64,000 nt of DNA, from the NCBI GenBank assembly GCA_902535625.1, contig CACAUA010000002.1:62001-126000 (forward strand), written 5' to 3'. Below are positions 1-64,000 of this stretch, one piece after another. The first letter of the stretch is position 1. Each line of letters starts with the position of its first letter. The translations under genes were made by a program, and so were the position numbers. Origin of the DNA: an uncultured Pelagibacteraceae bacterium. GTDB taxonomy: Bacteria > Pseudomonadota > Alphaproteobacteria > Pelagibacterales > Pelagibacteraceae. The notes under the pieces were generated by a model. The model saw nothing but the letters and a program-made list of their open reading frames with translations, did not search any database and was not told the DNA's origin.

Positions 1-62
1 GTATAGCACTAATCTGCGGATTAATTATCATCTATTATAAAAATGCTAATAGGACACAATAA
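1..62 (+). CDS. lgt: Prolipoprotein diacylglyceryl transferase, C-terminal end (partial, probable)
   Basis: An open frame runs in from the left edge (phase starting at base 3) and ends at a TAA at 60-62, giving a C-terminal peptide with the hydrophobic stretch IALICGLIIIIYY followed by a short polar tail. This looks like the last membrane helix of an integral membrane protein. Lgt, which attaches diacylglycerol to lipoprotein cysteines, is the usual neighbour of the COG1565 methyltransferase in SAR11-type genomes, so lgt is the best guess. The frame overlaps the start of the next gene by 20 bp. Only about 19 residues are visible, so the identity rests mainly on context; the membrane-helix ending is what is seen directly. 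Confidence 0.5.
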   Translation, partial: IALICGLIIIYYKNANRTQ

Positions 63-1083
63 AAAAATCTCATTAGATAGATTTATTTACAAATCTTTGT
101 ATGACAAAGATAATGGTTATTATATTAAAAAGAATCCTTTTGGGAAAAAAGGTGACTTCATAACATCTCCCAATATTTCTGTTCTTTTTTCAGAAATGAT
201 TTCTATTTGGTTAATTTCTTTTTGGGAGAATTTAAAAAAGCCAAAAAAAATAAATATTATAGAGTTGGGTGCAGGCAACGGTGAGATGATGTCACAAATT
301 ATAAAAACTTTAAATAATTTTAGTGAAATTAATTTATCTGCTAATTTCTTAATTTTAGAAAAAAGTCCATTACTGATAAAAATTCAGAAAACTAAAATAG
401 ACGAGAAAAAAGTAAGTTGGATTAAAAATTTAAAAGAAATTCCAAAGGCTCCAACTATATTCTTGGCCAATGAGTTTTTTGATGCATTTCCTATCAAACA
501 GTTTTTAAAGAAAAGCAATAATTGGTATGAAAAATATGTAGCATATAAAAAAGATAAGTTTGAAGTTTGTGATCAAAAAGTGTCATCAAAAATAATTGAG
601 CAATATTTAGGTAAGGGTATAAAAAAAGAAAAATTTGTTGAATATTCACCTTCAGCAATGAAATTTGTTAACGAAATAGCGAAATTTATTTTTAAAAATA
701 ATGGTGGTTTATTAATGATAGACTATGGTTTTACAAAAGGAAAAATGAAAAATACTTTACAAAGTATTGAGAAGCACAGAAAAATTAGTTTTTTAGAAAA
801 TCCCTATAACTCAGATATTACTCATTTAATAAATTTTAAAATGTACAAGAAAGAGTTTGCAAATTCTAATTTGAAATCTTTAATAACAACTCAAGGTAAT
901 TTCTTAATTAAATTAGGGATATTGAAAAGAGCTGAGATAATAAGTAAAAATTTACAATTTAGCAAGAAAGCTGACATATTTTATAGAATAAAAAGATTAA
1001 TTGATGAAAAATATATGGGCTCTTTGTTTAAAGTATTATTTGTAAGCAAATCCAAAAATAATTTTAATTTGGGTTTTAAGTGA
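43..1083 (+). CDS. SAM-dependent methyltransferase, MidA/NDUFAF7 family
   Basis: This 346-aa protein belongs to the COG1565 (DUF185) methyltransferase family. The family signature GDFITSPNIS (residues 37-46) precedes the SAM-binding loop ELGAGNG (74-80), and LANEFFDAFP further on matches the conserved NExxDAxP region. In mitochondria the homologue NDUFAF7 dimethylates an arginine of the complex I 49-kDa subunit; a similar role in assembling bacterial complex I is an inference. The ATG lies inside the last codons of the upstream frame, and the stop codon overlaps the GTG start of the next gene (GTGA), so the three genes are probably translated as one coupled unit. Confidence 0.85.
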   Translation: MLIGHNKKISLDRFIYKSLYDKDNGYYIKKNPFGKKGDFITSPNISVLFSEMISIWLISFWENLKKPKKINIIELGAGNGEMMSQIIKTLNNFSEINLSANFLILEKSPLLIKIQKTKIDEKKVSWIKNLKEIPKAPTIFLANEFFDAFPIKQFLKKSNNWYEKYVAYKKDKFEVCDQKVSSKIIEQYLGKGIKKEKFVEYSPSAMKFVNEIAKFIFKNNGGLLMIDYGFTKGKMKNTLQSIEKHRKISFLENPYNSDITHLINFKMYKKEFANSNLKSLITTQGNFLIKLGILKRAEIISKNLQFSKKADIFYRIKRLIDEKYMGSLFKVLFVSKSKNNFNLGFK

Positions 1084-1832
1084 TTAAGTCAAAAATTTTT
1101 AGAGATCAAAAATCCATTTCACATTATTTTTTTAATAGATTGGGTGGTACCTCAAAAGGGATTTACAAAAGTTTAAATTGTGGAAAAGGTTCAAAAGATA
1201 AGATTACTAATATAAGTAAAAATTTAAAAATAGTTTCAAAAAAAATAGGCTGTACAAATAAAAATCTAGTTTCTCTTAATCAAATTCACAGTAACAAAGT
1301 TCATAAAATAAGTGGTATTCCAAAAAAAAGATTGACTGGAGATGCGATGATCACAAATAAGCAAAATATTGCTATTAGTATACTCACTGCAGATTGTGCA
1401 CCAATTCTAATTATAGAAAAAAAACAAAAATTTGTTGGTGCAATACATGCTGGATGGAAAGGTGCATTTAAAGGAATAGTAAAAAAAACAATTCAACTTT
1501 TAAAAAAAAATGGATGCTCAGAGAAAGATATGATTGCTTGCATTGGGCCATGTATAAAAAAAAACAGCTACGAAGTAAAAAATGATTTTTTTAAATTGTT
1601 TAAGGACAAAAATAAAGAAAATGTGAATTTCTTCACATTTAAAAAAAAAAAAATTTATTTTGATTTAAGCGAATATATAAAATCTCAATTTTATGAAAAT
1701 GGAGTTAAAAAAATCGATATAATAAGAAAAGATACCTATGCTTTAGAAAATAACTTTTTTAGTTGTAGGAGATCAAAAAAAAATAAACATAACGATTATG
1801 GTAGAAATATTTCTGCAATTATGATTAAATAG
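1080..1832 (+). CDS. YfiH/LACC1-family protein (multicopper polyphenol oxidase fold; purine nucleoside phosphorylase type)
   Basis: The 250-aa product has the catalytic signature of the DUF152/YfiH family: QIH around residue 70, TADCAPIL with Cys106, and AIHAGWKG with His123, plus IGPCI further on. These His/Cys/His residues bind zinc. Members were first annotated as laccases. The human and bacterial homologues (LACC1, YlmD, YfiH) are now known to act on purine nucleosides by phosphorolysis or deamination, and a cell-wall editing role has also been described for E. coli YfiH. The start is a GTG overlapping the stop of the midA-like gene. Its position directly before prs fits a nucleoside/ribose link, though this is only contextual. 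Confidence 0.85.
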   Translation: MIKSKIFRDQKSISHYFFNRLGGTSKGIYKSLNCGKGSKDKITNISKNLKIVSKKIGCTNKNLVSLNQIHSNKVHKISGIPKKRLTGDAMITNKQNIAISILTADCAPILIIEKKQKFVGAIHAGWKGAFKGIVKKTIQLLKKNGCSEKDMIACIGPCIKKNSYEVKNDFFKLFKDKNKENVNFFTFKKKKIYFDLSEYIKSQFYENGVKKIDIIRKDTYALENNFFSCRRSKKNKHNDYGRNISAIMIK

Positions 1833-1842
1833 TACATCGCGG

Positions 1843-2775
1843 ATGAAAATTCTCACAGGAAACAGCAATAAACATCTTAGTCAAAAAATATCTAAATTTT
1901 TGAAAAATAGACTAGTGAATTCAAATATAAGAAAATTTGCAGATGGAGAAATCTATATTGAAATTAATGAAAATATTAGAGGCAATAGTATTTTTTTAAT
2001 TCAATCCGTTTCGTCTCCCGCAAATGACAATTTAATGGAATTACTACTATCGATTGATGCTTTAAAAAGATCATCGGCCAAAAATATAACTGCTGTGATC
2101 CCATATTTTGGATATGCAAGACAAGATAGAAAGGTGGTTCCTAGAACATCTATATCTGCAAAACTTGTATCTAATCTTATTGCGAAGGCAGGCGCGGATA
2201 GAGTCGTTACAGTTGATTTACATTCTGGACAAATTCAAGGATTTTTTGATATTCCTGTAGATAACTTATTTGCAACCCCAATATTTGCTAGACATATAAA
2301 AAAGAAATTAAAGAAAAATAATATAATCTGTGTTGCTCCAGATGTCGGTGGTACCGCAAGAGCAAGGGCATTAGGAAAGTTGTTAAATGTAGATTTAGCA
2401 ATAGTGGACAAAAGAAGACCTGCGCCTGGAAAATCAGAAGTGATGAATGTAATTGGAAATGTGAAAAATAAAACTTGTATATTAGTTGATGATATAATCG
2501 ACTCTGGTGGAACAATTGTAAATGCAGCTTCTGAATTAAAAAAAAGAGGAGCTAAAGATGTTCATGTGTATGTAACACATGGCGTATTAAGTGGTAATGC
2601 TGTTGAAAAAATTAAGAAATCTTCGATAAAAAACTTAGTTGTAACTGACACAATAGATAATTCTACAAAAGTGAAAAAAGCTAAGAATATCGAGGTATTA
2701 ACAATCTCTAATTTAGTTGGTGAAGCTATTAAAAGAATATCAAATTCTACTTCAGTATCAGACCTATTTAAATAA
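1843..2775 (+). CDS. prs: Ribose-phosphate pyrophosphokinase
   Basis: PRPP synthetase (310 aa, normal length) makes 5-phosphoribosyl 1-diphosphate from ribose 5-phosphate and ATP for purine, pyrimidine, His, Trp and NAD synthesis in the cytosol. Visible landmarks are FADGEI (33-37), YFGYARQDRK (88-97, catalytic flexible region), the divalent-cation segment VDLHSGQIQGFF (124-135) and the PRPP-binding loop VDDIIDSGGT (215-224). The gene starts 10 bp after the YfiH-family gene. It is followed by rplY, which is a frequent alphaproteobacterial order (prs-rplY-pth-ychF). Confidence 0.97.
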   Translation: MKILTGNSNKHLSQKISKFLKNRLVNSNIRKFADGEIYIEINENIRGNSIFLIQSVSSPANDNLMELLLSIDALKRSSAKNITAVIPYFGYARQDRKVVPRTSISAKLVSNLIAKAGADRVVTVDLHSGQIQGFFDIPVDNLFATPIFARHIKKKLKKNNIICVAPDVGGTARARALGKLLNVDLAIVDKRRPAPGKSEVMNVIGNVKNKTCILVDDIIDSGGTIVNAASELKKRGAKDVHVYVTHGVLSGNAVEKIKKSSIKNLVVTDTIDNSTKVKKAKNIEVLTISNLVGEAIKRISNSTSVSDLFK

Positions 2776-2820
2776 TTTACTTGTAAAATTTAGTTTCATA
2801 AGTTAAAAACCCGTCACTTT

Positions 2821-3537
2821 ATGAGTTTATTAGCAGCAACAATAAGAGAAACAAAAACTAAGGGAGAAGTAAAATCACTTAGAAACAAAGGTATGGTTCC
2901 AGGAATAATTTATGGAGGAGAAGAACCAAATCAAAAAATTTCTGTTTCTGTTAAGGAAGTAAAAAATTTATTAAATAAAGAAAATATTTTATCAAATATA
3001 ATTTCAATAAATATAGATGGAAAAGAACAAAAAGTTTTACCAAGAGTTATTGATTTTGACACAGTTACTGATGAGCCTATACACTTAGATTTTTTAAGAA
3101 TTGTTAAAGGTGCAAAAGTAATTTTAGAAATTCCAGTTAAATTTATAAACCACGAATTGTCACCAGGATTAAAAAGAGGTGGGGTTTTGAATATCGTAAG
3201 ACGTAAAGTTGAATTAAGATGTCCTACAGAAAATATACCAACAGAGTTAGTTGTGGATCTAAATAACTTAGATATTGGAGCAAGTATTAAAATATCTTTT
3301 ATAAATTTACCTGAAAATGTAACACCTACAATTCAAGGAAGAGACTTTGTAATCGCGACAGTAGCAGCACCAACAGTTGTTAAAGAACCTGAAAAACCAG
3401 CAGAAGCTGAGGGAGAAGGTGGAGAAGCTGCGGAGGCAGCTGCGGATGGAGATGCTAAACCTGAAGTAGGTGCAGAAAAAGCTTCAGATGGCGATAAAGG
3501 AAAAGAAGAAGGAAAAGCTCCAGCAGAGAAAAAATAA
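2821..3537 (+). CDS. rplY: 50S ribosomal protein bL25, long Ctc form
   Basis: The 238-aa product has the N-terminal 5S-rRNA-binding L25 domain (about residues 1-95, with VPGIIYGG) followed by the TL5/Ctc beta domain (about 96-185). It ends in a 50-aa low-complexity tail rich in Ala, Glu, Gly and Lys that alternates acidic and basic residues. It binds 5S rRNA in the large subunit and is stress-related in Bacillus (Ctc). The tail is locally more GC-rich than the rest of the gene, which produces a spurious antisense ORF (3333-3602). No clear Shine-Dalgarno precedes the ATG; 45 bp separate it from prs. Confidence 0.95.
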   Translation: MSLLAATIRETKTKGEVKSLRNKGMVPGIIYGGEEPNQKISVSVKEVKNLLNKENILSNIISINIDGKEQKVLPRVIDFDTVTDEPIHLDFLRIVKGAKVILEIPVKFINHELSPGLKRGGVLNIVRRKVELRCPTENIPTELVVDLNNLDIGASIKISFINLPENVTPTIQGRDFVIATVAAPTVVKEPEKPAEAEGEGGEAAEAAADGDAKPEVGAEKASDGDKGKEEGKAPAEKK

Positions 3538-3565
3538 TAATCTGTGAAAATAATAATAAAATAAA

Positions 3566-4126
3566 ATGTTGTTACTCGTAGGTTTGGGCAACCCAACCCC
3601 AAACAGTCATAATAATAGACATAATATAGGTTTTAAAGTTGTAGATGCCATAAATCAAAAATTTGGTCTTTCAAAGCAAAAGCCAAAATTTAAGGGTCTA
3701 CTTACAACAGGTAATATCGGGGAAAAGAAAATTTATGCTATCAAACCTCTAACTTTCATGAACAACTCAGGAATATGTATCAGAGAATTGCTTGAATATT
3801 TTAAAATAGACGCAGAAGATGTCATTGTTTTTCATGATGATCTAGATGTAGAGTTTGGAAAAATAAAGGCAAAATTTGGTGGATCAAGCGCAGGTCACAA
3901 TGGAGTTGCTTCAATAGATAAATTTATTGGAAAAGACTATTCAAGAGTGAGGATTGGAATTGGAAAGCCAGAGAATAAAATGTCTGTATCAGACTTTGTT
4001 TTAAATGATTTTTCAGATGATGAACAAGAACACTTAGAAAAAATTACTCACAATATAATAGACTCTATTGCTATTTTAATAGATAAAAAATTAGATTTAT
4101 TCTCAAGTAAAGTTAACAATAATTAA
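3566..4126 (+). CDS. pth: Peptidyl-tRNA hydrolase
   Basis: Pth cleaves peptidyl-tRNA released from stalled ribosomes, recycling tRNA. The 186-aa protein has the family start LLVGLGNP with Asn9, catalytic His19 in RHNIGF, the FMNNSG loop, the FHDDLDV segment with the conserved Asp, and GGSSAGHNGVASI, which contacts the tRNA acceptor end. It sits 28 bp after rplY and its TAA directly abuts the ATG of ychF. The rplY-pth-ychF order is conserved across many proteobacteria and supports a translation-related operon. Confidence 0.97.
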   Translation: MLLLVGLGNPTPNSHNNRHNIGFKVVDAINQKFGLSKQKPKFKGLLTTGNIGEKKIYAIKPLTFMNNSGICIRELLEYFKIDAEDVIVFHDDLDVEFGKIKAKFGGSSAGHNGVASIDKFIGKDYSRVRIGIGKPENKMSVSDFVLNDFSDDEQEHLEKITHNIIDSIAILIDKKLDLFSSKVNNN

Positions 4127-5200
4127 ATGGGTTTTAAGTGTGGTATAGTTGGTTTACCAAATGTTGGTAAATCTACTTTATTTAATGCACTTACAAATTC
4201 AAGTAAGGCCCAAGCAGCAAATTTTCCTTTCTGTACGATAGATCCAAATATAGGTGTAGTTCCTGTGCCAGATTATAGGTTAGATGAATTGGTTAAAATT
4301 TCAAATTCAAAAAAAAAAATAAATACTACAATATCTTTTGTTGATATAGCGGGATTAGTCGAAGGAGCCTCTAAAGGTGAAGGATTAGGTAACAAATTCT
4401 TATCCCACATAAGAGAGGTAGATGCTGTTATTCATTTAATTAGGTGTTTTGATTCTGATGATATTCAGAATGTAAATCCAACAGTTGATCCCATTAGAGA
4501 TTTAGAAATAATTGAAACAGAAATGTCTTTAGCTGATTTGGAATCTATCCAAAAAAGACTTGATAGGAAAAATAAAAAAAATAATAACGAAAATCAAAAC
4601 CAAATTCTAGAAAGAGCTCAGAATTTAATTAATAATAACGATGATATAAATAAATTATACGAAGAATTTGATAAAAAGCATGTTAAATTGTCAGGATTAT
4701 TGTCAACAAAACCTAAATTGTATGTTTGTAATGTTGATGAAAATAGCGTTGGTAAAGGCAATGATTATACAAAAAAATTTATTGAAAAATATGGTTCTAA
4801 AAACACTCTAACTATTTCAGCTGAAATAGAAAATCAATTGAATGAACTAGAAAATGAAGAAAGAAAAAACTATATGAAAATGATTAACGTTAATGATACT
4901 GGATTAAATTTATTAATCAAAAAAGGATATGACCTTTTATCTTTAGAGACGTTTTTCACTTCAGGAGTTGAGGAGACAAGGGCTTGGACAATTAACAAAA
5001 ATTGCATGGCGCCTCAAGCAGCAGGTATAATTCATACAGATTTTGAAAAAGGTTTTATAAGAGCAGAAACTGTGTCTTATCAAGATTTCGTTGGGAGTGG
5101 TGGTTGGTTAAAATCAAGAGAAAACGGCAAAATGAGATTAGAAGGCAAAGATTATATCGTTAAAGATGGGGATGTTCTAAACTTTAGATTCAACACGTGA
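4127..5200 (+). CDS. ychF: Ribosome-binding ATPase YchF/OLA1 family
   Basis: This 357-aa Obg-family P-loop protein shows Walker A GLPNVGKST near residues 9-17, the G3 segment DIAGLVEGASKGEG, and the altered G4 motif NVDEN in place of NKxD, which explains why the family prefers ATP. A helical coiled-coil insertion (about 125-185) and a C-terminal TGS domain (FTSGVEETRAWTI onward) complete the fold. YchF binds ribosomes and affects stress-dependent translation initiation. The ATG follows the pth stop with no gap. The 3' end overlaps the convergent petC by 24 bp. Confidence 0.96.
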   Translation: MGFKCGIVGLPNVGKSTLFNALTNSSKAQAANFPFCTIDPNIGVVPVPDYRLDELVKISNSKKKINTTISFVDIAGLVEGASKGEGLGNKFLSHIREVDAVIHLIRCFDSDDIQNVNPTVDPIRDLEIIETEMSLADLESIQKRLDRKNKKNNNENQNQILERAQNLINNNDDINKLYEEFDKKHVKLSGLLSTKPKLYVCNVDENSVGKGNDYTKKFIEKYGSKNTLTISAEIENQLNELENEERKNYMKMINVNDTGLNLLIKKGYDLLSLETFFTSGVEETRAWTINKNCMAPQAAGIIHTDFEKGFIRAETVSYQDFVGSGGWLKSRENGKMRLEGKDYIVKDGDVLNFRFNT

Positions 5201-5959
5201 CCATATCTTCTTCATCGTAAAGTAAACCAATACAGTCAATATTATCAAATAAGCTATAACTCTAAATCCTGTTTTATGTCTTTGCTCTAAATGTGGTTCC
5301 GCTGACCACATCAGAAAATTTGTAACATCTTTAGACATTTGCTCAGCTGTTGCTTTTGTTCCATCTGTATACTCAATTAAATCATCAGATAAAGGAGCTG
5401 GCATTTTAATTTTATTACCATACATATACTTATTGTAATAAACGCCATCATCAAGTTCTACACCCTCTGGTGGTTCAGAATATCCTAACAATAAGGAATA
5501 AATATAATCTGCTCCGCCTTTTCTTGCTTTAACTAGAACTGACATATCTGGTGGATAAGCACCACCATTAGCAGCTTTAGCTTCTTGCTCATTAGCATAT
5601 GGCATCACGAATTTATCAGATAATTTTGCTGGTCTTACAAACATTTCTCCAGTGCTGTCCGGGCCATCTGTTACCTCAAAGCTTGCAGCTATTGCTTTGG
5701 CCTCTGCTTCAGAAAATTCTGGTCCACCCTTTTCTGCCAAATTTCTATAGGTTAAATATTTCATAGAATGGCAAGATGCACATACTTCTGTATATACTTG
5801 ATAACCCCTTTGAAGTGATGCTCTATCAAATTTTCCAAAGAGACCTTTGAAAGTCCATTTAGTCTCTAAAAAAGGAGGTGATTTTTCAGCAGAGTTAGAT
5901 GAATTTAGTACTATAACTGAGAATATTAATACAAAAAAAATATTTTTTAACTTTCTCAC
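5177..5959 (-). CDS. petC: Cytochrome c1, bc1 complex
   Basis: The 260-aa subunit of respiratory complex III passes electrons from the Rieske centre to soluble or membrane cytochrome c. An N-terminal signal peptide (about 24 residues ending NSAE) exports it, the single heme c site is CASCH (60-64), IKMPAPL supplies the axial Met, and a C-terminal membrane anchor ([12 protein letters not shown]) holds it in the inner membrane. The start is GTG overlapping the petB stop (GTGA), so translation is coupled. Cytochromes b and c1 are separate here rather than fused as in some rhizobia. The last 24 bp overlap ychF on the other strand. Confidence 0.96.
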
Positions 5960-7227
5960 TTTATTGTTTTTTCTATTTTTTCATCACTCCTTGCTGCAGC
6001 TAAATTTGGCGAGCCTCCTAAAACTGGCTCGGTAATACTCAAAGGCAGCGGGGTAGTTTTTTCTTTCCATCCTAAAACTGGAAGAATAATTAAAAAATGC
6101 GCAAAGTAATAGGCTGTAGCAACTCTTGCAATTAACAAGTACAATCCTTCAGCTGGCATCGCCCCTACGTATCCTAGAATTAAAACATCAGCTACCAAGA
6201 TCCAGTAGAACTGTCTAAATAACGGTCTGAAAACTGCTGATCTAACTTTTGACGTATCCAACCATGGTAAAGCAGCTAAAATTAAAATAGCTGATAACAT
6301 AGCAACAACACCCATAAGTTTATCAGGAACAGATCTTAAGATCGCATAAAAAGGTAATAAGTACCACTCAGGAACTATATGAGCAGGAGTTACAAGTGGA
6401 TCCGCCTCGATATAATTATCAGCATGTCCTAAAATATTTGGCTGATAAAATACAAATAACGCAAAAACAATACAAAACATTAATAACGCAAAAGCGTCTT
6501 TAATTACGATGTATGGATGAAACGGAACTGTATCTTTAGAAGGTTTTTTAATATCAATACCAACTGGATTGTTATTTCCAGGAACATGTAATGCCCATAT
6601 GTGAAGTACCACAAGCCCAAGTATTAAAAACGGTATCAAGTAATGAAGAGTAAAAAATCTTGTTAGAGTTGGATTGTCAACTGAGTAACCACCCCATAAC
6701 CAAGTTGTTATACTCTCCCCGACAAGTGGAATTGCACTAAATAAATTCGTTATTACTGTTGCTCCCCAAAAACTCATTTGTCCCCAAGGAAGAACATAGC
6801 CCATAAATGCAGCTGCCATCATTAGCAGATAAATTATAATTCCAAGTATCCAAATTATTTCTCTAGGAGATTTATATGATCCGTAAAATAAAGATCTAAA
6901 AATATGAATATAAACTGCAAGGAAAAACATAGAAGCACCATTTGCGTGAACATATCTTAACAACCATCCATAATTCACATCTCTCATTATATGTTCGACA
7001 CTGCTGAATGCCATATCTGCATGAGCAATGTAGTGCATAGCCAAAACTAATCCTGTAACTATTTGGGTAATTAAGCAAAAAGTTAATATCCCACCAAAAG
7101 TCCACCAGTAGTTTAAATTTTTTGGTGTAGGGTAATCTGTTAAGTGATTTGCCAATGTAAGTAAAGGCAATCTATCATTAAACCATTTACCAAACTTTGA
7201 ACTAGGTGTGTATTCGTGATCACTCAT
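5956..7227 (-). CDS. petB: Cytochrome b, bc1 complex
   Basis: The 423-aa polytopic subunit carries both b hemes and the quinone sites of complex III. Heme ligands lie in [11 protein letters not shown] and in the later helix pair beginning TLHYLIPF, and the Qo-site signature [14 protein letters not shown] is intact. A short charged C-terminal extension follows the last helix. It is the middle gene of petA-petB-petC, starting 2 bp after the Rieske stop and overlapping petC by 4 bp. Confidence 0.97.
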
Positions 7228-7229
7228 AT

Positions 7230-7751
7230 TTATCCAATCTTAATCGTGTTAGTATTTACAAATTCGTATTTAGGGATCTCCATATTAGTTGGAGCCGGTC
7301 CTTTTCTAATTCTACCAGATGTATCATAATGAGAACCATGGCAAGGACAAAACCAACCATCATAATCACCTTTATCTGTTAATGGAACACATCCTAGATG
7401 AGTACAAATCCCAAGCATCACTAACCATTCAGGATTTTTTGCTCTATCTTCATCTTTTTCAGGATGCTTAAGATCATTAATATCAACTGTTCTCGCTTTT
7501 TTAATTTCATCTTCAGTTCTTCTTTTAATAAAAACTGGTTTACCTCTCCAAAGTACTGTTAAAGACTGTCCAGGTTGCATTGAACTCACATCTACTTCTG
7601 TACTTGCTAATGCTTTTACAGAGGCATCTGGGTTCATTTGGTCCACTAATGGCCAAACAGCAGCACCAACTCCAACTACACCTGCGGCGGCAGTAGCAGT
7701 AAATAAGAAATCTCTTCGGTTGGTCTTTTTTTCGTCTTTTTGGTCTGACAT
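7230..7751 (-). CDS. petA: Ubiquinol-cytochrome c reductase Rieske iron-sulfur subunit
   Basis: First gene of the bc1 operon (173 aa). A twin-arginine motif (RRDFLF, Arg12-Arg13) precedes a hydrophobic anchor, so the folded protein is exported by Tat and stays membrane-tethered. The [2Fe-2S] cluster ligands are in the two boxes CTHLGCVP and CPCHGSHYD, which also hold the disulfide cysteines. The upstream 60-bp gap to the divergent trmL must contain promoters for both directions; it is AT-rich and I could not pick out a convincing -35/-10 pair. Confidence 0.97.
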
Positions 7752-7811
7752 CTTTAAAATTTTATATCTTTGGTAATATATGATTTCATATAATAAAAAA
7801 GAGATATTTCT

Positions 7812-8288
7812 ATGGTAACAATGACACAGAAACCTTTAAAACATGGTCTAAAAGTAGCTCTATATCAGCCGGATATTCCTCAAAATACAGCTTCAATTAT
7901 TCGAACTTGTTCTTGCTTGGGGGCTAGTTTAGAAATCATTGAACCTTGTGGGTTTTTATTTAGTGATAAAAGGTTCAAGAGAGTTGTTATGGATTATTTA
8001 GATTACAGTGAAATTAAATTCTACAAAAGCCCTAAAGAATTCTTTGATCAAAATAGTAAAAATAGAGTAGTTTTAATGACGACAAAAGCTAGCAAAGTTT
8101 ATACAAAGTTTAAATTTAAGCGTAATGATATATTGCTCTTTGGCAGAGAAAGTGCAGGAGTTCCAGAAGATGTGCATTCTAAGGTTAATGAAAGAATTAA
8201 GATACCAATGCTAAAAAATAGAAGATCGTTAAACATTGCAATATCAGTGGCCATAGGAGCTTCAGAATTTATAAGACAGATAAGTTAA
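7812..8288 (+). CDS. trmL: tRNA (cytidine/uridine-2'-O-)-methyltransferase TrmL
   Basis: This 158-aa SPOUT methyltransferase 2'-O-methylates the wobble base of tRNA-Leu in E. coli. The trefoil-knot SAM site is visible as [10 protein letters not shown] and [19 protein letters not shown]. Length matches minimal TrmL/YibK proteins. Two in-frame ATGs lie 9 bp apart; the first is used here but the second (7821) is equally possible. The stop abuts the hemF ATG, giving a trmL-hemF-greA run. Confidence 0.93.
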
Positions 8289-9113
8289 ATGGATCAATAC
8301 ATAAAAAAGAAATTAGCAAAAAATTGGTTTAAAACTTTGCAAGAAGTACTTTGTAGAGAAATAGAGGAAAAAGAAGGTAATAAAACCAAATTTAAAATTA
8401 CAAATTGGAATAGAAGTAAAAGTAATGATGAAGGTGGTGGACAATACAGAATTTTAGAAAATGGTAAAATTTTTGACAAAGTAGGAGTGAATTTTTCAGA
8501 AGTTTATGGAAAATTTTCAAATGAATTTAAAAATAAAGTTCCAGGCACTAAAAAGAGTTCTAAATTTTGGGCATCTGGAATATCTGTTGTTATGCATATG
8601 AAAAATCCTCATGTGCCTGCAATGCATTTTAACACGAGGTATATTGTTACTTCATTTGGTTGGTTTGGAGGTGGGATGGATGTTACACCTTGTATGAAAG
8701 ATAAGAAATTAGAAAATTGGTTTCATTCAGAAATAAAAAAATCATGCGATAAACACAACAAAAATTATTATAAAAAATATAAAAAGTGGTGTGATGAATA
8801 TTTTTATTTACCGCATAGGAAAGAGCCAAGAGGTATTGGCGGAATTTTTTTTGATTATAAAAAAAATAATTGGGAAAAAGATTTTTCTTTTGTAAGAGAA
8901 GTAGGAATAAGTTTTAAAAACATTTCTAATGAAATAATTGAGAAAAAAAATAAATTAAAATGGACAATTAAAGATAAAGAAATCCAATACAAAAAAAGAG
9001 GTAGATATGTTGAATTTAATTTATTACATGATAGAGGGACAAAATTTGGTTTACAAACTGGTGGAAATGTTGAAGCTATACTAATGTCATTACCACCAAC
9101 AGCTAAATGGTAA
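8289..9113 (+). CDS. hemF: Oxygen-dependent coproporphyrinogen III oxidase
   Basis: HemF oxidatively decarboxylates coproporphyrinogen III to protoporphyrinogen IX using O2, a step of heme synthesis in the cytosol. The 274-aa protein has the family blocks HFNTRYIV, WFGGGMDVTP, RGIGGIFFDY and GRYVEFNLLHDRGTKFGL followed by TGGNVEAILMSLPP. The oxygen-dependent form fits an obligately aerobic lifestyle and the heme demand of the bc1 and aa3 complexes encoded nearby. It starts one base after the trmL stop. Confidence 0.97.
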   Translation: MDQYIKKKLAKNWFKTLQEVLCREIEEKEGNKTKFKITNWNRSKSNDEGGGQYRILENGKIFDKVGVNFSEVYGKFSNEFKNKVPGTKKSSKFWASGISVVMHMKNPHVPAMHFNTRYIVTSFGWFGGGMDVTPCMKDKKLENWFHSEIKKSCDKHNKNYYKKYKKWCDEYFYLPHRKEPRGIGGIFFDYKKNNWEKDFSFVREVGISFKNISNEIIEKKNKLKWTIKDKEIQYKKRGRYVEFNLLHDRGTKFGLQTGGNVEAILMSLPPTAKW

Positions 9114-9116
9114 ATT

Positions 9117-9593
9117 ATGGATAAAGAACCAATTACTACTGAAGGATTAGAAAAATTAAAAAGTGAATTAATTTTTTTAAAAGAAAAAAAAAGACCCGAA
9201 ATTGTTGCAGCCATTGCTGAAGCAAGATCGCATGGAGATTTGAAAGAAAATGCTGAATATCATGCTGCAAAAGAACAGCAATCACATAACGAGGGAAGAA
9301 TTCAAGAAGTTGAGGATTTAATTGCAAGAGCAAATGTAATTGATATCACCAAGATTAGTAATGATGGAAAAGTGATATTTGGATCTACAGTCTACCTTCA
9401 AAATTTAGATACAAATGAAAAAATAAATTACAAAATTGTAGGTAAAGACGAGGCAGATCTAAAACAAAAGCTTCTTTATTTTCAATCACCAATAGGAAAA
9501 GGTCTTATAGGTAAAAATAAAGGGGATCTTGTAGAGATAAATACACCAGCAGGGACAAAAAATTTTGAGATTGTAGACGTAAAATACGTTTAA
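9117..9593 (+). CDS. greA: Transcription elongation factor GreA
   Basis: GreA (158 aa, typical length) stimulates transcript cleavage by backtracked RNA polymerase. The N-terminal coiled coil carries the acidic tip region [16 protein letters not shown] (about 42-57), and the C-terminal FKBP-like domain includes the segment [14 protein letters not shown]. It lies 3 bp after hemF, and its 3' end overlaps the convergent pcnB/cca gene by 4 bp. Confidence 0.97.
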
Positions 9594-10861
9594 TTTGATA
9601 AAACTTTTTCAATATCTTTTTTTGATAAATTAAAATTATTTTCAATCCATTTCATTTCTAAATTTTTTAATTTTTGACCCAATTCCCTTCCCTCCTTTAA
9701 TCCATAATCATTTATTAATAACTGAGCTTTTATTGGAAATTCTGGTTTATCTAATTTTTCAAAGTAAGTTTTTAATTCTGAAAGTTTTTTACTTTGTTTA
9801 AAATATAACAAATTGAAATCAATTAAATCGATTGTGCTAGACTTACCCTCATAATAAAATATTTTTTGTAAATCTTTCTTGTTAAAAATTTTATTACTAT
9901 CTTTATTTAGCGAATTATTTTTTAGAAAGTTAATTTTATCTTTTAACTCATTGGGTAAATTATATTTATATACAAAATAGTCAGAATTGTCAGTTTCATC
10001 GATTACAAGAAAAGAAATGACGAAATTTAAACTTTTATTTTTTAATATCTTTTCTTGTGGTTTTGATAACTTACGCAATTTTTTAAAATTTTTTAGTTGA
10101 GGGAAAATTAATGAAAATAATTCACAAGAGGTTTTATTTTTAAATAACTTTAAAAAGTTATCCAATTTAAGAATTTTTTTTAATTCATTGAATTGTCTTT
10201 CTTTTGATATTTTTCCTAAACCCTCTATATTTTTTTTAATGATTTTTATTATATTAATTTCATGATCGATTTTGCTATATTCAGTATAAAATCTTAAATA
10301 TCTAATAATTCTTAAATAATCTTCTTTTATTCTAGTTTCTGGATCACCTATAAATTTAATTATTCCAACATTTAAATCTTTATGACCAGAATTTGGATCA
10401 TATAAATTCCCGTCTAAATCTGAATATATTGAATTTATTGAAAAATCTCTCCTTAATGAATCTTCCTTCCAATTAGCTGTATATTCTACGACAGCATGCC
10501 TTCCATCTGTTTTTACATCTTTTCTTAATGTTGTAATTTCAAAATTTTGATCACCAGTCACTGCTGTGATTGTGCCATGTTCAATTCCTGTTTCAAAAAA
10601 CTTTATTTGGTTTTTATTTAAACATTGCTTAACCTGATCAGGAGTTAAATTAGTTGCAAGGTCGATATCATCTGTTATTTCATCATTTAAAATTTTTCTT
10701 ACACAACCACCAACATATCTAATCTCGCTGGTTTCATTGTAGTTATTTATTGCATCAAATATTTTATTTACTCCCTTATTTTTTTTTAAATCTAGAAATT
10801 TAAGATCTTTATCGCTTGAAATTTTTTTGTTTTGAAAAATTTTTTTAAGTAAAGCTTTCAT
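9590..10861 (-). CDS. CCA tRNA nucleotidyltransferase / poly(A) polymerase family
   Basis: A class II nucleotidyltransferase of 423 aa. The head domain has RYVGGCVRK and the metal-binding [16 protein letters not shown] and the block [12 protein letters not shown] follow, typical of CCA-adding enzymes and PcnB. Sequence alone does not separate CCA addition from poly(A) addition, but if this is the only family member in the genome it should do the former. The start codon lies only 3 nt downstream of the 3' CCA of tRNA-Gln, so the mRNA probably begins when RNase processing frees the tRNA, leaving essentially no leader or Shine-Dalgarno. Confidence 0.88.
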
Positions 10862-10864
10862 AAA

Positions 10865-10939
10865 TGGCTGGGGTGCTAGGATTCGAACCTAGGAATGGCG
10901 GTACCAAAAACCGCTGCCTTACCACTTGGCTACACCCCA
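10865..10939 (-). tRNA. tRNA-Gln (anticodon TTG)
   Basis: Read on the minus strand, the 75-nt segment folds as a cloverleaf: acceptor TGGGGTG pairs with CACCCCA, the anticodon arm is GCGGT-TTTTGGT-ACCGC with TTG in the loop, and the T arm is CCTAG-GTTCGAAT-CCTAG (loop GTTCGAAT is typical). The 3' GCCA includes an encoded CCA. A weak -10-like TTATAC lies about 11 nt upstream (10951-10956), overlapping the ispE-tRNA gap. It is co-oriented with ispE upstream and the CCA-enzyme gene downstream. Confidence 0.96.
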
Positions 10940-10971
10940 AAATGTTTTTCGTATAACACAAAAAAAAAGCT

Positions 10972-11814
10972 TTATATAGTTTTAGAGTAAATACACCAAT
11001 AGTTTTTATATTTATTTTTTAATTTTTTTTGAGCTTTTATTGCCGCATTTTTCGTTAAAAAATAACCAATTATAGTAGAACCCGACCCTGTCATATTTGC
11101 AAAGTAAATATTATCTAAATTTTGCAAGTAACTTTTGATCTTTTTTAAAATTGGATATTTATTAAAAGCTGCTCTCTCTAAATCGTTATTTGAAACTTTT
11201 AATAGATCTTGTCTGTCGATCTTGTTCGATTTATTGAATAGGCTCTTTGAAAATCCTTTGTGTTTTGCATAAATCATCTTAGTAGAACATCCAAAATTAG
11301 GCTTTATTATTAACAAATGAAAATTTAATTTTTTATTAATTTTTCTTATATTTTGCCCTTGTAGGATCATTGGACTTTCATAAAGACCCAAAATTACATC
11401 TGAACCAACTTTATTTGCAATTTTTATTAAATTATTTTTTGTAGTTTTAATTATTCTTTTTTTAAATAAATAGTTCAAAATGGATGCTGCATTCATTGAT
11501 CCTCCTCCCATACCAGAGGATTGGGGTATATTTTTTTTTACTATAATATTGAATTTTTTATTTTTAATATAATTATGATTATTTAATATTTTTAGTAGTT
11601 TTGAAATTGTATTTGTATTTGAAATATTTGAGGAAAATTTCCCATTAAACGATATTCTATTTTTTGAACCTTGTATCTCTTTTATTAAAATCTCATCAGC
11701 CAAATTGATCTTAGATATTAAACTTTCAATTTTATGATAACCATTTGAGTATTTATTTAGAATTTTTAAAGTTAAGTTAACTTTTGCAAAAGAATTTATT
11801 TTATGAAACTTCAT
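10972..11814 (-). CDS. ispE: 4-diphosphocytidyl-2-C-methyl-D-erythritol kinase
   Basis: IspE phosphorylates CDP-methylerythritol, the fourth step of the MEP isoprenoid pathway. The 280-aa GHMP kinase shows the N-terminal KVNLTLKIL and GYHKIESL blocks, the ATP loop SSGMGGGSMNAA (normally GAGLGGGSSNAA) and the C-terminal GSGSTI motif. Its start is the base next to the stop of the TPR gene, so the two are probably cotranscribed. With ispH elsewhere in the window it feeds ubiquinone, heme A and carotenoid/retinal synthesis. Confidence 0.93.
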   Translation of the reverse strand: MKFHKINSFAKVNLTLKILNKYSNGYHKIESLISKINLADEILIKEIQGSKNRISFNGKFSSNISNTNTISKLLKILNNHNYIKNKKFNIIVKKNIPQSSGMGGGSMNAASILNYLFKKRIIKTTKNNLIKIANKVGSDVILGLYESPMILQGQNIRKINKKLNFHLLIIKPNFGCSTKMIYAKHKGFSKSLFNKSNKIDRQDLLKVSNNDLERAAFNKYPILKKIKSYLQNLDNIYFANMTGSGSTIIGYFLTKNAAIKAQKKLKNKYKNYWCIYSKTI

Positions 11815-13494
11815 TTAAGAATTATTATTTAAGCCATTATATAATTTTTCCTTAACTTTAATTTTCAATTCTTCGTCTGCTTCATCGCTATTTAAAGCAC
11901 TTTTCCAAAAATAATTAGCTTGGATTTTTCTATTTAATTGCCAAAGAACATCTCCATAATGATCACTTGCAACAGGATCGCTTGGTAACAATTCAATAGC
12001 TTTTCTTAAATATTTTTCTGCTTCAATATAATTTCCTGTCAAATAGTAACCCCAACCAACCGAGTCTGTTATGTAAGGGTCTTCTTCTTTCCCTTTGTAA
12101 GCTTGATTTAACATTTCTATTGCTTCTTCAATTTTATATCCTCTTTCTAACCAGCTATAAGCAAGATAGTTAAGTGTATAAGGTTCGTCAGGTCTAATTT
12201 TAATTGAATTTAGCAGATCCTTATCCGCCAAATCATAATTTTTTAATCTTTCATACGCTCCACCTCTGCGATAAAGAACATCTGCATAAGCCATAGAATT
12301 TTTATCCAAATTTTTTAAGGCCAAAGTATAATAATTTATAGCCTGATCATATTTTTTAAAGTTTTTGTAAATATTTGCCAAATCATAAATCATCTTTGTC
12401 GATTTATTATTAAATTTTTCAAGATTTTTTAATACATATTTCAAACTTGCATCATAATTTTCTTCCTCTGCTATAATTCTGGCAATCTTCTTTGTTTTGT
12501 ACCAAAAAAATATTTCATCCTTATCATCAAATTTTTCGAAAGTTTTTTTTGCTAGATCATAATTATTATTAGACTGATAGTTTTCAGCTATTAGTGATAA
12601 ATTAAAATAAAATTTTGGATTTAAATAATTTGAAATATTTAAATATATGTTTGAATAATCAAATCTACTTTGAGATGAATAAAAATTAGATATAAGGAAA
12701 AAAAATTCTGCCAAAATATCATTCTCATTTTGACATGAAAAATGCTGTGTTAATTTTTTATATTTTTTTTCATCTATCCATTTTTTTACTTGAGAAATAA
12801 GCAAACTACTTCTTAAAGGATCTATTTTATCAGCAAAATTATCAACTGTTGCAAAGTCATTATTAGACACTTCGTTACTCAAATAAAAAAAAGTATATCT
12901 AGAGTAATCACTTTGAGGTTCGTTAATTAAATTTAAAAAATAAGGCTCAGTTTTTTTGGAATTCAAATAACAATTTTGAAAAGCCATGTTTATTAAATCT
13001 AATTTTCCAAATTGCTCAACAATGTCAGACTTTTTATATATAAAAAGATCAATGTAGCTTTTTAAGCTAGAATAAATTATAAATTTGTATGAGTCGTCCT
13101 CTTTGAACTTTTCCAATTTTTTTAACTTCAAAGCTGCTTGTTTAAACTTTTTCTTGTTAATGCTATCTAAAATTAATAACAAATTTCCTTCAAAAAAATC
13201 TCCTCCTATTGAGGTATTAGAATATTTTACTTGTTTAATTGCTTTTTTAACCTGTCCATCCAAAAGTAAAGAAAATACATATTCTTGCAAAAAACTATCA
13301 TGTGATTGAATTAATATTTTTGAATTTTCAAAAAACTTAAGAGCATCGTTATTTTTCTGGTTATCAAATGATAATAATGCTGAAAGATAATTTGATAGAT
13401 ACTTCTGGTTGAATTCTTTTTCATTCGCTGCTTTTGAATAGAGATTTGTTTGGTATAGAATAAATAATATAAAACAAAAAATTTTTAAGAACAT
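11815..13494 (-). CDS. Exported TPR-repeat protein
   Basis: The 559-aa protein begins with a hydrophobic signal peptide (FLKIFCFILFILYQTNLYS) and is otherwise helical. Its C-terminal half (about residues 370-540) contains clear tetratricopeptide repeats, for example ANIYKNFKKYDQAINYYTLA, followed by further 34-residue units. The N-terminal half is more degenerate and probably also made of TPR-like hairpins. Such proteins are common just upstream of ispE in alphaproteobacteria and are thought to act as envelope scaffolds; no specific partner can be named. Only 10 bp separate its ATG from the divergent UDG gene. Confidence 0.85.
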   Translation of the reverse strand: MFLKIFCFILFILYQTNLYSKAANEKEFNQKYLSNYLSALLSFDNQKNNDALKFFENSKILIQSHDSFLQEYVFSLLLDGQVKKAIKQVKYSNTSIGGDFFEGNLLLILDSINKKKFKQAALKLKKLEKFKEDDSYKFIIYSSLKSYIDLFIYKKSDIVEQFGKLDLINMAFQNCYLNSKKTEPYFLNLINEPQSDYSRYTFFYLSNEVSNNDFATVDNFADKIDPLRSSLLISQVKKWIDEKKYKKLTQHFSCQNENDILAEFFFLISNFYSSQSRFDYSNIYLNISNYLNPKFYFNLSLIAENYQSNNNYDLAKKTFEKFDDKDEIFFWYKTKKIARIIAEEENYDASLKYVLKNLEKFNNKSTKMIYDLANIYKNFKKYDQAINYYTLALKNLDKNSMAYADVLYRRGGAYERLKNYDLADKDLLNSIKIRPDEPYTLNYLAYSWLERGYKIEEAIEMLNQAYKGKEEDPYITDSVGWGYYLTGNYIEAEKYLRKAIELLPSDPVASDHYGDVLWQLNRKIQANYFWKSALNSDEADEELKIKVKEKLYNGLNNNS

Positions 13495-13504
13495 TTTTTA
13501 CTTT

Positions 13505-14209
13505 ATGACTTTAAATGAAAAAAATCAAAATGACATATTTGATAATGATTTATTGAACGAACTAGGTATTGAGTATAAATTTAGCGATGAGCCAATAAAT
13601 AGATTTAAAAATAATGCTCCTAATAAGGATAAATCTGAAGAATTAGCAAAACTTAGAGTTGAAATAGAAAAGATTGAAGATTGTGAACTAAAAAATAGTG
13701 CAAAAAATCTTGTTTTCAGTGATGGTAATTCATCTTCAAAAATAATGATTGTAGGAGAAGGACCTGGACAAAAAGAAGATGAATTAGGAAAACCATTTGT
13801 TGGTGATGCAGGAATGCTTTTAAATAAAATGTTGAAAGCGATTAATTTAGATAGAACTAACGTGTATATAACTAATGTTGTAAATTATAGACCTCCAAAT
13901 AACAGAAAGCCTGAAATATCAGAAATAAATAGATACTCTGAATATTTAAGAAAACATATTTCAATTATAAATCCAGAAATACTTATTTTAATGGGAAGCA
14001 CAGCAATGGAATCACTCTTCGGGAATAAAATTAAAATTTCTAAAGAAAGAGGAAAATGGAAAGAAGTAATAATTAATAATAAAACATATTTAACAATGAT
14101 AACTTTTCACCCAGCATATCTGCTAAGACAAGCAGAACAAAAAAAACATTCTTGGGCCGATCTTAAAGAAATTAGAAAAAAAATAGATGAAACTAGTTTA
14201 GAGATTTAA
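13505..14209 (+). CDS. Uracil-DNA glycosylase superfamily, family 4-like
   Basis: The 234-aa protein matches the family 4 uracil-DNA glycosylases that remove uracil from DNA. Motif A is GEGPGQKEDELGKPFVG with catalytic-region acidic residues, ITNVVNYRPP is the conserved strand/loop, and HPAYLLRQ is motif B. About 60 N-terminal residues form a charged extension. Unusually it contains only one cysteine (Cys60), whereas canonical family 4 enzymes bind a [4Fe-4S] cluster through four. It is 19 bp upstream of rnhB, forming a small repair cluster with rnhB and ccrM. Confidence 0.87.
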   Translation: MTLNEKNQNDIFDNDLLNELGIEYKFSDEPINRFKNNAPNKDKSEELAKLRVEIEKIEDCELKNSAKNLVFSDGNSSSKIMIVGEGPGQKEDELGKPFVGDAGMLLNKMLKAINLDRTNVYITNVVNYRPPNNRKPEISEINRYSEYLRKHISIINPEILILMGSTAMESLFGNKIKISKERGKWKEVIINNKTYLTMITFHPAYLLRQAEQKKHSWADLKEIRKKIDETSLEI

Positions 14210-14228
14210 ATTTTTAATAATATTTTAT

Positions 14229-14804
14229 ATGAAAAAATTTATTGCTGGGGTTGATGAAGTTGGAAGAGGAAGCCTTGTAGGACCAGTTTATGCAGCTGCT
14301 GTTATATTAAATAAAGAAATTAATAGAAAAATTCTTAAAGATTCAAAAAAACTTAATAAAATTCAAAGGGAAACTTTAGCTAAATATATAAAAAAAAATT
14401 CAGTTTGGGCGTTAGGGTCTGCATCAATAAAGGAAATTGAAAAAATTAATATTTTAAATGCTAGTCTACTTTCGATGAAAAGAGCAATTAAGAAACTCAA
14501 ATTTAAACCTAGAAAAGTTTTAATAGATGGTAATAAACCACCAGAATTAAAAAATTATGTTATTAAAACTATTGTAAAAGGTGATGAAAAAATTCCTGAA
14601 ATTTCAGCAGCATCGATTATTGCTAAAGTTGAAAGAGATAAGCTAATGAAAAAGATGTCTTTTTCTTTTAAAAAATATGGCTGGGATAATAATGCAGGTT
14701 ATGGAACAAAGGATCATATTAAAGCTATTAAAAAATTTGGAGTGACTAGATTTCATAGAAAAACCTTCCAACCAATACACAAGATATTGAGTCTGAAAAA
14801 ATAA
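14229..14804 (+). CDS. rnhB: Ribonuclease HII
   Basis: RNase HII cuts at ribonucleotides embedded in DNA and removes RNA from hybrids. The 191-aa protein has the active-site start AGVDEVGRGSLVGPV (Asp-Glu near residues 7-8), the second acidic region LIDGNK, and AASIIAKVERD with the catalytic aspartate. A type 1 RNase H (rnhA) is also encoded in this window. Order UDG-rnhB-ccrM matches other alphaproteobacteria. Confidence 0.96.
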   Translation: MKKFIAGVDEVGRGSLVGPVYAAAVILNKEINRKILKDSKKLNKIQRETLAKYIKKNSVWALGSASIKEIEKINILNASLLSMKRAIKKLKFKPRKVLIDGNKPPELKNYVIKTIVKGDEKIPEISAASIIAKVERDKLMKKMSFSFKKYGWDNNAGYGTKDHIKAIKKFGVTRFHRKTFQPIHKILSLKK

Positions 14805-14840
14805 TCATAACAATTATCAATCAATAAATTCAATCACAGG

Positions 14841-14869
14841 TTGACGTAGACTCCTGACTGGAGTCTAAT
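14841..14869 (+). promoter_or_regulatory. Sigma70-type promoter of ccrM with GANTC sites in spacer and -10
   Basis: A near-consensus promoter is visible: -35 TTGACG (14841-14846, 5/6), a 17-bp spacer, and -10 TCTAAT (14864-14869, 5/6). It sits 13 bp before the ccrM ATG, so the leader must be very short. Two GANTC sites lie at 14849-14853 (GACTC) and 14861-14865 (GAGTC); the second overlaps the first two bases of the -10. Promoter activity is inferred from sequence only. Confidence 0.7.
14847..14867. repeat. Perfect 8-bp inverted repeat containing two GANTC sites
   Basis: The arms TAGACTCC (14847-14854) and GGAGTCTA (14860-14867) are exact reverse complements separated by 5 bp (TGACT). Each arm holds one GANTC site, the expected target of the CcrM enzyme encoded just downstream. 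The repeat fills most of the promoter spacer and reaches into the -10 box, so it looks like an operator or methylation switch. A simple transcription terminator for rnhB is less likely because no T-run follows. Confidence 0.85.
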
Positions 14870-14882
14870 TGAAAAATATAAA

Positions 14883-15956
14883 ATGATCATTTCAGACATA
14901 AAAAATAAAATTGTTAATGGAGACAGTATTAAGGAATTAAAGAAAATTCCTGCTGAAAGTTTTGATCTGATATTTGCAGATCCACCTTACAACCTTCAAC
15001 TGAAAAAAGAATTAAGTCGACCTGATAGATCTAAAGTTGATGCTGTAGACGATGTGTGGGATAAATTTGATAGTTTTAAAAGTTATGATGAGTTTTCAGT
15101 TCAATGGCTTAAAGAATGTAAAAGAATTTTAAAAAAAAATGGATCTATATGGGTCATAGGAAGTTATCATAATATTTTTAGAGTTGGTTCAAAAATGCAA
15201 GATTTAGGTTTTTGGATACTAAATGATGTGATTTGGAATAAAAATAACCCTATGCCAAATTTTAGAGGAACACGTTTTACGAATGCGCACGAAACACTTA
15301 TATGGGCATCAAAAAGTGAAGGCTCAAAATATACTTTTAATTATCAATCACTTAAATGTTTAAACGATGATCTGCAGATGAGATCTACATGGAATTTACC
15401 TATATGTAATGGAAAAGAAAGACTTAAAAATAATGGTAATAAAGTTCACTCGACGCAAAAGCCAGAGTCTTTATTGCACAGAATTATATTAGCATCCTCG
15501 AATAAAGGTGATTTAATATTGGACCCGTTTCTTGGTACGGGAACAACTGCTGTAGTTTCAAAAAAGTTAGGTAGAAATTATTTTGGGGTAGAAAAAGAAA
15601 AAGACTATTTTGAAGCTGCAAGTAAAAGAATTAAAAATACAAAAATTATAGAAGATGAATGTTTAGATACTATTAAAAATAATAGATCCAAACCAAGAGT
15701 ACCATTTGGATCTTTGGTTGAATTAGGAATTATTAAACCTGGTACTGAAATTTTTGATCAAAAAAAGCAAATCAATGCGAAAATTATGATTGATGGTAGT
15801 ATAAAATATCGGAAATCAGAAGGATCAATTCATAAAGTTGCTGCACAAATATTAGGTGCTGAGAGCTGTAACGGTTGGACTTTTTGGTATTATAAATCAG
15901 GTAATTCACTCAAACCAATTGATGATTTGAGACAAAGACTAAGGCCAACTACTTAA
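14883..15956 (+). CDS. ccrM: Cell-cycle adenine DNA methyltransferase (GANTC), CcrM
   Basis: A beta-class N6-adenine methyltransferase of 357 aa: catalytic motif ADPPYNL (32-38) comes before the SAM-binding motif DPFLGTGTT (from about residue 214), followed by a C-terminal domain of about 80 residues typical of CcrM (GSLVELGIIKPGT). In Caulobacter CcrM methylates GANTC late in the cell cycle and sets the methylation state of cell-cycle promoters. There is no restriction partner nearby, which supports an orphan regulatory enzyme. The stop overlaps the convergent monooxygenase gene by 4 bp. Confidence 0.95.
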   Translation: MIISDIKNKIVNGDSIKELKKIPAESFDLIFADPPYNLQLKKELSRPDRSKVDAVDDVWDKFDSFKSYDEFSVQWLKECKRILKKNGSIWVIGSYHNIFRVGSKMQDLGFWILNDVIWNKNNPMPNFRGTRFTNAHETLIWASKSEGSKYTFNYQSLKCLNDDLQMRSTWNLPICNGKERLKNNGNKVHSTQKPESLLHRIILASSNKGDLILDPFLGTGTTAVVSKKLGRNYFGVEKEKDYFEAASKRIKNTKIIEDECLDTIKNNRSKPRVPFGSLVELGIIKPGTEIFDQKKQINAKIMIDGSIKYRKSEGSIHKVAAQILGAESCNGWTFWYYKSGNSLKPIDDLRQRLRPTT

Positions 15957-17077
15957 TTTCTATAAATTTTTCCTAGATAACTCTCTAGAAATTTTTTATT
16001 TTTTGATAAAAATTTCAAAACAATATTTCTAATTAATATTATTATTGGATTAGTTAAATGAAAGGCAAAATGGTTTAATTTTGATCTTTTATTTACTAGT
16101 AATATTTTACTTATCTTATCTTTATAAATACTATTTGAATTTGTAATATTTTCTAAAATACCATTTGCTGTTTCAATACTTTGAGAAGCACCTTGTGCAA
16201 AAGAAGGTGGAAAAGCAAATAAAGCATCACCACTCAAATAAGTATTTTGATATTTTAATGTGGGTAATTCAGTGCTTACAAATACAGGAAAACACTTTGT
16301 ATTTGCTAAATTTTCCAAATTTATAATTGAATTTTTTGAAATAAAGTCTTTTAAAGATTTTATAAATGTTTCTGAATTATGAATATTTTTATCTTCAATT
16401 TCTTGAGTAGTCAGTTTCTTTTTGATTATTGCAACGAAATTATATTCGAGTTTTTGATTTACAGGATAAGTTACATAGTGAAAATTTGATCCCATATATA
16501 CAGAAATATTATCTTTTTCATGATGATTTAAATTTGCCCTTAAAGCAATGTTCCCATTAAAAATTGGGTTTAAATAATTATTTGATATTTGAGATTTTAA
16601 TTTTGAAAAAACACCGTCTGCAATTACTATGTAATCGAAACTTTCATTCTTATTATCCCAAGAAATCTTTATTTTTTTATTATATTCGATATTTTGAATA
16701 TCGGCTTTAAATTGAATTTTTTCCTCAGGTATATTGCCAATTAAAAACTTTATTAATGTTGATCTTTTAAGTGTTGTGTAACGGTCGTTTACATTATTGA
16801 ATTGCCTTAAATCAATTTCACAAATCTTTTTAATATTTTTAGCCTGGAAAAAATTAACTTTTGTTGGATAATAAACATCTGATGCTGAAATATTTTTAAA
16901 TCCTACTTTATTTAACAAATTAATACTATTAACTGAAAGTTGAATGCCATAACCTTCATTTAAATTAAGGTAATCTTTTTTTTCAAAGATTTTATAGTCT
17001 ATTTCAGTATTTTTGTTTAATTCATTTGCAAGATATAAACCAGATATACCAGCTCCTACAATTGCAACTTTTTTCAT
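15953..17077 (-). CDS. FAD-dependent monooxygenase, UbiH/salicylate hydroxylase-like
   Basis: This 374-aa flavoprotein has an N-terminal dinucleotide-binding motif VAIVGAGISGLYLANEL, the internal motif YIVIADGVFSKLKS (DG motif region) and the C-terminal FAD-contacting block SGDALFAFPPSFAQG. These define the class A flavin hydroxylases, which include ubiquinone-ring hydroxylases (UbiH/UbiF/UbiL) and aromatic hydroxylases. The substrate cannot be read from sequence. A conserved position after mutY is compatible with ubiquinone synthesis, but this remains open. The start overlaps the mutY stop by 4 bp. Confidence 0.75.
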   Translation of the reverse strand: MKKVAIVGAGISGLYLANELNKNTEIDYKIFEKKDYLNLNEGYGIQLSVNSINLLNKVGFKNISASDVYYPTKVNFFQAKNIKKICEIDLRQFNNVNDRYTTLKRSTLIKFLIGNIPEEKIQFKADIQNIEYNKKIKISWDNKNESFDYIVIADGVFSKLKSQISNNYLNPIFNGNIALRANLNHHEKDNISVYMGSNFHYVTYPVNQKLEYNFVAIIKKKLTTQEIEDKNIHNSETFIKSLKDFISKNSIINLENLANTKCFPVFVSTELPTLKYQNTYLSGDALFAFPPSFAQGASQSIETANGILENITNSNSIYKDKISKILLVNKRSKLNHFAFHLTNPIIILIRNIVLKFLSKNKKFLESYLGKIYRN

Positions 17078-18066
17078 TCAGATTTTGAGATGGTATAAAA
17101 TATTTTTTTAGTAAATGATGGAATTATTTCTGAGCTTAATTTATCTTTTTTAATTAATATTTTATTTTTAATCTTTGGAGGTCTTTTTGAATTATTTAAC
17201 AAAATTTTCATTTCCATATTAGATAATTTTATATTAATTTTTTTATTATTTGAATAATTATACTCACTTTCTCGAACTTCAGTCATAGGGAAAATTGGCA
17301 TATTTTTTAAAAATTTAAATTTATCATTTTTAACCAATAAATAATTATTTTGTTTTTTGTAGATAGTCGCTTCAAAATATTTGGTTTTTATTTCTTTATT
17401 AATTTTAGTTAACTCAAAATCATTTTTTTTTAAAGATATACAATTTTTACTTAATGGACATTCTTTACAAATTGGATTTTTTGGTTTGCAAATTAAGGCA
17501 CCTATTTCCATGATTGCTTGTGAGTAATCACTAGCACGATCGGACAGTCCAAAAAAATTAATTTTTGTTTTTAGAGAATCTTTAGATATTTCATTCTGCT
17601 TTTTTAAATAGAGAGTTCTTTTAAGAATTCTCTCTACATTTCCATCTAAAGGGATAGTTTTAATGTTAAATGCTATAGACATTATTGCTTTAGATGTATA
17701 TTCACCAACACCTGGTAATTGTATTAACTTTTCATAAGATTTTGGCAACTTACCGTTGAAATCTTTAAGAATTTTAATTGCGCTTTTTTTTAGATTTCTT
17801 GCTCTTGAATAATAACCAAGGCCTTCCCAATGTTTCATTAAGATTTTTTCATCAACATCTGCCAATGATTGAAAGGTTGGAATTTGTTTTACAAATTTTT
17901 CAAAATAAGGAATAACAGTTTTTACTTGAGTTTGCTGTAACATAAATTCACTAACAAACGTAAAATATTCTTTTTCTTTCTGAGAAACTTTTTTTCTCCA
18001 AGGTAAAATTCTTTTATTATTATCGTACCAATGTAGAATTTTATTTGGTATGTTTTTATAATTCAT
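17074..18066 (-). CDS. mutY: A/G-specific adenine glycosylase
   Basis: MutY removes adenine mispaired with 8-oxoguanine. I place the start at the ATG at 18066 (330 aa, MNYKNIPNK) rather than the track start at 18111, because homologues begin just before the LPWR motif and the longer form would overlap the divergent dciA. Seen are the catalytic Glu in SEFMLQQTQV, GLGYYSRARNL, the helix-hairpin-helix LPGVGEYTSKAI, catalytic Asp in PLDGNVERI, the [4Fe-4S] set C-x6-C-x2-C-x5-C, and a short C-terminal NUDIX-like 8-oxoG recognition domain. Its ATG abuts the dciA ATG (CATATG). Confidence 0.93.
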   Translation of the reverse strand: MNYKNIPNKILHWYDNNKRILPWRKKVSQKEKEYFTFVSEFMLQQTQVKTVIPYFEKFVKQIPTFQSLADVDEKILMKHWEGLGYYSRARNLKKSAIKILKDFNGKLPKSYEKLIQLPGVGEYTSKAIMSIAFNIKTIPLDGNVERILKRTLYLKKQNEISKDSLKTKINFFGLSDRASDYSQAIMEIGALICKPKNPICKECPLSKNCISLKKNDFELTKINKEIKTKYFEATIYKKQNNYLLVKNDKFKFLKNMPIFPMTEVRESEYNYSNNKKINIKLSNMEMKILLNNSKRPPKIKNKILIKKDKLSSEIIPSFTKKIFYTISKSE

Positions 18067-18549
18067 ATGAGTCAAAAACATAATACTAAGCAGAGATATA
18101 ATTTCATTCAAGGTTTAAGATCTTTTAAAGATACTTTACCCACAGAAGCAAAAAGAATAATTAGTAAAAAAGGTAAAATTTATAATGAAACTTTAGACAA
18201 TTGGAAATATTTAGTAGGTAAAGATTTATTTAAAGTAAGCTTTCCTAAATCATACAAAAGTTCAAATAAGTTATCGGGAAGTCGTTTAAATATTTTAGTA
18301 AAGAGGGGAAATGAAGTTGACGTTGAGTATTCTAAAAAAGAAATAATAAAAAAAATTAATATTTTTTTTGGCTATCATGTTTTAGATGACATTAAATTGA
18401 ATACATTTGATGGAAAAATTGAAGAAAGCCATAAAAATACAGCTATTAATGCGACAAAAAATAAACATATAAAGAGCATAAATAATATTAAAAATGACAA
18501 AATAAAAAATTCACTTTTAGAACTAAGTAAACATTTTAAAATAAAATGA
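18067..18549 (+). CDS. dciA: DciA-family (DUF721) protein
   Basis: The 160-aa protein has the DUF721 core (NWKYLVGKDLFKVSFPKSY, LNILVKRG, YHVLDDIKL) at about residues 45-120, followed by a lysine/asparagine-rich tail. DciA is the ancestral loader of the replicative helicase DnaB in bacteria lacking DnaC or DnaI. The alphaproteobacterial order mutY/dciA-dsbA-smc supports the call. Its start codon is immediately adjacent to that of mutY, so its promoter must lie within mutY. It overlaps the dsbA-like gene by 4 bp. Confidence 0.85.
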   Translation: MSQKHNTKQRYNFIQGLRSFKDTLPTEAKRIISKKGKIYNETLDNWKYLVGKDLFKVSFPKSYKSSNKLSGSRLNILVKRGNEVDVEYSKKEIIKKINIFFGYHVLDDIKLNTFDGKIEESHKNTAINATKNKHIKSINNIKNDKIKNSLLELSKHFKIK

Positions 18550-19121
18550 AAAAAATAATTTTTATCTCAATTTTAATTTTTTTTAATTTCATCAATGCTA
18601 ATTCTGAAATTAAACCAATTTTAGTTGGAAGTGCGGACTCTAAAGTTAAGTTAATGGTTTTTGAATCTTTAACTTGTAGTCATTGTGCGAATTTTCATAA
18701 AAATATATACCCTAAATTAAAAGAAGATTTTATTGATAAAGGATTGATTTCAATAGAATTTAAAAGCTTTCCATTAGACATCATTGCATTTAATGCAACT
18801 AAATTAGCGCATTGTAGAAATGATGGTGAGCATGAAATTTTGCATCATTTATATTTAAATCAAGATAAGTGGATAAAAGGAAAAAATGAATTAGAGGCAA
18901 ATCAAGCAATGAAAAAATTTATTGATAATACTGAATATAATCTTGATTTTGATAAGTGCTTGGCGGATAAAAAAATAGAGGATCATATTTTAGAAGACCG
19001 AATCGAAGGTGTTAAAAAATATAAAGTGAATGCTACTCCTACAGTCATAATTAACGGAAAAAAGTTTGAAAATCACTCAAACTACAAAAAATTAAAAAAA
19101 TACATTGAAAAACTGATATAA
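18546..19121 (+). CDS. DsbA-family thioredoxin-fold protein, exported
   Basis: The 191-aa protein has a signal peptide (ending NANSE) and a thioredoxin fold with the redox motif C44-S-H-C47 inside FESLTCSHCANFH, and a cis-proline loop ATPTVIINGKKF. The helical insertion between them makes it DsbA-like rather than a simple thioredoxin. Canonical DsbA has CPHC; the CSHC dipeptide is common in the DsbA/BdbD-like proteins preceding smc in alphaproteobacteria. Probably a periplasmic thiol oxidoreductase. It ends 8 bp before smc. Confidence 0.87.
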   Translation: MKKIIFISILIFFNFINANSEIKPILVGSADSKVKLMVFESLTCSHCANFHKNIYPKLKEDFIDKGLISIEFKSFPLDIIAFNATKLAHCRNDGEHEILHHLYLNQDKWIKGKNELEANQAMKKFIDNTEYNLDFDKCLADKKIEDHILEDRIEGVKKYKVNATPTVIINGKKFENHSNYKKLKKYIEKLI

Positions 19122-19129
19122 GTCAGTAA

Positions 19130-21703
19130 ATGGAATTTAAAAAAATCCAACTAAATGGATTTAAGTCTTTTGCTGAAAAAACTAATTTCCTGATTGAAGA
19201 AGGTTTAACCGGGATAGTTGGTCCAAACGGTTGTGGCAAATCAAATATAGTGGAATCGTTGCGATGGTGTATGGGTGAGACATCAGCAAAAAGTATGAGA
19301 GGTTCAGGAATGGAAGACGTTATATTTTCCGGAACTTCAAACAAACCATCAAAAAATATTGCAGAAGTTTTAGTGAGCTTATCAAATGACAATAAAGATG
19401 GTCCTCTACAATATAATGAGCTCGATGAAATTGAAATAAGAAGAAAAATAGAAAAAGATAAAGGCTCAAAATTTTATATAAATGGGAAAGAAGTTAGAGC
19501 TAAAGATGCTCAGATGTTTTTTGCAGATTTATCAACAGGTGCTCATTCACCTTCGATTATTAGTCAAGGTAGAATTGGAGCATTGGTCACGGCAAAACCT
19601 TCTGATCGAAGAGCTATCTTAGAAGAAGCAGCTGGTATAGCAGGTTTACATGTTAGAAGACACGAAGCAGAATTACGATTAGGCGCTGCAGAAAATAATT
19701 TAAAAAGGGCAGATGAATTAAGAAGACAACAGGAAAGACAATTAGCAAATTTGCAAAAGCAAGCTGAAGAGGCTGCAAAATATAAATCTATTTCTGAAGA
19801 AATAAAAAAAGTTGAGGCAGGTTTATATTATTTACGTCTTTTAGAAATTGATAATGAAATTAAAGTAGAAAACGAGATCAATAATGAGGCTGATGATCAA
19901 GTTAAGTCCTTCAATGATAAATTAGAGGATTTAAGCATGAAAATTATTGAAAAGAATAAAAATGTAAATCCTATAAGAGAAAAAAATCAAGAAAACTTGT
20001 CAAAAATACAAAGATTAAATTTAGAGTTAAAGAGCTTAGATGAAGAAAAAGACAGGGTTAATGATGAAATACAATCAATTAGAAAGGCTTTAAGTGTAAT
20101 AGATGAGGATATTGTTAGAGAAAAAAGCATAATCATTGATGCAAACTCTAATGAAAAAAGACTTAGAGAAGAAAAAGAAAATTTAATTACAGTTGACTCA
20201 AAATATTATGAAACAGAAAAACTGTCTGGTTTAGATCTTGTAAATGCAAAAAGTAAATTAAAAGATGAGCAAGATAAATTAGAGAGAATACTAGAAAATT
20301 TAAATCTTGATACTCTAAAAAAGAACTCAGAAACTATCGATTTAGCAAGTGAGCAATTAGAAAAAGCAAAAGAAATGCTATCAGAGAACAATATTAATGG
20401 TGCAACTAATTTAATAGATGAATGCAAAATAAATCTTTCATTTTTAAAAATGAAAATTAATGAAATGCATGACAACGATTTAGCGATAACAGTAACTAAG
20501 AAAAACGAAGAAATCAAAAGTCTACAAGAAGAATACGCTGAAGCATTTAGTACAAATCAAAATATCAAAAAAGAATCAATTAAGAGAAGTGAAAGAATTA
20601 AAATAATTGATCAAGAAATAGAAAGTTGGAAAAACTTATTGGTAAATTCTGAAAAAATGATTAATGAATTAAATAGTAGAAAAGATACTCAACAAAAAAA
20701 ATTAGATAGCCTAGAAAAACAACCTCAAACACAAGCTGAAAGAAAAGGACAAATATCTGAAAGTTTAAGAATTTCTGAAAAAGAAAAAAGTGATAATGAA
20801 ATATTAATAGATGAACTAGATAAAGAGATTAACGAATTAAGAAGCAATCTTAATACAACAAAGGAAGAGTCTATTGAAATAAGAGAGCGAAAAGCAAGCT
20901 CTGGAGCAACAATCGATGGTTTGAATAAAAGAAGAAATGATTTGTTAGAAAGAGTATCAACGGAACTTAATTTAAAAGAAGAGGAGATACTTAATTTTTC
21001 AAATTTAAAAGATGCATCTGAATATCCAGATACAGTAACACAAGAGGAATTGCTTGATGAAAAAAAAAGAGAAAGAGAAAAATTAGGCTCAGTTAACTTA
21101 AGAGCAGACGACGAGACTTCAAAATATGAAGATGAAATTAAGAAAATGGAAAAAGATAGACAAGATTTAGTAACTGCAATTATAAAGTTAAAAGAAAGTA
21201 TTACTGAACTCAATCAGAAAGGTAGGGAAAGACTTCTAGATGCTTTTGAAAAAGTGAATAGAAAGTTCAATGAAGTTTATACCAAACTATTTAATGGAGG
21301 TAGTGCAAAACTAGAACTAGTAGACTCTGATGATCCTTTAGATGCAGGATTAGAAATGTTGGTAAGTCCACCAGGAAAAAGATTACAATCAATAACTTTA
21401 TTATCTGGAGGCGAACAAGCCCTGACTGCTTTATCTTTAATCTTTGCAGTATTTCTTACTAATCCAGCTCCAATATGTGTTCTCGATGAAGTAGACGCAC
21501 CCCTAGATGATGCGAATGTAACAAGATTTTGCAATCTTTTGTCGGAATTAACTAAAATTACATCTACAAGATTTATTATTGTAACTCACCACGCTCTAAC
21601 CATGTCTAAAATGGACAGACTATACGGCGTAACAATGCCAGAAAAAGGAATAAGCCAACTAGTTGCTGTAGATCTTCAAAAAGCAGAGAGTCTGGTTGCT
21701 TAA
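19130..21703 (+). CDS. smc: Chromosome segregation SMC-family ATPase, short and apparently hinge-less
   Basis: An SMC ATPase of 857 aa. Walker A is GPNGCGKSN (31-39), the Q-loop region SPSIISQGRIG and EEAAGIAGLHVRRHEA follow, and the C-terminal half-domain has LLSGGEQALTALSLIFA (from 757) and Walker B CVLDEVDAPLDD (783-794). Between about 170 and 690 it is almost entirely heptad-rich coiled coil. Bacterial SMCs are usually about 1150-1190 aa with a 150-aa globular hinge; I see no hinge-like glycine-rich domain here. A helical hairpin at about residues 405-445 (KEMLSENNINGATNLIDECK) may form the bend. It probably acts in chromosome compaction. Confidence 0.9.
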   Translation: MEFKKIQLNGFKSFAEKTNFLIEEGLTGIVGPNGCGKSNIVESLRWCMGETSAKSMRGSGMEDVIFSGTSNKPSKNIAEVLVSLSNDNKDGPLQYNELDEIEIRRKIEKDKGSKFYINGKEVRAKDAQMFFADLSTGAHSPSIISQGRIGALVTAKPSDRRAILEEAAGIAGLHVRRHEAELRLGAAENNLKRADELRRQQERQLANLQKQAEEAAKYKSISEEIKKVEAGLYYLRLLEIDNEIKVENEINNEADDQVKSFNDKLEDLSMKIIEKNKNVNPIREKNQENLSKIQRLNLELKSLDEEKDRVNDEIQSIRKALSVIDEDIVREKSIIIDANSNEKRLREEKENLITVDSKYYETEKLSGLDLVNAKSKLKDEQDKLERILENLNLDTLKKNSETIDLASEQLEKAKEMLSENNINGATNLIDECKINLSFLKMKINEMHDNDLAITVTKKNEEIKSLQEEYAEAFSTNQNIKKESIKRSERIKIIDQEIESWKNLLVNSEKMINELNSRKDTQQKKLDSLEKQPQTQAERKGQISESLRISEKEKSDNEILIDELDKEINELRSNLNTTKEESIEIRERKASSGATIDGLNKRRNDLLERVSTELNLKEEEILNFSNLKDASEYPDTVTQEELLDEKKREREKLGSVNLRADDETSKYEDEIKKMEKDRQDLVTAIIKLKESITELNQKGRERLLDAFEKVNRKFNEVYTKLFNGGSAKLELVDSDDPLDAGLEMLVSPPGKRLQSITLLSGGEQALTALSLIFAVFLTNPAPICVLDEVDAPLDDANVTRFCNLLSELTKITSTRFIIVTHHALTMSKMDRLYGVTMPEKGISQLVAVDLQKAESLVA

Positions 21704-21981
21704 TGATGGATGAAGACCAGTTTAAAACTCGCCTAAAAATTGCAAAAAATAAAACCGATAAAGACAAAAGATCTGAAAAGGAAAATAAAGGGTCAAGTAT
21801 GGGATCAGCCTTCAAAATGAGCACGGAATTGGTATCTGCAGTGGCTGTTGGGACAATTATTGGGTTTATTTTAGACAATTGGTTTGGTACTAAACCCTGG
21901 TTAATTTTAATATTTTTTTTTATTGGTGTAGTAGCTGGAATTATGAACGTTATTAGATCAGCAAAAAAAATGCAAAAATAG
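21703..21981 (+). CDS. atpI: ATP synthase protein I (AtpI/AtpZ-like)
   Basis: A 92-aa protein with a charged N-terminus of about 35 residues and two membrane helices (LVSAVAVGTIIGFILDNWF and LILIFFFIGVVAGIMNVI), typical of the small AtpI/AtpZ proteins that precede Fo genes and help assemble the c-ring or handle Mg2+. Its ATG overlaps the smc stop (TAATG) and atpB follows 7 bp later, so it heads the Fo cluster while being coupled to smc. Confidence 0.88.
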   Translation: MMDEDQFKTRLKIAKNKTDKDKRSEKENKGSSMGSAFKMSTELVSAVAVGTIIGFILDNWFGTKPWLILIFFFIGVVAGIMNVIRSAKKMQK

Positions 21982-21988
21982 TAGGCAA

Positions 21989-22720
21989 ATGGCAGCAAAT
22001 CCAATGTACCAATTCAACGTTTACCGAATTGGTCCAGAAATTAAAATAAATAACATAGATATTTCGTTCACAAACGCGAGTTTGTTTATGGTCATAAGTT
22101 CACTAGCAATATTAATTATTTTTAATTTAGGTACGAAGAGATCTATCATACCAAATAAAATTCAATTACTTGCGGAACTCAGTTACTCTTTTATTTCAAA
22201 AATGATAAGTGATACAGCTGGATCGAAAGCTAAGCCTTACTTTTCTTTCATATTTTCTTTATTCATGTTTGTTTTATTTTGTAACATGTTTGGGATGATA
22301 CCATACTCTTTTACTGTCACTAGCCACATCATTGTAACTTTTGTATTAGCAGCATTTATATTTATAGGAGTAACAATAATTGGATTTATTAAACATGGAC
22401 TTGGATACTTAAAACTTTTTGTGCCAAGTGGAGTTCCAATGGTTTTATTGCCATTAATAGTTGTTATAGAAATAATTTCATACTTAAGTAGACCAATTAG
22501 TTTATCAGTTAGATTGTTTGCAAATATGATGGCAGGCCATACGATGATGAAAGTTTTTGGAGGTTTCGTAGTTAGCTTAGGAATTGTTGGGGGCTGGCTA
22601 CCACTAGGTTTTTCAGTTGCATTAACAGGTTTGGAGATATTAGTTGCTTTTCTTCAAGCATATGTATTTGCAATTTTAACATGTATCTATTTGAATGATG
22701 CATTAAATTTACACCATTAA
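21989..22720 (+). CDS. atpB: ATP synthase Fo subunit a
   Basis: The 243-aa subunit a forms the proton half-channels beside the c-ring. The essential arginine lies in SLSVRLFANMMAGH, and the last helices contain FLQAYVFAILTCIYLNDALN. About five membrane helices are visible. It is followed after 19 bp by atpE. F1 genes (atpA, atpG, atpD, atpC, atpH) are not in the window, as expected for alphaproteobacteria, where Fo and F1 operons are separate. Confidence 0.97.
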   Translation: MAANPMYQFNVYRIGPEIKINNIDISFTNASLFMVISSLAILIIFNLGTKRSIIPNKIQLLAELSYSFISKMISDTAGSKAKPYFSFIFSLFMFVLFCNMFGMIPYSFTVTSHIIVTFVLAAFIFIGVTIIGFIKHGLGYLKLFVPSGVPMVLLPLIVVIEIISYLSRPISLSVRLFANMMAGHTMMKVFGGFVVSLGIVGGWLPLGFSVALTGLEILVAFLQAYVFAILTCIYLNDALNLHH

Positions 22721-22727
22721 TTAACAT

Positions 22728-22735
22728 AAGGAGGA
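22728..22735 (+). promoter_or_regulatory. Strong Shine-Dalgarno of atpE
   Basis: AAGGAGGA ends 4 nt before the atpE ATG, an almost full anti-SD complement. Most genes here have weak or no such signal, so this probably raises translation of the c subunit, needed in about ten copies per enzyme. Confidence 0.85.
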
Positions 22736-22739
22736 TATA

Positions 22740-22967
22740 ATGGAATTAGAAGCAGCAAAAATGATAGGAGCAGGACTAGCAGCGATTGCGCTTGCAGGTG
22801 CAGGAGTTGGAATTGGGATAATTTTTGGAAATTATCTTTCAGGTGCAATGAGAAATCCATCAGCAGCTCAAAAGCAGTTTCCAAACTTGCTATTAGGCTT
22901 TGCATTAGCGGAAGCGACTGGTTTATTTGGATTAGTTGTTGCATTAATTATTCTTTTCGCGTTTTAA
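22740..22967 (+). CDS. atpE: ATP synthase Fo subunit c
   Basis: The 75-aa proteolipid has two helices joined by the polar loop RNPSAAQKQF. Helix 1 has the glycine-repeat packing motif (GAGVGIGIIFG) and helix 2 carries the proton-binding Glu in LAEATGLFG. No extra Na+-coordinating residues (such as Gln in helix 1 with a Glu-Ser/Thr pair) are obvious, so H+ coupling is likely; this is an inference. A very strong ribosome-binding site precedes the gene. Confidence 0.97.
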   Translation: MELEAAKMIGAGLAAIALAGAGVGIGIIFGNYLSGAMRNPSAAQKQFPNLLLGFALAEATGLFGLVVALIILFAF

Positions 22968-22970
22968 TTA

Positions 22971-23561
22971 ATGTTGAAAAAGATAATTTTTCAATTTCTA
23001 GCTTTAAGTCTTATCTTTGCTTATAGCGCTCAAAGCGCTGAGAGTGGAGGTATGCCCCAGCTTAATCCCGAGTTTTGGATATCTCAAATTTTTTGGTTAG
23101 TACTTACTTTTGGATTATTGTTTATAATTTTATCTAAGTTCATACTACCAAAGATTAGTAACAATCTTGAAACCAGAAAATCACAAATCTTAGAGAATAT
23201 CGAAACTGCAGACAAGCAACGGGAAGAAACCGAAAAAAAAGTTAAAGAATTTGATAAAATTATCAATGATACAAAAGTCGAAGCAAAAAACTTCTTTAAT
23301 AGTGAAAGACAAAAAGTTTTGGACGATATAAACAATAAAAGATTATCTTTAGAAAAGGATATCGAAAAAGAAATAATAAAAGCTGAAGAAGAAATAGACC
23401 AATTAAAAAAAACTTCTCAAGAGAAAATAACTAAAATTGCAATTGAGACATCCTCCGATCTAGTTAAACAATTAATTGGTGAAGATATAAATAAAAGTAG
23501 TCTTTCAGCCATAGTTGAAGATCTTTCTAAAAAAGAAATGGAAAAACATAATGGCATTTGA
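22971..23561 (+). CDS. atpF': ATP synthase Fo subunit b' (peripheral stalk)
   Basis: The 196-aa product starts with a signal-like segment (LKKIIFQFLALSLIFAYSAQSAES) followed by the b-type membrane helix (FWLVLTFGLLFIILSKFILP) and a long charged coiled coil. This is the divergent b' subunit found in alphaproteobacteria and photosynthetic bacteria, pairing with b in the peripheral stalk. Its last 11 bp overlap the start of atpF. Confidence 0.92.
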   Translation: MLKKIIFQFLALSLIFAYSAQSAESGGMPQLNPEFWISQIFWLVLTFGLLFIILSKFILPKISNNLETRKSQILENIETADKQREETEKKVKEFDKIINDTKVEAKNFFNSERQKVLDDINNKRLSLEKDIEKEIIKAEEEIDQLKKTSQEKITKIAIETSSDLVKQLIGEDINKSSLSAIVEDLSKKEMEKHNGI

Positions 23562-24048
23562 TGCAACATTTTGGGTAGCAGTTTCTTTTGTAATATTTTT
23601 TGGAGCCCTAATTTATTTAAAAGTTCCACAAAATGTTAATAATTTATTGAGCAAAATGATAACTGATATCAAAAATGAAATTGATGAAAGTGAAAAACTC
23701 CGAGCTGAATCTAAAAGACTATTGGATGAGGCGCAAAAGAAGTTAGATACTGCAAAAATTGAGAGTGAAAAGATTATGCGGCAGTCAAAAGATGAAACTG
23801 AAAGATTTGTAATTGAAATGAATGACAAATTTCATAAATCAGCCGAACTAAAGAAAAGTCTAGCAGAAACTAAAATCTCTCAAATGAAGGATAATGCCAT
23901 TAAAGAAATTAAAGATACATCAATTAATATTGCTGTAGAATCTGTAAAAAAAATTATTACTACATCTGTTGATAAGTCTAAACTTGACAACTTGTTTAAT
24001 AAAAATCTTGAAGAAACAAAGACAGAATTAAAGAAAATCAGTTCTTAA
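23551..24048 (+). CDS. atpF: ATP synthase Fo subunit b
   Basis: Start chosen at ATG 23551 (MAFDATFWVAVSFVIFF, 165 aa) instead of the track start 36 bp upstream, because homologous b subunits begin directly at the membrane helix and the upstream codons lie inside b'. After the helix the protein is a charged coiled coil, expected to dimerise with b' and reach subunit delta on F1. It closes the Fo cluster; an AT-rich hairpin overlaps its stop codon. Confidence 0.93.
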   Translation: MAFDATFWVAVSFVIFFGALIYLKVPQNVNNLLSKMITDIKNEIDESEKLRAESKRLLDEAQKKLDTAKIESEKIMRQSKDETERFVIEMNDKFHKSAELKKSLAETKISQMKDNAIKEIKDTSINIAVESVKKIITTSVDKSKLDNLFNKNLEETKTELKKISS

Positions 24049-24062
24049 ACTAAGATAGTTTA
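24046..24062 (+). terminator. AT-rich hairpin after atpF (weak terminator candidate)
   Basis: TAAACTA (24046-24052) and TAGTTTA (24056-24062) pair perfectly across a 3-nt loop (AGA), starting on the atpF stop codon. Only one G-C pair per arm and a poor T-run (ATTTTAT) follow, so termination would be partial at best. It marks the Fo cluster/carotenoid cassette boundary. Confidence 0.35.
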
Positions 24063-24096
24063 TCAAATTTTATAAAAATAATGTAAATTAAGAAAT

Positions 24097-25554
24097 ATGA
24101 ATTCCATTGTAATTGGATCAGGTTTTGGTGGTATGGCGGCAGCTCTTAGACTTCGAGCAAAAGGTCATAAAGTTACTTTAATTGAAAAACAAAAAGATTT
24201 AGGTGGAAGAGCGAGAGTATTTAAAAGTAATGGGTTCACTTATGATGGTGGACCAACTGTAATAACCGCTCCTTATTTAATTTATGAAATTTTTAAACTT
24301 TTTAATAAAAATCCAGATGATTACATAAAAATAAAAGATTTGGATACTTGGTACAGATTTGTTTTTGAAGATGGAAGCCATTTTGATTATTCAGCAGATG
24401 AAAAGAAAATGGAAGAACAGATTGCAATAATTAATCATAAAGATGTTGTGGGTTACAGAAATTTACTTAAATTTACAAAAAAAATATTTGACAAGGGTTA
24501 TTCAGAATTATCAGATGTGCCATTTGATAAACCTTCATTTATGTTTAAGCAAATTCCTGCATTGCTAAGTTTAAAAAGTTATAAATCTGTTTATTCTTTG
24601 GTTAGCAGTTTTATTGAAAATGAAAAACTAAGAAGGCTATTTAGTATGCACCCATTATTGGTGGGTGGAAACCCTTTTACTACAACCTCTATATATGGAT
24701 TAATTTTGTATTTAGAAAAAAAATGGGGAATTCATTATTCTATGGGTGGAACGGGACAAATCATAAAAGGTTTTGAGAAATTGATGTTAGAAGAAGATGT
24801 TACAATTATTAAAGGTAAAGAAGTTAAAAACTTGCTTACAGAAAATAAAAGAGTTGTCGGGGTTGTGACAAGTGAAGATGAGGAAATTAAAGCAGATAAC
24901 GTAGTTTGTAATGCAGATCCTCCCGGTGTTTATTCAAAAATGCTAAATAATCAAAAATATAACACCTTATTTAATTGGAAGATAAATAGAATGGAATATT
25001 CAATGGGATTGTTTGTTTATTATTTTGGAACGAAGAAAAAATACGAAAATGTTGAACATCATACTATAAAGTTCGGCGATAAGTACAAAGAACACTTGGA
25101 TGATATATTTGTAAACAAAAAATTAAATAACGATATAAGCTATTACCTACATAGACCTACTGCAACAGATTCAAGTATGGCACCAAAAGACCATGATTGC
25201 TTTTATGTATTAGTGCCTGTACCTAATAATATGTCAGGAATAAACTGGTCTATCGAAGGAGAGAATTTAAAAAAACTTGTGATAGATAAAATGGAAAAAA
25301 GTTTATTACCTAACTTAAGAGAAAATATTGTAGATGATTTTTATTTAACTCCTGATTATTTTGAGAATGAATTAAACACAAAATATGGCTCTGGTTTTTC
25401 AATTCAGCCAAAATTTTCTCAATCAGCATACTTTAGATTTCATAATAAATCTGAGGTTTATGACGGTTTATATTTTGTTGGAGCGGGCACTCATCCTGGA
25501 GCTGGTGTTCCAGGGGTCCTATCATCCGCAAAGGTCTTAGATAAAATTTTGTAA
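24097..25554 (+). CDS. crtI: Phytoene desaturase (CrtI type)
   Basis: The 485-aa flavoprotein converts phytoene to lycopene. It has the N-terminal FAD motif VIGSGFGGMAAALRLRAKG with LIEKQKDLGGRA, and the CrtI C-terminal signature YFVGAGTHPGAGVPGVLSSAK. It is the first gene of a coupled cassette (crtI-crtB-crtY-blh) whose members overlap by 1 to about 14 bp. The 48-bp gap upstream presumably holds the cassette promoter, but I cannot identify it confidently. Confidence 0.95.
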   Translation: MNSIVIGSGFGGMAAALRLRAKGHKVTLIEKQKDLGGRARVFKSNGFTYDGGPTVITAPYLIYEIFKLFNKNPDDYIKIKDLDTWYRFVFEDGSHFDYSADEKKMEEQIAIINHKDVVGYRNLLKFTKKIFDKGYSELSDVPFDKPSFMFKQIPALLSLKSYKSVYSLVSSFIENEKLRRLFSMHPLLVGGNPFTTTSIYGLILYLEKKWGIHYSMGGTGQIIKGFEKLMLEEDVTIIKGKEVKNLLTENKRVVGVVTSEDEEIKADNVVCNADPPGVYSKMLNNQKYNTLFNWKINRMEYSMGLFVYYFGTKKKYENVEHHTIKFGDKYKEHLDDIFVNKKLNNDISYYLHRPTATDSSMAPKDHDCFYVLVPVPNNMSGINWSIEGENLKKLVIDKMEKSLLPNLRENIVDDFYLTPDYFENELNTKYGSGFSIQPKFSQSAYFRFHNKSEVYDGLYFVGAGTHPGAGVPGVLSSAKVLDKIL

Positions 25555-26405
25555 TGAATGATCAAAATTATTTGTCGATATACGCTAAATCTTTCAATTG
25601 GGCAGGTTTCTTTTTACCAAAACAGGTCTACTCTGATTGCTCTAATTTGTATGATTTTTGTAGATACATAGACAATATAGCAGATGAAAAAAGTGATTTT
25701 GATACGAAATTAAAAAATTTCAATAATTTCAAAGAAGATTTCAAATTAAAAAATGAAAATAACCAAATAATTAAAAATATGTGGGCCTTAATAAATAAAT
25801 TTGGAATATCACAAAAAATAATTGATGATTTATTCGATGGTGTCGAGGCTGATATAAAATCAAAAGTAGAAATCAATACTGACAAAGATCTATATGTTTA
25901 TTCATATAGAGTGGCTGGAACAGTTGGATTAATGATGGCAAAAATTTTAAATGTCAAAGAAAGATCAGCACTTTTAGGAGCGATTGACTTAGGTATTGCA
26001 ATGCAATTAACTAATATTTCAAGAGATGTTATTGAAGATGAAAGCAATAATAGATTTTATATAAAAAAGAATTTTGATGAAATTAAAAGAATTCTAAAAA
26101 TTGCTGACAAATTTTATAATAATTCTTTTATATCAATTAAAAAAATTCCATTCTTTTTAAGATTTTCGATTTTGGTTGCAAGACGAGTATATAGACAAAT
26201 TGGAAATGAAATCTTAAAAAAAGGAAACTTAGAAAATTATAATAAATCAGGAAAAATTTATGTAAACAATTTGGGAAAAGTCTTACATACAGTCCTATCT
26301 ATTGGTGATTTAATTAAATTATATTTTGTAAAAGAAGATAAAAAACTTACAATAAAAGAGCATGAGATAATAATGCAAGATATTGAGTATAATGACAGAT
26401 TTTGA
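25554..26405 (+). CDS. crtB: Phytoene synthase
   Basis: CrtB joins two geranylgeranyl diphosphates head to head into phytoene. The 283-aa protein has both Asp-rich motifs of squalene/phytoene synthases: DFCRYIDNIADE (first DxxxD) and QLTNISRDVIEDE (second). The ATG overlaps the crtI stop (TAATG). No crtE (GGPP synthase) is present in the window, so the substrate must come from a gene elsewhere. Confidence 0.94.
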   Translation: MNDQNYLSIYAKSFNWAGFFLPKQVYSDCSNLYDFCRYIDNIADEKSDFDTKLKNFNNFKEDFKLKNENNQIIKNMWALINKFGISQKIIDDLFDGVEADIKSKVEINTDKDLYVYSYRVAGTVGLMMAKILNVKERSALLGAIDLGIAMQLTNISRDVIEDESNNRFYIKKNFDEIKRILKIADKFYNNSFISIKKIPFFLRFSILVARRVYRQIGNEILKKGNLENYNKSGKIYVNNLGKVLHTVLSIGDLIKLYFVKEDKKLTIKEHEIIMQDIEYNDRF

Positions 26406-27459
26406 TTACATAATTATTGGAGGTGGCTGTGCAGGCTTAACATTGGCTTATGAGTTAGAGTATCACGATAAACTTAAAAATAAGACTTTAGCAATTATTG
26501 AAAAAAGAGATGAATATAAAAGAGATAAAACTTGGTCATTTTGGAAAACTGTACCTCACAAGTTTGATGACTGTGTAAAAAAAAGATGGAAAGATTATAC
26601 AATCAATTTTAAAGGAAATGTTGAATATAAAGATTGTGAAGAAACTCCTTACGAAAGTATTGATAGTGGACTATTCTACAAAAAAATTTTAAATAAAATT
26701 AATAAAAATCCTAATATTCAATTCTTTAAACATATTAGTGAAGTAAATACAGAAAACGCAATTTTATTTAACAGTTTACCAAATCTTGAGAATAAAAATT
26801 CTAATTTATGGCAACACTTTCAAGGTGTTGAGATTGAAACCGAAAAAGATTTTTTTGATGATCAAATAATGAATTTAATGGACTTTGATTGTGATCAAAA
26901 AAAAAGTGTCCATTTTTTCTATACACTACCCTATTCAAAAAAATCAGCTTTAATCGAAACTACGTGGCTTTCAAAAATGGAAGATGATAGTGAAAAAGAT
27001 TATGATAAACAAATTACTGATTACATCGAAAACACTTTAAAATTAAAAAAATATAAAATTAATTATAAGGAAGTTGGGGCCATACCATTATTTTATCCAA
27101 AATTTAAAAACGATAAAAATACGATTAATATTGGAACTGCTGGAGGTATGACGCGTTTAAGTACTGGCTATACTTTTCTAAATATTCAAGAACAAGCAGA
27201 ATATATTACCCAAAACATTGATAAAATAACCCAAACTAGAGCTTTCAATATAAAAAGTAAGTATAAGTTTTTAGATAATGTTTTTTTGAAAGTCCTAGCT
27301 GAAAAGCCAGAGATCATGCCAAATATTTTCTTCAAAATGTTTAAAAGCAAGTCAAAAACAGTAATAAATTTCCTTTCCAATAAAAGTAATATTTTCGAGG
27401 ACTTATCCATTATATTAAAGATGCCAAAATGGATTTTTATTAAAGCTGTATTTAAATAA
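26392..27459 (+). CDS. crtY: Lycopene beta-cyclase (CrtY type)
   Basis: CrtY forms both beta rings, turning lycopene into beta-carotene. The flavoprotein begins with DYIIIGGGCAGLTLAYEL, has the cyclase motifs FFYTLPYSKKSALIETTW (FxYxLP...E) and RLSTGYTFLNIQ (TGYxF). I use the ATG at 26392 (355 aa), 14 bp inside crtB; the track start 9 bp upstream is also possible. It precedes blh with a TAATG overlap. Confidence 0.93.
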   Translation: MTDFDYIIIGGGCAGLTLAYELEYHDKLKNKTLAIIEKRDEYKRDKTWSFWKTVPHKFDDCVKKRWKDYTINFKGNVEYKDCEETPYESIDSGLFYKKILNKINKNPNIQFFKHISEVNTENAILFNSLPNLENKNSNLWQHFQGVEIETEKDFFDDQIMNLMDFDCDQKKSVHFFYTLPYSKKSALIETTWLSKMEDDSEKDYDKQITDYIENTLKLKKYKINYKEVGAIPLFYPKFKNDKNTINIGTAGGMTRLSTGYTFLNIQEQAEYITQNIDKITQTRAFNIKSKYKFLDNVFLKVLAEKPEIMPNIFFKMFKSKSKTVINFLSNKSNIFEDLSIILKMPKWIFIKAVFK

Positions 27460-28352
27460 TGATCAACAAAATAAATTTTTTTCATTCTATTATTTTTTTT
27501 AATATCTGTATTTTTTTTTCTGCCTTTGAGGTATTGAGAGATAATTCGTTTATACTTTTTAGTTTTTTTTTAATTCTTACAATTGGTATCTCTCACGGTG
27601 CGCTGGATCATGAAAAGGGCAAGAAACTTTTAAAAATTTATAAAATTAAAAATACAGAAGTGTTCTATATAACTTATATAGGTATTGCTTTTTTTGTTAT
27701 TTTAATGTGGATTTTAAGTCCAATATTGTTACTTTCGCTTTTTTTAATAGTTGCAGCATATCATTTTGGCAAAGAGGATAGTGACTTTATCGAAACAAAA
27801 AATGCTAATTTTTTGGAAATTTTTTATTTCATTAAAGGATCATTAGTTATTTCAGCACCCTTACTGTTTCATAAAGCTGAGACAATCGAAATTTTTAAAA
27901 TGTTAAATTTTTCAATAGACGAAAATATTATGGCTAATAATTTTTTAATTCCTTTAGTTATATTATCAGTGCTAAGTAATTTTCTTATATATAGAGGTAA
28001 TAATAATGATTTAAGATCAATTCTTTTTTTAGATAGTTTTTCAATAATTATTTTAAACTATTTTTTTAATCCTATATTGGCTTTTACAATTTATTTCTGC
28101 TTTCTTCATTCTATAAGACACTCACTAAGTTTAATTAGTGAAATTAATAAAAATTTGATGAAAGGATTTCCTATTTTTTTACGAAAAATTATTCCACTTA
28201 CAGTAATTACAGCAATAATGTATTTAATTGTTTTTTATTTTATTTCAGAAAAATTTGGTATAGATGAAAGTATTATTAAAATAATATTTGTTGGATTGGC
28301 TTCATTGACCTTTCCTCATATTTTACTTGAATTCATGGTAGAAAAAAAATGA
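27459..28352 (+). CDS. blh: Beta-carotene 15,15'-dioxygenase, Brp/Blh family
   Basis: Blh cleaves beta-carotene into two retinals, the chromophore of proteorhodopsin. The 297-aa integral membrane protein has many hydrophobic helices and the histidines thought to bind iron: ISHGALDHEKG near residues 45-55, AAYHFGKEDSDF and LHSIRHSLSLI. It ends the crtIBY-blh cassette. The opsin gene is not in the window, as is usual for SAR11, where it lies elsewhere on the chromosome. Confidence 0.93.
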   Translation: MINKINFFHSIIFFNICIFFSAFEVLRDNSFILFSFFLILTIGISHGALDHEKGKKLLKIYKIKNTEVFYITYIGIAFFVILMWILSPILLLSLFLIVAAYHFGKEDSDFIETKNANFLEIFYFIKGSLVISAPLLFHKAETIEIFKMLNFSIDENIMANNFLIPLVILSVLSNFLIYRGNNNDLRSILFLDSFSIIILNYFFNPILAFTIYFCFLHSIRHSLSLISEINKNLMKGFPIFLRKIIPLTVITAIMYLIVFYFISEKFGIDESIIKIIFVGLASLTFPHILLEFMVEKK

Positions 28353-28519
28353 AAAATGAAACTATAAATCTAATTGGATGGATATTGTTTGTTATATCTT
28401 CAATTGGTTTCATCATTTCAAGTGTAGGAAGTTTTTGGGCCATGTTTGGAAGCCTATTTTTTTTTATTGCTTGTATAGTATTTTTAATTCCATTTTTTAA
28501 AAAGGATGAAAATGAGTAA
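28349..28519 (+). CDS. 56-aa membrane microprotein between blh and ispH
   Basis: Not in the ORF track. An ATG overlapping the blh stop (ATGA) opens a 56-codon frame encoding MKNETINLIGWILF at the start, two hydrophobic segments (about residues 8-28 and 30-50, with SFWAMFGSLFFFIACIV) and a charged KKDENE end. It stops at 28519, overlapping the ispH start by 8 bp. Stop/start overlaps on both sides, plus an A/G-rich stretch near its end that can act as the ispH Shine-Dalgarno, argue for a real gene. I do not recognise a family. A role with Blh, retinal handling or the membrane is only contextual. Confidence 0.7.
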   Translation: MKNETINLIGWILFVISSIGFIISSVGSFWAMFGSLFFFIACIVFLIPFFKKDENE

Positions 28520-29456
28520 CAAAAATTTAAAAATTTATTTAGCTGCACCAAGAGGATTTTGTGCAGGAGTTGATAGAGCAATTGAGATTGTAAAAAAAAG
28601 TATAGATAAATTTGGTGCTCCAGTTTATGTGAGACACGAAATTGTACATAACAAACATGTTGTAGAAAGTTTAAAAAAGCTTGGTGCGATATTTGTTGAA
28701 GAATTAGATGAAATTAAAGATAAGACTAGACCAGTTATATTCTCAGCACATGGAGTTCCAAAATCCGTCCCAGAGGAGGCATCAAATTTAAATATGATGT
28801 TTGTAGATGCAACGTGTCCTCTAGTATCAAAAGTTCATAGAGAGGCAGAAAACTTAAATAAACAAGGACATCATATATTATTAATAGGACACAAAAACCA
28901 TCCAGAAGTTATTGGAACAATGGGTCAATTACCAGAAGGTTCAATAGATTTGATTGAAAATATTGAGGATGCAAATAACTATGAAAATATCTCAAATAAA
29001 CAGCTATCCTTCATAACTCAAACAACACTCTCTGTAGATGACACCAAGTATATTATTGGAGCTCTGAAATCGAAATTCCCTGATATTAAAGAGCCTAAAA
29101 AAGATGACATATGTTATGCAACAACAAATAGACAATCAGCAGTTAAAGAAATAGCAAATAAATGCGATATGTTTTTTGTAATAGGAAGTAGGAATTCATC
29201 TAACTCAGTAAGATTAGTTGAGGTTGCTAAAAACGCTGGTTGCAACTCTGCTGAGTTAATTCACTCAGAAAGTCCAGTGCCAATAGATAAAATTAAAGAA
29301 TGTAACACAATTGGAATTTCATCAGGTGCTTCAGCGCCAGAAATACTTGTTGAAAAGTTTATAGCAGAGTTAAAAGATCTATTTACAGTAAATATTGAAG
29401 AAGTTGAAATCGTAAAAGAAAATATTACTTTTAAAATTCCTGGAAAATTAAATTAA
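28512..29456 (+). CDS. ispH: 4-hydroxy-3-methylbut-2-enyl diphosphate reductase
   Basis: IspH is the last MEP-pathway enzyme, making IPP and DMAPP with a [4Fe-4S] cluster. The three cluster cysteines are in RGFCAGVDRAI, ATCPLVSKVH and DDICYATTNRQ, and the active-site Glu-Thr/Ser regions (THTT-like ITQTTLS, GSRNSSNS) are present. Start taken at ATG 28512 (MSNKNLK, 314 aa), spaced 7 nt from AAGGA; the track ATG at 28506 lies too close to that signal. Its place behind the retinal cassette links precursor supply to carotenoid use. Confidence 0.95.
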   Translation: MSNKNLKIYLAAPRGFCAGVDRAIEIVKKSIDKFGAPVYVRHEIVHNKHVVESLKKLGAIFVEELDEIKDKTRPVIFSAHGVPKSVPEEASNLNMMFVDATCPLVSKVHREAENLNKQGHHILLIGHKNHPEVIGTMGQLPEGSIDLIENIEDANNYENISNKQLSFITQTTLSVDDTKYIIGALKSKFPDIKEPKKDDICYATTNRQSAVKEIANKCDMFFVIGSRNSSNSVRLVEVAKNAGCNSAELIHSESPVPIDKIKECNTIGISSGASAPEILVEKFIAELKDLFTVNIEEVEIVKENITFKIPGKLN

Positions 29457-30421
29457 TGGCCGTTTATACTAAAATTAACAATAAGCAGATAAAATTTATA
29501 GAGAAAAAATATAATATTGGCAAAATATTAAATTATTCAGGTATTAAAAAAGGTATTGAAAATACAAACTTTCTTTTAAAGACCAAAAAAAATAAATATA
29601 TCTTAACTATTTACGAAAAAAGAGTTCAAAGAAAAGATCTTCCATTTTTTATTAATCTAATGTCTGGTCTGTCTAGATTAAAAATAAAATGCCCAGTTCC
29701 TATAAAAGACAAAAAAGGTAAATATTTATTTAATTTAAAAAATAAAAAAGCTTGTATTGTCAGTTTCTTGGAAGGAAAAGATAAAAATCAACTAAATAAT
29801 AAAGATTGTTTTATAGTTGGAAAAAATGCAGCACTTCTTCATGAGGCTTCAAAAAAATTAAAATTATATAGAAAAAATTCTCTATCGATTAATTCATGGG
29901 GATCAATTCTAAATAAAATCGACAATAAAATTAACAAATTTTCAAAAAACTTAAAAGATTTAATGAAAGATGATTTGAGAGATATCAAAAAAAAATGGCC
30001 TAAAAAAATGCCAAATGGAATAATTCATAGCGATCTTTTTATTGATAATATTTTTTTCAATAGAGGTAAATTTCATGGATTTATAGACTTTTATTTTTCA
30101 GCTAATGATTTTCTATCTTATGAATTAGCAACCTGCATTAATGCTTTATGCTTTAAGAAAAAAAATAGAAAATTTGTATTTGATAAAAAAAGATCTTCAA
30201 ATTTATTAAAGGGCTACCAATCTGTTAGAAAGCTAAGTGAAATTGAAAAAAGAAATTTAAATACATTATGTAGAGGATCAGCTTTAAGATATCTTTTGAC
30301 TAGATCATATGACTATTTAAATACTCCCAAACAAGCTATCATTAAAATTAAAGATCCAAAAGAGTATATAGATAAGTTAAACTTTCATAGAAATCTAAGT
30401 TCATTTAAGGATTATTCTTGA
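29456..30421 (+). CDS. thrB: Homoserine kinase, type II (APH fold)
   Basis: This 321-aa kinase belongs to the aminoglycoside-phosphotransferase-like homoserine kinases common in alphaproteobacteria rather than the GHMP type. The catalytic loop is IIHSDLFIDNIFF and the metal-binding DFG equivalent is FIDFYFSANDF. It phosphorylates homoserine for threonine synthesis; threonine synthase is encoded about 1 kb away on the other strand. The start overlaps the ispH stop (TAATG) and the end overlaps rnhA. Confidence 0.9.
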   Translation: MAVYTKINNKQIKFIEKKYNIGKILNYSGIKKGIENTNFLLKTKKNKYILTIYEKRVQRKDLPFFINLMSGLSRLKIKCPVPIKDKKGKYLFNLKNKKACIVSFLEGKDKNQLNNKDCFIVGKNAALLHEASKKLKLYRKNSLSINSWGSILNKIDNKINKFSKNLKDLMKDDLRDIKKKWPKKMPNGIIHSDLFIDNIFFNRGKFHGFIDFYFSANDFLSYELATCINALCFKKKNRKFVFDKKRSSNLLKGYQSVRKLSEIEKRNLNTLCRGSALRYLLTRSYDYLNTPKQAIIKIKDPKEYIDKLNFHRNLSSFKDYS

Positions 30422-30843
30422 TGATTAAAATCTACACAGATGGTTCTTGCATTGGAAATCCAGGAAATGGTGGTTGGGCCGCAATTATTATTGAAAATGG
30501 AAAGAAAATTAAAATTAAAGGAAGTAAAAAAGAAACAACAAATAATCAAATGGAATTGCTTGCCCCAATAAAAGCTTTAAAAAAAATTCCAAATGGAAGC
30601 AAGGTTCAAATATTTACAGACTCAAAATATGTAAAATCTGGAATAACTGAATGGATAAATAATTGGAAAAAAAATGGTTGGAAAACAGCTAACAAACAAG
30701 ACGTAAAGAATAAAGAACTTTGGACTGAATTAGATAATCTTTCAAACACATTTGAGATTAAATGGAGCTGGGTAAAGGCACATTCGACAGATAAACTTAA
30801 TAATGAAGTGGATTTATTGGCAAGGTCCTCTGCTAAAACATAG
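30421..30843 (+). CDS. rnhA: Ribonuclease HI
   Basis: RNase HI degrades RNA in RNA-DNA hybrids. The 140-aa protein shows IYTDGSCIGNPGNGG (first Asp), NNQMELLA (Glu), IFTDSKYV (second Asp), WVKAHS (His loop) and NNEVDLLAR (last Asp). I use the ATG at 30421, whose first base is the last base of the thrB TGA stop; the track start is the TTG codon just upstream. The thrB-rnhA pairing is common in alphaproteobacteria. Confidence 0.96.
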   Translation: MIKIYTDGSCIGNPGNGGWAAIIIENGKKIKIKGSKKETTNNQMELLAPIKALKKIPNGSKVQIFTDSKYVKSGITEWINNWKKNGWKTANKQDVKNKELWTELDNLSNTFEIKWSWVKAHSTDKLNNEVDLLARSSAKT

Positions 30844-30870
30844 GTGCACCTGGCAACAGAACTGCCCTGG
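30842..30870. other. GC-rich 29-bp island with 10-bp palindrome between convergent genes
   Basis: Starting within the rnhA stop codon, a 29-bp segment has 18 G/C bases (62%) in an otherwise very AT-rich region. It begins with the perfect palindrome AGGTGCACCT, then two CCTGG copies flank GGCAACAGAACTGCC, which can form a 5-bp stem with one wobble. No T-run follows in either direction, so it is not a classical intrinsic terminator. Function unknown; a bidirectional transcription barrier or mRNA 3'-end element is possible. Confidence 0.5.
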
Positions 30871-30873
30871 AAA

Positions 30874-31359
30874 TTATAACAAATCTAAAACACCCTCTGC
30901 TGAGGATAGACCACATTGCTTAGTTTCTTTCTCAACTTGAATATTAATCAATTCTAAGTTTTGAATAACCATTGCATACCGATTTGATCGAATACCCATT
31001 CCTTTTGAATTTCTATCTACTTGTGCTCCAATTGCTTTTGTAAACGATAGATACGGATCTGATAACATTATAATTTTGCCTCCAGCATTATTCGCTTCTC
31101 CCCAAGCATTCATAACATAGGGATCATTGACTGATAAACAAAATATTCTTTCTATGCCTTTTAATTTTATTTTATCTGCATTTGAAACATAACCTGGAAG
31201 ATGAAGTTTTGAACAGGTCGAAGTAAAAGCACCAGGTAAACCAAATAAAATAATTTTTCCTTTGCCTAATATTTCTCTAATGTTGCTAATTTTTGGTTGT
31301 CCATCTACTAAATGAAATATTTCTGTGCTAGGTATTTGATCTTTTATATTTAATTTCAT
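30874..31359 (-). CDS. Peroxiredoxin, PrxII/Prx5 type
   Basis: The 161-aa thiol peroxidase has the peroxidatic Cys49 in LPGAFTSTCSKLHLPGY, the hallmark of the Prx5 group (PGAFTPxCSxxHLPG). A second cysteine (Cys149) lies near the C-terminus and could form a resolving disulfide. It reduces H2O2 or organic peroxides using glutathione/glutaredoxin or thioredoxin. It overlaps the thrC stop by 4 bp, so it is cotranscribed behind thrC and the cytochrome oxidase cluster. Confidence 0.93.
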   Translation of the reverse strand: MKLNIKDQIPSTEIFHLVDGQPKISNIREILGKGKIILFGLPGAFTSTCSKLHLPGYVSNADKIKLKGIERIFCLSVNDPYVMNAWGEANNAGGKIIMLSDPYLSFTKAIGAQVDRNSKGMGIRSNRYAMVIQNLELINIQVEKETKQCGLSSAEGVLDLL

Positions 31360-32729
31360 ATTGAATTCATTACATATTCTTTAACTTTGTCAATATCATT
31401 TGGAAGAACTTCAAAATTTTCTTCTCTATCGTAAACATATTTTAGACTACTTGGTAGTTTTTCAGTTTTTAAAATTGCATCTTCTATTGCATTAGGAAAT
31501 TTACTTGGATGCGCAGTAGATAAAACAACACAATTTTGTTCTAGCCCAAGTTTTTTTACAGCACCAATTCCAACCGCAGTGTGCGGATCAACTACAACTT
31601 TATATTCTTTATTTATATCTTTTATCATTTGAATAGTTTCGTTTTCATCTAACATTTCAGATATAAAATTCTTTTTTATTTTATCTAAGTCACTATTATC
31701 GATTTGATAAGTATTGTTTTTTATTCTACTCATTATATGTTTCATAACATCTGAATTACAGTCTTTAACATCATATAAAAGTCTTTCAAAGTTACTTGCT
31801 ATCTGGATATCCATGCTAGGAGTATTTGTTTCCTCTACTTTCTTTTGAGTATAATCTCCACCAGAAATTGCTCTATGAAGGATGTCATTTTTGTTAGTAG
31901 CTACAATAAGTTTATCAATGGGAAGACCAAGTTTCTTTGCTAAATAACCAGCGTAAATATCTCCAAAATTTCCAGTCGGAACAGAAAAAGACAAAGGCTG
32001 TCCATTGCCTATTTTAAAATAAGCATAAAAATAATAAACAGCTTGTGCAACAATTCGTGCCCAATTAATTGAATTAACACCTGACATATTAATTGAACTA
32101 GAGAATTTTTCATCATTAAACATTGCTTTAACTAAATTTTGACAGTCATCAAAGTTACCCTCAATAGCAATATTGAATACGTTTTTTTCTTCATGGATTG
32201 TCATCAGTCTTCTTTGTACTGGTGAAATTCTGTTATTTGGATGTAATACAAAAACATTTAAATTCTTTTTTCCTTTTAAAGCATCAATAGCAGCTGCACC
32301 TGTATCTCCTGAAGTTGCTACAACAATATTAATTTTTTTTTGCTTATTTCCTAGATAATATTGATAGAAATTTCCTATTAATTGCATTGCAATATCTTTA
32401 AAAGCAAGTGTTGGGCCGTGATAGAGTTCTAAAACTTTTAAATTTCCTAAATTAGAGATTTTTACAACATCCTCTGCTCTAAAATTTGAGTAAGATTTTG
32501 ATACTGTGGAAATTAATTCCTCTTTAGTCATAAAATCACCAATAAATGGTAAAATTATTTCGGTTGCTAATTCATTATAATCAAGACCACTTAGTTTGTT
32601 TAATTCATCTTTACTAAATGGTTTGACTAACTTTGGTACAAAAAGACCTCCATCATCAGCTAAACCTTTCAGAAATACGTTTTTAAATGAAAAATGATCT
32701 GAATTATTTCTAGTGCTTATATATTCCAT
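31356..32729 (-). CDS. thrC: Threonine synthase
   Basis: PLP enzyme converting O-phosphohomoserine to threonine (457 aa, long ThrC form). The N-terminal block YISTRN, the PLP lysine in HGPTLAFKDIAMQ and the phosphate/cofactor-binding VATSGDTGAAAIDALKG are visible, as is the later block SVPTGNFGDIYAGYLAK. It follows surf1 with no gap. Its partner thrB is divergently placed nearby, so the threonine branch is split on both strands. Confidence 0.96.
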   Translation of the reverse strand: MEYISTRNNSDHFSFKNVFLKGLADDGGLFVPKLVKPFSKDELNKLSGLDYNELATEIILPFIGDFMTKEELISTVSKSYSNFRAEDVVKISNLGNLKVLELYHGPTLAFKDIAMQLIGNFYQYYLGNKQKKINIVVATSGDTGAAAIDALKGKKNLNVFVLHPNNRISPVQRRLMTIHEEKNVFNIAIEGNFDDCQNLVKAMFNDEKFSSSINMSGVNSINWARIVAQAVYYFYAYFKIGNGQPLSFSVPTGNFGDIYAGYLAKKLGLPIDKLIVATNKNDILHRAISGGDYTQKKVEETNTPSMDIQIASNFERLLYDVKDCNSDVMKHIMSRIKNNTYQIDNSDLDKIKKNFISEMLDENETIQMIKDINKEYKVVVDPHTAVGIGAVKKLGLEQNCVVLSTAHPSKFPNAIEDAILKTEKLPSSLKYVYDREENFEVLPNDIDKVKEYVMNSI

Positions 32730-33382
32730 CAGTAATTTTTTTTTCTAAAATATAAATATATTAAAAAAATGGAAACGGCTAATGAAAACCATGTAAGAGC
32801 ATACTTTAAATGGTTGTTTGAAATATTGGCCCCTATTTGTTTTGACCGAGGATAAATTCCTTCCTGCTTGCTAATATTGTTGATAATAAATGGAGAAAAT
32901 TCTTTGCCTGTATAGGTCAACAAATCTTCATCTTTAAGGGTGAACCAATAATTCTTATTTACATCATTATCAGGCTTGAAATAATTAAATTTACTTTTTA
33001 ATTTTAAAACTCCCTCAAATTTACTCTCATTTGAAATATACCTTTTGTATTTAAAATCTCTTGGAACCCAACCACGATTTATTAAATAGCTTTTATTGTT
33101 AATACTAATTGGATTTACAATATCAAATCCTGGCTCTCCTTTTTCATTTAAGGAATATAAATAAATTATTTTTGAATTATCTAATATTCCCTCAAATTTG
33201 ATTTTTTTAAAATTAATTGGATTACTTCCATTAAATTCTACTGGATCACTTTTTAAAGATTGGTCAATTGAATTTATTAAATCAAGCTTCCAATTTAATC
33301 TTACAATTTGCCAAGTGCCTAATGATAAAAAAACTAAAACAAAAAAGTATACAAAGATTGAAAAAGATAACTTATTTTTCAA
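32729..33382 (-). CDS. surf1: SURF1-family cytochrome oxidase assembly protein
   Basis: The 217-aa protein has the SURF1 architecture: one N-terminal and one C-terminal membrane helix around a periplasmic domain. Family blocks are LGTWQIVRLNWK, LINRGWVPRD and HLKYALTWFSLA. SURF1 helps heme a insertion into subunit I of aa3 oxidases. The only usable start is TTG (33382), since no ATG precedes the first conserved helix; a slow start codon would keep this factor scarce. It lies 6 bp after ctaE and shares one base with thrC. Confidence 0.93.
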   Translation of the reverse strand: MKNKLSFSIFVYFFVLVFLSLGTWQIVRLNWKLDLINSIDQSLKSDPVEFNGSNPINFKKIKFEGILDNSKIIYLYSLNEKGEPGFDIVNPISINNKSYLINRGWVPRDFKYKRYISNESKFEGVLKLKSKFNYFKPDNDVNKNYWFTLKDEDLLTYTGKEFSPFIINNISKQEGIYPRSKQIGANISNNHLKYALTWFSLAVSIFLIYLYFRKKNY

Positions 33383-33388
33383 GAACTA

Positions 33389-34180
33389 TTAACTTCCCCA
33401 AATGTAAATAGCTGCAAATAAAAACAACCAAACAACGTCGACAAAATGCCAGTACCATGCAGCAGCTTCAAAACCGAAGTGATGCTCTTTAGTAAAGTGT
33501 CCTAATTTACCTCTCCATAAGCAAACTGCTAAAAAAATTGTCCCAACCAAAACATGGAAACCATGAAACCCTGTGGCCATATAGAATGTAGCTCCATAAA
33601 TATGACCTGAAAAACTAAATGTAGCGTGTTGGTATTCGTATATTTGCAATAACGTAAAGAATGCTCCTAAAATTACTGTACAGATTAGACCATTTATAAA
33701 TCCTTTTCTATCATCCTCTAACAAAGAATGGTGTGCCCAAGTTACTGTTGTACCAGATAATAGTAGGACAAGAGTATTTATAAGTGGAATGTCCCATGGA
33801 TCAAAAGTTTCAATATCTTTTGGTGGCCATACATTTCCCATGAATTCATTTGGAAATAAACTTGCATCAAAGTATGCCCAAAACCATGCAACAAAAAACA
33901 TTACTTCAGATGCAATAAATAATGTCATTCCATATCTGTGATGAATTTGAACAACAGGTGTATGATGACCTTTATGTTCAGCTTCAATTACAACATCTCT
34001 AAACCACATAAAGGCACAATAAATTATAAGTAAAAAACCTAAGACCATCGCCCACATAACTTTACTGTGAAAATAATAAACAGATCCAACAGCTGTAACT
34101 AGTGTTGCTATAGATGTGGCTAAAGGCCAAGGACTAGGGTCAACTAAATGATAATCATGTTTTTGACCTGATGCAGACAT
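33389..34180 (-). CDS. ctaE: Cytochrome c oxidase subunit III
   Basis: The 263-aa subunit III of the aa3 oxidase has seven predicted helices. Typical blocks are HDYHLVDPSPWP at the N-terminus, SEVMFFVAWFWAYF, GTTVTWAHHSLL and the C-terminal WHFVDVVWLFLF. It stabilises the enzyme and proton uptake. It follows ctaG by 5 bp within the cluster ctaC-ctaD-ctaB-coxF-ctaG-ctaE-surf1. Confidence 0.97.
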   Translation of the reverse strand: MSASGQKHDYHLVDPSPWPLATSIATLVTAVGSVYYFHSKVMWAMVLGFLLIIYCAFMWFRDVVIEAEHKGHHTPVVQIHHRYGMTLFIASEVMFFVAWFWAYFDASLFPNEFMGNVWPPKDIETFDPWDIPLINTLVLLLSGTTVTWAHHSLLEDDRKGFINGLICTVILGAFFTLLQIYEYQHATFSFSGHIYGATFYMATGFHGFHVLVGTIFLAVCLWRGKLGHFTKEHHFGFEAAAWYWHFVDVVWLFLFAAIYIWGS

Positions 34181-34185
34181 TTATT

Positions 34186-34734
34186 TTAACTCTCTTTTTT
34201 TTCGTTTTTATAATATTCAGATGAAAAAAAAGTATATGACATAGTAACATCTTCAACTCTAGATGTTTTTGGATCATTTACTAATTCTGGGTCTAAATAG
34301 AATACTAGAGTGTAACTTGCCTTTTCCCCTGGATCTAAAGTTTGTTTTTCAAAGCAAAAACAGCCTAATTTATTAAAATATGCTCCAAATGATGATGGAG
34401 AAACATTATATGTGGCTACAGCAGATGAAATTTCATCTCCCGTGTTTTCCACTTCAAATTTAATTCTGTATACCTTTCCTGGCTGAACATCCATTGTTTT
34501 TTGATCAACATCAAAATTCCAATCAAGAGCACTGTTAACGTTGGTATCTAATCTTACATTTATTTTTTTATCTAAAACTATATTAGGGGCCTCTTTCGAT
34601 ATTTGTGTTGTTCCGCCAAAGCCAGTTACTCTGCAAAATAAATCATACAAAGGAACAGCTGCAAAAGATAATCCTAACATAAAGACAAAAATTCCTGCAA
34701 GAATTAGTGGAGTTAAAGTATTTTTTTTAATCAT
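34186..34734 (-). CDS. ctaG: Cytochrome c oxidase assembly protein CtaG/Cox11
   Basis: Cox11-type copper chaperone (182 aa) that delivers Cu to the CuB site of subunit I. An N-terminal membrane anchor precedes VPLYDLFCRVTGFGGTT, and the copper-binding CFCF motif is in KLGCFCFEKQTL. The domain is periplasmic. The start overlaps the stop of the small coxF-like gene (ATGA). Confidence 0.96.
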   Translation of the reverse strand: MIKKNTLTPLILAGIFVFMLGLSFAAVPLYDLFCRVTGFGGTTQISKEAPNIVLDKKINVRLDTNVNSALDWNFDVDQKTMDVQPGKVYRIKFEVENTGDEISSAVATYNVSPSSFGAYFNKLGCFCFEKQTLDPGEKASYTLVFYLDPELVNDPKTSRVEDVTMSYTFFSSEYYKNEKKES

Positions 34735-34856
34735 AGAGGTCTTTCAAATACTCCAATATTAAATAGTGTGAAAATAAATAAGAAAACTATAAATGCAACC
34801 AAACCAACTGCTGTCCATAAATTTTTCTTTTTTAATTTTTGATCTTTAACTATCAT
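34731..34856 (-). CDS. CoxF-like 41-aa single-helix membrane protein
   Basis: Absent from the ORF track. Between ctaB and ctaG an ATG (34856) overlaps the ctaB stop and opens a 41-aa frame: a lysine-rich start (KDQKLKKKN), one membrane helix (TAVGLVAFIVFLFIFTLF) and a short end (NIGVFERPL), with its TGA overlapping the ctaG ATG. Alphaproteobacterial oxidase operons commonly carry a small CoxF/ORF-type gene at exactly this place. Function is uncertain; an assembly or stability role is inferred from location. Confidence 0.8.
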   Translation of the reverse strand: MIVKDQKLKKKNLWTAVGLVAFIVFLFIFTLFNIGVFERPL

Positions 34857-35761
34857 AAAATTTTATCCACTAAGAAAAAAACAAATATTAAAAATAAATA
34901 AATAATTGAATAGCTAAAAATATGTTTAGCTTTCTTTATGTTAAATTTTCCAACTTTATAGTTATAGAGCTGGTAACAAATTAAATTATAATAAAATGTA
35001 AGAAGTAAGCTAAGTGTTAAGAATACTTCGCCGACAAATCCAATGTAATATGGTAAAACAATTGTCGGTATCATCAACAAAGAATAAATTAGAATATTCT
35101 TTTTAGTATCCTGAATTCCATTAGTTACTGGAAGCATTGGAATGCCTGCTTTTTTATAATCATCAGCTTTGTACAAGCTTAATGCCCAAAAGTGTGATGG
35201 TGTCCAAAAGAAAATTATTAAGAAAAAAGCAATCGACTCCAATGAAATAGAATTTGTTGCTATTGCCCAACCAATTACTGGTGGCAAAGCTCCTGATGCT
35301 CCACCTATAACAATATTTTGTGGAGTTTTTCTTTTTAACCAGATTGTATAAACAAATACGTAAAATAATATCGTAAACAATAATAGAAATGCTGATAAAG
35401 CATTTGTAACAAAGTATAAGCTTACAACTGAAATAACTGAAAGAGATGTTCCAAAATATAATGCTTGGTTTCTGTTCAGCTTTCCTCTTGGAATTGGACG
35501 CAAGCAAGTTCTAGACATTAGTTTATCTAAGTCGGCTTCATACCACATGTTAAGTGCTCCTGCTGCTCCAGCACCAAAGGCTACAATTAATATCCCAATC
35601 ACTGATTGTTGAAGTGAAACTGAAGTAGGGGCTGTTAACAGACCAACTGCACAAGTGAAAATTACAAGAGACATTACTCTAGGTTTCATTAACTTTAATA
35701 ATTCAGGAATAATACCTAGTTCGTAATATGATTTTTTTACTTTAGAATACGTCGTAGCCAT
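34853..35761 (-). CDS. ctaB: Protoheme IX farnesyltransferase (heme O synthase)
   Basis: CtaB/Cox10 adds a farnesyl chain to heme b, making heme O on the way to heme A. The 302-aa UbiA-superfamily protein has the prenyl-PP/Mg motif NMWYEADLDKLMSRT followed by RPIPRGKL, and a second Asp-containing loop (KADDYKKAGIPMLPV). About eight or nine membrane helices are visible. The heme O to heme A step (CtaA) is not encoded here. It lies 26 bp behind ctaD. Confidence 0.96.
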   Translation of the reverse strand: MATTYSKVKKSYYELGIIPELLKLMKPRVMSLVIFTCAVGLLTAPTSVSLQQSVIGILIVAFGAGAAGALNMWYEADLDKLMSRTCLRPIPRGKLNRNQALYFGTSLSVISVVSLYFVTNALSAFLLLFTILFYVFVYTIWLKRKTPQNIVIGGASGALPPVIGWAIATNSISLESIAFFLIIFFWTPSHFWALSLYKADDYKKAGIPMLPVTNGIQDTKKNILIYSLLMIPTIVLPYYIGFVGEVFLTLSLLLTFYYNLICYQLYNYKVGKFNIKKAKHIFSYSIIYLFLIFVFFLVDKIL

Positions 35762-35787
35762 TTTAATTTTTATATCTTAAGACGTTG

Positions 35788-38237
<2,450 letters not shown>

Positions 38238-38296
38238 TTGTTTTCTATATAGATCGAAAATATTATAAAAAATACTAGAGAATTCGCGACAATTTA

Positions 38297-38995
38297 TCAA
38301 TTTTGCAAATAATTGATCACAGATAACGCGGATATAACTGCAGTTTCAGACCTTAAAATGTTATCACTTAGTTTTATCGATTGAGACCCTCTAAAGTTTA
38401 GAATCTTTTTAATTTCACCGGCTGAATAATCCCCTTCGGGACCAATTAAAAGACAATTTGGTTTTGAATTAGAAATTTTAATTTTTTTATTATTCGTATT
38501 TAAATCTGCAAAAATTAAATTGATATCTAAATTATTAGATAGGAATCTATCTAATGATTGAGGTTTTTCAATTGAAGGAATATTTATTCTATTGCTTTGC
38601 TCACACGACTCTATAATTATTTTATTTAATCTCTCATTATTTACTTTTCTAACAATTGTCCTTTCAGAAATAATTGGTACAAATTTTGTTACTCCAAGCT
38701 CAGTTGCTTTTTGTATCATGAAGTTAAAATAATTTGATTTAATTGGTGAGAAGGCTAACCAGATTTTTTGCTCTTTATCTTTTTGTCTCAACTGTTCAAC
38801 AACCTTGAAATTTAAACTGCTTTTTGAAATTTCAGTTACAATTGACTTCCATTCTCCAGATTTATTAAAAACTGAAAAGGTCTCTCCTTGTTTGATCCTC
38901 ATTACTTTCAGTAAATAATGTGACTTAGACTTAGTTAAATTAGTTTCTAAATTAATTGATAATTTTTCTGGATAAAATATTCTAATATTGCTCAT
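38297..38995 (-). CDS. rsmE: 16S rRNA (uracil-1498-N3)-methyltransferase
   Basis: SPOUT-class RsmE (232 aa) methylates U1498 of 16S rRNA. The knotted SAM site is visible as LLIGPEGDYSAGEI and LSDNILRSETAVISAL; the N-terminal PUA-like domain contains HYLLKVMRIKQGE. It lies upstream of ctaC on the same strand and starts 17 bp from the divergent HAD gene, so its promoter must overlap that gene or be extremely compact. Confidence 0.95.
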   Translation of the reverse strand: MSNIRIFYPEKLSINLETNLTKSKSHYLLKVMRIKQGETFSVFNKSGEWKSIVTEISKSSLNFKVVEQLRQKDKEQKIWLAFSPIKSNYFNFMIQKATELGVTKFVPIISERTIVRKVNNERLNKIIIESCEQSNRINIPSIEKPQSLDRFLSNNLDINLIFADLNTNNKKIKISNSKPNCLLIGPEGDYSAGEIKKILNFRGSQSIKLSDNILRSETAVISALSVINYLQN

Positions 38996-39012
38996 TATAT
39001 TTAAATTAATTT

Positions 39013-39675
39013 ATGAAAAAAATTAAAGCAATCATATTTGATGCATACGGCACCCTATTTGATGTTAATTCTGCAGCTGAAAAATGTAAGGAAAAATTAG
39101 GAGATAAATGGGAAGGATTTGCTAATTATTGGAGAACTACACAGCTTGAATATACTTGGCTTAGAAGTTTAATGAGAAGACACAAAGATTTTTGGCAAAT
39201 CACTGAAGATAGTTTGGATAAATCTATGAATTTTTACAATGTTGATAATTCAATGAGATCAGAACTATTAAATTTATATAAAGTGCTTTCACCATTTACA
39301 GAAGTAAGGGATGCTTTAAAAAAATTAAAACAATCAAATTATAAATTAGCAATTCTATCAAATGGTACACCTGACCTTTTAAATGAACTTGTAGTTAGCA
39401 ATCAATTAAAAGATATTTTTGATGATATTTTTTCTGTAGAAGAAGCTGGTATTTTTAAACCAGATTCAAAAGTATATGATCTTCCAATAAATAAATATAA
39501 TATTGAAAAGAATGAAGTTTTATTCTTAAGTGCAAATACATGGGATGTTTCTGGTGCAGGGAATTATGGATACAACACAGTTTGGGTGAATAGAAATAAT
39601 AATATTTTTGATAAATTAGATTTTGAACCTAACAAACAAATAAGTAATTTATCAGAATTGCTTGATTTAATTTAG
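39013..39675 (+). CDS. HAD-superfamily haloacid dehalogenase, type II
   Basis: The 220-aa protein resembles L-2-haloacid dehalogenases. Motif I is IIFDAYGTLFDV with the nucleophilic Asp, motif II is LSNGTPDLL, motif III is FKPDSKVYDL with the catalytic Lys, and the motif IV region is LSANTWDVSGAGNYGYNTVWVNR. Many relatives act on other 2-substituted acids or phosphates, so the natural substrate is uncertain. It begins a three-gene plus-strand run (HAD, pirin, quinone oxidoreductase) with 2-11 bp gaps. Confidence 0.88.
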   Translation: MKKIKAIIFDAYGTLFDVNSAAEKCKEKLGDKWEGFANYWRTTQLEYTWLRSLMRRHKDFWQITEDSLDKSMNFYNVDNSMRSELLNLYKVLSPFTEVRDALKKLKQSNYKLAILSNGTPDLLNELVVSNQLKDIFDDIFSVEEAGIFKPDSKVYDLPINKYNIEKNEVLFLSANTWDVSGAGNYGYNTVWVNRNNNIFDKLDFEPNKQISNLSELLDLI

Positions 39676-39686
39676 ATATATCCTAT

Positions 39687-40532
39687 ATGAACAACATGAT
39701 AAATATCGAAGTAGAAAAAATTATAGATCCAACACCAGCATCAGATGGTGCGGGAGTTAAATTAAAAAGAAGTATTGGTGTTGAACCAAATTATTACGAT
39801 CCATTTTTAATGTTAGATGAATTTGGATCAGAAAATAAAGATGATTATATTGCGGGCTTTCCTCCTCATCCACACAGAGGAATTGAGACCGTTACATACA
39901 TGTTAGCTGGGAGTTTTGAACATAAAGATAGTACAGGTGGTCAAGGAAAAATGACTGCAGGAGATGTGCAATGGATGAAAACTGGTAGTGGAATAATTCA
40001 TTCTGAAATGCCAGCTATGAACGATGGAAAACTTCATGGTTTTCAATTATGGATTAATATGCCTGCCAGCGAGAAGATGAGTAAACCAGAATACCATTAT
40101 ATTGACTCAGATAAAATGAGCACACATAAGGATAAAGATAAATTTGTAAAAGTAATTGCTGGAAAATTTGAAAATTCAGAAGGTCCAATAAAAAAACACA
40201 ATGTCGATCCAATTTATTTTGATGTAGAATTAAATGAAAGTAAAACTTTTAATCATCAAGTTCCATCCACACACAATTCGTTCATATATTTAATTGAAGG
40301 TGAAATAGAAATTGGAAACAATAAACATGAAAGTGTTAAAGACTCTACATTAATATTATTATCTAAGGGTGAAAACTTGAAAGTAACTGCTTTAACAAAC
40401 GCTAAATTTTTATTAATATCTGGAAAACCGATAGGAGAACAGATTGCAAGAGGTGGCCCATTCGTCATGAATACCAAACAAGAAATACTTCAAGCAATTG
40501 ATGATTACCATAATGGTAATTTCGTAAAGTAA
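39687..40532 (+). CDS. Pirin-family bicupin
   Basis: The 281-aa protein has the pirin N-terminal cupin with metal-binding histidines in FPPHPHRGIETVTYML and the Glu/His pair in GSGIIHSEMP, followed by the C-terminal pirin cupin ending with GEQIARGGPFVMNT. Bacterial pirins include quercetin dioxygenase-like enzymes and regulators of pyruvate metabolism; the role here is unknown. A second ATG 9 bp downstream (39696) could be the true start. It is followed 2 bp later by the oxidoreductase. Confidence 0.92.
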   Translation: MNNMINIEVEKIIDPTPASDGAGVKLKRSIGVEPNYYDPFLMLDEFGSENKDDYIAGFPPHPHRGIETVTYMLAGSFEHKDSTGGQGKMTAGDVQWMKTGSGIIHSEMPAMNDGKLHGFQLWINMPASEKMSKPEYHYIDSDKMSTHKDKDKFVKVIAGKFENSEGPIKKHNVDPIYFDVELNESKTFNHQVPSTHNSFIYLIEGEIEIGNNKHESVKDSTLILLSKGENLKVTALTNAKFLLISGKPIGEQIARGGPFVMNTKQEILQAIDDYHNGNFVK

Positions 40533-40534
40533 AT

Positions 40535-41506
40535 ATGAAAGCTATAAGATTTGAAAAGTTTGGAGGTCCAGAGGTCTTAGAATACAAGGATATTGAAATT
40601 GGTAAACCTGGTCCAAAGGAGGTTCTAGTTAAAAATTTATCAGTTGGACTTAATTATATTGATGTTTACCATCGAACAGGTTTGTATCCTATTGAATTAC
40701 CTAGTGGACTTGGATTAGAAGCGTCTGGAGTAGTAGAAGAAATTGGCTCAGAAGTAAGTCTTTTTAAAGTTGGAGATCGAGTAAGTCACGCATCTGCTCC
40801 AATAAGTGGATACTCAGAAAAACAAATAATGCCAGAAGAAAAGTTAGTTACAGTGCCTGAAGGTATTTCAGATGAAATAGCTTCTTGTATTTTATTAAAA
40901 GGAATAACATCAGAATATTTATTACACAGATCATATGCTGTTAAAAAAGGAGATAAAGTTTTATTTCATGCTGCTGCTGGTGGTGTTGGCCAAATATTGT
41001 GCCAATGGGCTAATGCTTTAGGATGTGAAGTCATAGGAACAGTTGGATCTAAAGAAAAAGTTGAAATAGCAAAAAAAAATGGGTGTCATCATGTTATCAA
41101 TTATACAGATCATAATTTTGTGGATGAAGTTGAAAAAATAGTAGGTAAAAACGGAATAGATGTTGTCTATGATGGTGTGGGAGCTAAGACTTTTGAAGGA
41201 TCAATAGAATGTTTAAAAATTAGAGGAATGATGGTGGCATTTGGAAATGCATCTGGTTATGTTCACACTATAGATGTCAAAAAACATATAAATACAAAAG
41301 GTCTTTTTTTTACAAGACCGTCGATAATGCATTATACAATCACAAGAGATGAATTAGAAAAATCTGCTAAATTGGTTTTTGATGCGGTTCTTTCAGGAAA
41401 AATAAAAATTGAGGTTTCTAAAAAATATAAATTAAGTGAAGCTAAACAAGCTCATATAGATTTAGAGAATAGGGTTTTAACTGGACCAGCAGTTATTATT
41501 CCTTAA
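40535..41506 (+). CDS. NAD(P)H:quinone oxidoreductase, zeta-crystallin type (zinc-free MDR)
   Basis: A 323-aa medium-chain reductase of the QOR group. The start region FEKFGGPEVLEY, the GLNYIDVYHRTGLYP substrate block and the NADPH-binding AAAGGVGQILCQWANALG are visible. The cysteine-rich structural zinc loop of alcohol dehydrogenases is absent. Likely reduces quinones or enones. The 3' end overlaps the convergent DUF2721 gene by 11 bp. Confidence 0.92.
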   Translation: MKAIRFEKFGGPEVLEYKDIEIGKPGPKEVLVKNLSVGLNYIDVYHRTGLYPIELPSGLGLEASGVVEEIGSEVSLFKVGDRVSHASAPISGYSEKQIMPEEKLVTVPEGISDEIASCILLKGITSEYLLHRSYAVKKGDKVLFHAAAGGVGQILCQWANALGCEVIGTVGSKEKVEIAKKNGCHHVINYTDHNFVDEVEKIVGKNGIDVVYDGVGAKTFEGSIECLKIRGMMVAFGNASGYVHTIDVKKHINTKGLFFTRPSIMHYTITRDELEKSAKLVFDAVLSGKIKIEVSKKYKLSEAKQAHIDLENRVLTGPAVIIP

Positions 41507-41903
41507 ATTGATCATCCATATCTGAAAGATGAAGTCTCAACGCTCTAGTCGAGATTTGTATTTCTCTTATAAAAAATATTATTGAAACCATCATGGATAA
41601 ACAACAAGATCCGAATATAATTCTAGCTAAAAAATATGTCTCTAAATAAAGAGCAAAAACTGTGAGCATATTAAATAAGAAACCAAATGCTGCAAAAAGT
41701 ATAGTAATCCTTAAATTTTTTACTCTATCATTTAAATTAATTAACTGCTGCTTCCATTCTGGAGGAGTATGCTTTTCAAAAACATATTCGTCGTGTATTT
41801 TTCTAATCAAACCACTTAATGTATGAAATCTGTTACTATAGACAGCCATAATAAGAGGAATGGCGGGAAACATTAATGCGGTAACAGTGTAATCAATATT
41901 CAT
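41496..41903 (-). CDS. DUF2721-family membrane protein
   Basis: The 135-aa protein has three hydrophobic segments: TALMFPAIPLIMAVYS near the N-terminus, ITILFAAFGFLFNMLTVFAL, and RIIFGSCCLSMMVSIIFFI, with a soluble charged stretch between helices 1 and 2 and a short tail. This matches the widespread but uncharacterised DUF2721 family. The 49-bp gap to the divergent ubiA holds both promoters. No function can be assigned. Confidence 0.8.
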   Translation of the reverse strand: MNIDYTVTALMFPAIPLIMAVYSNRFHTLSGLIRKIHDEYVFEKHTPPEWKQQLINLNDRVKNLRITILFAAFGFLFNMLTVFALYLETYFLARIIFGSCCLSMMVSIIFFIREIQISTRALRLHLSDMDDQFKE

Positions 41904-41952
41904 GCGAATCAGTTTGATTATGAATCTACGCTTTGTTATTTACAAGTAAATT

Positions 41953-42822
41953 ATGTCTGAAAAGGTTAAAATTTTTATTGAATTAACAAGACTTAATAAA
42001 CCAATTGGTTTCATGCTTCTATTTTGGCCTTGTGTTTGGGGTTTAACAATTTCATATGATTTTTCTCTTCCTTTAAATACTTTTTTTATTTATGCTTTTT
42101 TATTTTTTTCTGGATCTGTTCTAATGAGATCAGCAGGATGTATTGTTAACGATATAAGTGATAGAAAAATTGATAAGTTAGTCGAAAGAACAAAAAATAG
42201 ACCAATCGCGTCAGAAAAAATTTCAGTATTTAATGCAGCAATATATGCCGCAATCTTATGTTTAATCGCTTTTTTAGTTTTGATAAATTTTAATAAATTT
42301 ACTATTTATATGGCTCTTATTTCAATGCCATTAGCTTTTACATATCCATTAATGAAAAGATTTACTTACTGGCCTCAACTTTTTTTAGGTATTACTTTTA
42401 ATTACGGTCTAGTTTTGGCATGGATATCCATTCAAAATGAAGTTTCTATAATACCAATTATATTTTATTTAGGAGCCACATTTTGGACATTAGGTTACGA
42501 CACAATATATGGATATCAAGATATTAATGATGATGAAATAATTGGAGTTAAATCAACATCGATTAAATTTAAAAATAACCCAAAAAAATTTATATCGTTT
42601 TGTTACATTATATTTTTAATATCATTGTTTCTTGTTGGTTATAAAATGAATTTTAATTATTTATATTACATTGCATTAATAGTACCTATAACTCATTTGT
42701 TAATTTTTCAATCTCTTAAATTAAAAACTGAAAGTGGGAATGACTGCTTAGCAAAATTTAAAAGCAACAATCTTTTGGGTCTTATTATTTTAATAATTTT
42801 GTTAGTAGGAAAATTAACTTAA
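41953..42822 (+). CDS. ubiA: 4-hydroxybenzoate polyprenyltransferase
   Basis: UbiA attaches the polyprenyl tail to 4-hydroxybenzoate in ubiquinone synthesis at the inner membrane. The 289-aa protein has both Asp-rich loops: NDISDRKIDKLVERTKNRPI and YDTIYGYQDINDDEIIGVKS. About eight helices are evident. Its stop overlaps the msbA start (TAATG). The resulting quinone serves the bc1 complex encoded in the same window. Confidence 0.95.
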   Translation: MSEKVKIFIELTRLNKPIGFMLLFWPCVWGLTISYDFSLPLNTFFIYAFLFFSGSVLMRSAGCIVNDISDRKIDKLVERTKNRPIASEKISVFNAAIYAAILCLIAFLVLINFNKFTIYMALISMPLAFTYPLMKRFTYWPQLFLGITFNYGLVLAWISIQNEVSIIPIIFYLGATFWTLGYDTIYGYQDINDDEIIGVKSTSIKFKNNPKKFISFCYIIFLISLFLVGYKMNFNYLYYIALIVPITHLLIFQSLKLKTESGNDCLAKFKSNNLLGLIILIILLVGKLT

Positions 42823-44564
42823 TGAAAAATATTGATATTATAAAAAGGCTATACAACGATTATACAACAAAACATCTAAACAAAATAATTCTTGCTATAT
42901 TTTTTTCTATTTTGGTAGCTGGCAGTACTTCAGCAACTGCATGGTTGCTTGATCCAGCAATAGAAAAAATTTTTATAAATAAAGATCAAAGTTTAATCTT
43001 TGTAATTCCACTTTTAATAATACTGGCTTTTGCAACAAAAGGTATATCTCTATATATGGCCAAAGTTTTAATGATCAAAACAGCAGAGGAAGTAAAAAAA
43101 AATATACAAATTGACATGCTATCTTCATTTATAAACTCAGATACAGAAAAAATTGATGATAAGCACTCTGGAAATTATATTTCAAATTTAAACTTTGATG
43201 TAAATCAAATTACAGGTATGTTAAGTAATGCATTTTTGAGTTTATTCAAAGATGGGTTAACATTAATTGGTTTAATATCTGTAATGTTTTTTCAAAATTG
43301 GAGACTTTCTCTCATAGCAATAATAATGCTACCAATAGCAACAATAACTGCAAAAAAGTTAGGAAAAAGGGTAATAAAAGTCACGACTGAAGCGCAAGAA
43401 AAATCGGGTGACTTAAATAAATATTTAATTGATCTTTTTAAAAATCATAAAATTATAAAAATTTTTCAAAGAGAGAATTATGAACATGAAAGATCAGAAA
43501 AATTCGTTAATGATCTTAAAGAAAAATCAATAAAAATTGCAACTGTTTTTATAAGATCCACTCCAATAATGGAAGTTGTAACTGGAATAATGATTGCAAT
43601 ATTAATTTTTTACTCAGGAAAATTAATTATGAGTGAACAGCTTAGTATAAACAATTTTTTCTCTTTTTTGGCTGCTATGATGCTTGCTTATCAACCAGTT
43701 AAATCTTTAGCAACAGTGAATGTAATATTTGGCCAAGGACTATCGGCAGGAAAAAGAATATTACCTATTATTGATCAAAAAAATAAAATTTCTAAAAATG
43801 AAAATGGAAAAATATTAGATATAAGTAATGCATCAATAAAATTTCAAAATATTAATTTTAGTTACAAATCAAATCTTAATAATGTAGTCCTTAAGGATAT
43901 TAATATTGATATAGCTGGCAGAAAAATGACAGCTTTAGTAGGACACAGTGGATCAGGAAAATCTACAATATTAAATTTAATACCAAGAATTTATGATGCA
44001 GACTCTGGGGAAATTCTAATTGATAATCAAAAAGTACAAAACCTTAATCTTAAATCATTAAGGAAAGAAATATCTATTGTTGATCAAAATACAACACTTT
44101 TTGATGATACTATTTTTAATAATATCAAATATGCCAAACCAGAGGCGAGTGAAGAAGAAATTTTTACAGCTGCAAAAATATCAATGTGTACAGATTTTAT
44201 AGAAAAATTAGAAAATAAATTTCAGACTGTTATAGGGGAAAATGGAGTAAAATTATCAGGTGGTGAAAAGCAAAGACTTTCGATAGCGAGAGCTTTGTTA
44301 AAGGATAGCAAAATAATTCTTCTAGACGAAGCAACTTCATCTCTTGACTCTGAAACAGAAGAAAAGATACAAAAAGCTATTGAGGAATTAACAAAAAATA
44401 AAACAACTGTAGTTATTGCTCATAGACTATCAACTATTCTTAATTCAGAAAAAATTTATGTTGTTGATAAAGGTTCTATAGAAGCATCAGGGAAACATGC
44501 TGATCTAATCAAAAATTCATTGCTTTATAAAAACTTCTACGAGAGACAAATAAAAAATAACTAA
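42822..44564 (+). CDS. msbA: Lipid A export ABC transporter MsbA-like
   Basis: A half-size ABC exporter (580 aa) with six N-terminal membrane helices and a C-terminal ATPase: Walker A VGHSGSGKST, signature KLSGGEKQRLSIARAL, Walker B IILLDEATSSLD and the switch His in VIAHRLST. Sequence alone fits several lipid/drug exporters, but its place directly before waaA-lpxK-lpxL points to flipping of the lipid A core. All four genes are joined by 1-4 bp overlaps. Confidence 0.9.
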   Translation: MKNIDIIKRLYNDYTTKHLNKIILAIFFSILVAGSTSATAWLLDPAIEKIFINKDQSLIFVIPLLIILAFATKGISLYMAKVLMIKTAEEVKKNIQIDMLSSFINSDTEKIDDKHSGNYISNLNFDVNQITGMLSNAFLSLFKDGLTLIGLISVMFFQNWRLSLIAIIMLPIATITAKKLGKRVIKVTTEAQEKSGDLNKYLIDLFKNHKIIKIFQRENYEHERSEKFVNDLKEKSIKIATVFIRSTPIMEVVTGIMIAILIFYSGKLIMSEQLSINNFFSFLAAMMLAYQPVKSLATVNVIFGQGLSAGKRILPIIDQKNKISKNENGKILDISNASIKFQNINFSYKSNLNNVVLKDINIDIAGRKMTALVGHSGSGKSTILNLIPRIYDADSGEILIDNQKVQNLNLKSLRKEISIVDQNTTLFDDTIFNNIKYAKPEASEEEIFTAAKISMCTDFIEKLENKFQTVIGENGVKLSGGEKQRLSIARALLKDSKIILLDEATSSLDSETEEKIQKAIEELTKNKTTVVIAHRLSTILNSEKIYVVDKGSIEASGKHADLIKNSLLYKNFYERQIKNN

Positions 44565-45793
44565 TGTATTTTTTGTATAATATATTAGGAATTATTTTTT
44601 TTTTAATCTCTCCATTTATATTATTTTTAAGAATGATTAATGGAAAGGAAGATTGGAGAAGAATCTTAGAAAAATACGCTTATTATAATTTAAAAAAGAC
44701 TGATACAACTGTATGGTTTCATGGTGCAAGTGTTGGGGAAATCATGAGCATTCTTCCTTTGATAGATAAGTTTGAAAAAGACAAATCTATAAAAAGAATT
44801 TTACTTACTTCATCTACTTTAAGTTCTGCATCAATAGTTGCAAAGAAACCATTAAAGAAAACAACTCATATTTACTATCCATTTGATATTGGATTTATAT
44901 GTAATAACTTTTTAAATTATTGGGAACCAAAAATTGCAATATTTGTAGATTCTGAAATCTGGCCGAATATGTATAAAAGAATAAATTCAAAAAAAATTCC
45001 TCTTATTTTAATCAATGCTAGAATTACGAATAAAAGTTTCAAAAGATGGCAAATCATTTCATCTTTTGCAAAGAATGTTTTTAGTAAAATAACTGTAGCT
45101 TTACCTCAAAATCAAGAAACCCAAAATTATTTAAAAAGATTGGGTGTTAAAAAAATTAAATTTGTAGGAAATTTAAAGTATTTCAAAAATGATAAACAAA
45201 GTTTGAAGAAAAATGTTGAAAAATATTTTAAAAATAAAAAAGTATTTTGTGCAGCCAGTACTCATTATAATGAAGAGAAAATCATTGGAAAATTACATTT
45301 AAAATTAAAGAAAAAGTTTAAGAATTTAATTACTATATTGGTTCCGCGTCACATAAATAGATCAGAGGATATAAAGCAAGAACTTAGAAAATTAAAACTG
45401 ATAGTTACCGAAAGATCAAGCGGACATAAACCGTCTGAAAATTGTGACATATATATTGTTAATACATATGGAGAGATGTCAAAATTTTTAAGACTTTCAA
45501 ATGTAACATTTATTGGTGGATCTTTAGTAAACCATGGAGGACAAAACCCATTAGAAGCTGTAAGAATGGGAAATTACGTGATGCATGGTAAAAAAGTAAA
45601 TAATTTTAAAGAAATATATAAAGAATTAAAAAGTTTAAAAATATCTTCAGAGATTAAAAATATTGATCAAATGGAAAAGGTATTTATAAAAAATCATAAT
45701 TACAAAATATCAAATAGTAAAATTAATAAAATTAATTATTTAGGTGCCAAAATTTTTGAAAATAACGTTAAAGAAATTAAAAATTATTTATAA
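44564..45793 (+). CDS. waaA: 3-deoxy-D-manno-octulosonic acid transferase
   Basis: WaaA (KdtA, family GT30) adds Kdo to lipid IVA using CMP-Kdo. The 409-aa protein has an N-terminal anchor, VWFHGASVGEIMSILPL with the catalytic Glu, the block DSEIWPNM, LVPRHINR and the CMP-Kdo site FIGGSLVNHGGQNPLEA. It sits between msbA and lpxK in a coupled lipid A operon. Confidence 0.95.
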   Translation: MYFLYNILGIIFFLISPFILFLRMINGKEDWRRILEKYAYYNLKKTDTTVWFHGASVGEIMSILPLIDKFEKDKSIKRILLTSSTLSSASIVAKKPLKKTTHIYYPFDIGFICNNFLNYWEPKIAIFVDSEIWPNMYKRINSKKIPLILINARITNKSFKRWQIISSFAKNVFSKITVALPQNQETQNYLKRLGVKKIKFVGNLKYFKNDKQSLKKNVEKYFKNKKVFCAASTHYNEEKIIGKLHLKLKKKFKNLITILVPRHINRSEDIKQELRKLKLIVTERSSGHKPSENCDIYIVNTYGEMSKFLRLSNVTFIGGSLVNHGGQNPLEAVRMGNYVMHGKKVNNFKEIYKELKSLKISSEIKNIDQMEKVFIKNHNYKISNSKINKINYLGAKIFENNVKEIKNYL

Positions 45794-46716
45794 TGAAAGT
45801 AAAAAGACCCATTTTTTGGGATAGTTTCAATTTCATATCATTATTACTATTACCATTTAGTTTGATAACAATTATTTTTAATTTTTTTAAATCTTTAAGT
45901 CCAAAAAAATATTTCAAAATAAAAACAATCTGTGTTGGAAATATTTACTTAGGTGGAACTGGAAAAACACCTTTAGTTTTAAAAGTAAATGATATGTTAA
46001 AATATAAGTTTAAAACTGTATTTATTAAAAAAAAATATATTGATCAAATTGATGAGCAAAATATTTTATCAAAATATGGAAATCTAATTTGTTTAAGTTT
46101 TAGAGATATCGCGCTGAGAATTGCTGAGAGAAAGAAATACCAGTTAGCTATATTAGATGATGGTTTACAAGATAAAAGTTTAAATTATGATATTTCTATT
46201 GCTTGTTTTAATAGTTCAGAGCTAGTTGGAAATGGGCTAGTTTTGCCTGCTGGGCCATTAAGGGAAAGAATTACAAATATTTTAAATTATGATCTTGCAT
46301 TTCTTAATGGTGAAAAAAATAATAAAAGTTTCGAAAAAACTTTAAAGAGATTAAATCCGAATTTAAAAATATTTAGAGCTAAATACACTCCTAAAAATCT
46401 TGAGTCTTTTAAATTTAAAAATAACTTTCTAGTTTTTTCAGGTATAGGTAATCCTTTAGAATTTCAACAAACATTAAAAAAATATAATTTTAAGATAAAA
46501 AAAATAATCACTTTTCCAGACCATTATAAATATAAAAATTCTGATATAAATAATATAAAAAATATGGCTAAGAGTAATAAATTAAAAATTATAACAACCG
46601 AAAAAGACTACAATCGATTATCAAATATACAAAAAAAAAATATCCAATTTTTAAAAATAGGATTAAAAATTGAAAAAGAAAAAGAATTTAAAAATTTTTT
46701 ATTAAAGAAATTATGA
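45793..46716 (+). CDS. lpxK: Tetraacyldisaccharide 4'-kinase
   Basis: LpxK phosphorylates the 4' position of the lipid A disaccharide. The 307-aa protein has the membrane-bound N-terminal segment, the P-loop VGNIYLGGTGKTPLVL, the catalytic block LAILDDGLQD and the later ITTEKDYNRL motif. Starts on the waaA stop (TAATG), and overlaps lpxL by 4 bp. Confidence 0.95.
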   Translation: MKVKRPIFWDSFNFISLLLLPFSLITIIFNFFKSLSPKKYFKIKTICVGNIYLGGTGKTPLVLKVNDMLKYKFKTVFIKKKYIDQIDEQNILSKYGNLICLSFRDIALRIAERKKYQLAILDDGLQDKSLNYDISIACFNSSELVGNGLVLPAGPLRERITNILNYDLAFLNGEKNNKSFEKTLKRLNPNLKIFRAKYTPKNLESFKFKNNFLVFSGIGNPLEFQQTLKKYNFKIKKIITFPDHYKYKNSDINNIKNMAKSNKLKIITTEKDYNRLSNIQKKNIQFLKIGLKIEKEKEFKNFLLKKL

Positions 46717-47573
46717 GGAAGTTTTTTTATTTAATTGAATTTATTTTAATAAAATTGTTTTTTTTTATACTAATTATAATTGGTTATAAAAATGGATCTA
46801 ATTTGGGAAATTTTATTGGACGCTTGTTTGGACCAATATTTAGATCAAAAAAGTTAATTGAAAATAATTTGGAACAATCTGGCATTGTAGACAAAAAAAA
46901 TTACAATAAAATTATCAGCAAAATATATGGAAATTATGGAAGAATACTTGCTGAATACCCTTTTCTTAAAGCATTTAGAAATAACAAATTAAATAAATTT
47001 ATTGAAATAGACGGTCTTGAAAACCTGAACAAAATTAAGAGAGAAAAAAGACGCGCTGTATTTATATCTGGTCATTTCAATAATTTTGAATTAATGGCGC
47101 TCCAAATAGAAAAAGCTGGTATAAATTTGTGCGCTATTTATAGACCGCTAAATAACGCATTCCTTAACAAAACTATGGAAGAAATTAGAGAAAATTTTAT
47201 ATGCAAAAATCAAATTAAAAAAGGAAGATCAGGCACAAGACAGATTATTGAAAATATAAAGAAAGGTAACTCAGTAGCTCTAATGATAGACCAAAGAGTA
47301 AGAGAAGGTATAAAAATTAATTTTTTCGGTAAACCAGCTAGTACTACGACCATACCTGCGCAATTAATTAAAAAATATAAATGTGATCTAGTGCCTATTT
47401 ATATAGAGAGAAGAAAAAATAATTATTTCAAAATGTTTGTTTCAGAACCAATTAAAATTGGGAACAATAAGTCAATTAAAGAAATCACTGAACATCTAAA
47501 TAAGATACTTGAAAAAATGATTTTAAAAAATGTAGACCAGTGGATCTGGACTCATGATAGATGGAAAACATAA
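46713..47573 (+). CDS. Lipid A biosynthesis acyltransferase (LpxL/HtrB family)
   Basis: The 286-aa protein has one N-terminal membrane helix and the HX4D/E catalytic motif HFNNFE in FISGHFNNFELMALQ, followed by IYRPLNN and the conserved block SVALMIDQRVREGIKINFFG. It adds a secondary acyl chain to Kdo-lipid A. Only one such gene is visible here, so whether lipid A is penta- or hexa-acylated cannot be told. It ends the lipid A operon and abuts the convergent DUF2093 gene. Confidence 0.92.
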   Translation: MRKFFYLIEFILIKLFFFILIIIGYKNGSNLGNFIGRLFGPIFRSKKLIENNLEQSGIVDKKNYNKIISKIYGNYGRILAEYPFLKAFRNNKLNKFIEIDGLENLNKIKREKRRAVFISGHFNNFELMALQIEKAGINLCAIYRPLNNAFLNKTMEEIRENFICKNQIKKGRSGTRQIIENIKKGNSVALMIDQRVREGIKINFFGKPASTTTIPAQLIKKYKCDLVPIYIERRKNNYFKMFVSEPIKIGNNKSIKEITEHLNKILEKMILKNVDQWIWTHDRWKT

Positions 47574-47771
47574 TCATTTTTTGTCTAATAAATCTCTTTT
47601 CATTGAGGCCTCAACATGAGAAAAGTAGGCTTCCTGTTCTTCAACATTCCAGTGAGTTAAGTTTTCAAGTGGTATTTTTTTTTGTGAGATGGCACAAATC
47701 ACATGATCACCATCTTCAATGATCTCAAAATTATTTGCTAAGTATTTTAATTTAGCTAACTTATTTAACAT
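47574..47771 (-). CDS. DUF2093-family small protein
   Basis: A 65-aa soluble protein matching the alphaproteobacterial DUF2093 family: NFEIIEDGDHVICAISQKKIPLE forms a beta-rich core and YWN-like LTHWNVEEQEAYFS follows. The function is unknown. It is encoded opposite to its neighbours, with its stop next to lpxL and only 22 bp before the divergent purD start. Confidence 0.85.
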   Translation of the reverse strand: MLNKLAKLKYLANNFEIIEDGDHVICAISQKKIPLENLTHWNVEEQEAYFSHVEASMKRDLLDKK

Positions 47772-47793
47772 ATTTAAGATATATATTTACTAA

Positions 47794-49059
47794 ATGAAAA
47801 TTGCAATTATTGGAAGTGGAGGTCGAGAGCATGCTCTAGTTCATCACTTAAGTAATTCAAGAAAAATAACAAAAATATATTCAATACCTGGTAATGCTGG
47901 TACCGAAAAAATATCTTTAAATATTGATTTAAATTTGGAGAATTTTCAAAATTTATATAATTTTATTAAAAATGAACAAATCGAATTAGTGATTGTTGGT
48001 CCAGAAAAACCATTAGTCGAAGGATTAGTGGATTTCCTAGAATCAAAAAATATTAAAGTTTTTGGTCCTAGAAAAAAAGTTGCTCAATTAGAAGGCTCAA
48101 AAATATTTACAAAGCAAATTTGTGAGAAATTTAACATACCAACTGCTAAATTTAAAATTTGTAAATCAAAAGAAAACGCATTTTTATTTCTATCATCATC
48201 TAATTTTCCTCTTGTTGTAAAAGCGGATGTTCTTGCTGCAGGTAAAGGTGTTTATATTTGTCAAAATGTTGATGAGGCTAAAACTGCTGTTAATGAAATA
48301 TTTGATGGTAAATTTGGTAAAGCAGATCAAGTGTTAATTGAGGAATTTCTAGAAGGTGATGAGATGAGTTTTTTTATTATTTCAGATGGAATTAGTTATA
48401 AAACTTTTAATACAGCTCAAGACCATAAAAGAGTTGGTGAGAGCGATACTGGAAAGAACACGGGAGGAATGGGAGCTTATTCACCTTCAAGTTTAATTAA
48501 TGATGATTTAGAGAATAAAATTTTAAACAAAATTATTGAGCCAACTTTAAAAGCTATAAGTGAAATGAAAGAGAAGTACATCGGTTTTTTATACGCCGGG
48601 TTAATGATAAAAAGTAATGAACCATACTTAATTGAATATAATGTCAGGATGGGTGATCCTGAATGCCAAACAATATTACCTTTGGTTGACAGTGATTTAT
48701 TGGAAATAATAAATGCTTGTTGTAATTCAAAATTAAAGACCCACGAAATAAAATGGAAAAATAAAAAAAGTATGTGCATTGTTTTATGCTCAAAAGGATA
48801 TCCTGAAAAATATAATAAGAATGTTGAAATTAAAAATTTAAAAAAATTCAAATCTACTAAGGATAATTTTATTTTTCATGCTGGAACAAAAAGTTCTGGA
48901 AACAAAATTGTAGCAGTTGGTGGTAGGGTAATAAATTTTGTGAATATCTCAGAAAGTTATTTATCAAGCAGAAAAGAAATCATCAATCAGATTAAGAAAT
49001 TGAATTGGGAAGGTGGTTTTTATAGATCAGATATAGGTCATAAAGTCATAGATAAATGA
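47794..49059 (+). CDS. purD: Phosphoribosylamine-glycine ligase
   Basis: PurD (421 aa) joins glycine to phosphoribosylamine, the second step of purine synthesis. ATP-grasp features are GSGGREHALVHHLS at the N-terminus, VVKADVLAAGKGV, EEFLEGDEMSFF, the substrate loop TGGMGAYSP and YNVRMGDPECQ near the metal site. It overlaps rsmD by 4 bp (ATGA). Confidence 0.97.
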   Translation: MKIAIIGSGGREHALVHHLSNSRKITKIYSIPGNAGTEKISLNIDLNLENFQNLYNFIKNEQIELVIVGPEKPLVEGLVDFLESKNIKVFGPRKKVAQLEGSKIFTKQICEKFNIPTAKFKICKSKENAFLFLSSSNFPLVVKADVLAAGKGVYICQNVDEAKTAVNEIFDGKFGKADQVLIEEFLEGDEMSFFIISDGISYKTFNTAQDHKRVGESDTGKNTGGMGAYSPSSLINDDLENKILNKIIEPTLKAISEMKEKYIGFLYAGLMIKSNEPYLIEYNVRMGDPECQTILPLVDSDLLEIINACCNSKLKTHEIKWKNKKSMCIVLCSKGYPEKYNKNVEIKNLKKFKSTKDNFIFHAGTKSSGNKIVAVGGRVINFVNISESYLSSRKEIINQIKKLNWEGGFYRSDIGHKVIDK

Positions 49060-49622
49060 GAGTAATTGGTGGAAAACTAAGAGGGAAATTAATTCATAAT
49101 CCTACAGATAAAACAACAAGACCTTTAAAAGATATGGTTAGAGAGTCGATATTTAATATTTTAGAGCATTCTAAGAATGAAAAAATTAAATTCAAAAATG
49201 ACATAGTTTTGGATTTATTTTCCGGTTCTGGTTCGTTTGGCATTGAGTGTTTGTCTAGAGGAGTAAAAAAAGTTTTTTTTTTTGAAAATTACAAACCTTC
49301 TTTGAAAATTTTAAAAAAAAACATTAAGGAGTTAGAAATTGATAAAGATTCAGTCATTAAGGAAATAAACGCATATGAAATTTCTAAAGAAAATATAGAT
49401 TATGAAAAAATTAATTTAATTTATTTGGATCCACCATTTAAAGATAAAAATATAAATAAATTATTGAGGAAAATTTTAGACTTAAAAATTGCTCACAAAA
49501 GCACGTTAATAGTAATACATAGAAATAAGAAATTTAAAGAAAATTTTATAGATGATTTTAAAGTTCTTAGAGAAAAAAATTATGGATTATCAAAAATAAT
49601 ATTTGGAAAATTACTATTTTAG
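49056..49622 (+). CDS. rsmD: 16S rRNA (guanine-966-N2)-methyltransferase RsmD
   Basis: The 188-aa enzyme has the family start MRVIGGKLRGKLI, TRPLKDMVRESIFNIL, SAM motif LDLFSGSGSFGIE and the catalytic LIYLDPPFKD. It methylates G966 of 16S rRNA. The last 9 bp overlap the convergent pgi gene. A small track ORF across the boundary (49603-49824) is an antisense shadow of pgi. Confidence 0.95.
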   Translation: MRVIGGKLRGKLIHNPTDKTTRPLKDMVRESIFNILEHSKNEKIKFKNDIVLDLFSGSGSFGIECLSRGVKKVFFFENYKPSLKILKKNIKELEIDKDSVIKEINAYEISKENIDYEKINLIYLDPPFKDKNINKLLRKILDLKIAHKSTLIVIHRNKKFKENFIDDFKVLREKNYGLSKIIFGKLLF

Positions 49623-50786
49623 AATTTTTTTTGTTTCTATTTTAATCAATTCAACAGAAGGTTGGTTAATTGGATTTACGTTTAATAAGGAGCTTAGCAT
49701 TAAAGTTTCTAAAATAAAAAATGTAAATAGTTCACCTAAAGTTTCCTCGTTTTTATTAATAATTTCAAAACTTCTAAATGATAATTTTTTCTTACTAAAT
49801 ACATTTTGTGTAGCTTTTTTTTGAGCATACAACACTTGATTTAGGCTATTTTTTTTTAAATGTTCCAATCCATTAATTAAATATGCATTATTAAATCTAA
49901 GTCGACTTCTTTCTCTAGTGGAAAAAAAACTAAAGAAGTTATTTTTTGGACCATCTAAATAAAGTTGTAAAAGACTATGATTGTCCTTTGGCATTGTAGA
50001 AATTATAGGAAAAAATCCCTCACCCTTTTTTCCTAAACTTTCAGCAGATAATTGTTGGTACCATTTCAAAAAGTTATTTAATTTTTCATCATAATTTAAA
50101 ATTACGCAATTTTTTTTTCCTTTAATAATATTTGAGTGAATTGAAGAAACATTTTTTATTAAAAAATTAATATATGTTTTATTTTTTATTAGATAATTTA
50201 ATCGTTTAAATTTTTTTTCATTTAAACCCATTAATTCTGCCGGAACCATTCCGACTTCAGATAAGACTGAATATCTTCCTCCAATATAATTTTTATGGTC
50301 TATTACATCAGATTTCAGTTTATTCGCTATAGCTCTAAGGATATTATTTTTTTTTTCAGTTATTATTAAATTTTTATTTCTCTTCTGTTTTGTTAGAAGC
50401 AGGTTTAAATTTGATAATGTTTCTAGGGTATTACCTGATTTTGATATAATTATATTTAAACGTTTTTTGTTTGATTTTGTAATTCTAATGTTCTGTAGGT
50501 TATTATAAAAGAAAAATTTTTTTTTAATTTTATGACTAAGAAAATCATAAATGGCTTGTGCGCCTAATATAGATCCTCCCATTCCTATTAAATTAAACTC
50601 ATCGTATTTTTTGAAATTTAGTAAATTTTTTTTCTGAAATGAATAATTATAATTATTTGTTAGAGATTTTAATAAAGGATATTTTTGAAATAAAATTTTA
50701 AAATTTAGAAATTTATTGAGTTTTTTTTTATTTAATTGTTTGTTTTTATTATTGAAGCTTTTGTAAATAATATGTTTTGTCTCCAT
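49614..50786 (-). CDS. pgi: Glucose-6-phosphate isomerase, short form
   Basis: The 390-aa protein has the sugar-isomerase fold with IISKSGNTLETLSNL, the signature GGRYSVLSEVGMVPAELMG, the catalytic region SAESLGKKGEGFFP, His in DNHSLLQLYLDGP and the terminal NPINQPSVELIKIETK with the active-site Lys. It is well below the roughly 550 aa of E. coli Pgi and nearer the compact forms. It could isomerise glucose-6-P in both directions. 3 bp separate it from the upstream lipoprotein gene. Confidence 0.92.
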   Translation of the reverse strand: METKHIIYKSFNNKNKQLNKKKLNKFLNFKILFQKYPLLKSLTNNYNYSFQKKNLLNFKKYDEFNLIGMGGSILGAQAIYDFLSHKIKKKFFFYNNLQNIRITKSNKKRLNIIISKSGNTLETLSNLNLLLTKQKRNKNLIITEKKNNILRAIANKLKSDVIDHKNYIGGRYSVLSEVGMVPAELMGLNEKKFKRLNYLIKNKTYINFLIKNVSSIHSNIIKGKKNCVILNYDEKLNNFLKWYQQLSAESLGKKGEGFFPIISTMPKDNHSLLQLYLDGPKNNFFSFFSTRERSRLRFNNAYLINGLEHLKKNSLNQVLYAQKKATQNVFSKKKLSFRSFEIINKNEETLGELFTFFILETLMLSSLLNVNPINQPSVELIKIETKKILK

Positions 50787-50789
50787 TAA

Positions 50790-51107
50790 TTACTGGATTT
50801 TCTTTTTCATATTATTTAATAAATCTGACCCACTACTAGAATCCTCAGAATTATTATCGTCTTTTATTTTGAGTAAATCTTTTACCTCATCTTTATTTGA
50901 TTGACTGCTTACTTCTAAATCATCTCCTGGCATAGGAAGTTTATTCATGTCAGGCGGCATTTGGAGAGGATTTTTTTTTTTTACAAGAAATTCGTCACTT
51001 TGTTCGGATCTTTTTTTACCTTCTAAAGCATCTCTAACTCCACCACAAAAAGTTAATAATGGCACTAAAGCGATTAATAAGATTAAATTTAATTTAATTT
51101 TTTTCAT
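50790..51107 (-). CDS. DUF3035-type lipoprotein (BamF-like candidate)
   Basis: Start moved to ATG 51107 (105 aa) since this gives a lipoprotein signal KLNLILLIALVPLLTFCGG with the lipobox cysteine; the longer track ORF adds residues inside lspA. The mature part contains RDALEGKKRSEQSDEFLV followed by proline-rich LQMPPDMNKLPMPGDD. This resembles DUF3035, which includes the alphaproteobacterial BamF subunit of the outer-membrane protein assembly machine. Both the family and the BamF link are from memory. It overlaps lspA by 14 bp, so lipoprotein and lipoprotein peptidase are coupled. Confidence 0.7.
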   Translation of the reverse strand: MKKIKLNLILLIALVPLLTFCGGVRDALEGKKRSEQSDEFLVKKKNPLQMPPDMNKLPMPGDDLEVSSQSNKDEVKDLLKIKDDNNSEDSSSGSDLLNNMKKKIQ

Positions 51108-51591
51108 CTTTTTTTTTATAAAATATAAATTCAGATAAAATAAGGCATATAATACCAATTGTTATAAAAATATCAGCTACATTAAAGATAAACCAATGAT
51201 ATCCTGAATAATTTAAATCTATAAAGTCCGGAACAGCTCTGTAATAAACTCGGTCAAATAAGTTTCCTAAAGAACCTCCTAATATTATCATTAAAAAAAA
51301 TGATTTAATTTTTGACTCAATCAAAGCGAAATACAATATTACCAAGTTTATAATAACTATAATCGTAGTAAAGATATTATAGAAAAGTTGATCTTCGGAA
51401 GAAAATAAACCAAATCCTATTCCTGTATTCCAAACTAAATAAATATTTAAAAATTGATTTATATATAAATCAACTTGTCCTTCATTATTTAAAATATTTA
51501 GAACATAAATTTTTGATAGTCTATCTAGAGAAAAGCAAATAACTAGAAATATAGAACCAACAAGAAGTTTATTTATTTTTTCATTACCCAT
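51094..51591 (-). CDS. lspA: Lipoprotein signal peptidase
   Basis: Signal peptidase II (165 aa, four helices) cleaves prolipoprotein signal peptides after diacylglycerol addition. The aspartyl dyad is Asp113 in GNLFDRV and Asp140 in FNVADIF, and WNTGIGFGLFS is the conserved N-terminal loop. It overlaps ileS by 8 bp; the ileS-lspA pair is conserved across proteobacteria. lgt appears to end at the left edge of the window. Confidence 0.96.
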   Translation of the reverse strand: MGNEKINKLLVGSIFLVICFSLDRLSKIYVLNILNNEGQVDLYINQFLNIYLVWNTGIGFGLFSSEDQLFYNIFTTIIVIINLVILYFALIESKIKSFFLMIILGGSLGNLFDRVYYRAVPDFIDLNYSGYHWFIFNVADIFITIGIICLILSEFIFYKKKDEKN

Positions 51592-54334
51592 TAGTATTTA
51601 AAAGTCCACAATTTGGTCTTTCACAACTCGTTTCAAAAATTTTCCAACAGATAGGACATTTATTTCCTTGGGCCTTTTTTGCAACTATATCAATGTTATT
51701 TTTTAAATTTTCTTCTTTAATTACAGAAGCAGATGAAGTTATACAAATTTCAGCAAAATTTATATTTTTTGCTTTATCGTAAAATTCTTTATTTAATTTT
51801 ATCTCAATTGTTGCTTCTAAACTTGAACCAATTGACTTTTCGGCTCTCATATTCTCTATTGAAATATTTGCCTCATCTCTAATTTTTTTAACATAATCCC
51901 AATCTGAGCTAAGTTCTTCATCGTTCCAAGAATTAGGAACTAAAACGAAATTTTGTAAATGGATACTTTGGCTATCTTTTTCCTTTTTAACTAGTTGATA
52001 AATTTCTTCAGTTGTAAATGATAATATTGGTGCAAACCATTTTAGGAGACACTGCAAAATAATATTTAAAAGAGTTATACAGTTCTTTCTTTTATCGGAA
52101 TTTAAAGCGTCACAATATAGAGTATCTTTCCTGATATCGAAATAAAAAGCAGAAAGCTCAACTGTGCAAAAATTTAGTAATTCTTTGTATAAATTATGGA
52201 AATTATAAACTTTAAAATTATTTTTAAAATTCTCATTTATTGTATAAATTCTATGAAGCATAAATTTTTCAAGAGAATCAAAGTTTTCAAATTTAACTTT
52301 TTCTAGGTCAAGATTTTCGTATTGATCTTGAATATTTCCTAATAGATATCTAAATGTATTTCTAATTTTTCTATAAGACTCAGCGTGTTGATCTAAAATT
52401 GAATAATCTATTCTTAAATCTTCAGCATAATTTGAAGATGCAACCCAAATTCTTAATATATCAGCTCCATATTTTTTTAATATATCTTGTGGAGCAATAA
52501 CGTTACCTGTTGACTTTGACATTTTTAGACCTTTTCCATCTACAACAAAACCATGAGAAAGAATGCTTTCAAATGGAGCGACTCCTCTTGTTCCACATGA
52601 TTCAAGTAATGAGGAGTGAAACCATCCTCTATGTTGATCTGACCCCTCTAAATACATAGATGCTGGCCATTTGAGGTCGTCTCTTTTCTCTAAAACAAAA
52701 GAGTGAGTGGATCCACTGTCAAACCAAACTTCAACTATGTCTGATAATTTTTCATAATCTTCTGCTTTATACTTGTCTCCAAGAAAGATCTGATAATCAT
52801 CATTAAACCAACAATCAGAACCTTCTTTTTCATAAATTTTTGCAATATTTTCAAATACTTCATCATCAACTAAAACATCACCAGTTTTTTTTGAAATAAA
52901 AATTGGTAGTGGCACACCCCAAACTCTTTGTCTTGATACACACCAGTCTGGTCTAGTTTCAATCATTGATTTTATTCTTTCTTTTCCTTTGGAAGGATAA
53001 AAATCTGTATTATCGATAGCTTTTAATGCTTTATCTCTTAACCCGTGACTTTCCATTGATATAAACCATTGTGGAGTTGCCCTATGAACTAGTGGAGCTT
53101 TTGATCTCCAAGAATGAGGATAAGAGTGAGTTAGTTTTCCATTTGTTACTAAATTTTTTTGTTCATCTAATTTTTCTATAATTAAGTTATTAGCCTTAAA
53201 AATATGTAAACCTTCAAAAAGTTTAATTTCACTTGTATATTTTCCATCACCATCAACTGTTTCAATTGCTTTGATATTATTATTTAAACAAAGATTGAAG
53301 TCATCTGGTCCATGGCTCGGAGCACAATGAACAATGCCTGTTCCTTGTTCAGTAGTGACAAAATTAGCCTCAAGCATAGGAATATCATAATTATATTCCA
53401 TTTTAGAAAATGGATGACTGCAAATAGTTCCATTTAAATCTTTTCCTAAAAATTCGTTTAAAACTTTAATATTTTCTATAGAGGTATCTTTTTTAAAAGA
53501 TTCTAATAAATCTTTTGCAATTACAATTTTTCTGTTAACAAAATTTTTGTTATCATTAATTTCAAGCAATACATATTTAAGGCTAGCATTGTAAGCTAAT
53601 GCTTTATTTGCAGGAATAGTCCAGGGAGTTGTAGTCCAAATTATTACGTCAGCACCTTTAATTATATCTAAATTTGAAAATTTCACTTTAAATGCAGCAT
53701 AAATAGTATCTGAAACATGATCCATGTATTCAACTTCAGCATCAGCTAAAGCTGTTTTTTCAACAGTAGACCAAAGAACTGGCTTGTAACCTCTATAAAG
53801 GCTTCCTTCTTTAAGAAATTTTCCAAGTTCTCTGACTATTTGAGCTTCAGCATCAAATGACATTGTTGAATAGTAGTTTTCCCAATCACCAATTACCCCA
53901 AGTCTTGTAAATTCTCCTTTATGAACATCTATCCATTTGTTTGCAAACTCCCTACATTCTTTTCTGAATTCAATTATTGGAACATCATTTTTATTTTTTT
54001 TATTCTTTTTATATTGTTCTTCAATTTTCCACTCGATAGGCAACCCATGGCAATCCCATCCAGGAACATAAACTGAGTCCTTTCCATCCATTTGATGAAA
54101 TTTTGTAATTATGTCTTTTAAAATTTTATTCAAAGCGGTACCCATATGAATATTTCCATTTGCATATGGAGGCCCATCATGGAGCACAAATTTTTCTTGC
54201 CCTTTACTTTTTTTTCTTAACAAATTGTACAGGTCAATTTTCTTCCAAAATTCAATGTAATTTGGCTCCTTGTTTGGCAAATTTGCCTTCATTGAGAATT
54301 TTGTTTTAGGTAGATTTATATGTTCCTTGCTCAT
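51584..54334 (-). CDS. ileS: Isoleucyl-tRNA synthetase
   Basis: The 916-aa class I synthetase has the HIGH-type motif NIHMGTALNK (His63), KMSKSTGNV near residue 602, WTTTPWTIPANKA for the editing domain, and a C-terminal zinc site with CPIC and CERPNCG. Its bacterial (type 1) form is indicated by the zinc ribbon. It is followed by lspA and preceded by ribF with a 6-bp gap (ribF-ileS-lspA is a standard order). Confidence 0.97.
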   Translation of the reverse strand: MSKEHINLPKTKFSMKANLPNKEPNYIEFWKKIDLYNLLRKKSKGQEKFVLHDGPPYANGNIHMGTALNKILKDIITKFHQMDGKDSVYVPGWDCHGLPIEWKIEEQYKKNKKNKNDVPIIEFRKECREFANKWIDVHKGEFTRLGVIGDWENYYSTMSFDAEAQIVRELGKFLKEGSLYRGYKPVLWSTVEKTALADAEVEYMDHVSDTIYAAFKVKFSNLDIIKGADVIIWTTTPWTIPANKALAYNASLKYVLLEINDNKNFVNRKIVIAKDLLESFKKDTSIENIKVLNEFLGKDLNGTICSHPFSKMEYNYDIPMLEANFVTTEQGTGIVHCAPSHGPDDFNLCLNNNIKAIETVDGDGKYTSEIKLFEGLHIFKANNLIIEKLDEQKNLVTNGKLTHSYPHSWRSKAPLVHRATPQWFISMESHGLRDKALKAIDNTDFYPSKGKERIKSMIETRPDWCVSRQRVWGVPLPIFISKKTGDVLVDDEVFENIAKIYEKEGSDCWFNDDYQIFLGDKYKAEDYEKLSDIVEVWFDSGSTHSFVLEKRDDLKWPASMYLEGSDQHRGWFHSSLLESCGTRGVAPFESILSHGFVVDGKGLKMSKSTGNVIAPQDILKKYGADILRIWVASSNYAEDLRIDYSILDQHAESYRKIRNTFRYLLGNIQDQYENLDLEKVKFENFDSLEKFMLHRIYTINENFKNNFKVYNFHNLYKELLNFCTVELSAFYFDIRKDTLYCDALNSDKRKNCITLLNIILQCLLKWFAPILSFTTEEIYQLVKKEKDSQSIHLQNFVLVPNSWNDEELSSDWDYVKKIRDEANISIENMRAEKSIGSSLEATIEIKLNKEFYDKAKNINFAEICITSSASVIKEENLKNNIDIVAKKAQGNKCPICWKIFETSCERPNCGLLNTNG

Positions 54335-54340
54335 GATATT

Positions 54341-55267
54341 TTATCTTTTGGCAATTTTAATATCTTTCTTTATCTGTTTTTTTAAAGCATCAATATTTTT
54401 AAATTTGGTTTCTCCTCTAATAAATTTTGTAAAATTAATAGTTAGATTTTTATTATAAAGATTTCCAGAAAATTTAAATAAATTTACCTCTAATAATAAT
54501 TTTTTTTGATTAAAAGTAGGCCTATAACCAATATTTGCTATTCCTTTGATCTTTTTTCTGTTTTTTTCGATATAAACATCAACTGCATAAACTCCTACTT
54601 TTGGTATTACATAGTTTTTTATATTTATGTTACAGGTCGGAAAACCAATTTTTCTTCCCATCATTCTACCCTTTTCAACGACACCTTCTATTGACCAATT
54701 TCTAGATAAAAGTTGATTTGCAATTTTTAAATTACCATTTTCGATTAATTTTCTTATTAATGTTGAAGAAATAATTTTATTTTTTTTATATAATGGTTTT
54801 GGGTTAATTAATTTATAATCATATTTCTTTTGAAGTTTTTTTAATAGATTTACGTCCCCTTCTCTCTTATTTCCAAATCTAAAATTATTACTAACAAAAA
54901 TATAATCTGCACTTAACTTTTTGCATAAAATATTTTTAATAAAATTATGACAAGATATTTTAGAGAATTTTTTATCAAATTTTTTATTTATTAAAAAATC
55001 AACGTTATAATCACTAAAATATCTGCTTTTTTGATTAAGATTTGAAAGTCGATAATTCGTAATACTTTTATTAAAGTACATTTTTGGTATTGGATCAAAT
55101 GTCACCACTCCAATTTTAGAATTATATTTTTTTTTATATTTTTTTGCTTCTTTGAATAATTTTTGATGGCCTAAGTGTAATCCATCGAAATTACCGATTA
55201 GTATCATGGCATTTTGATGTTTTTTTAAAATCTCAAAATTTTTATAAATTTTAATTTTGTTCACCAT
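54341..55267 (-). CDS. ribF: Bifunctional riboflavin kinase / FAD synthetase
   Basis: RibF (308 aa) phosphorylates riboflavin and adenylylates FMN. The N-terminal nucleotidyltransferase domain shows LIGNFDGLHLGHQKL and a later SSTLIRKLIENG, and the C-terminal flavokinase domain has GRMMGRKIGFPTCNI and GIANIGYRPTF. It supplies FMN/FAD for CrtI, CrtY and other flavoproteins here. Its ATG overlaps the end of the HAD-IIA gene by 7 bp. Confidence 0.96.
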   Translation of the reverse strand: MVNKIKIYKNFEILKKHQNAMILIGNFDGLHLGHQKLFKEAKKYKKKYNSKIGVVTFDPIPKMYFNKSITNYRLSNLNQKSRYFSDYNVDFLINKKFDKKFSKISCHNFIKNILCKKLSADYIFVSNNFRFGNKREGDVNLLKKLQKKYDYKLINPKPLYKKNKIISSTLIRKLIENGNLKIANQLLSRNWSIEGVVEKGRMMGRKIGFPTCNINIKNYVIPKVGVYAVDVYIEKNRKKIKGIANIGYRPTFNQKKLLLEVNLFKFSGNLYNKNLTINFTKFIRGETKFKNIDALKKQIKKDIKIAKR

Positions 55268-56076
55268 TTTAATTTTGTTTGAGTGTAATTCACACTCACT
55301 CCATATTTTTTTTCTAATTTATCAATATTTAAACTACTTAATTCTTTTTTATGTATACCACTCGTTATTAACAAATTGTCAAAATTTTGAATATTAGCTC
55401 CTTTTATATCTGTATTCATATTATCTCCGATACATAAAACATTTTTACTATTTATGTTAGCAGATAAATTATAAACTGGAGGATAAGGTTTTCCAAAATA
55501 AATTACTTTCCCACCAATTTCCTCAAATATTTTTGCAACTGATCCAGCACAAAACTCTCTAACATCTCCTCTATCAACAATTAGGTCTGGATTAGTACAC
55601 ACAAATTTTTTATTTGAAAATTTCTCAAGTAAATCTTTATAATATTCAAGTTTTGTCTCATGATCTTCAAATAACCCTGTGCAAATAAAATAATCAGCTT
55701 GACTAATATTACTAACTTTATTTTGTTCAAATCTTTTAAATAAGTCAAAATCTCTTGGTGGTCCAATATGATAAAATTTTGCATTTAGAAAATTTTCCAT
55801 TAAATATTTTAATGAAGCTTCTCCTGAGGTGTATACATCTTCATAATATTTTTTGAGTCCTATTTTTTTTAAAAAATCAATAACTGTAGAATTTGGTCTT
55901 GGAGCATTGGTAAGTAATACAAACTCTTTATTATTTTTTTTTAAATTTTCTAATACTTCAATAGAATCTTCAAAAATTTGTAATCCGTTATGGATCACTC
56001 CCCATATGTCGATAAAAAATAATTCGTAACTACTTATTTTAGATCTTAATCCATCTTTGTCTAAGTTTTGGGGCAT
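55261..56076 (-). CDS. HAD-superfamily class IIA hydrolase (TIGR01459-like)
   Basis: The 271-aa protein has HAD motif I FFIDIWGVIHNG (nucleophile Asp followed by Ile-Trp, as in the TIGR01459 subgroup), motif II VLLTNAPRP, motif III Lys in YFGKPYPPVY and motif IV CIGDNMNTDIKGA. NagD-like sugar or nucleotide phosphatases share this form, but no substrate is known for this subgroup. It lies at the head of the ribF-ileS-lspA operon and is divergent from groES, 122 bp away. Confidence 0.87.
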   Translation of the reverse strand: MPQNLDKDGLRSKISSYELFFIDIWGVIHNGLQIFEDSIEVLENLKKNNKEFVLLTNAPRPNSTVIDFLKKIGLKKYYEDVYTSGEASLKYLMENFLNAKFYHIGPPRDFDLFKRFEQNKVSNISQADYFICTGLFEDHETKLEYYKDLLEKFSNKKFVCTNPDLIVDRGDVREFCAGSVAKIFEEIGGKVIYFGKPYPPVYNLSANINSKNVLCIGDNMNTDIKGANIQNFDNLLITSGIHKKELSSLNIDKLEKKYGVSVNYTQTKLKW

Positions 56077-56135
56077 ACTTGAGGTATAGCTTAAAAATAT
56101 GCATTATTCTTGGGTTTTTTAGACCATAATTTTTA

Positions 56136-56170
56136 TTCAAGATCTTGAAAATTATTAAATATATCTCTAT
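56136..56170 (+). promoter_or_regulatory. Heat-shock (sigma32-like) promoter of groESL with embedded palindrome
   Basis: CTTGAAA (56144-56150) is an exact sigma32 -35 match; 14 bp later CTCTAT (56165-56170) is a partial -10 match to the CCCCAT-type box. The -35 lies in a perfect 14-bp palindrome TTCAAGATCTTGAA (56136-56149), which might be a separate operator. The usual HrcA/CIRCE element (TTAGCACTC-N9-GAGTGCTAA) is not present. Activity is inferred from sequence and location only. Confidence 0.6.
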
Positions 56171-56198
56171 ATGACTGCTAATTTAAAGGAGAATTCGT

Positions 56199-56492
56199 AT
56201 GAAGTTTAAACCGTTACATGACCGTGTTTTAATAGAAGTTTTAGATAGCAGCGAAAAAACTGCTGGTGGCATAATTATTCCAGATACAGCTCAAGAAAAA
56301 CCTCAAGAAGGTAAAGTTGTTGCTGTCGGCGGAGGTGCAAAAACTGAAGATGGAAAACTAATACCTATGGACGTTAAAGTAGGAGATAAAGTTTTATTCG
56401 GTAAGTGGTCAGGAACAGAAGTTAAAATTGATGGTAAAGAGTACAGCATAATGAAAGAATCTGATATTATGGGTATTGCAACAGGTAAATAA
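56199..56492 (+). CDS. groES: Co-chaperonin GroES
   Basis: The 97-aa co-chaperonin caps GroEL. Family features are [13 protein letters not shown] at the start, the mobile loop [18 protein letters not shown] and the end [19 protein letters not shown] (56185-56191) gives a good Shine-Dalgarno. It is followed after 19 bp by groEL. Confidence 0.98.
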
Positions 56493-56497
56493 TTAAT

Positions 56498-58167
<1,670 letters not shown>

Positions 58168-58193
58168 TCCCAATTTTACTCAAAAAAAAATTG

Positions 58194-58225
58194 AAAAAGG
58201 GCAGTTTTTACTGTCCTTTTTTTTT
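58194..58225 (+). terminator. Rho-independent terminator after groEL
   Basis: The arm AAAAAGGGCAGT (58194-58205) pairs with ACTGTCCTTTTT (58210-58221) across a TTTT loop with one G-U wobble, and the T-run continues to 58225. This is the clearest intrinsic terminator in the window and separates the groESL transcript from typA. Confidence 0.88.
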
Positions 58226-58265
58226 GAATTGAAAAAAAATATTTTGAATATATAAGAACGCGCAA

Positions 58266-60092
58266 ATGACAACATCAATACGTAACATCACCATAATTGC
58301 TCATGTTGACCATGGCAAGACTACTTTGATTGATAACTTAATGAAACAGAGTGGTTCTTTTAGAGAAAATGAAGTTGTTGATGAAAGACTGATGGACTCC
58401 GGCGAACTTGAAAAGGAAAGAGGTATTACAATTCTTGCCAAACCAGCTTCAATAAATTGGAAAGATTCTAGAATTAATATTATTGATACACCTGGACACA
58501 GAGATTTTGCTGCAGAAGTTGAAAGAGTTCTAAGTATGGCTGATGGTGCATTATTATTAATAGATTCAGCCGAAGGGGTAATGCCTCAAACTAAATTTGT
58601 ATTAGCTAAAGCACTTAAACAAGGCCTTAAACCAATCGTAGTTATTAATAAATTAGACAAAGCTGACCAAAGAGCCGATGAAGTTTTAAATGAGACTTTT
58701 GACTTATTTGTAAGCTTAGATGCCAACGAAGAGCAATTAGACTTTCCAGTTATTTACGCAAGTGGAAGATCTGGCTGGGCATCTAACGAAATAGATGGCC
58801 CAAGAGAGAACTTAAATCCATTATTAGATTTAGTAATAGATCATGTAAAGCCAGCAGAATTTGACAAGTCCAAGCCTTTTGCAATGCTTTCGACTCTTTT
58901 ATATGCAGATAGTTTTCTAGGTAGAAGTTTAGTTGGTAGAATTTCACAAGGTACTGCAAAAGCAAATCAACAAATCAAGGCAATTAATCTTGATGGAGAA
59001 AAAGTTGATGAGGGAAGGTTGACTAAAATATTTAGATATGAGGGGACAAAAAAAGTACCAATAGAAGTTGGCGAAGCTGGAGATATTGTAGTTATCGCTG
59101 GATTAGAAAAAGCAAATGTTGCTGATACAATATGTGATACTGAGGTAGATATACCAATTCAAGCAACCCCGATTGATCCTCCAACAATGTCTATTAAGAT
59201 TACAGTAAATAGTTCTCCATTAGCTGGAACTGAGGGTAAAAAACTTACAAGTACTCAAATTAGAGAGAGATTAGTTCAAGAAGCTCAAAATAATGTCGGG
59301 ATTTCATTTTCAGAAAATGAAAACAAAGATTCATTTGAAATAAGCGGAAGAGGTGAATTGATGTTGGAAATATTATTGACACAAATGAGACGTGAAGGGT
59401 TTGAAATGACAGTAAGCCCTCCTAGAGTTTTATTTCAAAAAAATGAAAATGGTGAAAAATTAGAACCCATTGAAGAAATTACTATGGACCTTGATGAAGA
59501 GTTTTCTTCAAAAGTTATAGACTCCATGAATAAAAGAAAAGGAAAGTTAATAGATCTTAAAGATACTGGAAAAAATAAAAAACGATTAATCTTTCATGCA
59601 CCAACTAGAGGTTTAATGGGATACACTAGTAGATTTCTTACTCTAACTAAAGGAACAGGAGTAATAAACAGAATATTCCATTCCTATGGAAAATTTGAGG
59701 GAGATATGGAAGGCAGAAGAAATGGTGCATTAATTTCTATGGAGCAAGGAAAAGCAGTAGCATTTGCAATTTATAATCTACAGGCAAGAGGAGAAATGTT
59801 TGTTACTCATAACGATCCAGTTTATTCAGGTATGATTGTGGGATTGTCACCTAAACCTGGTGATATGATTATAAATGTCATGAAAGGTAAAAAACTTACA
59901 AATATGAGGACACAAGGAACAGATGAAAATGTTGTTTTAACTCCCGTAAGAAAGATGTCTATTGCTGAACAATTGAGTATGTTAAATTCTGATGAAGCAC
60001 TAGAAATTACACCAAATTCATGCAGATTAAGGAAAGCTGTGCTTGATCCTCACGAGAGAAAAAAGCTCTCTAAATTATCTGAAGCTTCTTAA
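58266..60092 (+). CDS. typA: Translational GTPase TypA/BipA
   Basis: A 608-aa ribosome-binding GTPase of the EF-G type. G1 is AHVDHGKTT (13-21), followed by RGITI (G2), DTPGHRDF (G3), NKLDK (G4) and a C-terminal TypA-specific domain with GTDENVVLTPVRKM. It assists 50S assembly and stress growth, especially at low temperature. It ends 5 bp before the convergent membrane-protein gene. Confidence 0.97.
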   Translation: MTTSIRNITIIAHVDHGKTTLIDNLMKQSGSFRENEVVDERLMDSGELEKERGITILAKPASINWKDSRINIIDTPGHRDFAAEVERVLSMADGALLLIDSAEGVMPQTKFVLAKALKQGLKPIVVINKLDKADQRADEVLNETFDLFVSLDANEEQLDFPVIYASGRSGWASNEIDGPRENLNPLLDLVIDHVKPAEFDKSKPFAMLSTLLYADSFLGRSLVGRISQGTAKANQQIKAINLDGEKVDEGRLTKIFRYEGTKKVPIEVGEAGDIVVIAGLEKANVADTICDTEVDIPIQATPIDPPTMSIKITVNSSPLAGTEGKKLTSTQIRERLVQEAQNNVGISFSENENKDSFEISGRGELMLEILLTQMRREGFEMTVSPPRVLFQKNENGEKLEPIEEITMDLDEEFSSKVIDSMNKRKGKLIDLKDTGKNKKRLIFHAPTRGLMGYTSRFLTLTKGTGVINRIFHSYGKFEGDMEGRRNGALISMEQGKAVAFAIYNLQARGEMFVTHNDPVYSGMIVGLSPKPGDMIINVMKGKKLTNMRTQGTDENVVLTPVRKMSIAEQLSMLNSDEALEITPNSCRLRKAVLDPHERKKLSKLSEAS

Positions 60093-60097
60093 AATTA

Positions 60098-60553
60098 TTA
60101 TTCAGATTTATTTTTGGTAAAAGGCAGCCACTTTTCAAACGCTGATTTACTAGGTCCGTCATATGGAATTGAGTAAGAGTTTGTTCTTGTCAATACTTCA
60201 ATTCCTTTTGAGAAAACAAAAATAAAAACTATGACAAAAACAATTGTCATTATTTTAAATGGATCAAAATTTTTTGTCTTAAAAACACTAACAGCTTTTG
60301 CTTCAGCTCTATGAAATTGTTTAAACGTATAATAAACAGCAAATATTAAACCTATATGAGCAACATATGTCCCTGCCCAACCAAATGCAAAAGTGGCATA
60401 AGAAAATACGTATAAACTAAATACTGTTGTCCATATAAAACTCAAAACTAATAATATTTGTAGTCTCACAGTTTTGGGAAGAGCTCTTAAATCATTTTTA
60501 CTATCGTCAAATAGTATATTCGCTGATTCTTTCATCCAATTTTTTATAGACAT
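60098..60553 (-). CDS. Uncharacterised three-helix membrane protein
   Basis: The 151-aa protein has a soluble start (about 30 residues), three hydrophobic segments (LQILLVLSFIWTTVFSLYVF, TYVAHIGLIFAVYYTF, IMTIVFVIVFIFVFSKGIEV) and a polar C-terminal tail of about 30 residues with SYSIPYDGPSKSAFEKW. I do not recognise a family. It reads against typA and is 60 bp before the YczE-like gene's end, so it may be cotranscribed with it. Confidence 0.7.
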   Translation of the reverse strand: MSIKNWMKESANILFDDSKNDLRALPKTVRLQILLVLSFIWTTVFSLYVFSYATFAFGWAGTYVAHIGLIFAVYYTFKQFHRAEAKAVSVFKTKNFDPFKIMTIVFVIVFIFVFSKGIEVLTRTNSYSIPYDGPSKSAFEKWLPFTKNKSE

Positions 60554-60613
60554 AATTTATATTTACAATTTTTATTCAATATTAACAATCGACTAATTGT
60601 CCAATAAAAACAT

Positions 60614-61261
60614 TTACTTCGTAACTTTATCCACAATATAAATTCCTAAAGCTACTGCAGGACCTATACCAAATGCAAATATTATAGTACCCAAACCAAC
60701 AGTTCCTCCCAAATACCAACCAGATATAACAGCTGAAATTTCCAAAGTAGCTCGAATTAAAGCAATAGGAAGTTGAGTTTTTTTTGTTAGACCTGTCATC
60801 AATCCATCTCTTGGACCAGGACCTAAATTTGCGATTAAATATATCCCACTTCCTAGACCGACAAGCAAAACAGAAAATACAGCAAGAATATATTTTGAAA
60901 AAGTAGCTAAAGGAGGATCAAAAAGAAAAAGTGTCAAATCGATTATCGTTGCTATAATTAAAATATTTAGAATTGTACCAATTCCTGGTTTTTGTTTTAG
61001 TGGAAACCAAAACCCTAAAACAATAATACTTATTATGAATGTAGATAATCCGATCGAAATATTTAATATGTTTGATAACCCTTCTGCAAGAACAGACCAT
61101 GGAGAATTACCAGTAGTAGAAACTAATAAAAGACCCTCTCCCAACCCAAACAAAGATAAACCAACACATAAAAGTAAAAAAGTTGTAAATTTAGGTTTTA
61201 AATTTAAAGGTTTTTCTGAGCTCCAAGATTTTGAGGGGATATTTTTAATGGTTAAAAACAT
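60614..61261 (-). CDS. YczE/YitT-type integral membrane protein
   Basis: The 215-aa protein has five or more hydrophobic segments. The pattern SLFGLGEGLLLVSTTGNSPW and, later, IANLGPGPRDGLMTG is the signature of the YczE/YyaS (COG2364) family of membrane proteins with unknown substrate. Two related GxGP repeats suggest an internal duplication of a helix pair. The 79-bp divergent gap to the secreted-protein gene would hold the promoter. Confidence 0.8.
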   Translation of the reverse strand: MFLTIKNIPSKSWSSEKPLNLKPKFTTFLLLCVGLSLFGLGEGLLLVSTTGNSPWSVLAEGLSNILNISIGLSTFIISIIVLGFWFPLKQKPGIGTILNILIIATIIDLTLFLFDPPLATFSKYILAVFSVLLVGLGSGIYLIANLGPGPRDGLMTGLTKKTQLPIALIRATLEISAVISGWYLGGTVGLGTIIFAFGIGPAVALGIYIVDKVTK

Positions 61262-61340
61262 AATTCTTTAGACTATTTATCTTTTAAACATAAAAATTCT
61301 ATATAAAGTTCAAACAAGTTAATTAAAATGATATGAAATA

Positions 61341-62018
61341 ATGAGAAAATTCTTAGTAATATTGTTGGTTTTATCTCCTCTTTTTTTGCAAGCACATACT
61401 GACCACTATAAAAATTATACAAACATAGAAATGGAGATATTTAAAGATGATGAAAAAATTGGAGAAAGTATTTTCACATTTAAAAAAGAAGAAAATAAAT
61501 TTATTGTTAAAAATAAGACTAATTTCAATGTAAAATTATTGGGTGTTACAGTGTTCTCTATAAATAGTAGAGGTACTGAAGAATATATTGGAGACCAATT
61601 AATTTCATTTAACTCAGAAACATTTCAAAACAATAAGAGAAAATATGTAAATTTAATTTTTGATGAAAAAAAAGAGAAGTTTATAATTGATGGTTCATCA
61701 TATAAGGGTGAGGCGGATAAAGAAAATATAATCGGCCATTGGTGGAATCATAGAATTTTGCAAACTGAGACACAAATAAGTCCATTATCTGGAAGTGTAA
61801 AAAAACAAAACATAGAATTTTTAGGAAAAGAAAAAATTAAACTTTATAATAAAGAATATGATGTAGAACACTTTAGACTATTTTCTACTGACCCAAATCT
61901 ACCTGATGATAAAAAATTAAATTTTGAAGTATGGTATGATAAGAAAAAAGCATTGATTATAAAAGTAGCTTATAAAAGAATGGGTTTATGGGAATATAGA
62001 CTAAAAAAAATTCAATAA
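61341..62018 (+). CDS. Secreted protein of unknown function (DUF6134-like)
   Basis: The 225-aa protein has a clean signal peptide (MRKFLVILLVLSPLFLQA) and a beta-rich mature part with NIEMEIFKDDEKIGESIFTF, a central HWWNHRIL and a C-terminal FEVWYDKKKALIIKVAYKR. The alternating strands suggest a periplasmic lipid-binding or beta-sandwich fold, and I recall a DUF6134-type family of this shape, but this is not firm. It ends directly before the convergent pmbA stop. Confidence 0.7.
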   Translation: MRKFLVILLVLSPLFLQAHTDHYKNYTNIEMEIFKDDEKIGESIFTFKKEENKFIVKNKTNFNVKLLGVTVFSINSRGTEEYIGDQLISFNSETFQNNKRKYVNLIFDEKKEKFIIDGSSYKGEADKENIIGHWWNHRILQTETQISPLSGSVKKQNIEFLGKEKIKLYNKEYDVEHFRLFSTDPNLPDDKKLNFEVWYDKKKALIIKVAYKRMGLWEYRLKKIQ

Positions 62019-63335
62019 TTATTTTCCCGCTACTGTCATTTGATTAATCAAAAGTGTAGGTGCATTTGTAGAGTATTTCATCTCTAAATCGTTTGCCAAA
62101 GTAATATTCTTGAACATTTCCTTAAAATTTCCAGCAATAGTTATTTCACTTACTGGGTAAGTTAATTCTCCATCCTCAACCATAAATCCTGACGCTCCAA
62201 CTGAGTAATCTCCTGTAATAATATTACCTCCATGGCCTATAGTCTCTGTTATGTATAGAAACTTCTTTTCTGAATTTAGCAAATCCTTAAAACTTAAGGT
62301 ACCGTTTTCAAAGTATAAGTTTGTTGTTCCTCCAGACCTACCGTTAGATTTTAAATTTAATTTTTTACCATAATAAGTATCAATTAAATAATTTTTTAAA
62401 ATGCCATTCTCAACTAGTTTCAGAGAATTTGTTTCAACACCCTCGCTATCAAAATTTTGAGAACCTAATCCTTTTTCAATTTTTGGATCATCTATGATAT
62501 TAATTGAATTTGGAAAAACTTCAGAATTGATTTGATCTTTTAAAAAAGAAGTTCCTCTTGCAATAGCATTCGCACTAATTGCACTTGCTAGTGTACTTAA
62601 TATACCTTTGGAAATTCTTTTATCGAATATTACTCCAATTTTTTCACTCTTAATTTTTTTTGGACCTAACTTTTTTATTGCTTTGTTGGCAGCTATTTTT
62701 CCAATTTCTTCTGGTTTCATCATATCTTGCAAGAATCTTGTGCTACCAAACTCATAATCTCTTTCCATTGCACCATTAATTCTTGATACTGCTACACATG
62801 AAGACGAAAAATTTGAGGTTTTGTATCCACCTAAAAAACCGTTACTATTTGCGAGTATAAAATTATTTTTATTTTCGGTAAAACCAGCTTCAGTATTAAC
62901 TATTTTTTCGTCCGTTGATGCTGTCTCTTCAACTTTTTTTAAAAATTCAATCTTTTTATTATTTGAATAATGTGTTTCATCATAAAGATTAAGGTCTCTT
63001 ATCTCTTTAGACATTAAATCTTTATCTGGTAATGAATTATTTTCATCTGATGGAGTGATTTTTGTAGCATCAATACAACGTTCTATTAGTTTTTCTAAGT
63101 TTGATTTAGATAGATCTGATGAATTAATGCTTGATTTTTTTTTCTCTATATAAGTAGTTAAATTGACAGCAAAACTATCTGCTCTATTTGACTCGTCTAA
63201 TTTTTTGTTTCTAAAACTAACATTTTCTGAGACAGAGTGAATTACTTTTACACCCACATCTGTTGCTCCTAGTTTTTTAGAATTTTCAATACAAAGAGAC
63301 GCTATATCTTTTAAAAATTCCTGATCCTTTATCAT
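62019..63335 (-). CDS. pmbA: TldD/PmbA-family protein PmbA (TldE)
   Basis: The 438-aa partner of TldD. The N-terminal region VKVIHSVSENVSFRNKKLDESN and the C-terminal blocks NYLIDTYYGKKLNLKSNGRSGG and SGFMVEDGELTYPVSEITIAGN match PmbA; it lacks the HExxxH zinc motif. With TldD it forms a periplasm-independent cytosolic metalloprotease that matures RiPPs such as microcin B17 in E. coli, so in SAR11 its natural substrate is unclear. It begins 5 bp after the tldD stop. Confidence 0.93.
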   Translation of the reverse strand: MIKDQEFLKDIASLCIENSKKLGATDVGVKVIHSVSENVSFRNKKLDESNRADSFAVNLTTYIEKKKSSINSSDLSKSNLEKLIERCIDATKITPSDENNSLPDKDLMSKEIRDLNLYDETHYSNNKKIEFLKKVEETASTDEKIVNTEAGFTENKNNFILANSNGFLGGYKTSNFSSSCVAVSRINGAMERDYEFGSTRFLQDMMKPEEIGKIAANKAIKKLGPKKIKSEKIGVIFDKRISKGILSTLASAISANAIARGTSFLKDQINSEVFPNSINIIDDPKIEKGLGSQNFDSEGVETNSLKLVENGILKNYLIDTYYGKKLNLKSNGRSGGTTNLYFENGTLSFKDLLNSEKKFLYITETIGHGGNIITGDYSVGASGFMVEDGELTYPVSEITIAGNFKEMFKNITLANDLEMKYSTNAPTLLINQMTVAGK

Positions 63336-63340
63336 TTAGA

Positions 63341-64000
63341 TTAAAGTTTTGTTCCACCAACAGTCATCTTATTTATAAGAATTGACGGCTGAGCTACTCC
63401 TACTGGAACACCTTGTCCAGCTTTCCCGCATGTTCCAATACCTGGATCTAATTTCATGTCATTACCGACTAGTGAAACTTCTTTTAAAATTGATGGTCCA
63501 TCTCCAATTAATGTAGCTCCTTTGATTGGTGATCCTATTTTACCATTATTGATTTCGTAAGCTTCTGTGCAGTTAAAGACAAATTTTCCTGATGTTATGT
63601 CTACTTGTCCTCCCCCAAAACTTACAGCGAAAATACCTTTATCAACTGAACTTATCATTTCATTTTGTGAATATTTACCTGACAACATCATTGTATTTCT
63701 CATTCTTGGTAAAACCACATGTTTATAACTTTCTCTTCTTCCGCTACCTGTTGACTTAGTTCCCATCAAACGAGCGTTTAAACGGTCTTGCATATAGTTT
63801 TTTAAAATTCCATTTTCTATTAAAACTGTATTTTCAGTAGGCGTTCCTTCATCATCTATCGTTAAACTTCCTCTTCTTTGATGTAAGGTGCCGTCATCTA
63901 CAATCGTAACTCCTTCGCTAGCTACTTGCTGCCCCATTAAATTATGAAAAGCTGAAGTTTTTTTTCTATTAAAATCACCCTCAAGACCATGTCCGATCGC
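63341..64000 (-). CDS. tldD: Metalloprotease TldD (partial, 5' end beyond window)
   Basis: The track starts the ORF at an internal Met, but the frame is open to the right edge: the last 63 bp add [21 protein letters not shown], the conserved TldD block around the zinc motif HExxxH (its first His-Glu lies just outside). Coverage is the C-terminal 219 residues or so of about 470. The TldD ending [20 protein letters not shown] and [15 protein letters not shown] is intact. TldD and PmbA form a protease heterodimer. Confidence 0.93.

Follow-up and report, generated by a model that had tools for sequence, protein, structure and literature searches.

A GANTC doublet in the ccrM promoter of SAR11 and other Alphaproteobacteria as a probable methylation-dependent target of GcrA

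The ccrM gene of this SAR11 genome is preceded by what is probably a sigma70-type promoter with a pair of GANTC sites that is read by GcrA according to its methylation state, as sequence comparison suggests. The doublet itself is real and, judged by its conservation, selected. Because the paired layout recurs upstream of ccrM across the Alphaproteobacteria, we conclude that ccrM probably senses its own methylation mark via GcrA. In what follows, the window is the whole 64-kb stretch of DNA that was analysed.

The ccrM locus and its promoter

The ccrM product matches the CcrM structure PDB 6pbd over residues 9-354 (E=9e-139), and contains the domains PF01555 (N6_N4_Mtase) and PF18755 (RAMA), these being the catalytic core plus RAMA. 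The NCBI CcrM model gives a full-length match, at 579 bits, which is under its strict cut-off of 830 bits. The source assembly is 75% complete; across the SAR11 family, ccrM was found in 132 of 147 genomes, and in all 53 of those of high completeness. With dnaA assumed to be a proxy for the origin, the distance of ccrM from it amounts to 0.37-0.44 of a half-chromosome in seven complete genus genomes. The features of the locus are as follows.

14229-14804, + strand: rnhB (RNase HII; PF01351, E=1e-41), on the same strand as ccrM and ending 78 bp 5' of it
14829-14835, + strand: upstream block TTCAATC, invariant in 27/27 distinct promoters
14841-14846, + strand: -35 element TTGACG, read directly; TTGAC is present in 29/29 promoters of the genus and two close genera
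14847-14867, + strand: inverted repeat TAGACTCC-TGACT-GGAGTCTA, with perfect 8-bp arms at 14847-14854 and 14860-14867
14849-14853, + strand: GANTC site 1 (GACTC), in the middle of the spacer between -35 and -10, read directly
14861-14865, + strand: GANTC site 2 (GAGTC), read directly; it extends into the 5' end of the -10
14864-14869, + strand: -10 element TCTAAT as first annotated, with a 17-bp spacer from the -35; nearly invariant in relatives
14866-14871, + strand: alternative -10 element TAATTG, with a 19-bp spacer
14883-15956, + strand: ccrM, GANTC adenine methyltransferase of 357 aa with N6_N4_Mtase and RAMA domains; ATG at 14883

The first-pass annotation had described the -35 TTGACG, the 17-bp spacer, TCTAAT, the paired arms around TGACT and the two GANTC sites, and all of these were confirmed by direct reading. 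Of a canonical pair of -35 and -10 elements 16-18 bp apart, the -35 TTGACG is clear. The assignment of the -10 is uncertain, because TCTAAT has C in place of A as its second base and so escapes a strict sigma70 scan, and because TAATTG provides an alternative. The ccrM leader would be about 6 nt long. A near-leaderless ccrM RNA is not a general feature, given that the -35 in the Rhodobacterales is separated from the start of the ccrM match by about 115-140 bp.

The window contains fewer GANTC sites than expected, 73 compared to 173 ± 12 in shuffled sequence, and the placement of the doublet therefore stands out. In a rough set of 1.8 kb of intergenic sequence, taken from the window only, there are just five GANTC sites: two form the ccrM doublet, two lie upstream of ubiA as another pair, and the fifth is within a tRNA gene. 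A search of the genome for TTGAC and two GANTC sites spaced as at ccrM gave one match, ccrM itself. The same pattern matches ccrM in all 15 of the genus genomes searched, with four other matches in three of those genomes, and shuffling the upstream regions of the relatives never reproduced the doublet geometry.

Conservation within SAR11

The upstream regions of ccrM were read for 70 genomes of the SAR11 family, and 27 distinct promoters from the window's genus and two close genera were aligned. TTGAC, TTCAATC and GAGTCTA are invariant and AATT is nearly so, although the invariance of TTGAC and TCTA is partly built in, as both formed part of the alignment anchor. Site 2 is kept in 27/27 of these promoters and site 1 in 26/27. 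The central base of site 1 is free (17 A, 8 C and 1 G), the adjacent spacer columns drift, and the distance of the site from the -35 varies by one base. It is because site 1 holds GA-TC while its central base and neighbouring columns drift that GANTC can be recognised as the unit that is kept.

The inverted repeat fares differently. Perfect 8-bp arms are present in 4/27 distinct promoters and are confined to the closest relatives of the window, while 15/27 have no perfect arm of at least 4 bp. The first-pass annotation had asked whether the dyad and both sites are kept while the rest drifts, and this holds for the sites but not for the dyad. The conserved unit, as read from the alignment, is the GANTC pair at fixed distances from the -35, and not the perfect dyad.

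This has consequences for two explanations based on the arms. The repeat could be the operator of a dimeric repressor, with GANTC incidental, as its perfect arms in the window and closest relatives might suggest. However, besides the loss of the arms elsewhere, the distance between the half-sites shifts by 1 bp while GA-TC is kept, and in the Rhodobacterales complementary centres are found in only 3 of 61 distinct site pairs. The earlier suggestion that the dyad is bound by a repressor is thus very unlikely. An even smaller probability attaches to the proposal that the repeat forms an RNA hairpin, acting on read-through from rnhB as an attenuator or terminator. The strand does fold as RNA at -16.9 kcal/mol (z -2.0), and rnhB ends close upstream of ccrM, but neither a T run nor a terminator was found, and the dyad lies upstream of the inferred transcription start. 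Both the operator and the hairpin were rejected because the arms are not conserved.

Most other SAR11 genera keep one or two GANTC sites, often at the same distances, and in a second, sister SAR11 family the doublet is present at ccrM in 10 of 12 members. There are exceptions: spacer GANTC sites are lacking in 4/4 members of one SAR11 genus (g9) and in 3/5 of another (g12), and both genera encode CcrM and GcrA. Genus g9 retains a TCTATT element at the same place despite the loss of GANTC, which is what would be expected if only the core promoter were conserved and GANTC were a by-product of constraints on the -10 and its flanks, having no regulatory role. We consider this improbable, since site 1 is outside the core elements and holds GA-TC while shifting by one base relative to the -35, since the flanks of the doublet differ where it recurs across the class, and since GANTC is otherwise depleted.

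Some further variation was seen in these regions. Many SAR11 relatives have an additional, third GANTC some 24 bp before the -35, which is absent from the window and its closest clade. One natural variant in the window's clade has lost site 1 (GACTT) and kept site 2. Leaders at three loci of sister genera contain another dyad, ATTCAAC-N4-GTTGAAT, after the -10, and SAR11 genera g2 and g4 have a related element, TTCAA..TTGAA, that overlaps the promoter.

Occurrence beyond SAR11

In the Rhodobacterales, TTGAC-N3-GANTC-N6-GANTC was found at 66 of the 79 ccrM loci that have enough upstream sequence, with all offsets being 8 and 19 from the -35. Here the -10 reads CATNNT, its first C being the C of site 2. 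For other alphaproteobacterial families, represented by one genome each, the doublet is present at ccrM in 16/42 and was obtained in 0 of 200 shuffle rounds; at least one site is present at these positions in 24/42, compared to 0.2 expected, and 18/42 have none at the tested geometry. The counts for the sister family, the Rhodobacterales and the other families are per sequence, and do not represent independent events. A class-wide scan of 56 genomes gave 46 matches to the pattern and 7 to its reverse. The occurrence of CtrA boxes in place of the doublet in other families shows a weak trend, confounded by base composition. Since the same layout is found in many larger alphaproteobacterial genomes, the doublet is not a feature of SAR11 streamlining, as had first been suggested.

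Reading of the methylation mark

GcrA (PF07750) is encoded in the genome itself and in all 14 genera of the family, and co-occurs with CcrM across the family. Its N-terminal DNA-binding and C-terminal sigma-interacting regions align to the Caulobacter GcrA structures 7ye1, 5yiu and 5yix. Two features expected of a GcrA/CcrM-dependent promoter are found here, namely GANTC in or beside the -35 and -10 of a sigma70-type promoter (at 14849 and 14861), and an encoded GcrA with both DNA-binding and sigma-interacting domains. GcrA binds methylated GANTC (PMC3667746). In Pelagibacter genomes other than this one GANTC is methylated, less so near the origin (PMC9516812), in agreement with the first annotation, which had stated that alphaproteobacterial CcrM methylates this sequence.

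An activation of ccrM by CtrA, as in Caulobacter, is unlikely as judged from a 99%-complete relative, in which CtrA was not found: its 4 OmpR-type regulators are all far under the NCBI cut-off for Rhodobacterales CtrA. CtrA has been reported absent from Pelagibacter (PMC2877005; PMC7987155).

We propose that CcrM methylates both sites of the doublet, of which site 1 is in the middle of the spacer and site 2 abuts or overlaps the -10, the two being 11-12 bp or about one helical turn apart. GcrA would bind the methylated GANTC together with sigma70, sense the state of the doublet and adjust initiation at ccrM, so that ccrM transcription would track the passage of the replication fork, from full to hemi-methylated and back to full. 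Binding of GcrA at this promoter and cell-cycle timing are both inferred. Support comes from Caulobacter, in which activation at 40-60 min is shared by a group of promoters that have GANTC between -10 and -35 (PMC4287350), and from the class-wide prediction that places ccrM among the core targets of GcrA, a status lost in Caulobacterales (PMC7987155). On the other side are the members of g9 and g12 that lack spacer GANTC yet have CcrM and GcrA, the 18/42 other families that have no spacer site at the tested geometry, and the observation that only part of the GcrA-bound cell-cycle promoters of Caulobacter have GANTC (PMC4287350).

A further argument against a role for GcrA is that sites beside the -10 could act by methylation-altered binding of sigma70. 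In this explanation, which corresponds to the self-limiting switch of the first-pass annotation, m6A would directly alter sigma70 binding or melting, with full methylation dampening ccrM and hemimethylation releasing it. It would fit with the position of site 2, which adjoins or overlaps the -10 in those clades that have the doublet, with the Agrobacterium gcrA promoter, where methylation is proposed to lower activity and full methylation to limit sigma factor recruitment (PMC11514494), and with ctrA P1, described as firing when hemimethylated (PMC8116508). However, the conserved site 1 in the middle of the spacer would not be needed for a direct effect on the -10, GcrA co-occurs with CcrM across the family, and published GcrA promoters often require methylation for activity (PMC3885167). 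The GcrA-bound ftsN promoter of Caulobacter, for example, has 14% of its activity left after mutation of GANTC (PMC3885167). A direct effect of m6A therefore seems to us rather unlikely, though a more serious contender than conservation of the core promoter by itself.

For the preferred reading by GcrA, the sign of the effect has also to be considered. Among published GcrA promoters, some are activated by methylation and others silenced by it, and the lowering of activity proposed for Agrobacterium gcrA counts against this reading. For ccrM we lean slightly towards GcrA activating the promoter when it is methylated or hemimethylated, rather than repressing it. More tentatively, the doublet might be a dedicated sensor of methylation state, with cooperative GcrA on one face of the DNA; the SAR11 circuit would then be largely reduced to a methylase reading its own mark, with ccrM as what would be nearly the only SAR11 promoter to keep the doublet. 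We regard this extended version as possible but doubtful.

Relation to known systems

Stephens, Zweiger and Shapiro reportedly proposed in 1995 that GANTC near the Caulobacter ccrM promoter affects its shut-off. In Caulobacter, the GANTC sites are 3' of the ccrM promoter, and not in the spacer. The Caulobacter promoter is also activated by CtrA (PMC3667746), whereas in SAR11 no CtrA was found. A closer resemblance is seen to the Caulobacter GcrA/CcrM sigma70 promoters ctrA P1, ftsN, mipZ and podJ, which likewise have GANTC in or near the -35 and -10 in a genome that encodes GcrA and CcrM; the differences are that here the target is ccrM itself, the two sites are about one turn apart, and GcrA binding is predicted. 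Agrobacterium tumefaciens gcrA is similar in having multiple GANTC sites in the promoter of one member of the GcrA/CcrM pair, with six in the 250 bp upstream, where methylation is proposed to repress (PMC11514494). In contrast, the upstream regions of SAR11 gcrA, considered as a possible second methylated node, are almost without GANTC.

A general link between GcrA and ccrM is not new, as the class-wide prediction makes the same inference (PMC7987155); what is added here is the exact geometry, together with the case of SAR11. That analysis scored extended YGAKTCK motifs without positions, compared to the fixed doublet anchored on the -35 described here, and SAR11 site 2 (GGAGTCT) does not fit YGAKTCK. 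Of the conserved orthologs of Ca. P. ubique, few were reported there as likely targets of GcrA. No published description of the fixed doublet geometry was found in the literature searched, which excluded most subscription journals.

The value of the result is that it gives a precise and testable layout: counting from the first T of TTGAC, one GANTC at +8 to +10 and another at +19 or +20. This layout is a candidate for self-feedback of CcrM in many members of the Alphaproteobacteria, among them SAR11, a very abundant clade in which no CtrA was found. It would make existing methylation and RNA data readable at one defined promoter, and the sign of the effect of GANTC methylation on ccrM becomes directly testable.

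Other GANTC promoters

A one-site scan (TTGAC, GANTC, TANNNT) for further methylation-type promoters in SAR11 gave counts at or below those of the controls. The GANTC pair upstream of ubiA (41906-41926) adjoins the start of a divergent ORF; its site at 41906 is kept in 15/15 genus loci read and that at 41922 in some only. A second recurrent paired-GANTC promoter, TTGAC-N5-GAATC-N6/7-GATTC, recurs in about 14 genomes of Alphaproteobacteria. Seven of these were read, and in them it is upstream of a small FtsB/DivIC-like gene (identified by eye), mostly preceding pdhA.
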